DNA of 37,584 nt, from the NCBI GenBank assembly GCA_024277855.1, contig JAJRUJ010000035.1, positions 1 to 37,584 of the forward strand. Reading direction: 5' to 3'. The notes under the pieces are model-generated. The model searched no databases. It was not told the origin of the DNA and saw only the letters and a program-made list of their open reading frames with translations. The stretch comes from Candidatus Zixiibacteriota bacterium. Its GTDB lineage: Bacteria; Zixibacteria; MSB-5A5; WJJR01; JAJRUJ01. Shown piece after piece: positions 1 to 37,584 of this stretch. The translations under genes and the position numbers were made by a program. Position 1 is the first letter of the stretch. Each line of letters begins with the position of its first letter.

Positions 1-147
1 ACGGCCAAATCGATTGCCGAGGCGATTGGCGGTGTTGTTATTCCGCTCGATCCCCTGGCCCGTGACTACATCACAAATTTGCAGACCATGGCGGCCCGGA
101 TCGACAGCGCTTTAGGAGACAAAGCTCAGAAGACAATATCAAATTGA
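1..147 (+). CDS. Metal ABC transporter substrate-binding protein, C-terminal end (partial)
   Basis: The window opens inside a gene read in frame 1 that ends at a TGA at 145-147. The 48 visible residues include 'IAEAIGGVVIPLDPLARDY', which matches the C-terminal end of TroA/ZnuA-family (cluster A-I) zinc or manganese binding proteins, where the last strand and helix read like 'IGGKVVxLDPLAPDY'. The protein would be periplasmic or lipid-anchored and deliver metal to the permease. It lies directly upstream of the cognate ATPase and permease, and its stop is within a few bases of the next start, so the three genes form one operon. Metal-binding histidines lie outside the window, so zinc versus manganese cannot be decided. 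Confidence 0.8.
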   Translation, partial: TAKSIAEAIGGVVIPLDPLARDYITNLQTMAARIDSALGDKAQKTISN

Positions 148-155
148 GTGATACC

Positions 156-899
156 ATGACCGATCAGCCGGCTGTTATCTTTGAAAACCTCTCCTTTGCC
201 TATGGCGGGCGTACGGTGATTGAGGGTGGAAACCTGTCAATCGACGTTGGCGAGTTTGCCTGCATCGTCGGGCCTAACGGCGGGGGGAAGACCACGCTGG
301 CGAAACTGATGCTCGGACTTTTGAAACCGACCACCGGCAGCGTTCGCGTCTTCGGCAAACCGCCTGCGCAGGTCCGTTCGCGTATCGGGTATATGCCGCA
401 ACATATCCAGCTCGATCCCCGGTTCCCGGTGAGTGTGCTGGATGTTGTGTTGATGGGGCGGCTGGGCAACGGCAAATTATTTGGTCCCTATACTGCCGAT
501 GATCGCCGGGCGGCCGAATTGGCGTTGCGTGAGGTGGAACTGCTCGATAAACGCGATCGCCCGTTCAGCGAACTTTCCGGTGGTGAGCAACGGCGGCTGA
601 TTATCGCCCGCGCCGTCGCCTGTGAACCAGAATTGTTGTTGTTGGATGAACCGACCACCAACCTCGATCCACGAGTCGAGCGTGAGTTGTACAAGGTCCT
701 CGATGATTTGAATAGAAGGATGACTGTTGTCGTTATCTCCCATGATATGGCCTTTGTTTCGCAGTTTGTGCAAAAAGTCATCTGTGTCAAACGGCAAATC
801 CATGTCCATCCGACCAGCGCGATCGAGGGGAAGATGTTTGCCGAAATCTTCGGCGAGGATATCCGGATGATCCGTCACGACCGGCATAGCGAGCACTGA
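156..899 (+). CDS. znuC: Zinc/manganese ABC transporter ATP-binding protein
   Basis: ATPase of a metal ABC importer. The sequence shows Walker A GPNGGGKTT near residue 40, a Q-loop 'YMPQ', the signature LSGGEQRR, Walker B LLLDEPTTNLD and the switch histidine in 'VISHDM'. At about 247 residues it is the usual size for ZnuC/TroB/MntB ATPases, and it sits between the substrate-binding protein and a TroC/ZnuB permease. I chose the ATG at 156, which has a modest GAGTG five bases upstream. An in-frame TTG at 144 would add four residues and overlap the upstream stop. Substrate specificity is inferred from family and context; manganese remains possible. Confidence 0.88.
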   Translation: MTDQPAVIFENLSFAYGGRTVIEGGNLSIDVGEFACIVGPNGGGKTTLAKLMLGLLKPTTGSVRVFGKPPAQVRSRIGYMPQHIQLDPRFPVSVLDVVLMGRLGNGKLFGPYTADDRRAAELALREVELLDKRDRPFSELSGGEQRRLIIARAVACEPELLLLDEPTTNLDPRVERELYKVLDDLNRRMTVVVISHDMAFVSQFVQKVICVKRQIHVHPTSAIEGKMFAEIFGEDIRMIRHDRHSEH

Positions 900-902
900 T
901 GT

Positions 903-1754
903 ATGTTTACCGAATTCTTTGAGGCTGTTGCGCGTTTTGATTTCATGCGCCATGCCCTGCTTACCGGGGTGTTGGTCGGTGTGGCCAGCGGGATTGTCGG
1001 CACCTATGTTGTCACCCGGCGAATCACCTATATCGCGGGGGGAATTGCCCACGCAGTCCTTGGTGGGATGGGGATTGCATTTTATTTTTCCACGGTTTAT
1101 AAACTGAGTTACCTGCATCCATATTATGGCGCGGTCGTCGCTGCTTTGGCCGCCGCGTTAACCATCGGTTTCGTCAGCTTGCGGGCCAAACAACGCGAAG
1201 ACACAATCATCGGGGCGATCTGGGCCATTGGAATGGCGGTCGGCGTGTTGTTTATCTCACAGACCCCGGGTTACGGCGAAAACCTGATGAGTTACCTTTT
1301 TGGCAACATTTTGCTGGTCTCCGCCAACGATCTTTACTTAATCGGCGCGCTCGATGTCGTCATCCTGTTGATCGTCATTGCTTTCTATAACCAGTTGCAG
1401 GTGGTCTGTTTCGATGAGGAATTCGCCCGTATTCGCGGCATAAACGTAGAGTTTTACTATCTATTGTTGCTTTGCCTGGTAGCGCTGACTGTTGTCTTGC
1501 TGGTTACCGTTGTCGGCGTTGTGATGGTCATCGCTTTATTGACCCTGCCTGCCGCTATTGCCGGTTTTTTCTCTCGGACATTAAAGAAAAATATGGTGTT
1601 GGCAGTTGGGCTCAGCATTGCCTTTACCACATTTGGGCTGGCTGTCAGTTACAGTCCGAATTTACCGGCGGGGGCGACGATTATCATCGTCGCCGGGATT
1701 GTCTATTTGCTGGTCATGCTCAGCAAGGGCGGACTTTTCACACGAGGGAGTTAA
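903..1754 (+). CDS. znuB: Zinc/manganese ABC transporter permease
   Basis: Integral membrane permease of the ABC-3 family (ZnuB/TroC/MntB), 283 residues with about eight to nine hydrophobic segments. Family landmarks include the N-terminal 'MRHALLTGVLVG', the stretch 'GGIAHAVLGGMGIAFYF' (family pattern sHavLpGvai), 'FDEEFARIRGI' ahead of the coupling region, and 'VMVIALLTLPAAIAGF' near the C-terminus. It starts three bases after the ATPase stop, so the genes are co-transcribed. With the ATPase it forms the membrane channel for Zn2+ or Mn2+ import. No regulatory site is visible because the operon start lies outside the window. Confidence 0.9.
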   Translation: MFTEFFEAVARFDFMRHALLTGVLVGVASGIVGTYVVTRRITYIAGGIAHAVLGGMGIAFYFSTVYKLSYLHPYYGAVVAALAAALTIGFVSLRAKQREDTIIGAIWAIGMAVGVLFISQTPGYGENLMSYLFGNILLVSANDLYLIGALDVVILLIVIAFYNQLQVVCFDEEFARIRGINVEFYYLLLLCLVALTVVLLVTVVGVVMVIALLTLPAAIAGFFSRTLKKNMVLAVGLSIAFTTFGLAVSYSPNLPAGATIIIVAGIVYLLVMLSKGGLFTRGS

Positions 1755-1787
1755 CAAGGTGAAGATAGCATAAAACAGCTTTCGCGG

Positions 1788-1828
1788 CCCTGACCAATAG
1801 TTTTTGTTTACAAAAACAGCGGTCAGGG
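1788..1828. repeat. Nested hairpin 1 (CCCTGACC/GGTCAGGG arms)
   Basis: Arms CCCTGACC (1788-1795) and GGTCAGGG (1821-1828) enclose a second perfect 7-bp stem, GTTTTTG (1800-1806) with CAAAAAC (1811-1817), closed by a four-base TTTA loop. It lies about 34 bases after the permease stop and could terminate the metal operon, but no T-run follows it. Confidence 0.75.
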
Positions 1829-1950
1829 TTTATAGGAGCGCTGGATATATTAGTATGCCCATCATACATGAGGATACCCGTTGCACAGACGCGTGTGCCC
1901 GTCTCAAACTTGTTTGGGGCGGATTGTGCCAAATCATCTTAACTTATAAA

Positions 1951-1992
1951 CCCTGACCGGGGGGCTTTTCACAAACGCCCCGGTGGTCAGGG
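1951..1992. repeat. Hairpin 2 with the same arms as hairpin 1
   Basis: Arms CCCTGACC (1951-1958) and GGTCAGGG (1985-1992) repeat the outer arms of the hairpin at 1788. The inner stem is GGGGC (1961-1965) with GCCCC (1977-1981) around an 11-base loop. No T-run follows, so a simple intrinsic terminator is unlikely. Confidence 0.75.
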
Positions 1993-2035
1993 CCACGCCA
2001 GCCCGGGTTGTAGGATCTCAGCGCCATTGAAGTGA

Positions 2036-2064
2036 TTTACTTACCCGCACCTATCCCGTATATT
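2036..2064 (+). promoter_or_regulatory. Predicted sigma70 promoter of mutS
   Basis: A -35 like TTTACT (2036-2041) and a -10 TATATT (2059-2064) are separated by exactly 17 bases. Transcription would start near 2070, about 24 bases before the mutS ATG. The -10 hexamer is identical to the one predicted upstream of the sigma54 activator at 8114. Called by eye only. Confidence 0.5.
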
Positions 2065-2093
2065 TTACCGGGCAGGGAGCATGGAATTCTACG

Positions 2094-4730
2094 ATGTCGA
2101 TTACCGAAGCTAAAACGCCGCTGATGAAACAATATCTCAGTTTCAAACGGCAGTATCCCGACCACATCGTCTTCTACCGGATGGGCGATTTCTATGAGAT
2201 GTTCGGCGATGATGCGATCGAGGGTGCCAAAATCCTCGGCATTGCATTGACCGCTCGCGCCCACGGCAAATCGGAAAAGATTCCGCTCGCGGGCGTGCCC
2301 TATCATGCGGCCGAGCGTTATCTCTCCAAACTCGCCGCCGCCGGGAAAAAGGTCGTGGTCTGCGAACAAGTTGAGGACCCCCGTCTGGCCAAAGGGATCG
2401 TCAAACGAGATGTCGTCGAAATCCTCACACCGGGCACGGTGATGCTCGAAGGCGCTCTCTCCGACGCCGACCGTTATTTTCTGCTGGGATTGGTCGGCCC
2501 GCCCGAGGCGAAAGGTGCGCTGAAATCTGCGCACAAAACCTGGGGAGTGGCGGCCGCCGATGTGACCTCCGGGATTTTTCTTTATGACGAGTGCACCGAG
2601 GCCGATCTCCCCGCCGTGATTGCCGCCTGGAACCCGCGTGAACTGATCGTTCCCGAATCGTTCGCCGGCCTCCCGGCGATCACGACGCTGGATATCCCGG
2701 TTTCCCAACTCGATGATTGGCGTTTTTCCGAAACTGAGGCGGTCGAATTGCTGCAAAAACAATTCGGTACAACCACCCTGGCTGGATTTGGCGTCGACAC
2801 TCCCTCACCGGGTATCCGTGCGGCGGGTGGCGTACTTTTCTATCTCCGCGATACCAAGAAGGCCGGACTGGCACATTTGACCGGGATCACGCGGGTGATG
2901 CGGGGCGACACGATGCGCCTCGACCCCGCGACAATTCAAAACCTCGAACTGCTGGCCAACCGTCAAACCGGTAACCGCGCCGAATCGCTTTTGGGCCTGC
3001 TCGATGAATGTGCCACCTCGATGGGCCGTCGGTTACTCAAAGACTGGGTAATTGCGCCGTTATGTTCGGCTGATCGGATCAATGCCCGTCTCGATGCCGT
3101 CGAGTTCTTTTTGACCCACCGGGCGGAGGCGACCGATTTCGGCAAACTGATCGCCGGGGTTTTCGACCTCGAGCGCTTCCTCGGCCGGTTGGGCACCGAC
3201 CGCATCCATGCCCGGGATCTAAAATCGTTGACCAACGCACTCGAAATTATACCGCAACTCATCAATCTTTTTTCCGCCGCGCCGGATTTGTTGCAATCAG
3301 CGGCCCGGCGGCTCCCTGATTTTGCCGAATTGGCTGATTCGCTCGCCAAAGCTATTGTCGACGATCCCCCGCTCTCGCTCACCGATGGCGGGATCATCCG
3401 CGACGGCTATTCCGACGAGTTGGATAAACTGGTCGAGGCAATCCACGACCGGCGGGAGTATCTGGCGTCGTTGCAGTCGGTTTTGCGCGAAGAAACAAAA
3501 ATCCCGTCACTGAAAGTCGGCTATAATCGGGTGTTTGGGTACTACATCGAGGTGACCCACGCGCATAAAGACAAGATCCCCGACGGGTGGGTGCGCAAAC
3601 AGACGCTGGTTAATGCCGAGCGGTATATCACCGAGGAGATGAAAGCCGCCGAAGAGTTAATTGCCAAAGCCGAAGAAAAAATCTTCGCGCTGGAATACCG
3701 GCTGTTTATCGAATTGCGCGAAACCGTGAAAGAACGTATGGCCGATTTAAAAACCGCCGCGGAGGTTCTTTCGCTTTGGGATGTTCTGGCCGCGCTGGCG
3801 ATCGCGGCGCGCAACGGCAACTTTGTCCGGCCGACAATTTCCGCCGAAACCGGACTGTTGATTAAAGGTGGGCGTCATCCAATTGTCGAGAAAATCGGCA
3901 TTGTTGGTGAGTTCGTGCCCAATGACACAATCATCAAGCATCCGGCCGAGTTCCTTCATCTCCTTACCGGTCCGAACATGGCCGGTAAATCGACTTATTT
4001 GCGGCAGGTGGGGCTGATTGTCCTGATGGCACAGCTTGGATCGTATGTCCCTGCGAAATCCGCCGAGGTCGGGATTGCCGACCGAATTTTTACCCGGGTC
4101 GGCTCAGCCGATGACCTGACCAAAAACCAATCGACTTTTATGGTCGAGATGACTGAGACGGCGACCATTCTTAATAACGCCACGCCGCGATCGCTGATCT
4201 TATTCGATGAAGTCGGTCGGGGGACTTCGACCTATGACGGGCTTTCCATCGCCTGGGCCGTAACCGAACATCTCTGCCGGGCGATTGGTCTGCGTTGCCG
4301 GACAATCTTCGCCACCCACTACCATGAACTAACCGCGCTGGTTGAAAAAACCGAGGGCGCGGGGAATTTTCAGATGGCGGTTGCCGAGAATAAAGGTGAG
4401 GTTACGTTTCTTCATCGCGTTGTTCCCGGCGGTTGTGATGATTCCTACGGCATTTACGTTGCCCGGCTGGCTGGGGTGCCGCAAAGTGTCGTCGACCGCG
4501 CCGGTGAAATCCTCGCCGACATCGAGGCGGGAAATTTTGCCCCGATGCTTTCACAGGTCCTTCGGCGGAAAATTCGTCGGTCCAGTTTCGCGCCACGTTC
4601 GCAGACTTCGATGTTTGGTGACGACGAGCATCCGGCGATCAAAGAACTCAAGAACCTTAAAATCGACGAACTTGCCCCGTTGGAGGCGTTGAACCTGTTG
4701 GCCAAACTCATTGACTTGGCCAAAGAGTAA
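2094..4730 (+). CDS. mutS: DNA mismatch repair ATPase MutS
   Basis: MutS recognises mismatches and small loops, then recruits MutL in an ATP-dependent way. The 878-residue length is typical. The N-terminal mismatch-binding domain has the Phe-x-Glu motif in 'MGDFYEMF' (F33, E35). The connector, lever and clamp regions follow. The ATPase carries Walker A 'TGPNMAGKST' near residue 626, 'STFMVEM', Walker B/signature 'DEVGRGTSTYDG' and the histidine-switch 'FATHYHEL'. The start is ATG 2094; a GGGAG lies about 14 bases upstream, rather far. A standalone Smr gene starts within a few bases of its stop, and mutL lies 1.4 kb downstream, so a mutS-mutL repair block is preserved here. Confidence 0.98.
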   Translation: MSITEAKTPLMKQYLSFKRQYPDHIVFYRMGDFYEMFGDDAIEGAKILGIALTARAHGKSEKIPLAGVPYHAAERYLSKLAAAGKKVVVCEQVEDPRLAKGIVKRDVVEILTPGTVMLEGALSDADRYFLLGLVGPPEAKGALKSAHKTWGVAAADVTSGIFLYDECTEADLPAVIAAWNPRELIVPESFAGLPAITTLDIPVSQLDDWRFSETEAVELLQKQFGTTTLAGFGVDTPSPGIRAAGGVLFYLRDTKKAGLAHLTGITRVMRGDTMRLDPATIQNLELLANRQTGNRAESLLGLLDECATSMGRRLLKDWVIAPLCSADRINARLDAVEFFLTHRAEATDFGKLIAGVFDLERFLGRLGTDRIHARDLKSLTNALEIIPQLINLFSAAPDLLQSAARRLPDFAELADSLAKAIVDDPPLSLTDGGIIRDGYSDELDKLVEAIHDRREYLASLQSVLREETKIPSLKVGYNRVFGYYIEVTHAHKDKIPDGWVRKQTLVNAERYITEEMKAAEELIAKAEEKIFALEYRLFIELRETVKERMADLKTAAEVLSLWDVLAALAIAARNGNFVRPTISAETGLLIKGGRHPIVEKIGIVGEFVPNDTIIKHPAEFLHLLTGPNMAGKSTYLRQVGLIVLMAQLGSYVPAKSAEVGIADRIFTRVGSADDLTKNQSTFMVEMTETATILNNATPRSLILFDEVGRGTSTYDGLSIAWAVTEHLCRAIGLRCRTIFATHYHELTALVEKTEGAGNFQMAVAENKGEVTFLHRVVPGGCDDSYGIYVARLAGVPQSVVDRAGEILADIEAGNFAPMLSQVLRRKIRRSSFAPRSQTSMFGDDEHPAIKELKNLKIDELAPLEALNLLAKLIDLAKE

Positions 4731-4745
4731 TTGGATTGTAAGATC

Positions 4746-5039
4746 ATGTGTGATGAGCCGGAAAAACCTCGCGAACTGCCGATTGACGGGACGCTCGATC
4801 TGCATACGTTCGACCCGCGCGACGTGAAGGATCTCATCCCGGCATATATCGACGAGTGTGTGAGACTCAGGATTGATAAGCTGCGTATCATTCACGGCAA
4901 AGGGATCGGAACCCTCCGGCGAATCGTCCATGCCGCTCTCGAGCGACATCCGGCAGTAGGCAATTATCGCCATGAGGCGGGCAGTGGCGGGTCGTGGGGC
5001 GCGACGGTCGTCGATCTCAACCTGTCGAATAAGAAATAA
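4746..5039 (+). CDS. Standalone Smr-domain protein (MutS2 C-terminal-like nuclease)
   Basis: A 97-residue protein made only of an Smr domain. It shows the LDLH motif ('GTLDLHTFDP') near the start, the 'IIHGKGIGTLR' loop, and the terminal 'GSWGATVV' strand typical of the family. Smr domains are found at the C-terminus of MutS2 or alone and can nick DNA or cleave RNA; the LDLH and HGKG histidines are the usual active-site elements and both are present. I prefer ATG 4746 to the in-frame TTG at 4731, which directly abuts the mutS stop. Co-transcription with mutS suggests a repair or recombination role, but that is inference from position. Confidence 0.85.
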   Translation: MCDEPEKPRELPIDGTLDLHTFDPRDVKDLIPAYIDECVRLRIDKLRIIHGKGIGTLRRIVHAALERHPAVGNYRHEAGSGGSWGATVVDLNLSNKK

Positions 5040-5115
5040 TGACTGCTGTTGCCCGGCGTCATACGTAAGAGATACACTGGAACTAAACCGTACATATCCG
5101 GCAAGGGTGGCTGTC

Positions 5116-6018
5116 ATGACCGACGAAAGACACATATATTCAGTTAAGGCCTTTACGACCGACCCGGCCGGGGGGAATCCGGCGGGTGTCGTGCCTGAGG
5201 CCGACGGTTTGACCGAGGCCCAGATGCAGGATATTGCCCGGCAGATGGGTTTTCCTGAAACTGCGTTTGTTCTCCCGACCGAAGTTGCCGGCGCCGATTT
5301 CCGTTTGCGCTGGTTTACCCCGAAGCTGGAAGTTCATCTCTGCGGACACGCCACGGTGGCGACGTTGAAGGTATTGACCAGCCTAGAGCGTTTCCCGCTG
5401 GACGGCAGCCCGCGCAAGATCGAATCTCTCTCCGGCATCCTTCGGGTGTCCGCCGCAGTCGAGGGCAAACGGCAATTGCATCGGTTACAGGTTCCGCTCC
5501 CCGAATTTGAAGAGTATGACCTGCCAACTGAGGAATTGAAATCGTTGTTTGGTTTTTATCAGAGTGACTTGGACCCGCTGCTTCCAGCGGTGCGTGACAA
5601 ATACGGTCCCTTTATCCCCGCGATGGGCTTAAGTACACTCGGCCGCCTCCGGCCCGACTTTGCGCGGTTGCGGCATCACGATACACTGGGGACCGCCTGT
5701 TTCTTTTCCCCCGATACATTCAACCAGAAACACGATTGGCATCTCCGGTTCTTTGCGCCGGGGTTCGGTATCGACGAGGACCCGGTGACCGGGGCGATCA
5801 ATGGCCCAATGGGCGCGTTTTGGTATCAATTCGTCGACACGGTCAAACCGCCGCGTGCCGAATACATTGGTGAGCAGGGCGATTTCATCGAGTCGGCCGG
5901 GCGGGTCTATGTCACCGTTGAAGGCGACGGCAATAAGGCGACCGATATCGAAATCGGCGGCGAGGCGGTCATATTCAAAGATGAACCGTTATCCGACGTA
6001 CTTGCGCGCGTCCGGTGA
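5116..6018 (+). CDS. PhzF-family phenazine biosynthesis-like isomerase
   Basis: A 300-residue protein of the PhzF/diaminopimelate-epimerase-fold family. Diagnostic segments are 'AFTTDPAGGNPAGVV' at the N-terminus, 'GFPETAFV' with the conserved acid (E48), 'CGHATVAT' near residue 76, and the late 'GIDEDPVTGAINGPMG' loop. The fold is two pseudo-symmetric halves. No phenazine genes are near, so the substrate is unknown; most family members are uncharacterised isomerases or epimerases. The start is ATG 5116, preceded by AAGGGTGG; the frame stays open upstream to 4972 but that would overlap the smr gene and adds non-family sequence. The genes on both sides are mismatch-repair genes, an association that may be accidental. 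Confidence 0.88.
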   Translation: MTDERHIYSVKAFTTDPAGGNPAGVVPEADGLTEAQMQDIARQMGFPETAFVLPTEVAGADFRLRWFTPKLEVHLCGHATVATLKVLTSLERFPLDGSPRKIESLSGILRVSAAVEGKRQLHRLQVPLPEFEEYDLPTEELKSLFGFYQSDLDPLLPAVRDKYGPFIPAMGLSTLGRLRPDFARLRHHDTLGTACFFSPDTFNQKHDWHLRFFAPGFGIDEDPVTGAINGPMGAFWYQFVDTVKPPRAEYIGEQGDFIESAGRVYVTVEGDGNKATDIEIGGEAVIFKDEPLSDVLARVR

Positions 6019-6114
6019 TCCTGAGTAATCCCAGGCAGTGCAATAGCCTTCCCCGTCAACTGATTATGTCTGCGACAATTAGCATCGGGTGGCTGTTTAT
6101 CGTATCATGGGAAG

Positions 6115-7986
6115 ATGATGGAAGGGCAATTGACAGAACGAATCAGTTTGCTTCCCGACCGACTGGTTGACCAGATCGCCGCGGGTGAGGTAGTCGAACG
6201 TCCGGCCTCGGTCATTAAGGAACTGATCGAAAATTCTCTCGATGCCGCCGCAAAAAATATCACCGTTGAAGTCATCGGGGCAGGCAGCGAGGAGATCCTG
6301 GTGGCCGATGACGGCTTGGGGATGACACCGGATGAGATTGAAATGGCGGTCCGGCGGCATGCCACCTCCAAAATCCGTACGGTCGACGATCTGGCCGCAA
6401 TTTCGACCTTCGGCTTTCGCGGTGAGGCATTGCCCTCGATTGCCTCGGTGTCGCGGATGGAAATCATCTCCCGCGTGCGGGGGAGTGATGCCGGTGCGCG
6501 GCGTTATTATGAAGGCGGGACGCTGGCCGAGCGCGAAGTTGCCGCCGGTGCGGTTGGTACCCGCATTCGGATAAAAAACCTGTTTTACAATACGCCGGCG
6601 CGCAAGAAATTCCTCAAGACCGCGCCTACCGAAACCAAACGGATCATTGAAGTCGTCACCTCGTTTGCCACGGCGTTTGTCCATCTGGGTTTCAAATTGA
6701 CGATTGAGGGTAAGACGGTGATCAATACGCCCCCGGCCGATACCTCGCTTGATCGGATGGCCGATTTGTTCGGCAGACAACTGGCCGACAAACTGCTCGC
6801 GTTTAGCGGCGGGGAGGGCGACTTGTTAGTCAGTGGATTTGTCGGCAAGCCCGAACTGGCCCGACGGACACGCGATCAGATGACGTATTTTGTCAACGGC
6901 CGCCGCGTGCAATCGCGCAGTTTACATCATGCAGTTTCGGCCGGGTATGGCGAGATGATCCCTAAAGGCCGGTTTCCCTTCGCCGTTGTATTTATCGAAA
7001 TTAATCCGCAATGGGTCGATGTCAATGTTCACCCGACCAAACGCGAAGTGCGCTTCATCCGCGAAAATCAGGTTCATGACCTGGTCTATTACACGATCAA
7101 CCGGACCCTCCATGCTTCGGTAAAAACGTTTTCCCATTTTGACGGCAAGATGGAGGTGCCGTCCTCGCCGACTCCCGAGAGCAGTAGTGGAACCTTACCC
7201 CTGCAATGGAAAAAAGAGCAATGGGAGCGGCCGCAACAAGCCGCCGCCGGTCTCAGTTTTGTCGAGCAGGCCTTCGGTTCAACTGATCGATCCACGATAC
7301 CAGGTCAGCCGTCGGCCTCGCCGGATATCGCTTCGCGCGCCGAACACTCTCCGACCGATGATATTTCTGCCAAATCCGTTGAACCGGGGTTGCGACCGGA
7401 GATCGGCGACCCGCGAGGGGTCGAGGACCTCTGGCAATTCAACAATCTGTATATCATGGCGCGGGTCGGCGACGATCTGATGGTCATCGATCAACACACG
7501 ATGCACGAACGTATCCTTTATGAAGCGATCCTGGCCAAACTCGACGGCAGTCCGCCGGAGACTCAGCGGGTTTTATTTCCCGAATCGGTCGAACTCGAGG
7601 CCTATGAGTACGAGACGTTCGAAAAAAATATCGAGGTCTTTATCAAAATGGGTTTTGCGGTCCGGCCGTTTGGCCCTCGCATTGTCTTAATCGAGGGCGC
7701 ACCGTCGGGTCTCCGACAGAAAAACCCGGTAAACCTTTTTCGCTGGGTGCTCGACGATATTGTCACGGCGGCCCGGGCCGGGGAGGACATCAAAAAGCGC
7801 GCGGCGGCCTCGTATGCCTGTCGGGCGGCGGTGATGGCCGGTGATTCGCTGACTTTGCCCGAAATGCGCTCGTTATTTCGCCGCCTATTCGAATGCAAAA
7901 ATCCTTTTGTCTGCCCGCACGGCCGCCCGACACTGGTGCGCATTCCCATGATTGAATTCGACAAGAAGTTCTGCCGCCGAAAGTAA
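6115..7986 (+). CDS. mutL: DNA mismatch repair protein MutL
   Basis: GHKL ATPase of mismatch repair, 623 residues. The N-terminus has 'QIAAGEVVERPASVIKELIENSLDA', which exceeds 20 residues in the full motif but is the classical MutL signature with the catalytic Glu and Asn; then 'DDGLGM', 'ATSKI' and 'FGFRGEALPSI'. A low-complexity linker follows (about residues 345-430). The C-terminal dimer domain carries DQHTMHERILYE, a DQHA(x)2E(x)4E endonuclease motif with Ala to Thr, plus 'ACRAAV' and 'CPHGRPT' metal-site motifs. MutL here is therefore expected to nick DNA itself, consistent with no mutH. Starts ATG 6115 or 6118; GGGAAG sits immediately before, so the exact start is uncertain. Confidence 0.97.
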   Translation: MMEGQLTERISLLPDRLVDQIAAGEVVERPASVIKELIENSLDAAAKNITVEVIGAGSEEILVADDGLGMTPDEIEMAVRRHATSKIRTVDDLAAISTFGFRGEALPSIASVSRMEIISRVRGSDAGARRYYEGGTLAEREVAAGAVGTRIRIKNLFYNTPARKKFLKTAPTETKRIIEVVTSFATAFVHLGFKLTIEGKTVINTPPADTSLDRMADLFGRQLADKLLAFSGGEGDLLVSGFVGKPELARRTRDQMTYFVNGRRVQSRSLHHAVSAGYGEMIPKGRFPFAVVFIEINPQWVDVNVHPTKREVRFIRENQVHDLVYYTINRTLHASVKTFSHFDGKMEVPSSPTPESSSGTLPLQWKKEQWERPQQAAAGLSFVEQAFGSTDRSTIPGQPSASPDIASRAEHSPTDDISAKSVEPGLRPEIGDPRGVEDLWQFNNLYIMARVGDDLMVIDQHTMHERILYEAILAKLDGSPPETQRVLFPESVELEAYEYETFEKNIEVFIKMGFAVRPFGPRIVLIEGAPSGLRQKNPVNLFRWVLDDIVTAARAGEDIKKRAAASYACRAAVMAGDSLTLPEMRSLFRRLFECKNPFVCPHGRPTLVRIPMIEFDKKFCRRK

Positions 7987-8090
7987 TACCGGTCAGGTTG
8001 TCTATGCCTTGAACTCCACGCTGCCGCTGTTCCCTCATCGTCGGCGGTGACATTTCCAAATCCCGCATGGCATAATCCTGTCGGTCTGCG

Positions 8091-8119
8091 TTGAACCATC
8101 GACGTTAATCCTGTATATT
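8091..8119 (+). promoter_or_regulatory. Predicted sigma70 promoter of the sigma54 activator gene
   Basis: TTGAAC (8091-8096) and TATATT (8114-8119) are 17 bases apart, followed by a GC-rich discriminator. The predicted start is near 8126, about 40 bases before the ATG at 8165, which has AAGGGG at 8153-8158 as ribosome site. Confidence 0.55.
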
Positions 8120-8164
8120 CCCCACGGAGATTGTGTCAACCCGAAGATCGGGAAGGGGCGAACG

Positions 8165-9520
8165 ATGGTTAACCCCCACAAAGATGACAGGTTCTTCAAG
8201 GTTATCCTCAGTTCAATCGCCGACGGCGTGTTCACGGTTGACAGCGACCGGGTGATTACCAGTTTCAATCCGGCGGCCGAAAAAATTACCGGCGTACCGG
8301 CTTCGAAAGCCATCGGTAAACGCTGCTATGAAATTTTCCATGCCGATGTTTGCGAGGAGGGCTGTCTGCTCGAAAAGACTCTGCAAACCGCGAGGGAGTC
8401 AATTGATCAGCCGGTCAACATCACCAATGCCGCTGGAGAGAAAATCCCGATCAGCATTTCGACGGCCGTCCTGCGCGACGATGACGGCAATGTGCTGGGG
8501 GCGGTGGAGACATTTCGTGATCTTTCCGCCCTTGAACATCTGCGTAAAGAGCTATATAAGAATTATTCATTTGAAGATATTATCTCCAAAAGCCCGCTGA
8601 TGCACAAATTATTCGCGATCATGCCCGATGTTGCTGAAAGTGAGAGTACGGTCTTAATCCAGGGGCCATCGGGGTCGGGCAAAGAACTTTTCGCGCGCGC
8701 GATACATAACCTCAGTCCTCGCCGCGCCAACAAATATGTCGTGGTCAATTGCGGTACCTTGCCGACACAGTTATTCGAGTCGGAAATATTCGGCTACGTC
8801 AAAGGCGCTTTCACCGATGCCCGACGCGACAAACAAGGCAAAATTGCCGTTGCCGAGGGAGGAACGGTTTTTTTGGATGAAATCGGCGAACTGCCGATGT
8901 CCACGCAGGTCAAGTTTCTCCGGTTGTTGCAGCAACACGAATATGAACCGCTGGGTTCGACCGAGTGCCGCCGGGCCGATATTCGCATAGTTGCCGCAAC
9001 TAACCGCAACCTCCAGGAATTGATTGCGGCCGGGAAATTCCGGGACGATCTCTATTTTCGGCTGGCCGTCGTGAAATTTCAACTGCCGACGTTGCGGGAA
9101 CGTCGAGAAGATATTCCGTATCTGGTGGACCACTTTATCAAAAAGAACAACGCCAGACGGGGCAAAAATGTCATTTCGGTCAGCCCCGAAGTGATGAGTA
9201 TTCTCCTGCGGCAGGGATTTCCCGGCAATGTCCGTGAATTGGAGAACATCATCGAATATTGCTTCGTTGTTTGTCGTGGCAGTATTATCCAAAAAGACCA
9301 TCTGCCTTCCGAACTTCTTTCCGGAGAGCCGGCCGGCTCGCCGCCGGTCAACGGGCAATCACCGGTAGCCCTGGCCATCGATGAGGAAGAACGAATCAGG
9401 TCGGCATTGTCGCGGGCCGGGGGTAATCAAACCAAAGCGGCGGCCGAGTTGCGAATCAATCGCACTACTCTCTGGCGGAAAATGAAATCCTATGGTATCT
9501 GCCGCAAGGATACCAGCTGA
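8165..9520 (+). CDS. PAS-domain sigma54-dependent transcriptional activator
   Basis: A 451-residue bacterial enhancer-binding protein with PAS (about 8-120), AAA+ (about 140-370) and a Fis-type HTH at the C-terminus ('GGNQTKAAAELRINRTTLWRKM'-type helix pair). The AAA+ core has Walker A GPSGSGKE (167-174), the sigma54-contact loop GAFTDA (214-219; the common form is GAFTGA), and Walker B 'GGTVFLDEIGE'. There is no receiver domain, so the input is the PAS domain, which carries C54, C63 and C67 in the pattern CYEIF...C...C, suggesting a redox or metal-cluster signal. The next gene downstream has repeated half-sites and a -24/-12 promoter, so it is the obvious target. Transcribed from its own predicted sigma70 promoter. 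Confidence 0.95.
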   Translation: MVNPHKDDRFFKVILSSIADGVFTVDSDRVITSFNPAAEKITGVPASKAIGKRCYEIFHADVCEEGCLLEKTLQTARESIDQPVNITNAAGEKIPISISTAVLRDDDGNVLGAVETFRDLSALEHLRKELYKNYSFEDIISKSPLMHKLFAIMPDVAESESTVLIQGPSGSGKELFARAIHNLSPRRANKYVVVNCGTLPTQLFESEIFGYVKGAFTDARRDKQGKIAVAEGGTVFLDEIGELPMSTQVKFLRLLQQHEYEPLGSTECRRADIRIVAATNRNLQELIAAGKFRDDLYFRLAVVKFQLPTLRERREDIPYLVDHFIKKNNARRGKNVISVSPEVMSILLRQGFPGNVRELENIIEYCFVVCRGSIIQKDHLPSELLSGEPAGSPPVNGQSPVALAIDEEERIRSALSRAGGNQTKAAAELRINRTTLWRKMKSYGICRKDTS

Positions 9521-9556
9521 TTTTCTCGTTCGACTTTCCTTCCAAGTTCCGCTGCA

Positions 9557-9609
9557 TGCAACAATTCAAATCGTTGCACTGCAACACCAATGATGCAACA
9601 CTTGCAACA
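9557..9609 (+). promoter_or_regulatory. Upstream activator sites: repeated TGCAACA / GTTGCA half-sites
   Basis: TGCAACA occurs at 9557-9563, 9580-9586, 9594-9600 and 9603-9609. An inverted GTTGCA at 9573-9578 gives TGCAAC-N10-GTTGCA (9557-9578) and the near-perfect palindrome GTTGCACTGCAAC (9573-9585). A further TGTTGCA lies at 9659-9665. The array sits about 70-115 bases upstream of the -24 element, the usual place for enhancer sites of sigma54 activators. The activator encoded just upstream is the likely binder; this is inference. Confidence 0.65.
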
Positions 9610-9670
9610 ATGATATCTGTCAAAAGCTCTATCTTGTTGTTTTACAATGTCATAAATATGTTGCATCTAT

Positions 9671-9685
9671 CGGCACTCTTCTTGC
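9671..9685 (+). promoter_or_regulatory. Sigma54 (-24/-12) promoter of the redox operon
   Basis: The sequence CGGCACTCTTCTTGC matches the TGGCAC-N5-TTGC consensus except at the first base. The invariant GG (9672-9673) and GC (9684-9685) are exactly ten bases apart. Transcription would begin near 9697, just ahead of the ribosome site TTGGAG (9698-9703) and ATG 9710. Confidence 0.75.
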
Positions 9686-9709
9686 CACTGCTCAGCATTG
9701 GAGTAGAGT

Positions 9710-10477
9710 ATGATTGTTGCATTGCCGAAATTTAACGACATTGTCGCCCCCTCATTTGAAGTGGCTCGTTATTTCGTGATCGTCACCATCGATGGGGGAA
9801 AAGAACTCGCGCGCGAAACCGTTCAATGTGCTGGGTGTAAGGGATTCGCGCGAGTTGCCCTTGTCCGTGACAGTCGGGCTAATGTGTTGGTTTGTAACGG
9901 GATTAAGGAGTTTTACCGCAACCTGATCGAGTCTTCCGGCATATCGATCTATGCCAATGTCAGTGGTACGATTGATGAAGCCATCGATGATTATCTTGCC
10001 CAGCGCCTGCATCCGGACTCATTGGTTGTGAACGAGCCGGAAACCGGAGACTCTGCGGCGCTTGGGGATCTCATCTGTTGGACTACCGAATTATTTACCG
10101 CAAAAGGATATGCCGTCCGTCCCGGCGCTGATCGTGCCCCGTTTCCGGTCGATCTGATCGCCGAAATCGAATGTCCTCTCTGCCACAAACCGGTACGGGT
10201 GGCGATCTGCTGTGGCGCGCATGCTTACCGCAGCGATCAGGAGATCAAGCGGTTGCATCAGGTTGCCTGCGCCGATTATCATGCGCAGGTTTATATCCAC
10301 TCCTCAACCACAATGGCGGTCAATTGCTGCGCCGAGTATGGCATTGAACTAATCGACCCGCATGCGGTGGTCACCGAAGACATCCGATCCATGACAAACC
10401 ACATCCCACTCCTCAAACAGACAATCGTGGGGCATGAACAAGCATCGGGAAATGTGGATCTCATCGACCGGCCGTAA
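9710..10477 (+). CDS. NifX/NafY-like dinitrogenase cofactor-domain protein with C-terminal cysteine region
   Basis: A 255-residue soluble protein. Residues 1 to about 100 resemble the dinitrogenase iron-molybdenum cofactor domain: 'ALPKFNDIVAPSFEVARYF', 'CAGCKGFARVAL' and a 'NVSGTIDEAIDDYL' helix. The remainder is less familiar and has 'CPLCHKPVRVAICCGAH' and later 'NCCAEYGIELIDPH', which could hold a metal or cluster. No nitrogenase genes are visible. Relatives of this domain outside nitrogen fixation occur beside anaerobic redox operons and are thought to carry metal clusters. It is the first gene after the sigma54 promoter and is followed by the Hmc-like complex, so a role in assembly or sensing for that complex is plausible but inferred. 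Confidence 0.75.
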   Translation: MIVALPKFNDIVAPSFEVARYFVIVTIDGGKELARETVQCAGCKGFARVALVRDSRANVLVCNGIKEFYRNLIESSGISIYANVSGTIDEAIDDYLAQRLHPDSLVVNEPETGDSAALGDLICWTTELFTAKGYAVRPGADRAPFPVDLIAEIECPLCHKPVRVAICCGAHAYRSDQEIKRLHQVACADYHAQVYIHSSTTMAVNCCAEYGIELIDPHAVVTEDIRSMTNHIPLLKQTIVGHEQASGNVDLIDRP

Positions 10478-10508
10478 GGCAAAGACCGGCAAATATCCCA
10501 TTGGAGAT

Positions 10509-11966
10509 ATGATGAAATTGACGCCACTCACTGCTGAAGAAAAAAACAGAGCTTTTGCGCCGACGAAAAAGCCGGAGGTCATTGAAAAACAACGGCTCGC
10601 TGTCCGTTATCATATTGAGGATTTCCCGGTTGACGACCGACCCCGGCGATTTCTCAATGCCTTTGCCGCGATCCTGCGCCATTCGAATTATCGTTTTGCT
10701 CTCGATCATTTTGTTCGAATAAGCGCCAAATGTTCGCGTTGCGCGACCAGTTGTCAAGTCTACCTGGCCACCGGTGATCCGGAAGATATTCCCTGTAAGC
10801 GGTCGGAGTTATTACTCAGTGTCTACCGTCGCCATTTTACCCTCGGCGGCTCGGTGCGGGGACGGTTATTTGATCGCGGTCACCTCACCGATGCCATGAT
10901 CCAAAAGATGGCTGATTCCTTCTGGAACTGTACTGCCTGCCGGCGTTGCACGATGGAGTGTCCGTCGGGTATTGACCATGCGCTGATTACCCATCTTGGC
11001 CGCTATATCCTCAGCGAAATCGGCATCGCCCCCCGGGCGCTGGTGATCAGTACCCGGGAGCAACTCGAGGGCGCCACCGGGAATACCTCGGCGATCCCCT
11101 TACCCGCCCTGGTCGATACGCTCGAATTCCTCGAAGAGGATATGAAAGAAGAAAAAGGGATCGATATTCTCTTTCCTCGCGATGTCGAAAATGCCGATTG
11201 GGTATTTTTTCCCGCAGTCAGTGATTTTTTAATGGAGGCCGAAACGCTGATGGGGGTTGCCGCGGTGTTTGCCGCCACCGGCGATTCGTGGACCATCGGC
11301 ACGGGATATTTCGACGGAATCAACTATGGCCTGTTTTACAGCGACCGCATCCTTGAGCGGGTCGTCAAAAAAGTCGACGCGGAAACCCGTCGTCTCAAAG
11401 GCAAAAATGTTCTGATCGGGGAGTGTGGGCATGCTTCGCGGTCGGCCAAATATTTCCTCCCCACCCACTGTGGCGGCGATAAAGCTCTCCCGGTCGTCAA
11501 TATTATGGAATATACCCATCAGGCCTGGAAAGAGGGCCGGCTCAAACTCAAAGCCAATACGATCAAACGACGGGTGACCTATCACGATCCCTGTAACATC
11601 GCCCGTCAGCGCTGGATTACCGAACAACCGCGCGAGTTATTGAAAGCAATCTGTGTGGACTTCGTCGAGATGACGCCGAATCGTGACGAGAATATTTGTT
11701 GCGGTGGTGGCGGGGGAACAGTCTCAATCGATGAAATCCGCCCTTACCGTACAGCCGTCGGCGGCCGGGCCAAGGCCGAACAAATCAGGGCGACGGGGGC
11801 GAAGTACGTCGTTGCCCCCTGCGCCAATTGCAAGAAACAATTAAAAGAACTGCTGGAAGACCAGAAAATTGATTGTGAGGTGATCGGTTTACACGATCTG
11901 CTTTATCGCGCCATCGAATTCGATGCGCCGCCAACGTCCGCCGAGGAACCGCAAAAGGAGGAATAG
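10509..11966 (+). CDS. HdrD/DsrK/HmcF-like CCG-domain iron-sulfur protein
   Basis: Cytoplasmic iron-sulfur subunit of a membrane redox complex. Two N-terminal [4Fe-4S] motifs are seen, 'CSRCATSCQVY' and 'CTACRRCTMECPSG'. The C-terminal part has a cysteine-rich CCG domain: 'YHDPCNIAR', 'NICCGGGGGT' and 'APCANCKKQL', the ligand set of the catalytic cluster of HdrB/HdrD, DsrK and TmcB. An earlier 'GECGHASRSAK' is a partial second set. At about 485 residues it fits HmcF/TmcB/DsrK. The start is ATG 10509 or 10512 with GGAG at 10503-10506; an ATG at 10434 would overlap the upstream gene by 44 bases. Context with a NarI-like b cytochrome matches DsrMK and HmcEF. The cytoplasmic substrate, perhaps a disulfide, is unknown. 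Confidence 0.9.
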   Translation: MMKLTPLTAEEKNRAFAPTKKPEVIEKQRLAVRYHIEDFPVDDRPRRFLNAFAAILRHSNYRFALDHFVRISAKCSRCATSCQVYLATGDPEDIPCKRSELLLSVYRRHFTLGGSVRGRLFDRGHLTDAMIQKMADSFWNCTACRRCTMECPSGIDHALITHLGRYILSEIGIAPRALVISTREQLEGATGNTSAIPLPALVDTLEFLEEDMKEEKGIDILFPRDVENADWVFFPAVSDFLMEAETLMGVAAVFAATGDSWTIGTGYFDGINYGLFYSDRILERVVKKVDAETRRLKGKNVLIGECGHASRSAKYFLPTHCGGDKALPVVNIMEYTHQAWKEGRLKLKANTIKRRVTYHDPCNIARQRWITEQPRELLKAICVDFVEMTPNRDENICCGGGGGTVSIDEIRPYRTAVGGRAKAEQIRATGAKYVVAPCANCKKQLKELLEDQKIDCEVIGLHDLLYRAIEFDAPPTSAEEPQKEE

Positions 11967-11970
11967 CGCT

Positions 11971-12675
11971 TTGAAGATCCTGCTGGAATTCGCCCGTGGA
12001 CCGCTTTTTCGACTAACCTTTGCCGTAATGGTTCTCGGACTGGCCCGGATATTAATCCTCGACATCTGGGGAATGATCGAGGCCTACCGGCGCGCGGGAG
12101 ACAAAAATATACCCTGGAAACTGACGATGATCCGCACCGTCGAGTGGTTGTTCCCGGTCAAGCGAGTAATGCACCATCGGCCGCTCTACAGTCTCACCGG
12201 GATTCTCTTCCATATCGGTTTGCTCACCGTGCCTCTTTTCCTGTTCGCCCATGTGCAGCTTTGGCGGAGTGGGATCGGCTTCGGCTGGTTTACACTGCCC
12301 CGGCTGTGGGCCGACATCCTGACGATCATGACCATCGTCATGGGGGCGGGCCTTTTTTTCGGACGATTGGGGCACAGCAAATCGCGCGTGATCAGCCGCA
12401 AGCAGGATTATCTCTGGCCGCTTTTGTTGATCATTCCCTTTGTCACCGGCTTTATCTGTGCTAATCTCGGAGTTGCGCCGAAGTTTTATCACTTGGTGCT
12501 GTTGACTCATATCCTCTCGGCCGAATTGATTTTTGTTTTGCTGCCCTTTACCAAAATTGCCCATTGCGTACTGATGCCGTTGTCACAAATAGTGATGACG
12601 CTGGCCTGGAAATTTCCCGCCAAAGTCGACGAGGACATTTGTGTGACCTTGAATAAGAAAGGGGCGCCGGTATGA
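11971..12675 (+). CDS. NarI/DsrM/HmcE-like membrane cytochrome b subunit
   Basis: A 234-residue membrane protein with about five hydrophobic segments, resembling the nitrate reductase gamma family (NarI, DsrM, HmcE). Histidines suited to b-haem lie in 'FHIGLLTVPLFLFAH' and in 'FYHLVLLTHILSAE'. It would exchange electrons between menaquinone and the adjacent CCG iron-sulfur protein. The start is a TTG at 11971, chosen because GGAGG (11957-11961) sits nine bases upstream; the frame is open to 11923 but that overlaps the preceding gene without a ribosome site. Its stop overlaps the next start in an ATGA arrangement, implying translational coupling. Confidence 0.85.
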   Translation: MKILLEFARGPLFRLTFAVMVLGLARILILDIWGMIEAYRRAGDKNIPWKLTMIRTVEWLFPVKRVMHHRPLYSLTGILFHIGLLTVPLFLFAHVQLWRSGIGFGWFTLPRLWADILTIMTIVMGAGLFFGRLGHSKSRVISRKQDYLWPLLLIIPFVTGFICANLGVAPKFYHLVLLTHILSAELIFVLLPFTKIAHCVLMPLSQIVMTLAWKFPAKVDEDICVTLNKKGAPV

Positions 12676-13427
12676 GTATTGCCATTCTCACCGACGTGAC
12701 CAAGTGTATTGGTTGTGCCGAATGCGTGGTCGCCTGTAAGCAGGTGCATGGCCTGGACAAAGACCTGCCTCGGGTTTGGCAGAAAAACGACGGTCTTTCG
12801 GCCTGTTCATGGACTTCGGTTATCCAGCGTCCGGGGAATCACTATATCCGCAAGCAGTGTCGTCATTGTCTCGAACCGGCCTGCGCCGCGTCCTGCCCGG
12901 TCGGGGCGTTGCATACAACTAAATCCGGCGCGGTGATCTATGACGATCAGAAATGTCTCGGCTGCCGCTATTGTATGACGGCCTGTCCGTATGGGATCCC
13001 GCGATATGATTGGGATCGACGCGTGCCGTATGTGCGTAAGTGCATCCTCTGTTTTGAGCGGTTGGAAAGAGGGCTGCAACCGGCCTGTACCACGGCCTGC
13101 CCGACCGGTGCAACCATTTTCGGCGAGCGGGCTGAGTTGATTGCCGAAGGACACCGTCGCATCAAGGCCGAACCGGAGAAGTACCTCAATCGTGTCTGGG
13201 GTGAGCACGAAGTCGGGGGAACTTCGGTTCTCTATGTTTCGGACATCGACCTTGACTTTATGGCCTACAAACCGGGGCTGGATATCGCCCTGCCCACTAC
13301 GACCAAAAAAGCAATGGAAAGTGTTCCGCCCGCATTTCTGGGTATGGGGGCGACAATGCTTGGACTTAACTGGATTATCAAGCGCCGACAGAAACTACAG
13401 GGTCAATCTGAGGATAAAGAGGACTAA
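12672..13427 (+). CDS. Four-cluster [4Fe-4S] ferredoxin subunit (HmcB/DsrO/NrfC-like)
   Basis: A 251-residue electron-transfer subunit with four cysteine sets: 'CIGCAECVVACKQ', 'CRHCLEPACAASCPVG', 'CLGCRYCMTACPYG' and 'CILCFERLERGLQPACTTACPTGA'-type, the arrangement of NrfC, PsrB, DsrO and HmcB. The first cluster begins only a dozen residues from the start, so there is no Tat or Sec signal; a hydrophobic 'FLGMGATMLGLNWII' near the C-terminus followed by basic residues may anchor it. This suggests a cytoplasmic face, unlike DsrO and HybA, which have Tat signals. It partners with the downstream NrfD-type quinone subunit. Start ATG 12672 overlaps the upstream stop. Confidence 0.88.
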   Translation: MSIAILTDVTKCIGCAECVVACKQVHGLDKDLPRVWQKNDGLSACSWTSVIQRPGNHYIRKQCRHCLEPACAASCPVGALHTTKSGAVIYDDQKCLGCRYCMTACPYGIPRYDWDRRVPYVRKCILCFERLERGLQPACTTACPTGATIFGERAELIAEGHRRIKAEPEKYLNRVWGEHEVGGTSVLYVSDIDLDFMAYKPGLDIALPTTTKKAMESVPPAFLGMGATMLGLNWIIKRRQKLQGQSEDKED

Positions 13428-13430
13428 TCG

Positions 13431-15305
13431 ATGAATCGGGTACATGTCACCAAGACGATACTCTGGATGTTGACCGGCCTGGCCCTGGCGGTTGCGCTGA
13501 CGCGGTTTGCCTTCGGCCTGGGCGTGACGACCAACTTAACCGATACGACTCCCTGGGGCTTGTGGATCGGTTTCGATGTGATGGCCGGCGTCGCCCTCGG
13601 CGCCGGGGGGTTTGTGATCACCGCGATTTTCTATATCCTGCGCCAGGAAAAATTCCATCCTTTGGTTCGACCGGCGGTCCTGACCGCATTGCTCGGCTAC
13701 ATCGCGGTTATCCTCTCGCTGTTGGTCGATCTGGGGCTGCCCTGGAATATCTGGCACATGATGATCTATTGGAATCCGCACTCACCGCTATTTGAAGTTG
13801 GTTGGTGTGTCATGCTCTATACAACCGTCCTCCTGCTTGAATTTTCGCCCGTGCCGTTGGCCGAAACCAGCCGCTGGGCGAATATCCGACGGGTGTTGAT
13901 GAAGTTCCGGTTCCCGTTGGTGTTGTTGGGGATTATGCTTTCGACTTTGCATCAGTCCTCCCTGGGATCGTTGTTTTTAATTACGCCGTTCAAATCATAC
14001 CCGTTGTGGTATACGCCCCTGTTGCCGATTTTATTTTTCATCTCGGCAATCGCGCTGGGGTTGATGATGGTCTCCTTCGAAAGTCTTTGCACCTCCTGGC
14101 TCTACCGTCGTCCGGCGGAGAATAATCTCGTCGCCCGGCTGGGTTCGGCGGCCCGCTGGGTGCTTGGGTTCTATTTGCTGGTGCGTTTGCTCGACCTGAA
14201 AATAAGCGGGAACCTGGCGCTGATTTTTTCCGGCAACTGGGAAAGTTGGCTGTTTATCGCTGAGTTGCTGATCATGGCAATCATCCCGATTATCCTGTTT
14301 TCGATTCCCCGCGTGCGGCATTCGGCCACCGGGCAATGGATCGGCTCGTTTCTTGTCGTGGCGGGGACGATTCTTAATCGGGTCAATGTTGGTGGGCTGA
14401 CCATGGTCGGGACAACCGGCGAATACTACTTCCCTTCCTGGATGGAGGTCAGCATCAGCGCCGGAATTGTCGCTGCCCTTGCCCTGGTGTTTCTCTTTGC
14501 GATTGAGAAATTCCAAATTTGGGAAACACGGCCCCGGGAACCGGAAAGCGACCCGCATGTTCAACCCGCCTTCAGCCGGGGCGGACAAACATGGCTGGGC
14601 AGCCCGTCGGTGGCGGGCCGCACCAGGTACTCACTGGCTTTTATCATCGCCGTGGCAATCGGTTTTGCCCTGATTCCCGCACATAAAATCGACAGTTCCG
14701 GGGTTGTCGATATTGTGGCGGCGCGAGCGCTTGGAGGTGACACGCTTTTTGTGGACGGCAATCGTGACGGTTTCGGTGTTGCCTTTCCCCATGCCGCGCA
14801 TATTAAGGCCGGGAAGGGTAAAGAATCCTGTGTGGGTTGCCACCATATGAACTTGCCGCTCGACCGGCAATCGGGGTGTTATTCCTGCCATCGAGGCATG
14901 TACCTGACTGCCGATGCCTTCGGCCATGATTGGCACGCATCCGCCGCCGGAGGAAATGTCGCCTGCGTCGATTGCCATACCAGAGGTGAGGACCGCACGG
15001 CGGCGACTGCTCGTCCCTGCGCGGACTGCCACAAGGACCTGATGCCGGAGGGGGCCGCGATCAAGGTCAACACCTATACCGTGCCCTCATATGCCGATGC
15101 GATGCATGATTTGTGTATCCCCTGTCACCGACAGGCCGCGGCAACAAACTCCGACCATCCGGACCTCTATCGCTGCCCCACCTGTCACAACGGGAAATCG
15201 CCGGACTGGCCGACTCTGGCCGGTCGTCAACCATGGAAACGACGATTGAACAACCACAACATTCTACCGGTCGTAAGCGCCGGTATCGAGGGGCCGACAC
15301 CGTGA
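13431..15305 (+). CDS. NrfD/HmcC-like quinone-interacting membrane protein fused to a six-haem cytochrome c domain
   Basis: A 624-residue fusion. Residues 1 to about 365 are a polytopic NrfD/PsrC/HmcC-like domain with roughly ten hydrophobic segments and family landmarks such as 'PWGLWIGFDVMAGVALGAGG' and 'HQSSLGSLF'. A further membrane segment (about 400-415) leads to a periplasmic C-domain with six CxxCH sites: CVGCH (467), CYSCH (483), CVDCH (512), CADCH (530), CIPCH (562) and CPTCH (582). 'HAAHIKAGKGKESCVGCHH' is class III cytochrome c style with extra histidines for bis-His ligation. In Hmc and Dsr complexes the cytochrome and the NrfD subunit are separate proteins; here they are joined. 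It would link periplasmic cytochromes with the quinone pool. Three bases separate it from the ferredoxin gene. Confidence 0.9.
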   Translation: MNRVHVTKTILWMLTGLALAVALTRFAFGLGVTTNLTDTTPWGLWIGFDVMAGVALGAGGFVITAIFYILRQEKFHPLVRPAVLTALLGYIAVILSLLVDLGLPWNIWHMMIYWNPHSPLFEVGWCVMLYTTVLLLEFSPVPLAETSRWANIRRVLMKFRFPLVLLGIMLSTLHQSSLGSLFLITPFKSYPLWYTPLLPILFFISAIALGLMMVSFESLCTSWLYRRPAENNLVARLGSAARWVLGFYLLVRLLDLKISGNLALIFSGNWESWLFIAELLIMAIIPIILFSIPRVRHSATGQWIGSFLVVAGTILNRVNVGGLTMVGTTGEYYFPSWMEVSISAGIVAALALVFLFAIEKFQIWETRPREPESDPHVQPAFSRGGQTWLGSPSVAGRTRYSLAFIIAVAIGFALIPAHKIDSSGVVDIVAARALGGDTLFVDGNRDGFGVAFPHAAHIKAGKGKESCVGCHHMNLPLDRQSGCYSCHRGMYLTADAFGHDWHASAAGGNVACVDCHTRGEDRTAATARPCADCHKDLMPEGAAIKVNTYTVPSYADAMHDLCIPCHRQAAATNSDHPDLYRCPTCHNGKSPDWPTLAGRQPWKRRLNNHNILPVVSAGIEGPTP

Positions 15306-15730
15306 TGAAAGCGAAAATATTAATTGTCGATGATGAACCGGATGTCAGTTTATACCTGACAACCATCCTCAAACAGGCCGGGTATGCTCCGACGGCCGTG
15401 GCCACGGTCAAGGCCGGCCTGGCGGCAATGGCGGAAGACATCCCGGCACTGGTTTGTCTCGATATCATGATCCCCAAGGAGTCGGGGATTTCGCTTTACC
15501 GACAGATGAAAGCCGATCCTCGACTGGCGAAGGTTCCGGTTTTGATCGTCAGCGGAGTTGTCCCGTCGTCCGATTCCGATTTCAACACCCTGATTGCCGA
15601 GTGGGATGTTCCCCCGCCGGACGATTATCTGGAAAAACCGATCAAAGTGGACGAATTTTTGGCGCGGGTGAAAGCGCTCCTGTCACGCCGAGTATCCGCC
15701 AGACCGCTGAGGAACAAATCCCATGGCTAA
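15305..15730 (+). CDS. Receiver-only response regulator
   Basis: A 141-residue CheY-like receiver with no output domain. The acidic pair is in 'ILIVDDEPDV', the likely phospho-acceptor in 'LVCLDIMIP', a conserved Ser/Thr in 'VLIVSG', and the lysine in 'YLEKPIKVDEF'. A loop insertion around 'VPSSDSDFNTLIAEWDVPPPDD' lies between the fourth and fifth strands. ATG 15305 shares its A with the TGA of the upstream cytochrome gene (TGATG), and the gene overlaps the next by eight bases, so it belongs to the redox operon. In Desulfovibrio a response-regulator gene (rrf1) also follows the hmc genes. It may act as a phosphate sink or bind a partner protein. Confidence 0.9.
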   Translation: MKAKILIVDDEPDVSLYLTTILKQAGYAPTAVATVKAGLAAMAEDIPALVCLDIMIPKESGISLYRQMKADPRLAKVPVLIVSGVVPSSDSDFNTLIAEWDVPPPDDYLEKPIKVDEFLARVKALLSRRVSARPLRNKSHG

Positions 15731-17210
15731 AGAGGAACCGGCCGGAGATCAACTCGCCCAACCATGGAGCCGGTCGGCGTTGTTGGAGCAGATGCCGTTC
15801 AACGTCGCAATCATCGGCCGCGATTACGACATTGCGCAGGCCAACACGCTCTTTGCCGAACATTTCGGCGAATGGCAGGGGAAAAAATGTTATCAAGTAT
15901 ACAAAAAACGCAATGAACCGTGCCCCAACTGCAATACAATGGCGACATTCGTCGACGGTCTGGTGCGGGTGACCGATGAGGTCGGGGTCGATCAACATGG
16001 CCGGACGGCACATTATGTCGTCCATTCGGCCCCGTTGCGTAATAGCCCGGACGGGCCGATCGAATATGTCCTGGAAATGTCATCAGATGTCACCGAGACC
16101 AAGCGCTGGCAGCAGGAATACCAAATTCTCTTCGACCGCGTGCCCTGTTATATTACCGTGATCGACGAGGATTTTCGGATCATCCGTGCCAACGAGGCCT
16201 TCCGCGAGCGGTTTGGCGATGCCCAGGGTGAACGCTGTTACGAGATTTATAAAAAACGGAAACGGAAATGCAATAACTGCCCGGCCCGAAAGACATTTAA
16301 AGACGGCAAGCTGCACAAGTCCAATCAAACGGGAATCAGCAGTTCCGGCGAAAAGACCAGTTATATCGTTACGACCTCGCCGTTGACCCGGGGAGAGGAA
16401 AAAGTCGCCCACGTGATCGAGATCTCTACCGATATCACCGAGACACGCAAACTTCAGCAGGAAATGATCGATGCCGAACGACTGGCGGCGGTCGGCCAGA
16501 CCGTGGCCGGTCTGGCCCACAGTGTAAAAAATATCCTGATGGGTGTTGAGGGAGGCAAGTACATTGTCAGTCTCGGTCTGGAAAAAAATGACCGGGAGAT
16601 GATTACCCAGGGCTGGGAAATGCTGAGCCGGAACATCGATAAGACGACCGCCCTGGTAAAAAACTTCCTCAGTTTTGCCAAGGGTCGCCTGCCCTTGGTG
16701 CGCCTGGTTGACCCGAATGCGGTGGCACTGGAAATTGTCGATTTATATCGTGAAGTTGCGCGAGCTTCCGGGATCAGCCTCCGGGCGGAACTCGAGCCGA
16801 ACATCAAAGTCGCGCCGCTTGATCCCGATGGGATCCACACCTGCCTGACCAACCTCGTCTCCAATTCGATCGATGCCTGTGAGATGAGTAAAAAAGATAA
16901 CCGATTCGTGGTCCTTCGCACAAAAAACGAGAAAGGCGCGCTGATTTTTGAGGTGGCCGACAATGGCGAAGGGATGGATTACGAGATAAAACGCAAGATT
17001 TTTACCACATTTTTTACGACCAAGGGTGGAGAGGGGACCGGGTTGGGCTTGTTGACCACGCGCAAAATCGTTCAGGAGCACGGCGGCAAGATCATTGTCC
17101 GCTCGAAGAAAACAGAGGGTTCCCGGTTTCGCATTGTGCTGCCACGAAAACGTCTGGCCGACCTGTTGGCCGAGAGTAAGGCGCGAGCCGAGAAGACAAA
17201 AACCGAATAG
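15723..17210 (+). CDS. Cytosolic double-PAS sensor histidine kinase
   Basis: A 495-residue kinase with two PAS domains (about 20-125 and 135-245) and a C-terminal HisKA/HATPase core. The phospho-acceptor is H266 in 'GLAHSVKN'; the N box is 'LTNLVSNSIDACE', G1 'DNGEGM' and G2 'GTGLGL'. No membrane segment is apparent, so it senses an internal signal. Both PAS domains share the cysteine layout CY-x-[VI]-Y-K-K-R...C-x2-C (C56/C67/C70 and C172/C183/C186), fitting a redox or metal-cluster sensor. Receiver genes lie on both sides and overlap or nearly touch it, so at least one is its partner. The operon contains no DNA-binding response regulator. Confidence 0.93.
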   Translation: MAKEEPAGDQLAQPWSRSALLEQMPFNVAIIGRDYDIAQANTLFAEHFGEWQGKKCYQVYKKRNEPCPNCNTMATFVDGLVRVTDEVGVDQHGRTAHYVVHSAPLRNSPDGPIEYVLEMSSDVTETKRWQQEYQILFDRVPCYITVIDEDFRIIRANEAFRERFGDAQGERCYEIYKKRKRKCNNCPARKTFKDGKLHKSNQTGISSSGEKTSYIVTTSPLTRGEEKVAHVIEISTDITETRKLQQEMIDAERLAAVGQTVAGLAHSVKNILMGVEGGKYIVSLGLEKNDREMITQGWEMLSRNIDKTTALVKNFLSFAKGRLPLVRLVDPNAVALEIVDLYREVARASGISLRAELEPNIKVAPLDPDGIHTCLTNLVSNSIDACEMSKKDNRFVVLRTKNEKGALIFEVADNGEGMDYEIKRKIFTTFFTTKGGEGTGLGLLTTRKIVQEHGGKIIVRSKKTEGSRFRIVLPRKRLADLLAESKARAEKTKTE

Positions 17211-17219
17211 GAGATTACG

Positions 17220-17735
17220 ATGGTCGAATCATTGCATAAGACCGTCCTGGTTGTCGATGACGAGGAAGACGTGCGCCAATTCCTGGTCGCCGCCCTGACC
17301 GAGGCCGGTTTTGACGTCGTGACCGCCGCTGATGGCTATGAGGCGTTGGCGAAGGTGAAAGAACAGCCACCCGATTTGATCTCGCTCGACCTGGTAATGC
17401 CCAAGCGGTCGGGTGTTCGCTTTTTCCGCGATATCAACAAGAATAAAAAATGGGCAAAAATCCCGATTATCATCGTTACGGGTCATGCCCGGGATGACCT
17501 GGGTAAGTCCGACTTGAAGGAGTTGACAATGTCCGGCCCCGGGATTTACCTGGAAAAGCCGGTCAAGCCGCATAACTACATTGCGGCCGTCAAAAAGACG
17601 CTTGGGCTGGAGACCACGACCGAGGAAGCCGAAGCGGCTGACAAAGTAAAATTGCAAAATGAATTGAAGAACTTAGTCGACGAAATCGATCTCGATAAGT
17701 TGAAAAAACTGAAATCGATGATGGACGACGATTAG
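17220..17735 (+). CDS. Receiver-domain response regulator with acidic C-terminal tail
   Basis: A 171-residue protein. Residues 1-125 form a CheY-like receiver: 'VLVVDDEEDV', 'LISLDLVMPKRSG', 'IIIVTGHA' and 'YLEKPVKPHNY'. The last 45 residues are charged and helical ('LKNLVDEIDLDKLKKLKSMM' then DDD) with no DNA-binding motif, perhaps a protein-protein or coiled-coil tail. ATG 17220 follows TAGGAG, nine bases after the kinase stop. It is the last gene of the operon; a hairpin lies 32 bases downstream. Likely phosphorylated by the adjacent PAS kinase. Confidence 0.9.
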   Translation: MVESLHKTVLVVDDEEDVRQFLVAALTEAGFDVVTAADGYEALAKVKEQPPDLISLDLVMPKRSGVRFFRDINKNKKWAKIPIIIVTGHARDDLGKSDLKELTMSGPGIYLEKPVKPHNYIAAVKKTLGLETTTEEAEAADKVKLQNELKNLVDEIDLDKLKKLKSMMDDD

Positions 17736-17766
17736 GCGAAGACTGACCGCCTGCCGCCCCAAGTTT

Positions 17767-17815
17767 GGTCTCATCAGGATGTTGGCCAACCTGATTAGAC
17801 CGCTTTCTTTCCTCT
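17767..17815 (+). terminator. Probable terminator of the redox operon
   Basis: An 11-of-12 paired stem GGTCTCATCAGG (17767-17778) with CCTGATTAGACC (17790-17801) is followed by a pyrimidine-rich, T-containing tract (GCTTTCTTTCCTCTT). The tail is weaker than a classic T-run. Position, 32 bases after the last gene, supports the call. Confidence 0.55.
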
Positions 17816-17953
17816 TCGGTATCTTATTGCACCAATACGCACCATTCACGTATCCTCCCCTTGGGCTGTTTGCGATGGAGTAACATGTAGATGGGAAGAT
17901 AACAGGCCTGCAACTCGGTATTTTGTATGTGAGAACCCAGAGAGGAGGGGATT

Positions 17954-18769
17954 TTGGAAATTGTAACCGAAAAACTAACAGAGTGGGGTACACTCTATGG
18001 CATGAAAATCATTGCCGCGATCGTGATCCTGATCGTTGGGCGGATGGCAGTCGGATTTATCAGCCGGCTGACTAAACGGATGATGGCGAAGTCGAAAGCC
18101 GACGAAACACTCACCAGGTTTTTAGTCAGTCTAACCCGGATTGCCTTGTTGACCTTTGTAGTTATCGCCGCGCTCAATTCACTCGGCGTGCAGACGGCCT
18201 CTTTTATTGCCGTAATCGGTGCCGCCGGTCTGGCTGTCGGCCTGGCTCTGCAGGGCTCACTGGCGAATTTTGCCTCGGGCGTCCTACTGATTATATTCCG
18301 TCCCTTGAAGCGAGGCGATCTGGTTGAGGCGGGTGGTTCGCTTGGCGTGGTCAGGGAAATTCATATTTTCAATACCATTCTCAAGTCGCTCGACAACAAG
18401 CGGATTATCATTCCCAACAGCAAAGTCACCGGCGATAGTATCGTCAACTATACTGCCGAGGGGATGCTCCGTGTCGATATGGTTTTCGGTATTTCTTATG
18501 GAGACGATTTGTTGAAAGCCAAACAGATTTTAATAGAGTTGGTGGGTGCTGATGAGCGAATCCTGGCCGACCCGCCGCCGACGGTAGCCGTCTCTGAATT
18601 AGGCGACAGCTCGGTGAACTTCGTCGTGCGGCCCTATGTTAAGCCGGAGGATTACTGGGGGGTCTTTTTTGACCTGACTGAAAAAGTCAAACTGACCTTT
18701 GACGAACGCAGTGTTTCGATTCCATTCCCCCAACACGACGTTCATCTGTTCCAGGCGGTTACCCGTTAG
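17954..18769 (+). CDS. mscS: Small-conductance mechanosensitive channel MscS
   Basis: Heptameric pressure-release channel of the inner membrane, 271 residues (E. coli MscS has 286). Three hydrophobic helices occur; the pore helix TM3 has 'GAAGLAVGLALQGSLANFASG' (close to the E. coli sequence). The beta domain contains 'NSKVTGDSIVNYT' and the carboxyl domain ends in 'SIPFPQHDVHLF'. The start is a TTG at 17954 preceded by a strong AGGAGGGG (17943-17950); an ATG at 18002 would remove part of TM1. It lies alone between the terminator of the redox operon and a shared terminator with the convergent receptor gene, so it is probably monocistronic. Confidence 0.95.
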   Translation: MEIVTEKLTEWGTLYGMKIIAAIVILIVGRMAVGFISRLTKRMMAKSKADETLTRFLVSLTRIALLTFVVIAALNSLGVQTASFIAVIGAAGLAVGLALQGSLANFASGVLLIIFRPLKRGDLVEAGGSLGVVREIHIFNTILKSLDNKRIIIPNSKVTGDSIVNYTAEGMLRVDMVFGISYGDDLLKAKQILIELVGADERILADPPPTVAVSELGDSSVNFVVRPYVKPEDYWGVFFDLTEKVKLTFDERSVSIPFPQHDVHLFQAVTR

Positions 18770-18864
18770 ACAGCATCGTATACTTTATTTTCTCTCGGTC
18801 GGAGATGTTGACTTGTCTGCGGTGTCTTTTCCGATCCGGGATGCACCATTACTATTTCCAAAGG

Positions 18865-18896
18865 AAAAAGGCAGGGCCGTCGCCCTGCCTTTTTTT
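18865..18896. terminator. Bidirectional intrinsic terminator between mscS and the TonB-dependent receptor gene
   Basis: A perfect stem AGGCAGGGC / GCCCTGCCT around a CGTC loop (core 18869-18890) is flanked by an A-run before and a run of seven T after. It reads as an intrinsic terminator on both strands and sits between two convergent genes. Confidence 0.9.
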
Positions 18897-18922
18897 ACCC
18901 CGTTGTTTTCCGCGATTTTTTA

Positions 18923-21772
18923 TTAAAAAGTTTTCGACATCCGCAGGATTGCCAGTCGTCCCACCTCCGGCGCACCGATAAATTCGACATGTTTATTATC
19001 GAGGATATTCTGGACGGTCAGCGACGCTCGTGTCCCATCCATTACCTCGAAACCAACGTTAAAGTCGACGACGTCATAGGCCTCGACCGTCGTGCCGACA
19101 TACGGACTGGACATGTCGAATGCGTCAACATGCCGGAAACGTGACTGGGCGGTCAGGCCCCATTCAGGGTTGGTATAATCCAAGGCCAGGCCGAATTTAT
19201 TCCGGGGGGCATTGAGATGGATGTCATGGGCCTGGTTGTCCCCTTTCTTAAACAGATTATCCGAAATATAAGAATATGTTCCGGAAACGTTCCAGTTACG
19301 ATTCAGGTGGTAGGCCAGCGAGAGATCGGTGCCACTATAGGAGATATCGCCAAAATTGCGATACGTAATCAGCAATGCTTCCGGGTCGAGCGCCTCCAGC
19401 GGACTGACCGTCCCAAAAGGAATCGGGGCCACACCGCTGACATACATATTCACCAAATCATCGACGAGGCCATCCCCATTCTCATCCAGTGAGGCCAGTG
19501 TCGCCGCATTGACCGCATTTTCCGGGTCGGCCAGCGCGGCGGCAAATGCTGTCGCCAGGGCGGCGGTCAGGTCTTCGTCGTCGAGGAAAACATTCGGCGT
19601 TTCGACGGTCAACGGGCCGACGAAGTTTTTCTTTAGTGAATGGTAGGCGTCGATGCTGAAGCGCAGTCGCTCGCCGATGATCCCCTTGTGTCCGATTTCG
19701 AAAGTCTGGGTAATGGTTGGTTTGAGCCGTTCGATATCGTGCAAATCATCGAGAGAAAACTCCTCAAACCCCGGATCGTTGGGATTGAATATGCGCAGTT
19801 TATTATCCACGCCGGTGATCATTGATGGAGTCAGGGCGGCCAGTGAGGTCACCATTGCATTCACCGATTCCTCCGGCAACCCTTTTGCCGTGAGTTCTGC
19901 GGCAAAGCCGGCTTGCACCGCGCCCTTTCCGGCAGTCCACATCACGTTGGTGAAGGCCGGGTCGTTAAAATCAATAAAATCTGAGGAGCTTAACCCCGCG
20001 AGCGGCGCGAACGGTGAGCGGAACTGTGCGCCGTTCTCGTTGACCCTCCAGTGAAAACCGGTCTCGGGAACCCCTTGAACCCGGATGTCGATATTGGGAC
20101 TAAATCCCAGCGCCGAAGCAAACCCCGCGCCGACACCGAATGGATCTTCGGCCTGCAGGATATCGAGATAGAAATTGTTGTTGTCCGGAGTATTGTAGGC
20201 CCGGTTGTAGGTAAATCGCAGATTTTGATTGGGATTGGGCTGAAAACTTAACGCCGCTCGCGGTGAAACAACCAGGTTTTCCAACTTGTTGTGGTTATCG
20301 ACCCGCGCGGCTGTTACCAGTTTGAATTTTTCGTTCAACCATGTTTCCGACTGGAGATATACACCCAGTTCATTAATATTGTCGTCCTCTTCGTTGCGGC
20401 CGTTGATCGTTGCCTCGGTATTTGGCCTGGTGAACAACGCGTCGATCCCGTAAGTGAGCGAAAACGGTTCCGCCGGTTCATACCGATGCTGGACCTGCGC
20501 GCCCCAGAGTTTTGATTTGTCGACAATCAACTGTCCGGTGCGCAAGAGATAGGTGTCGCCGGCATCGCTGGCATTGACGAAGCCCTGGATAAATAGATCT
20601 TTATACATGTAGCGCGCCTGGCCGAACAGATATGTCCAGTTGATCGCCTGGGCGGCACCAAGCCCCGTCAGTTCGATGCTGTTGCCCCGATTAAACCCGC
20701 CGTTGATTATCAGTGACATGTCCTGGTTAAGCAAAAAATCAAGCCGGCCGTCGGCGGAGATTTTTTTAATTTCGAAATCACGCTCGTTGGGTTGCAGTCC
20801 GCCAACGTATTCCCGCCCATCGACAGTTTGCCGATATAGCCGGACCGAATCGGGTTCATTCTCCCGATCGTACCATTCCCAGTCGTTTCCCTGATAGTAC
20901 CGGGCGGAAAGTTTGTATCCCACGCGGCTGTTGCTGCTGCCGGCGTGCCGGAATGATCCGGTGACCAGATCACGTTCGCCACCGCCCACGCTGACAATTG
21001 TCCCCTGGGAAGAAAAAGGAGATTTGCTGATGATGTGCATCACGCCGTCGGCGGCATTGGGTCCATAAAGCGCCGAACCCGGCCCGGAGACGATCTCAAT
21101 CCGTTCGATGTCGTCATTGGTTGTCGAGATAAAATTGTATGCATTGAAACGCAGCGACGGCACCCGGGCAATACGATTGTCGGCCAACACCAGCAACGCG
21201 CCAGAGAAGATATCATTAAATCCCCGCACGACGGCGCTGGACTGATTGAGACCGGTCGTGGCGACATCGACCGCCGATACGCCTTTGAGATGTTCGGTCG
21301 GAGTGAGAGTCGAGCGTGCTTCGACAGTGGCCGCGTCGATCACGCTGACCGCCGCCGGGGCTTCAAGAAGTTTCTCCGGCCGACGCGACGTGGTCACGGT
21401 GACCGCATCGACATTGATTGCCGTCGGAATCATCCTCACCTGCAGGAGCGGCGGATCGTTGGTTTCCGGAATGGTCACGGCCAGTTCCTGTGGCACAAAA
21501 CCGACATATGAAACTATGACCCGGTAATTCCCCGGGATCAATTCCGCCAACTGAAATTTACCGCCCTGGTCGGTCAACGTCCCGTCGTTGTTACGGGCAT
21601 CCTGGATAGATTCAATCGCGACCGTAGCGCGGTAGAGCGCCTCCCCGCTGCTGCCGTCGATTATCTTGCCCGAAAGAGTGGCCGCATCAAGCGGGCAAAG
21701 GCCGATCACTGCGGATGCGGCAAAGATTGCGACAATAAATATCCCCTGCACAAGTCGCCAATTACGATTCAT
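18923..21772 (-). CDS. TonB-dependent outer-membrane receptor
   Basis: A 949-residue receptor. It has a signal peptide ending near 'LCPLDAA', a carboxypeptidase-regulatory-like domain (about 30-110, 'LSGKIIDGSSGEALYRATVA'), a plug domain (about 120-240, 'RRPEKLLEAPAAVSVID', 'IERIEIVSGPGSALYGPNAADG') and a 22-strand type barrel ending in 'LRMSKTF' with a terminal Phe. An alanine-rich, acidic stretch around residue 740 includes 'DENGDGLVDD', which looks like a calcium-binding loop. The ligand is unknown: no TonB genes, siderophore or cobalamin genes are near. ATG 21772 follows GAGGAG; a TTG one codon upstream is also open. A predicted promoter lies at 21907-21935. Divergent from the envelope operon at 22379. 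Confidence 0.93.
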   Translation of the reverse strand: MNRNWRLVQGIFIVAIFAASAVIGLCPLDAATLSGKIIDGSSGEALYRATVAIESIQDARNNDGTLTDQGGKFQLAELIPGNYRVIVSYVGFVPQELAVTIPETNDPPLLQVRMIPTAINVDAVTVTTSRRPEKLLEAPAAVSVIDAATVEARSTLTPTEHLKGVSAVDVATTGLNQSSAVVRGFNDIFSGALLVLADNRIARVPSLRFNAYNFISTTNDDIERIEIVSGPGSALYGPNAADGVMHIISKSPFSSQGTIVSVGGGERDLVTGSFRHAGSSNSRVGYKLSARYYQGNDWEWYDRENEPDSVRLYRQTVDGREYVGGLQPNERDFEIKKISADGRLDFLLNQDMSLIINGGFNRGNSIELTGLGAAQAINWTYLFGQARYMYKDLFIQGFVNASDAGDTYLLRTGQLIVDKSKLWGAQVQHRYEPAEPFSLTYGIDALFTRPNTEATINGRNEEDDNINELGVYLQSETWLNEKFKLVTAARVDNHNKLENLVVSPRAALSFQPNPNQNLRFTYNRAYNTPDNNNFYLDILQAEDPFGVGAGFASALGFSPNIDIRVQGVPETGFHWRVNENGAQFRSPFAPLAGLSSSDFIDFNDPAFTNVMWTAGKGAVQAGFAAELTAKGLPEESVNAMVTSLAALTPSMITGVDNKLRIFNPNDPGFEEFSLDDLHDIERLKPTITQTFEIGHKGIIGERLRFSIDAYHSLKKNFVGPLTVETPNVFLDDEDLTAALATAFAAALADPENAVNAATLASLDENGDGLVDDLVNMYVSGVAPIPFGTVSPLEALDPEALLITYRNFGDISYSGTDLSLAYHLNRNWNVSGTYSYISDNLFKKGDNQAHDIHLNAPRNKFGLALDYTNPEWGLTAQSRFRHVDAFDMSSPYVGTTVEAYDVVDFNVGFEVMDGTRASLTVQNILDNKHVEFIGAPEVGRLAILRMSKTF

Positions 21773-21835
21773 CAACGTTCTCCTCGGTTTTGTGCCATGT
21801 GCGAGTTAGAAATTAACCGGATCCTCCGTGGAATC

Positions 21836-21861
21836 GGAATCAGATCGGACTGATTGATTCC
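21836..21861. promoter_or_regulatory. Inverted repeat in the leader of the receptor gene
   Basis: GGAATCA (21836-21842) and TGATTCC (21855-21861) are perfect inverted arms 12 bases apart. They lie downstream of the predicted promoter and about 65 bases before the receptor start, so could be an operator or a leader hairpin. Confidence 0.4.
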
Positions 21862-21906
21862 GGGGGAGTAGGATATGTGGTACAAGTCCCATATTATTTG
21901 TAGGCA

Positions 21907-21935
21907 ATTGTATCGATTACCGGCCAAATAATCAA
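21907..21935 (-). promoter_or_regulatory. Predicted sigma70 promoter of the receptor gene
   Basis: On the minus strand TTGATT (21935-21930) and TACAAT (21912-21907) are exactly 17 bases apart. The transcript would start near 21900, giving a leader of about 128 bases that contains the inverted repeat at 21836-21861. Confidence 0.55.
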
Positions 21936-22378
21936 GGTGTTTCAAACCCCGTATTCTTTTGAATCGTTTACCGTAACCTGACTTCCGCCAAAAAGTCGTC
22001 GCTGAAATCGGCGGAAGATACCGGATCGATAATGCTGTAAAATTACCGTGAAAGCAAGGCGATGACTTCATCCTAATTATGAAATGATGTATTAAAAACT
22101 CGGCCGGCTAAACTGATATGGGTCGTGCTAACCGGGGAGCCGAGCAATCCTGATGCGGCGACGAATTGATTCTTCCTCTCCAATAATAGCCGATATTTTC
22201 AATCCTTTTCAGGTTGTCAGCTATCAGTTTATCAGAGCCGTTAATTCAAGCAGATCACTCTCCGGGTGACCGATAACGTACCATTTATATTGCGGCATTT
22301 GGGGAGAATTTATACCATCCATAATGACATGAACAGATTACTGGAATGTGAATTTCACGTTTTTCCGGAGACGCAAAT
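21936..22378. other. Intergenic region between divergent receptor and envelope-operon genes
   Basis: No credible gene is seen. Two inverted repeats stand out: CTTCCGCC (21982-21989) with GGCGGAAG (22010-22017), and CTCGGC (22099-22104) with GCCGAG (22139-22144) enclosing further small complementary segments. The second could be a folded leader RNA, but I cannot match it to a known riboswitch. I find no convincing sigma70 promoter for the operon at 22379; TTGCGG...TATACC near 22290-22315 has too short a spacer. Confidence 0.5.
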
Positions 22379-23659
22379 ATGCGATTGTCTTTTGTTTGGC
22401 TTTGCGGGGCGATACTCCTGATGGTGTTTGCCCTCGGCTGTAGTTCGAGTGCAGTATGGCAGGGGCGCCGGGCGATCAGACAAAAAGATTATTCGGCGGC
22501 CGAGGCACATTTCCAGCAGGCGTTGGGCGAAGATCCGGCTAATTTTGATGCCCGGCGGGGATTGGGAATCACCGCTTACTATCAGGGAGACTATCCCGCC
22601 GCCGCCAGCCGGCTGGAAGCGGCATTGCGCAGTCGACCTGATGACGGTCGGACTGTACTCTACCTCGGGATGACCAGAGAAGCGCAGCAGGAATATACGG
22701 CGGCACAGGCGATTTATGAACGATACCTGGTGAGCAATAAAAATTCGCAAATCGCCCGAAAAATCAAAGGCCGCTCCCTATTTGTCGGCAATGAGAATTT
22801 GCGCCGTCAGGCGCGCCAGGCGATTAAGTTTGAATCATCTCTGGTTACCGATACGTCGGCTGGCCTGGTAGTCGGGGTGCTGCCTTTCATTCCCCTTGGC
22901 GACGGTGCGGCGCGGCTGCGGCCGCTGGGCAACGGCCTCGCCGCCCTCGTCGGCAGTGACCTCAGTCAGATCGCCGGCCTCAAAGTTGTTGAACGGGCGC
23001 AATTGAAGTATATCCTCGACGAATTGGCCCTGGCCGAAACCGGGCGGATCGACGACAAATCGGCACCGCGCATCGGCCGGTTGATCGGGGCACAGCAACT
23101 GGTGAACGGAAATGTGGCCGCCACCGACCCGGAACACATCGCGGTGCAATCCGGTATCGTCCACACCACCAGCACCCTCTACAGCCCGGCGATCAACTCC
23201 GAAGATCGGTCGACAAATATCGCCCGGCTCCAAAAGAAGGTTACCTTTGCCATCATCGACAGTCTCGGTATTGAATTGACGCCCGCCGAACGCACGGCTA
23301 TCGAGACGACTCACACGGTGGACTCGGCGGCATTTTGGGCTTTCTGCCGTGGGCTGGACGAATATGATCGGGGTAATTTCTCCGCCGCCAATGACCTGTT
23401 CAACGAAGCCGCTTCGCTCGATCCCGGATTCGAGCAGGCCGAAGAGCTTGAAGAAGAAACGAAATCTCTTCTGGAAGGTGGTGGATCGGCGGAGGACTTT
23501 CTCTCCTCGGTCGACAATATCCTCGACCAGGGATTCGGCGCAACTGTCGAGCCGACCGAAGATATTTTTGAATTGACCGCTCCGGAAATCGATCCGCGGA
23601 CGGATGACGATTCTTCACGCGAAACCGGTAGTGCTTCAATACACGGCACTATTCGATAG
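22379..23659 (+). CDS. Lipoprotein with TPR repeats and a CsgG/FlgO-like domain
   Basis: A 426-residue envelope protein. A signal sequence ends in a lipobox 'FALGC' (C21). Residues about 35-115 are TPR-like ('AEAHFQQALGEDPANFDARRG'-type repeats). The middle (about 163-285) resembles the CsgG/FlgO fold: 'VGVLPF', 'GLAALVGSDLSQ', 'VVERAQLKYILDEL', 'IGRLIGAQQLVNGNV'. A further TPR-like segment follows ('YDRGNFSAANDLFNEAASLDP'-type), then an acidic tail. CsgG-family lipoproteins form or support outer-membrane export pores for curli or flagellar parts. It starts a tight operon with an outer-membrane barrel protein and a giant modular protein (gaps of 11 and 9 bases), so an export or assembly role for those is a reasonable inference. 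Confidence 0.82.
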   Translation: MRLSFVWLCGAILLMVFALGCSSSAVWQGRRAIRQKDYSAAEAHFQQALGEDPANFDARRGLGITAYYQGDYPAAASRLEAALRSRPDDGRTVLYLGMTREAQQEYTAAQAIYERYLVSNKNSQIARKIKGRSLFVGNENLRRQARQAIKFESSLVTDTSAGLVVGVLPFIPLGDGAARLRPLGNGLAALVGSDLSQIAGLKVVERAQLKYILDELALAETGRIDDKSAPRIGRLIGAQQLVNGNVAATDPEHIAVQSGIVHTTSTLYSPAINSEDRSTNIARLQKKVTFAIIDSLGIELTPAERTAIETTHTVDSAAFWAFCRGLDEYDRGNFSAANDLFNEAASLDPGFEQAEELEEETKSLLEGGGSAEDFLSSVDNILDQGFGATVEPTEDIFELTAPEIDPRTDDDSSRETGSASIHGTIR

Positions 23660-23670
23660 GGGAATCAGCC

Positions 23671-24816
23671 ATGCGCAAGACGGAATTATATATCTTAACG
23701 GCGATTGTGCTTCTCCTGGTTCCGCAGTTGGTTGCAGCTGAGGATGGGTCGTCGGCTCACTCCAGGGTATCGGTTTTCTTCCTCTATAATAGCTGGGAAG
23801 AGGACGCACCGGCCGGCGTTAACGACCTGGACGAGTCAGCATTCGGTTTGCGGGTTAACCAGTTTGTTACGCCGGAATTTGCGGTTGATTTCTGGAGTAC
23901 ATTCGCCTCCGCCGGGTACTCCGATGACCAAAACGCCGACCTCAACCTCAGTTCACTTAATGATACCCGCGTGAAGGGCACATACTATTTCAAAGAGAAG
24001 CTGTTCGGCGTCTCGCTGAGGGCCAATTTACCGACAGGCAAAACGGCGTTGACCGCCGAGGAATTCACGCTGTCGCTGAGACTGGCCGACAATTCCCGCA
24101 AATTCGTCGTTCGCCGATTTGGGCAGGGTCTGGACATTGGCGGCGACGTATTTGTCCGGCCGCAATTCCGCCACATTGGTTTTTTGTTCGGGGGGGGCTA
24201 CATCGCCAAGGGCCGCTATCAAGTCCTGGCCGACTCACCGGCCGAGTATCGATACGGCCCGGAACTGCATTTCCGGGTGATGGCCGAAACCGTCAACAAC
24301 GGCGGCCCACTCGGCATGTCCGGTGAACTGGTTTATAAATCGTATGGCACAGACGAATTTGATTCGGAGGGGATTTACAAATCCGGGAATACGCTGATTC
24401 TCAGCGGACGGGTCAGATACTCCGGCCAGGTGTCCGGCGTTCTTGGTTTGGTCTATCTCACGCGCAGCAAGGCGCAACTACCGGCTCCGGAAAGCGCCAC
24501 ACTGGTTGAGGAAATTTACCAATCGGGTCGTGACGAATTTACCGCCTATCTTTCGGGGACATATCCGGTCAATAAGCGATTACGGGTTCTGGGCCGGACG
24601 GAATACCGCGATCTTTCGGCCAACCAATATGATCCATCATCGGGGCAATACCGTCCGGCGACACATTATCTCGGCCTGGGCGCCGGGGCCGGGTATTCCT
24701 TTACCCCGATTTTGTCAGGCAGTGCCGTTATCACCTATTACCGCGGTGAAACCAACGACGTAGACGACCTCACCGGCCTCGGGGTGGCCATGGCCCTGAC
24801 TTTCCGGTACCGGTAG
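23671..24816 (+). CDS. Predicted outer-membrane beta-barrel protein, function unknown
   Basis: A 381-residue protein with a clear signal peptide (cleavage near 'QLVAAE', residue 24). The rest shows alternating polar and hydrophobic residues with many aromatic ends and short turns, as in porin-like barrels: 'FLYNSWEEDAPAGVND', 'GTYYFKEKLFGVSLRANLPTG', 'YLGLGAGAGYSFTPILSGSA', ending 'VAMALTFRYR'. It resembles transporter-like barrel proteins but I do not recognise a named family. ATG 23671 follows AGGGGAA. It lies between the CsgG-like lipoprotein gene and the giant modular protein gene with very short gaps, so all three probably work together at the outer membrane. Confidence 0.75.
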   Translation: MRKTELYILTAIVLLLVPQLVAAEDGSSAHSRVSVFFLYNSWEEDAPAGVNDLDESAFGLRVNQFVTPEFAVDFWSTFASAGYSDDQNADLNLSSLNDTRVKGTYYFKEKLFGVSLRANLPTGKTALTAEEFTLSLRLADNSRKFVVRRFGQGLDIGGDVFVRPQFRHIGFLFGGGYIAKGRYQVLADSPAEYRYGPELHFRVMAETVNNGGPLGMSGELVYKSYGTDEFDSEGIYKSGNTLILSGRVRYSGQVSGVLGLVYLTRSKAQLPAPESATLVEEIYQSGRDEFTAYLSGTYPVNKRLRVLGRTEYRDLSANQYDPSSGQYRPATHYLGLGAGAGYSFTPILSGSAVITYYRGETNDVDDLTGLGVAMALTFRYR

Positions 24817-24825
24817 GAGGAAGCG

Positions 24826-27800
24826 ATGAACATGAAGAAGATATTTAGTTTAGTCTTTGTCGCGATCGCTGCCCTGCTGGCGCTTACCTGCGGCACAGAC
24901 AAACCGACCGAGGTTTCGCCGCTTCCCGGTACGTCGGTCGCGGCGACATTCCTCAAAAGCTCATTGACCGATGAAATCACCCATGTCACTTTGTTGGTGG
25001 TGATCAACGACGAAGCGGTCTACACAGACACCGCAGTGATCGTCGACGGCAAATTTGATTTTGGCTCGATCAATCTGCCGGCCGGTGAAGCTAAAATTGC
25101 GTTGGCGGCGCTGGATGCTGAGGGAGGGGTAATCTACGCGGGGGAAACTACCGCGACAATCATCGGCAGTGAGCATACCGAAATTGATGTCGAATTGCTC
25201 CCAATCGTTCGGATGATCAAACTGTCGCCATATCACGATGCGGCAGACGTTTGCGGCCGGATTACTTCGACCCTGGAATTTTTTAACGTTCCCCGTTTTT
25301 CCGAGGGGTGGTTCACGATTGAGACCGAAACGGGCGATGTGCAATTCACTGGTGAAATTACCGCCGCCGATCCGGCCTGGGGGACGCTGGAAATTGCCGC
25401 GACAGATGATTATACGTCTCTTTCGATTTCCTGTGCGCGAACCAACGCAGAATCCGATAATATTCCCGCGGACGTCCATTCGTTGCTCGATATCGAATTT
25501 TTGGTCAACCGTCCGGGAGAAATGGTCCTGACATTGACTGTCGATAGCTTGAAAACCACCGATGGTCTGGTCCCGGATGTGGCGAATATCTATCAGGACG
25601 GCCAGCGGCTGTCTATCGGCGGCAGTGCGGTGACCGGGACGATCTCCGGTGTAATAACCGATGCATCGACGTCGGAGCCAATTTCCGGCGTACAGCTCAC
25701 TGTGGGCGAACCGGCAACCGCTCAAACCCAAACCGATCAGTTTGGGCAATACCAATTTCCTGGCCTGGCTCTTGGCGCGTATTATCTGAATGTAAATAAC
25801 GTCGGCTACGCTTCACAGCATGAGCAGGTTGTGCTCTCCTGTGAGGATATTTCTCTTGAAGCCGATTTTACTCTGCAGCCGTTACCCGGTTCAGTGACGA
25901 TTACCGTTTTTGACGAGAATAACTTGCCGACCGATAATATCATCGTAATTCGGGAAGATGAATTCGGCTGGCCTATCGACTCATTGACCACTCACAATAA
26001 TGGCCAAGTGACCTGGACCGAGCTTCCCGGTGGTGGTCGATACATCTTCAGTGCCGTGGCCCCCGGTCATGATGTCCCGGAGGGTGAGCTGTGGGGTCAT
26101 ACTGACATCGTGACAGTCCCCTACGACGGGGCTGCCGCGGAGACGATTACTCGATATTTCCCATTTGCCGGTGGAGTGCAGATAACCGACCGGACCGGGA
26201 GCGCTGCGTCCGATTTTCGGGTCGGCGATACGATTTTCTTCGCGATCGAGATCGATAATCGAGACGCAGTAGATCATCAGATAACTCTGACCTCTCAGGG
26301 GAGTCGCAATCGGGGTGCGAATGTCGATTTCACCTTGGTCAATGAGATGTCTGTTCCGGCATTCACAGTCCGCACCGCGGAAAATTACTGGGTTGCCGAC
26401 ACACAAGGATCGTTCTACTTCCGTCCCTGGAAAACCGAAACGCTGATTGATTTGGAAAACCGGACGACCGACTCACGTCCCTGGCCGAACGGCATCTCCT
26501 TTACCGTCGGGGCGGCGTTGCCCGATCTGATCATCACCAGTGTTGAAACGACAAACCTGGTTGCCGCACCCGGCGAAGGATTCATGGTCAATGCAATATT
26601 AGCTAATGACGGTCCCGGCGTTTCGGGGGCGTTTAAGGCCCGCGCGGTCTTGTCCGAACAGCCGGTAACCACCGCCGATCAGGGCACCGAAATCGGTTTT
26701 TGTCGGCCAACGGGGATCGGACCGGGAGAGAATGAAACCTGTGAAATTACCGCAACGGTACCAACGAGTCTGGCACCCGGTACTTATTACCTGTGTATCA
26801 TCGCCGACGCCAACCGCGAAATCGCTGAAACCGACGAAGAGAACAATTGGCATTGCGCCGCCCAGACACTGGATGTATCTCCGCCGACTCTCTCGGTCGA
26901 TCCGCTGGAACTGACATTCTCCGCCGTGCAGTATGGCGATCTCCCTGCCGCACAGCAGTTGGCGGTTTCCAACACAGGTGGCGGGACTTTGTCCTGGACC
27001 GCGGAGGCCGGCGATAGCTGGCTCACACTCGAACCAACCAGCGATTCCGGCAATAAAACTTCACTGACGGTCAGCATCGCCACAACCGATCTGCTGTCCG
27101 GTACACACAATGCGACGGTGACGATCGTCAACGCGGCAACCGACGGCGACACGGCCTTTGTGGATGTGCAGTTGAATCTCGCGCCCGCACCGACCGGCAA
27201 TGTCGCGGTCACAGTTTATGATGAGGACAGCACCGGTACAGCCGGTATCAGTGTTGTGCGCTACACGTCCGAATGGACCGATCTCGATACTGCGACGACT
27301 GCCGCCGGTGGGACGGCGACTTTCAACGAGATTCTTGCCGGCAACACTCATCAGTTTAACGCATTCAGTCCCAGTGCGGCAGTACCGGGGAGTTTCGATT
27401 TGTGGGGTGAAGCAATCGGGATCACTGTCATTGAGGATCAAACTGCTTCCGCCTCGATTTATCGGCATTTCCCCTTTGTGGAAAGCACGACAATCACCGA
27501 TGCGGATGGCCTGCCGGCCACCGAATTTTATCCCGGCGAGGAAGTGAATGTCACGTTCACCGTGGCCCACCGGTATGCCGAGGCGCTGGCGACGACGGTC
27601 CGATTCCAGCTGACACAAACACCGGCCGGACCGCCCGATTACGACATGACCAGCGACCCGGTAAGTATTCCGGCACTGGGTACAGCATTAATTACTTTCA
27701 CTGTCAGCCCGGAGACACTTGGCGATTATTATCTTCGGTCATTCCAGACTATGGCGAATATCCGGGGAGTAAATCAGGCGACTGACTCCCATGGGTGGCC

Positions 27801-29655
27801 GGGGACACCGGCTCTCTCTATCGTGCCGGTCCCCTGTCCCGATCTGCAAGTTACGCTGGTTGGTGCCGACGCCGATTTGATAACGCCGGGCGGGGCATTG
27901 ACTGTTACTGCCCGGGTCAAAAACATCGGCGCGTCGGCCTCCTCCTCGTTCGACGTGTTTGCATATCTGACCGTGGACGGCGACCTCATCCCGGACGAGA
28001 ACGAATTGATGCTGGGCCAGGTGACGTACAACCCGCTGGCGGACGGGGACTCAGTTGAAGTGGTAGTGGATGGACTCGTACCGCAGGAAGTCGAAGGGAT
28101 GTATTATCTCCGGGTTGCAGTGGCAAGCAACGAGGGCAGCGAAGAATGCGACCTGGACAATAACACCGCAGTATCGACTGAACCGATAACTGTCACGGCG
28201 AGTAGGCCGCAGTTCGAGCCGGATACGTTGTATTTTACGGCTTGGTCTTACGAGGAACCACCCACACCGCAGTCTGTGTCATTGACCAACGCCGGTGGGG
28301 GAGTGCTGAGTTGGAATATCGCCAATCCGGTTCCCTGGTTGGATATCTCGCCGTCATCCGGAACCGGCGAGGCGACGCTTGAATTCACGATTACGAGTGC
28401 CGCTTTCAACCCCACGACATTTGTTGAAGAGGTCATCGTCAACAGCACAACGTCTCCCGATGCCGACACGTTGCTGCTCGTCTACGAGGTGAAACTACCG
28501 GGCTGGCTCTTCGGCGGCCCCGGGGACCAGGAAGGATTTTCCATCGACACCGCCGCGGGGGAAGCCAGTTATATCATCGCCGGCTATACCCTGAATGCCG
28601 ATCGGGATGTCTACCTGCTGGAAGTCGGAGGTAATGGATTTTTCTTCAACGATTGGGTGTATGACTACGACTTCAACGACGTCGGTACTGTGGTTATCAC
28701 TACCCAGGACAATGGTTACGCCATCGCGGGCTATACCCATCCGGGCAGCCCGGAATGGCTTTGGTCCGAGGCCTATCTCCTGAAAGTCAATTCTGCCGGT
28801 AGTGTGCAATGGCAGGATTCCTACGGTTGCGGAGAATGTCTGGATGGGGCCAGCGGGATCACCGAACTCCCCGGTGGCGGGTATGTAATGGTGGGATTCT
28901 CGTATGATTGCTCAGGATATTCCGTCGTCGGCGGATTTACCGGTTGTACCCGGTCGGACGCCTATGTCGTGCAAATCGATGCCGCCGGCAAATGGTTGTG
29001 GCATGATTGGTATTATGATGGCGATTGGAATGAGCTGCTCGATGTCGTCCCCAACAGTGACGGCAGTCTGTTTATTGTTGGCCAGACAAAACCTCCATTA
29101 GTCGATCCTGAGTGGGCGCAGGCCTGGTTGTTGACAGTGATTGATGCGGGGGAGGGTGGCAGTGGCAGTATTATCCTTTCTGAACAGGACGTTGGCGCAC
29201 TCGGCAGTCACGACGCCGCCCGGTCGGTCATCGACCTTGGTGGCGGACAGCGAGTAGTTGCCGGGTATACCTCAACCGGCGGCGCCGGTAGCCGCGATAT
29301 GTATATCTTCAACACCGACGGTAACAGCGTGTCTAATGAGGGGAGAGCCGGCACGGCCGATCAGGAGGTCGCCTGGGATATGGCGATCATGGGCAACGGA
29401 TACATTGTTGTCGGACAGACACAATCGCCCGACGGCACCGGCCCGCGCGATGCCTATGTTGCCTATTTTGATTTCTCAGGTAACGTGATCTGGCAGCGCG
29501 CTTTCGGCGGGCCGGAAGACGATTGCGCTCGCGGCGTGGTGGCAACAAATGACGGCTGTATCATTGTCGGGGTTACCAAGTCATATGGAGCACAAGGTAA
29601 GGATGTCTGGGTGCTCCGGTTGAATCAGGACGGCACCATTTGGGAAGAACAATAA
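24826..29655 (+). CDS. Giant modular surface protein with repeated CARDB/BACON-like modules and a C-terminal propeller-like region
   Basis: A 1609-residue secreted protein. The N-terminus is a signal with a possible lipobox 'LALTC' (C22; Thr at -1 is unusual). A carboxypeptidase-regulatory domain lies at about 272-350. Then two copies of a long module occur, about 355-785 and 791-1222, each running: a beta domain ('VTITVFDENN' / 'VAVTVYDEDS'), a second beta domain ('RYFPF' / 'RHFPF'), a CARDB-like domain ('PDLIITSV' / 'PDLQVTLV') and a BACON-like domain ('NTGGGTLSWTAEAGDSWL' / 'NAGGGVLSWNIANPVPWL'). The C-terminus (1227-1609) has 'GGY-I-G-T' type repeats with 'FGGPEDD', like a beta-propeller. 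RBS AGGAGGA precedes ATG 24826. Likely adhesion or surface scaffold; no sorting domain is seen. Confidence 0.85.
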   Translation: MNMKKIFSLVFVAIAALLALTCGTDKPTEVSPLPGTSVAATFLKSSLTDEITHVTLLVVINDEAVYTDTAVIVDGKFDFGSINLPAGEAKIALAALDAEGGVIYAGETTATIIGSEHTEIDVELLPIVRMIKLSPYHDAADVCGRITSTLEFFNVPRFSEGWFTIETETGDVQFTGEITAADPAWGTLEIAATDDYTSLSISCARTNAESDNIPADVHSLLDIEFLVNRPGEMVLTLTVDSLKTTDGLVPDVANIYQDGQRLSIGGSAVTGTISGVITDASTSEPISGVQLTVGEPATAQTQTDQFGQYQFPGLALGAYYLNVNNVGYASQHEQVVLSCEDISLEADFTLQPLPGSVTITVFDENNLPTDNIIVIREDEFGWPIDSLTTHNNGQVTWTELPGGGRYIFSAVAPGHDVPEGELWGHTDIVTVPYDGAAAETITRYFPFAGGVQITDRTGSAASDFRVGDTIFFAIEIDNRDAVDHQITLTSQGSRNRGANVDFTLVNEMSVPAFTVRTAENYWVADTQGSFYFRPWKTETLIDLENRTTDSRPWPNGISFTVGAALPDLIITSVETTNLVAAPGEGFMVNAILANDGPGVSGAFKARAVLSEQPVTTADQGTEIGFCRPTGIGPGENETCEITATVPTSLAPGTYYLCIIADANREIAETDEENNWHCAAQTLDVSPPTLSVDPLELTFSAVQYGDLPAAQQLAVSNTGGGTLSWTAEAGDSWLTLEPTSDSGNKTSLTVSIATTDLLSGTHNATVTIVNAATDGDTAFVDVQLNLAPAPTGNVAVTVYDEDSTGTAGISVVRYTSEWTDLDTATTAAGGTATFNEILAGNTHQFNAFSPSAAVPGSFDLWGEAIGITVIEDQTASASIYRHFPFVESTTITDADGLPATEFYPGEEVNVTFTVAHRYAEALATTVRFQLTQTPAGPPDYDMTSDPVSIPALGTALITFTVSPETLGDYYLRSFQTMANIRGVNQATDSHGWPGTPALSIVPVPCPDLQVTLVGADADLITPGGALTVTARVKNIGASASSSFDVFAYLTVDGDLIPDENELMLGQVTYNPLADGDSVEVVVDGLVPQEVEGMYYLRVAVASNEGSEECDLDNNTAVSTEPITVTASRPQFEPDTLYFTAWSYEEPPTPQSVSLTNAGGGVLSWNIANPVPWLDISPSSGTGEATLEFTITSAAFNPTTFVEEVIVNSTTSPDADTLLLVYEVKLPGWLFGGPGDQEGFSIDTAAGEASYIIAGYTLNADRDVYLLEVGGNGFFFNDWVYDYDFNDVGTVVITTQDNGYAIAGYTHPGSPEWLWSEAYLLKVNSAGSVQWQDSYGCGECLDGASGITELPGGGYVMVGFSYDCSGYSVVGGFTGCTRSDAYVVQIDAAGKWLWHDWYYDGDWNELLDVVPNSDGSLFIVGQTKPPLVDPEWAQAWLLTVIDAGEGGSGSIILSEQDVGALGSHDAARSVIDLGGGQRVVAGYTSTGGAGSRDMYIFNTDGNSVSNEGRAGTADQEVAWDMAIMGNGYIVVGQTQSPDGTGPRDAYVAYFDFSGNVIWQRAFGGPEDDCARGVVATNDGCIIVGVTKSYGAQGKDVWVLRLNQDGTIWEEQ

Positions 29656-29814
29656 GCCCATCTTGTGCGACTGTGGAGATCCCGGAGATCACTGAAAACT
29701 GTATGACCACGTACAAAAATGAAACCGACCACCGGCAGTTTCCGGGTTAACCCCATCTCATCTCCGGTCATCGATCCTCTGCCGATGTGGGTCTTCGAAC
29801 AAATACCGCTTTAT

Positions 29815-29847
29815 CGGGATTAATATTGTCCGGTTAATCCCGTTTTT
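29815..29847 (+). terminator. Intrinsic terminator of the envelope operon
   Basis: Perfect 9-bp stem CGGGATTAA (29815-29823) and TTAATCCCG (29834-29842) with a 10-base loop, followed by five T (29843-29847). It is 160 bases after the last gene of the envelope operon. The end of its T-run is shared with the FNR-like site that begins at 29846. The 29656-29814 stretch before it shows nothing else clear. Confidence 0.85.
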
Positions 29848-29859
29848 GACTTAAGTCAA
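29846..29859 (+). promoter_or_regulatory. FNR/DNR-type regulator binding site
   Basis: TTGACTTAAGTCAA is a perfect palindrome of the form TTGAC-N4-GTCAA, matching CRP/FNR-superfamily boxes (FNR TTGAT-N4-ATCAA; DNR/NnrR-like TTGAC or TTGAT with GTCAA). Its centre (29852.5) lies about 41.5 bases before a start expected near 29894 from a -10-like TATGCT at 29882-29887, the class II activator position. The next gene is a hemerythrin/DUF438 protein of a type found in nitric-oxide regulons. Confidence 0.7.
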
Positions 29860-29956
29860 TGCACAGACGACACGTAAATGTTATGCTGGACATTGGCGGA
29901 CAATCAGGATGATCAGGCGCGACCGGAACAAGAGAGTTTTTCTGGAGGAGGAGAAT

Positions 29957-31192
29957 ATGAGTGAGTTGATTGATAACGCGAAAGCAAGACGAGGCGTGCT
30001 GAAACATTTGATTTTACAATTGCACGAGGGAAAGGCCGCAGAGGAAGTAAAATCCCAGTTACTTAAATTACTTGGCCGCGTGCCATACAACGAGGTGGTC
30101 GAGGTCGAACAGGAATTGATCGCGGAGGGTCTGCCGGCTGGAGAGATCCTGAAACTGTGCGACCTGCACTCAGCAGCGATGAAAGGTGCGCTGGATTTAT
30201 CCGAGGGGAAAACCGCCCCGCCGGGACATCCGGTACACACGTTCAAAAAAGAAAATGAGGCCCTGCTCGGTGAGTTGGCCCTGGCCGATAAACTTCTTGC
30301 TGAGATAAACGATAGTCCGGATGAGGACGACGTCGCTGAAGCGCTCGGGCAATTGCGCCTCCGTTTCAGCCGTCTGGCCGATATTGAAAAACACTATAGC
30401 CGGAAAGAAAACCTGTTGTTCCCCTATCTTGAAAAAAAAGGTATCACCGGCCCGCCGACGGTGATGTGGGGCAAGGATGATGAAGTCAGAGAACTGCTCA
30501 AGGGAGTCATCAAGACTCTCGAAGCTGCCGGCCAGATAACTGCAGGGGAGGCCGGAGGCCTTGAGCAATTGGTATTCCGGCCGGCCATCGATGCGATTAA
30601 GGAGATGATTTTTAAGGAAGAAGAAATCCTCTTCCCGATGTGTTTGGACAAGCTTACCGATGATGAATGGTATGCGATCAAGGTCCAAAGCCCCGAAATT
30701 GGCTTCTGCCTTTTTGACCCGACCGACGATTGGAAACCCGATCAACTGACCGAAATTGCACCGGAATCGGTTGAGGAAAATCGGGTGCGGTTCCCCAGCG
30801 GCAGCCTCTCTCCCAAAGAACTGGAAGCTATCCTCAACACGATCCCGTTTGACTTGACCTTTGTCGGGGCCGATGACACGGTGAAGTATTTTACCCAGGG
30901 TCGCGAACGAATTTTCGATCGTAACCGGGCAATTATTGGACGGAAAGTCCAAATGTGTCATCCGCCGTCCAGTGTACATATTGTCGAGAAAATTCTGGAT
31001 GATTTCAAGAGTGGTCGAACGAGCCAGGCCCCCTTCTGGATCACGCTTGGCGGCAAGTTCATTCATATAGAGTATTTCGCCGTCCGGGATGAAAAAGGCA
31101 GCTACCTCGGCACTCTCGAAGTCAGCCAGAATTTGACCGAAAAACGGGCATTGAACGGAGAGCAGCGACTCCTGTCGTACACCGAGAAGTAA
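29957..31192 (+). CDS. DUF438-hemerythrin-PAS protein, probable nitrosative/oxidative stress or O2/NO sensor
   Basis: A 411-residue cytoplasmic protein. The N-terminus (about 1-70) is DUF438-like ('HLILQLHEGKAAEEVKSQL'). The middle (about 85-235) is a hemerythrin-like helical bundle with candidate iron ligands in 'GHPVHTFKKENEAL', 'DIEKHYSRKENLLFPYLE' and 'FKEEEILFPM'. The C-terminus (about 285-400) is a PAS domain with 'VQMCHPPSSVHIVEKIL' and 'FWITLGGKFIHIEYFAVRD', as in the PAS_10 group. ATG 29957 is chosen for the strong GGAGGAGG just upstream; an ATG at 29909 lacks one. Related genes belong to DNR/FNR-controlled nitric oxide responses in several phyla. It is followed after six bases by a DUF1858-DUF2249 gene. 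Confidence 0.88.
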   Translation: MSELIDNAKARRGVLKHLILQLHEGKAAEEVKSQLLKLLGRVPYNEVVEVEQELIAEGLPAGEILKLCDLHSAAMKGALDLSEGKTAPPGHPVHTFKKENEALLGELALADKLLAEINDSPDEDDVAEALGQLRLRFSRLADIEKHYSRKENLLFPYLEKKGITGPPTVMWGKDDEVRELLKGVIKTLEAAGQITAGEAGGLEQLVFRPAIDAIKEMIFKEEEILFPMCLDKLTDDEWYAIKVQSPEIGFCLFDPTDDWKPDQLTEIAPESVEENRVRFPSGSLSPKELEAILNTIPFDLTFVGADDTVKYFTQGRERIFDRNRAIIGRKVQMCHPPSSVHIVEKILDDFKSGRTSQAPFWITLGGKFIHIEYFAVRDEKGSYLGTLEVSQNLTEKRALNGEQRLLSYTEK

Positions 31193-31198
31193 GGGAAA

Positions 31199-31732
31199 AT
31201 GAACAACGAAATGCCTCTGATTACGCCGCAGACCAAGGTCGGAGAACTCCTGGAGGCCTACCCCGAACTCGAAGACGTGCTGATTGCCGTCGTACCGGCG
31301 TTCAGTAAACTCCGCAATCCCGTGTTGCGTAAGACTGTGGCGAAAATTACCAGTCTTTCGCAGGCGGCACGTGTCGGCGGGGTTTCGGTGGTCGAACTGA
31401 TCAAGCGTCTGCGCCGTGAGGTTGGTCAACCGGAATTTGCCGCGACCGAGGACGGCTTGGCGACACCCGAACGTCCGCAAGATGCACCGGAATGGTTTGA
31501 CAAAGAGAAGATTGTGGAGACACTTGATGTTCGCCCGCTGATTAATGCCGGGGAACAACCAATCGGCCGGGTCATGCGTGAGTTGGCCCAATTGACCGGG
31601 GACCAGGTTTTCGAACTCATCGCACCTTTCGATCCGGTCCCGCTCCGGGATAAAGCGACGGCGAAAGGATTCAACTGTTTTGTAAAGGACCGGGGATCAA
31701 CGGAAAAGATAATCTATTTTGCTCGCACCTGA
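31199..31732 (+). CDS. DUF1858-DUF2249 two-domain protein
   Basis: A 177-residue soluble protein. Residues 5-75 match DUF1858 ('ITPQTKVGELLEAYPELEDVL', with 'PAFSKLRNPVLRKTV' and 'VSVVELIKRLR'), a small helical domain also seen at the start of ScdA/RIC-type di-iron repair proteins. Residues about 105-175 match DUF2249 ('LDVRPLINAGEQPIGRV', 'ELIAPFDPVPL', 'GFNCFVKD'), a TusA-like fold. The usual DUF1858 cysteine pair is not seen. It starts six bases after the DUF438-hemerythrin gene (RBS AAGGGAA) and must share its FNR-like control. The pairing is common in anaerobes; the biochemical role is unknown. Confidence 0.85.
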   Translation: MNNEMPLITPQTKVGELLEAYPELEDVLIAVVPAFSKLRNPVLRKTVAKITSLSQAARVGGVSVVELIKRLRREVGQPEFAATEDGLATPERPQDAPEWFDKEKIVETLDVRPLINAGEQPIGRVMRELAQLTGDQVFELIAPFDPVPLRDKATAKGFNCFVKDRGSTEKIIYFART

Positions 31733-31752
31733 CTCATTCCATATACCGTCAA

Positions 31753-31831
31753 GCCGAGGGGAATTGAACATTTGTTTCGGGCAAAATTTAACCCGGAAAT
31801 ATGTCGGGTTTGCAGCACGCTCGGCGTTTTT
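31753..31831 (+). terminator. Possible nested terminator between convergent genes
   Basis: GCCGAG (31753-31758) can pair with CTCGGC (31820-31825), enclosing a smaller AACCCG/CGGGTT hairpin (31790-31810), and GTTTTTA follows. The long distance between outer arms makes this tentative. Confidence 0.35.
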
Positions 31832-31892
31832 ATAGATGATGTGTTGTTCGGAATATAAAAAATAAACCAAGAATCGAATCAAACTTTTACTT

Positions 31893-34115
31893 TTATGATA
31901 CTTCTTTGACTACGCCGGGGGCGTGGCGCAACGGACATTTTTCTTCCGAGGAATCCTCGTGGGCTTCTTCCCAGATACTGTTGATGGCCCGCGACGCGTT
32001 ACGGTAAAAATTATCCTCGCCGATAATCGCCATCAGACCCGTCCGCCGCGCCGTGTCGAGTACGACATCGTTCAGACCGCTGAAAGACAATTTTAATCCC
32101 TGTTCGTGAAGTCTGTTGGCCAGAGATTCGATTACATCCACACCGGATGCGTCCAACTCGTTGATGCCGTTGCCGACGATCAATACGTGGTGCAGGTCCG
32201 GCATCCGCCTGATTCTCTCCAGGACTTTGTCCTCGAGATAATTGACATTAGCAAAAAACAGGGATCCGGCATAGCGGATGACCGCAATATGCTTGCATTG
32301 TTTTAGCTTGAATCGGTCACGGTTGCGATACGTTCCGTCCGGATGCAGCGATAGAAGGGCGATTACCGGTTTCATATTGCGCAGTAAGTATAAAAATAGT
32401 GAGAGGACCACGCCGATGATGATCCCTCGCTCCAGGTGAGGGGCAAATGCCAGCGTCCCGACAAAACTGATAATCCCGATGATCCCATCGTATTTTTGTG
32501 CCCGCCACGCGTGAACGAAGGTTTTCACATTGATTAGCCCGACAACGGCCATCATGATAATGGCGGCCAGGACTGACTGGGGGAGGTGGTAAAGCAACGG
32601 TGTCAGGAAGAACAAGGTGATCACGACCACCAGACTGCTGAAGACGCTGGACAATCCGGTCACCGCGCCGGATTGCAAATTCACCGCCGAGCGGGAGAAA
32701 GACCCCGAGACGGGATAGCTCTGGAAGCCTGACCCCAGAATATTGGCGAGACCCTGACCGATTAATTCCTGGTTGGGGTCGAGTCGCTGGCCGGTCCGGG
32801 CCGCCATGGCTTTGGCCACACTTATCGCTTCCATGAATCCCAGCAACGAAATAACCACGGCAATCGGCAGGAGATCGAGAGCAACCGCCGGGGTGAATTC
32901 CGGGAGTTTAAAACCCGGCAACCCGCTGGGGATATATCCAACAACTTTACCGCCGCCGATCATCGGGATGTTTGAGGGGTCCAGCGGGCCATTGCCGATT
33001 TTCAAGCGCCACCGCGTGCCGTGCCTCGTCCCTGCGGGCATCTCGACACCCCTGGGGTAAAATTCCCAGGCGCTGTCCGGCCTTTCCACGGCGACAAAGT
33101 GCTTTTCCCGAAGCGCCGCGCGTTGTCGCTGGATTGTCTGTTTTAATTCTTCGATTTCCACGTCCACCACGTCAAAGTCGTGGCGCAGATGAATAGTCGA
33201 TACCGATCGTTTACCCTTTGACTCAACTGTGCATTTCAGTTGCTCCCGCAGGGCAATGCGTTCTTCCATCTTCTGCAGAAGCTTGTCATAATTGGCGTCG
33301 AAGGTGATGATCTCGGCCCGACTCGCGTCATCCTGGATGCGGTTCAGATCAACAAGGATATTGCGCTCAAAGTCGATGAACCATGAAATAGACGTCGTGA
33401 TAACCACCGCCAGCAGGACACATGGCAGGCGGGGGTGGTATCGCCGCAGGATAATCATGATCAGGAATGCTGCCGCTCCGAATCCGAGGGTGGGCCAATG
33501 GATGAAATACAGGGCGGCCTCGAACATCTTATAGACTGTCTCGTAGTGGTGCTGGGCTTTGTCGATTGTGACGCCGAATAGACTGGCCAACTGTGAGGAG
33601 GCGATAATCAGCGCGGCGGCATTCGTGAACCCGGCGATGACCGGATGTGACAAAAAGTTGACCACCAGACCCAGGCGGAGCATCCCCAGCAAAAGCTGGA
33701 ACAGGCCGACGACAAGGGCCAGCAGGATTGCATAAGCAATGTATTGTTCACTGCCAGCCGTTGCCAGTGGCTCCAGCGCCGTTGCCGTCATCAAGGAGAC
33801 CACCGCAACCGGACCGGTTGCCAGTTGACGGCTGGAACCGAATAACGCCGCAATCATCGGTGGCAAAAACGAGGCATACAGCCCGAAATACGGGGGCAAA
33901 CCGGCAAGCTGGGCATAGGCCATCGATTGCGGGACAAGGATTAACGCCACAGTCAGACCGCCGGTCAAATCCGCCCGCAATCGTTTGGCATTATAACCAC
34001 TGAACCAGTCAAGGAAGGGAAGTACTCGAGTCAGTCGAAATGAGGCCACCGTTGTCTCCGTTTTCTCTGACTGTCCCGGGTGGCTAAGTGCGCGCGATAT
34101 GGTGCCTAAACGCAC
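31893..34115 (-). CDS. SulP-family anion transporter with STAS domain and an unusual inserted domain
   Basis: A 740-residue SLC26/SulP transporter for sulfate, bicarbonate or a related anion. The N-terminal membrane part has 'DLTGGLTVALILVPQSMAYAQLAGLPP' (family signature) and 'GFTNAAALIIASSQL'. The later core has 'GYIPSGLPGFKLPEF', 'NQELIGQGLANILGSGF' and 'SGSFSRSAVNLQSGA'. The C-terminal STAS domain includes 'VLIVGNGINELDASGVDVIESLA'. Between a transmembrane segment ending near 247 and the core resuming near 389 lie about 140 hydrophilic residues, partly coiled-coil ('KMEERIALREQLK', 'EIEELKQTIQRQRAALREK'), absent from ordinary SulP proteins. The start is a GTG at 34115 with a poor ribosome site, so the first 25 residues are uncertain. 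Confidence 0.9.
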   Translation of the reverse strand: MRLGTISRALSHPGQSEKTETTVASFRLTRVLPFLDWFSGYNAKRLRADLTGGLTVALILVPQSMAYAQLAGLPPYFGLYASFLPPMIAALFGSSRQLATGPVAVVSLMTATALEPLATAGSEQYIAYAILLALVVGLFQLLLGMLRLGLVVNFLSHPVIAGFTNAAALIIASSQLASLFGVTIDKAQHHYETVYKMFEAALYFIHWPTLGFGAAAFLIMIILRRYHPRLPCVLLAVVITTSISWFIDFERNILVDLNRIQDDASRAEIITFDANYDKLLQKMEERIALREQLKCTVESKGKRSVSTIHLRHDFDVVDVEIEELKQTIQRQRAALREKHFVAVERPDSAWEFYPRGVEMPAGTRHGTRWRLKIGNGPLDPSNIPMIGGGKVVGYIPSGLPGFKLPEFTPAVALDLLPIAVVISLLGFMEAISVAKAMAARTGQRLDPNQELIGQGLANILGSGFQSYPVSGSFSRSAVNLQSGAVTGLSSVFSSLVVVITLFFLTPLLYHLPQSVLAAIIMMAVVGLINVKTFVHAWRAQKYDGIIGIISFVGTLAFAPHLERGIIIGVVLSLFLYLLRNMKPVIALLSLHPDGTYRNRDRFKLKQCKHIAVIRYAGSLFFANVNYLEDKVLERIRRMPDLHHVLIVGNGINELDASGVDVIESLANRLHEQGLKLSFSGLNDVVLDTARRTGLMAIIGEDNFYRNASRAINSIWEEAHEDSSEEKCPLRHAPGVVKEVS

Positions 34116-34453
34116 TTCCCAGCCCCCGATAATTGACCGATGTCGCAGGATACTGATTTATTCCGTCGGAGAAAACAATACTTTTTTGAGTCAGGTCCCA
34201 AAATGACATTATGCTCTAACAACCAGGTATCGGCATCGTCCTGTAATTTGTTGGTGCGACAAAAGTTCAAAGAGTATTTGGAAAAGTTTCCAGGTGAGAC
34301 GTCCCTCGAACCACGATCGCCTATTCAGCCGAGCCTCAACCCGTGGACATAGAATCGTTTTTTCTTTTGTTGATTTCCAGAATATGAAAAAACCGCCTCG
34401 GCCTAAGTGGCCGAGACGGTGATACTTCCAGACTATCTTACTCAGTGAAAGGT
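34116..34453. other. Intergenic region between SulP and protease genes
   Basis: Apart from the strong minus-strand terminator at 34387-34419, this region shows no convincing gene. A 70-codon plus-strand frame at 34140 has no ribosome site or recognisable product. The SulP promoter should lie here on the minus strand, but no hexamer pair is persuasive. Confidence 0.5.
34387..34419 (-). terminator. Intrinsic terminator of the protease gene
   Basis: On the minus strand the stem CCGTCTCGGCC (34419-34409) pairs with GGCCGAGGCGG (34403-34393), ten of eleven pairs, and a run of six T follows (34392-34387). It lies 35 bases after the end of the protease C-terminal segment. Confidence 0.9.
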
Positions 34454-34861
34454 CTATTTCACCAACAGCATCTTCCGAGTATCGACCATCTGATTGGCCT
34501 GCAAACGGTAAAAGTAAATCCCGGAAGGCAAGTTGGACGCTTCAAACAGCACCGAATGTTGCCCCACACCGAGAAAACCTTCAAATGGTGTGGCGACTTT
34601 CTGCCCTCTGATATTGAAGATTTCCAGCCTGACGTCGGATGCATCCCGTATTGAGAATGTGATCACTGTCGAAGCGTTGAATGGATTTGGCGAGTTTTGC
34701 AATAAGCCAAAACCATTTTCATCTACAACAGTATCCATTCCTGGGTTGGTTCGGAATGCCGGCCCACTTTCACATGCTTTAGTAACAATATTGGCTGCAC
34801 TATTGTAGACGTATCCGGTAGCCTGAACGTCTGTCACTTCGAAGCACCAATCGACCGGTGG
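34454..34861 (-). pseudogene. Severed C-terminal segment of the protease with FlgD-like/type-IX sorting domain
   Basis: This is the direct in-frame continuation of the protease gene after a TAA at 34864-34862. It begins 'PPVDWCFEVTDVQATGY', completing the beta domain interrupted by the stop, and then carries 'NSPNPFNASTVITFSI', 'DVRLEIFNIRGQKVA', 'LPSGIYFYRLQA' and a basic end 'RKMLLVK'. That is the FlgD-like Ig fold / type IX-style C-terminal sorting domain of FCB bacteria. The frame is otherwise open and undamaged to its stop at 34456-34454, which fits a recent nonsense change, a base-call error or stop-codon readthrough. A GTG at 34837 could start translation but has no evident ribosome site. 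Confidence 0.8.
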
Positions 34862-37174
34862 TTACCGATCTTTGTCGGATTTTATGCTGGCAACCCCTGA
34901 TGCGTCAGTGACGCCGGTCTTGGTGCCGGTATTCGGCGCATTGAAAAAACCGGAAACGGTAGCGCCGGAAACGGGCTGTCCGGCCTGGTCAAAAATCGTC
35001 ACCGTGGCCACTGCAACACGATTCGGACCACCGGCAGTCTCACGGACGACAACGATGTCCTCAACATGCGTTTCCTGTTGCGGGGGTTGAGTCGCCGTGA
35101 TATAGTCGATTTTGGTGTTGATATTGGAACCGGCACAGTTGCTTGCAGTCAAAATGACTGTATAGGTTCCGGCAACATCGTACGTGTACGATGGATTTTG
35201 CGACGTTGAGGTGCCGCCATCACCGAAGTCCCACGACCAGGTGTCGGGGGTATTTGTCGACAGGTCCGTGAAGTTGACTGTAAGCGGTGCATCGCCGGTG
35301 GTCGGCGAACCGCTGAAATCGGCTACCGGCGTGATTGCCGTACACGGCGGTTCGCTGACCGCAATGTAGTTGGTCTTACTTGCGACATCGGAACCAGCAC
35401 AATTTGACGCTGTCAGCGAGACCGTATAGGTTCCCGCAACGTCATAGGTATAGCTCGGATTCTGCGCAGTTGAGGTGCCGCCATCACCGAAGTCCCACGA
35501 CCAGGTGTCGGGGGTATTTGTCGACAGGTCCGTAAAGTTGACTGTCAGCGGTGCATCGCCGGTGGTCGGCGAACCGCTGAAATCGGCTACCGGCGTGACT
35601 TCCGTACATTGAGCGCAATTTGCGGCGCTTAATGCCAGATAAGCATTTGCGATACCCGAACCAAGGTCACGAGTGTCGTTGTAGGGCGTCGTATTGTTGA
35701 CGACCAAGCTGAATTTTTGCGGCCCGGACAGTAATGGGTTACAAGATTCCAGCAAGGCGATGATACCGACCACATGGGGGGCCGACATCGAAGTGCCGTC
35801 CAAAACGGCAACATAGTTATTGTTCAAATCCGGATCATCCGGGTTTGCATAGGTGCTTAAAATTTCAACTCCTGGAGCAGCGACGTCCACCCACGAACCA
35901 TAATTGGAAAATGAAGCTCCGTCACCATTCTTGTCGGTCGCGGCGACATCGAGACAATCGCCCCGGCTACCCAGGTAAGAAGCGCTGGTGGAATTGCTGT
36001 TGCCGGCGGCAACGACGATTACCACATCGCGTGACAGGAGAAAATCGGCCGCAGCGCCAAGTCCACCGGAGTTTGATGATCCCCACGAACAGTTAATGGC
36101 TGCAACATTGTACCCGGCGTCTACCAGATCAGCCATGTAATACATGGCTTCGGCGGCGGCGGCCATATCGACAATACCGGTTGTCTGACCGCGATACTTG
36201 GCATTGAAACCTATCCGGCAGGGAACAAGACGAACACCGTTACCCGTCCCGCTTGTTGTGCCGTCGCTGAAACCTCCCGCAACGCCGGCTACTTGACGGG
36301 CATTATTGGTGATTGCACCAACCGTACCCGATGTATGAGTGCCATGTCCGTTACCATCATCCGGATCATTGTCAGCGCCGCCACAATCCTGGTCGATACA
36401 GGTGACGCCGATATACTGATCGGTCGTTTCAACAAAATCCCAGCCGATAACGTCATCGACATATCCGTTACCGTCATTGTCAATGCCGTCACCCGGTGTT
36501 TCGCCGGGATTGATAAAAATGTTGCCGCCGGGAAATGGATTGTCCGGACCCCAAACAGAACTGTTGCCGCCCAGGTCAAGATGGAAATAACGCGTGCCGG
36601 AATCAAGCATTCCGACCAACACGGTCGCATCGCCCGGGTTTGAATCCCAGGCCAGATCGGCATCGATACCTTTGGTGTCCCAGTAATGCCATTGGTCATA
36701 GGGGAAATCCGGATTGGGATACCCCTGATAATAGGTATCATTCGGCGTCGCCAACAGGGTATGCAAGCCGATCAGTTCGACACGTTCAACGTTCGGATTC
36801 CGCTCAAATGCGGCTTTTGCCTCTTCCACTGTTCCGTGACCGATAGTCACTTTATAGTGGTGAGCAAGTGCCTGGCCGCCAACTTTGCGGTCAGAGCCGA
36901 CGAACTGTGGATGCGATTTGCGGACTTCAAATCGTCTTAGTAACGGTTCAAAGTCCGGGTAGTTGGCCAGCGCCTGATCCGACATCCGATCGCGGGCATG
37001 GTCAACCGCTATGTTTTGCTTCAAGACGACAATCAACCGCTGACTGTCCCACCCAACAAATGAGGGAATATCCAAATTTTGATCGACGCGGATGAACTTC
37101 TCGGCGGCCATTCCCGTAGATGACGCAATTACTACCAAAAATGCTAAGAGTACCAAGAACGATGACCTTCGCAC
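34862..37174 (-). CDS. Secreted subtilisin-like serine protease (S8) with two PKD domains
   Basis: A 770-residue secreted protease. A signal peptide ('SSFLVLLAFLVVIASSTGMAA') follows the GTG start at 37174, chosen for GGGAGG just upstream; the frame is open further back to 37297. An inhibitor-like propeptide precedes the S8 domain, with the triad D191 in 'VGMLDSG', H277 in 'GNGHGTHTSG' and S462 in 'DGTSMSAPHV'. 'DNDGNGYVDD' looks like a calcium loop. Two nearly identical PKD domains follow ('WSWDFGDGGTST', twice), then a beta domain broken by TAA. The sorting domain continues in frame beyond the stop (34454-34861). Without readthrough the enzyme would lack its export or attachment signal for a type IX-like system. 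Confidence 0.92.
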   Translation of the reverse strand: MRRSSFLVLLAFLVVIASSTGMAAEKFIRVDQNLDIPSFVGWDSQRLIVVLKQNIAVDHARDRMSDQALANYPDFEPLLRRFEVRKSHPQFVGSDRKVGGQALAHHYKVTIGHGTVEEAKAAFERNPNVERVELIGLHTLLATPNDTYYQGYPNPDFPYDQWHYWDTKGIDADLAWDSNPGDATVLVGMLDSGTRYFHLDLGGNSSVWGPDNPFPGGNIFINPGETPGDGIDNDGNGYVDDVIGWDFVETTDQYIGVTCIDQDCGGADNDPDDGNGHGTHTSGTVGAITNNARQVAGVAGGFSDGTTSGTGNGVRLVPCRIGFNAKYRGQTTGIVDMAAAAEAMYYMADLVDAGYNVAAINCSWGSSNSGGLGAAADFLLSRDVVIVVAAGNSNSTSASYLGSRGDCLDVAATDKNGDGASFSNYGSWVDVAAPGVEILSTYANPDDPDLNNNYVAVLDGTSMSAPHVVGIIALLESCNPLLSGPQKFSLVVNNTTPYNDTRDLGSGIANAYLALSAANCAQCTEVTPVADFSGSPTTGDAPLTVNFTDLSTNTPDTWSWDFGDGGTSTAQNPSYTYDVAGTYTVSLTASNCAGSDVASKTNYIAVSEPPCTAITPVADFSGSPTTGDAPLTVNFTDLSTNTPDTWSWDFGDGGTSTSQNPSYTYDVAGTYTVILTASNCAGSNINTKIDYITATQPPQQETHVEDIVVVRETAGGPNRVAVATVTIFDQAGQPVSGATVSGFFNAPNTGTKTGVTDASGVASIKSDKDR
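35205..35334 (-). repeat. Direct repeat, PKD-encoding copy A
   Basis: This 130-base stretch recurs at 35469-35598 with only two differences, offset by 264 bases (88 codons). It encodes most of the second PKD domain of the protease. The near identity at DNA level implies recent duplication or gene conversion. Confidence 0.9.
35469..35598 (-). repeat. Direct repeat, PKD-encoding copy B
   Basis: Second copy of the PKD-encoding repeat, encoding part of the first PKD domain of the protease. It differs from the other copy at two of 130 positions, while the flanking halves of the two PKD units have diverged more. Confidence 0.9.
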
Positions 37175-37382
37175 AAGACCTCCCAGGCAAAAATGTATGG
37201 TAAGAGGGGATAAAACGAGGATATAAACATCTTCAATTAGAACATAGGCTCCCCCTTTCGATGGGGGCAGCACCAATGGAGTATGTGCGAGACCCATGCT
37301 GACTGGTTGTAGTACGGAACCTGATGTTGAATCGCCAAATTGAAAGAGTTGAATGCAAGGAAAATATAATCATCATTATCCC

Positions 37383-37411
37383 TTTATATTAATATAGAGA
37401 AGAACACACAA
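37383..37411 (-). promoter_or_regulatory. Tentative promoter of the protease gene
   Basis: In an AT-rich stretch, minus-strand TTGTGT (37411-37406) and TATAAA (37388-37383) are 17 bases apart. The leader to the GTG would be about 200 bases. AT-rich sequence makes chance matches likely. The rest of 37175-37467 shows no gene. Confidence 0.3.
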
Positions 37412-37467
37412 AAAATATACCTAAATTTGGAAAATTGAGCAATTTGTAAAAAAATCCGGGAGAGAAG

Positions 37468-37584
37468 TGGTCCCGGTTTGTTGGACAGTTTGGCGGCTGT
37501 ATTAAGGTGGATTCGATTTGATTGATTATGCCGCCTTGGTCTCAATATAGGCCTCCATCGGTGTTTTGTCACCAAGAGATGAAT
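37468..37584 (-). mobile_element. IS3-family insertion sequence, terminal part
   Basis: Reading inward from 37468 the sequence TGGTCCCGGTTTGTTGGACA looks like an IS3-family terminal inverted repeat, which characteristically begins with TG. A transposase C-terminus reads out toward it from the window edge. The other end, the second inverted repeat and any target duplication lie beyond the window. Confidence 0.65.
37526..37584 (-). CDS. IS3-type transposase OrfB, C-terminal fragment (runs off the window)
   Basis: On the minus strand the last 18 codons before a TAA (37528-37526) read 'SSLGDKTPMEAYIETKAA'. This matches the end of IS3/IS481-type integrase-core transposases, where 'HSSLGxxTPxEAY' follows the last catalytic glutamate region. 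The gene continues beyond 37584, so its integrity cannot be judged. A longer 63-codon minus-strand frame here (37384-37575) is in another frame and is a shadow. Confidence 0.75.
   Translation of the reverse strand, partial: SSLGDKTPMEAYIETKAA

Follow-up and report, generated by a model that had tools for sequence, protein, structure and literature searches.

The window analysed here, a 37,584-nucleotide stretch of a Candidatus Zixiibacteriota genome, holds a regulator gene (8165-9520, + strand; 451 amino acids) separated by a gap of about 190 bp (9521-9709) from a five-gene redox operon on the same strand (9710-15305). Gene 1 of the operon (9710-10477) encodes a protein with a Nitro_FeMo-Co (NifX/ORP) N-terminus and a restriction-endonuclease-like domain carrying CxxC-type and CC motifs. 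The products of the remaining genes were assigned from Pfam and NCBIfam matches: a CCG/4Fe-4S protein resembling DsrK, TmcB and HmcF (gene 2, 10434-11966), an HmcE/TmcC-like membrane protein (gene 3, 11923-12675; NCBIfam), an HmcB-like ferredoxin (gene 4, 12672-13427) and an HmcC-like NrfD joined in one chain to a class III cytochrome c (gene 5, 13431-15305). An earlier note on this DNA had called the target complex Hmc-like. The best matches are indeed the curated NCBIfam models HmcB, HmcC, HmcE and DsrK, gene 2 being closer to DsrK than to HmcF, yet every score lies below the family cut-off. We therefore describe the complex as Hmc/Dsr-like, not as Hmc.

Downstream on the same strand are a response-regulator receiver (15305-15730), whose start overlaps the gene 5 stop, a PAS histidine kinase (15723-17210) and a second receiver protein (17220-17735); all three are retained in many relatives, the latter two as part of a conserved gene run. 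The histidine kinase contains two PAS_4 stretches, and a related kinase at locus L032, possibly a second redox sensor, has cysteine-rich PAS motifs such as CYKVYKNLNYPCLGC. Elsewhere in the window (29909-31192) is a protein with DUF438, hemerythrin and PAS_10 matches, a possible oxygen or NO sensor.

The protein encoded upstream of the operon is a PAS-AAA-Fis activator, as had been proposed: its translation matches the Pfam families PAS, Sigma54_activat (4e-64) and HTH_8 (6e-12). The combination of an AAA+ domain with a GAFTGA-type loop and a Fis-type helix-turn-helix (HTH) fits the sigma54 enhancer-binding proteins, and the genome carries one sigma54 gene (rpoN). The sigma54-contacting loop reads GAFTDA, which is among the variants listed as keeping transcription-activating ability (PMC4641369). 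The recognition helix of the HTH is NRTTLWRK. Within the PAS domain, Cys54, Cys63 and Cys67 are invariant, and C-x8-C-x2/3-C occurs in all activators whose PAS domain is complete on the contig, a motif compatible with the holding of an iron-sulfur cluster. The structure model of the activator was of low confidence (pLDDT 71) and was set aside.

The gap contains the four direct TGCAACA copies described earlier, starting at 9557, 9580, 9594 and 9603 (TGCAAC half-sites at 9557-9562, 9580-9585, 9594-9599 and 9603-9608, + strand), as well as the inverted copies, GTTGCA at 9573-9578 and 9660-9665 (- strand). These are followed by a predicted sigma54 promoter, CGGCAC-N5-TTGC (CGGCACTCTTCTTGC, 9671-9685, + strand), in which GG (9672-9673) and GC (9684-9685) show the exact N10 spacing reported before. 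Transcription would be expected to start near 9697. With GG-N10-GC, sites about 80-150 bp before the start and rpoN in the genome, the arrangement has the features of a sigma54 promoter with an upstream enhancer. Also present are a weak sigma70-like match (9682-9709) and a hairpin (9493-9515).

Six TGCAAC/GTTGCA half-sites stand in the gap, compared with 0.42 expected from dinucleotide shuffles; at least six were found in none of 20,000 such shuffles, in which the maximum was four. A pair of TGCAACA copies 5-40 bp apart is unique to the array in the 3.07-Mb genome, and no adjoining sigma54 site was found for the other half-site pairs of the source genome, which fits the proposal of a self-contained regulator-target pair. 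The longer patterns TGCAACA-N5-15-TGTTGCA and TGTTGCA-N0-4-TGCAACA gave zero matches, this locus included, and the motif letters had no match in the literature searched.

To compare relatives, genomes were scanned with gene 2, which gave 80 loci. The addition of loci from further relatives produced 33 non-duplicate loci with a same-strand upstream activator orthologous or related to that of the window. Regulator-only contexts are under-sampled because the loci were retrieved via gene 2. The run of activator, gene 1, gene 2, genes 3-5 and kinase/receivers recurs in Zixibacteria, Ignavibacteriota, Calditrichota, LCP-89, Electryoneota and further lineages. In the 33 activator-linked gaps there are 139 half-sites, where 11.3 +/- 3.5 would be expected from shuffles that, like the shift null described below, leave aside the kinship of the loci, several of which are closely related. 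At least two half-sites occur in 30 of these gaps. Absence of the motif upstream of orthologous operons had been named as grounds for rejecting the idea; 31 of the 33 loci have half-sites no more than 450 bp into the gap, and at a 32nd (L053), where a gene is inserted, the array adjoins the promoter of the operon beyond that gene. Across 38 operon copies with no activator of this kind, the corresponding 500 bp contain 21 half-sites in total, and 27 copies have none. An unbiased enrichment of all 6-mers placed CGTTGC, GTTGCA and GCAACA at the top, with the -24 word TGGCAC in the top ten. Half-site order and number differ among species, and identity between loci outside the half-sites is 29.5%, compared with 26% by chance. 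As the surrounding sequence is nearly random, the array and promoter have been kept by selection. The pattern GCAAC-N58-74-GGCAY-N6-TGC, searched over 133 genomes, is too loose, occurring about as often as its reversed control.

Promoters in the relatives were picked by sigma54 score alone, blind to half-sites, and the null was obtained by sliding the promoter at random; distances run from the GCAAC or GTTGC core to the first base of the promoter (9671 here). Of the 30 loci, 21 have a GCAAC core at 67-72 bp upstream of the promoter (null 4.3), 21 have one at 111-117 bp (null 5.1), and 15 have a GTTGC core at 79-84 bp (null 3.4). Spacing between promoter and start codon varies far more (29-296 bp). 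GG is present in 30/30 promoters and GC in 28-30/30, figures partly selected for, the sites having been chosen by score. Judged from these spacings, the distance between array and promoter is a fixed geometry. The 70-bp geometry is absent in L084 and L109, and L076 lacks a clear promoter.

The window fills four of the five conserved slots, with cores at 113 bp (the 9557 half-site; slot 111-117), 98 bp (9573; slot 98-104), 90 bp (9580; slot 90-96) and 67 bp (9603; slot 67-72, the most conserved proximal one), and the 79-84 slot is empty. Outside the conserved slots are the half-sites at 9594 (76 bp) and 9660, the latter probably incidental or minor. The placement of the copies 60-130 bases before the promoter holds for the TGCAAC copies (67-113 bp) and fails for the GTTGC at 9660, just 11 bp upstream. 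The commonest half-site spacing is GTTGC-N7-GCAAC (that is, GTTGCA-N5-TGCAAC), a 17-bp dyad, and relatives prefer this form and TGCAAC-N7/8-GTTGCA. Because the conserved slots and the commonest dyad differ from it, TGCAAC-N10-GTTGCA, the scan motif that the earlier note had put forward, is not the general form.

Taking these patterns together, we consider it highly probable that the array serves the neighbouring activator as its upstream activating sequence and drives the sigma54 promoter of the redox operon. The Fis-type HTH of the activator would bind paired GTTGC/GCAAC half-sites, and the bound activator would assemble its AAA+ ring, reach sigma54-RNA polymerase at 9671-9685 from about 70-115 bp away and open the promoter of the ORP-HdrD-HmcE-HmcB-NrfD/cytochrome operon. 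Redox-sensing, sigma54-dependent local activation is the most likely mode of control on sequence grounds. By analogy with OrpR, the PAS domain with its three cysteines most likely responds to the redox state of the cytoplasm or to iron-sulfur/metal status.

Alternatively, a different regulator, either a repressor or a global factor, may bind the array while the neighbouring activator uses other sites. Consistent with this improbable reading, half-sites occur in a few copies of the operon that have no activator beside them (L105, L113 and L085), and related activators with different recognition helices adjoin different words. At L105, which has three half-sites, an orthologous activator was not found in the genome. 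Counter to this, L113, which has the operon, gene 1 and the array, has a 63%-identical activator gene at another place in the genome, and at L085 the activator is truncated at the contig edge. Furthermore, the half-sites follow one activator clade, and their fixed distance is to the sigma54 promoter. In a tree of 54 activators, GTTGCA arrays fall in one clade of 29 rows (support 100/99), 27 of which have arrays; the exceptions are L053, with its inserted gene, and L131, in which the activator is present and GTTGCA-type half-sites are absent. L035, on the same sister branch as L131, has two half-sites only, outside the conserved slots. Helices RNTLW, RTTLL and PTTLY, read by eye, stand beside words other than GTTGCA, compared with RTTLW beside GTTGCA; covariation of recognition helix and DNA word across activators is suggestive only.

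A second alternative, that the array serves the activator gene (through autoregulation or as its 3' end) with the operon on a housekeeping promoter, is less probable still. The array comes straight after the stop codon of the activator gene, and the sigma70-like match and the hairpin noted above could be read in this way. Against it, the GG-N10-GC element is retained in relatives, and at L053, where a methyltransferase-like gene (identified by reading the sequence only) lies between activator and operon, the array travels with the operon promoter, a half-site lying 71 bp upstream, and is not beside the activator. L053 and L113 were considered as contradicting the link between array and activator, and this objection was dropped: the array is at the promoter in L053 and an activator is encoded in trans in L113. 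That the repeats are functionless, arising by chance or from coding, is already refuted by the comparative data: the coding of gene 1 (VA codons, M-I-V-A-x-P) explains a GTTGCA just past its start codon, which we left out of the half-site counts, but the strong excess over shuffles, conservation across phyla and fixed geometry all oppose it.

The same operon is accompanied by a divergent activator, about 50% identical, in Myxococcota, Acidobacteriota and others (L110, L114, L115, L120-L123, L126, L129 and L130). A sigma54 promoter accompanied by different words (TGTCAC/TGGAACA or TGCAACACTGTAG) is present at most of these loci, and no single word common to these divergently encoded activators was found. 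In the source genome, a 53%-identical activator paralogue (L039) precedes NifX-like genes with a CGGCAC-N5-TTGC promoter, ahead of which the words are different (GGGTCGCATAATGCGACCC); of the four Nitro_FeMo-Co genes in the genome, three are near this paralogue. Paralogous activators at L045 and L047 (and L049, by sequence likeness) precede DUF2173 genes, not NifX-like genes.

Gene 1 is closely tied to the activator, being present in 24 of 26 loci with it and in 3 of 39 without (Fisher p = 2e-12). Likewise, a NifX-like gene comes after 8 of the 12 paralogous activators, three of these eight genes scoring below the Pfam cut-off. The first approximately 100 residues of the gene 1 product match NifX/ORP folds (PDB 2yx6, 1o13 and 2wfb), and the rest of the protein weakly matches REase_MTES_1575/Mrr and zinc ribbons. 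The structure model of the product (pLDDT 86) is similar to the nuclease domain of MspJI (probability up to 0.97 and E 0.026 in Foldseek), a match that we infer to cover the C-terminal part. The invariant residues are D148, C155, C158, C167, C168 and C207. As a lead rather than a result, this suggests that the C-terminus is a metal-binding, probably non-cleaving relative of the nuclease fold. No such fusion of ORP/NifX and restriction-endonuclease-like domains is named in Pfam or NCBIfam. More doubtfully, gene 1 may belong not to the membrane complex but to the activator, as its redox- or metal-responsive partner; the two would then form, with the phased array, a transferable feedback cassette in which the rigid 70-bp spacing replaces bending by IHF.

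Given that the layout recurs in several phyla, the local on-switch is very probably real, and it is of a kind already known elsewhere. For regulators tied to anaerobic redox complexes in little-cultured phyla, this family now has a DNA word and a geometry that can be tested and through which regulons could be predicted from sequence. The change of word from clade to clade constitutes a natural series for the study of how Fis-type HTHs choose DNA.

The closest parallel may be OrpR, which senses redox state via a [4Fe-4S] cluster in its PAS domain. OrpR (DVU2106) of Desulfovibrio vulgaris is a one-component sigma54 activator with a GAFTDA loop that adjoins the orp operons it controls; these encode orange-protein-type (Nitro_FeMo-Co) products and have palindromic sites upstream of sigma54 promoters (PMC3897727, PMC4641369). 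The window activator, likened to OrpR by description, also has GAFTDA and stands beside a target operon with a Nitro_FeMo-Co product, and the pairing of a one-component PAS-AAA-Fis activator with an ORP/NifX gene is of the OrpR type. Unlike OrpR, the target here is an Hmc/Dsr-like transmembrane redox complex, and the sites, instead of being palindromes at -88 and -131, form an array of several copies some 70 bp from the promoter.

A sigma54 activator beside an operon for a membrane electron-transfer complex is also seen in DVU3142, which controls ohcBAC, the sites and promoter having been predicted by comparative genomics (PMC4641369). DVU3142 differs from the window activator in being divergent, in its GAFTGA loop and in the complex controlled. 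The operon shares with Hmc, Tmc and DsrMKJOP a CCG/FeS protein, an HmcE-like membrane protein, an HmcB-like ferredoxin, NrfD and a multihaem cytochrome, and departs from them in carrying NrfD and cytochrome c3 in one protein. The NtrC-type enhancer dyad is TGCACC-N5-GGTGCA. The array resembles enhancers of this type in its cluster of dyads ahead of a sigma54 promoter and in the 17-bp length of its commonest dyad, whereas the word is different and the distance to the promoter is conserved and fixed. This fixed distance is of interest because sigma54 enhancers are usually thought to be distance-tolerant.
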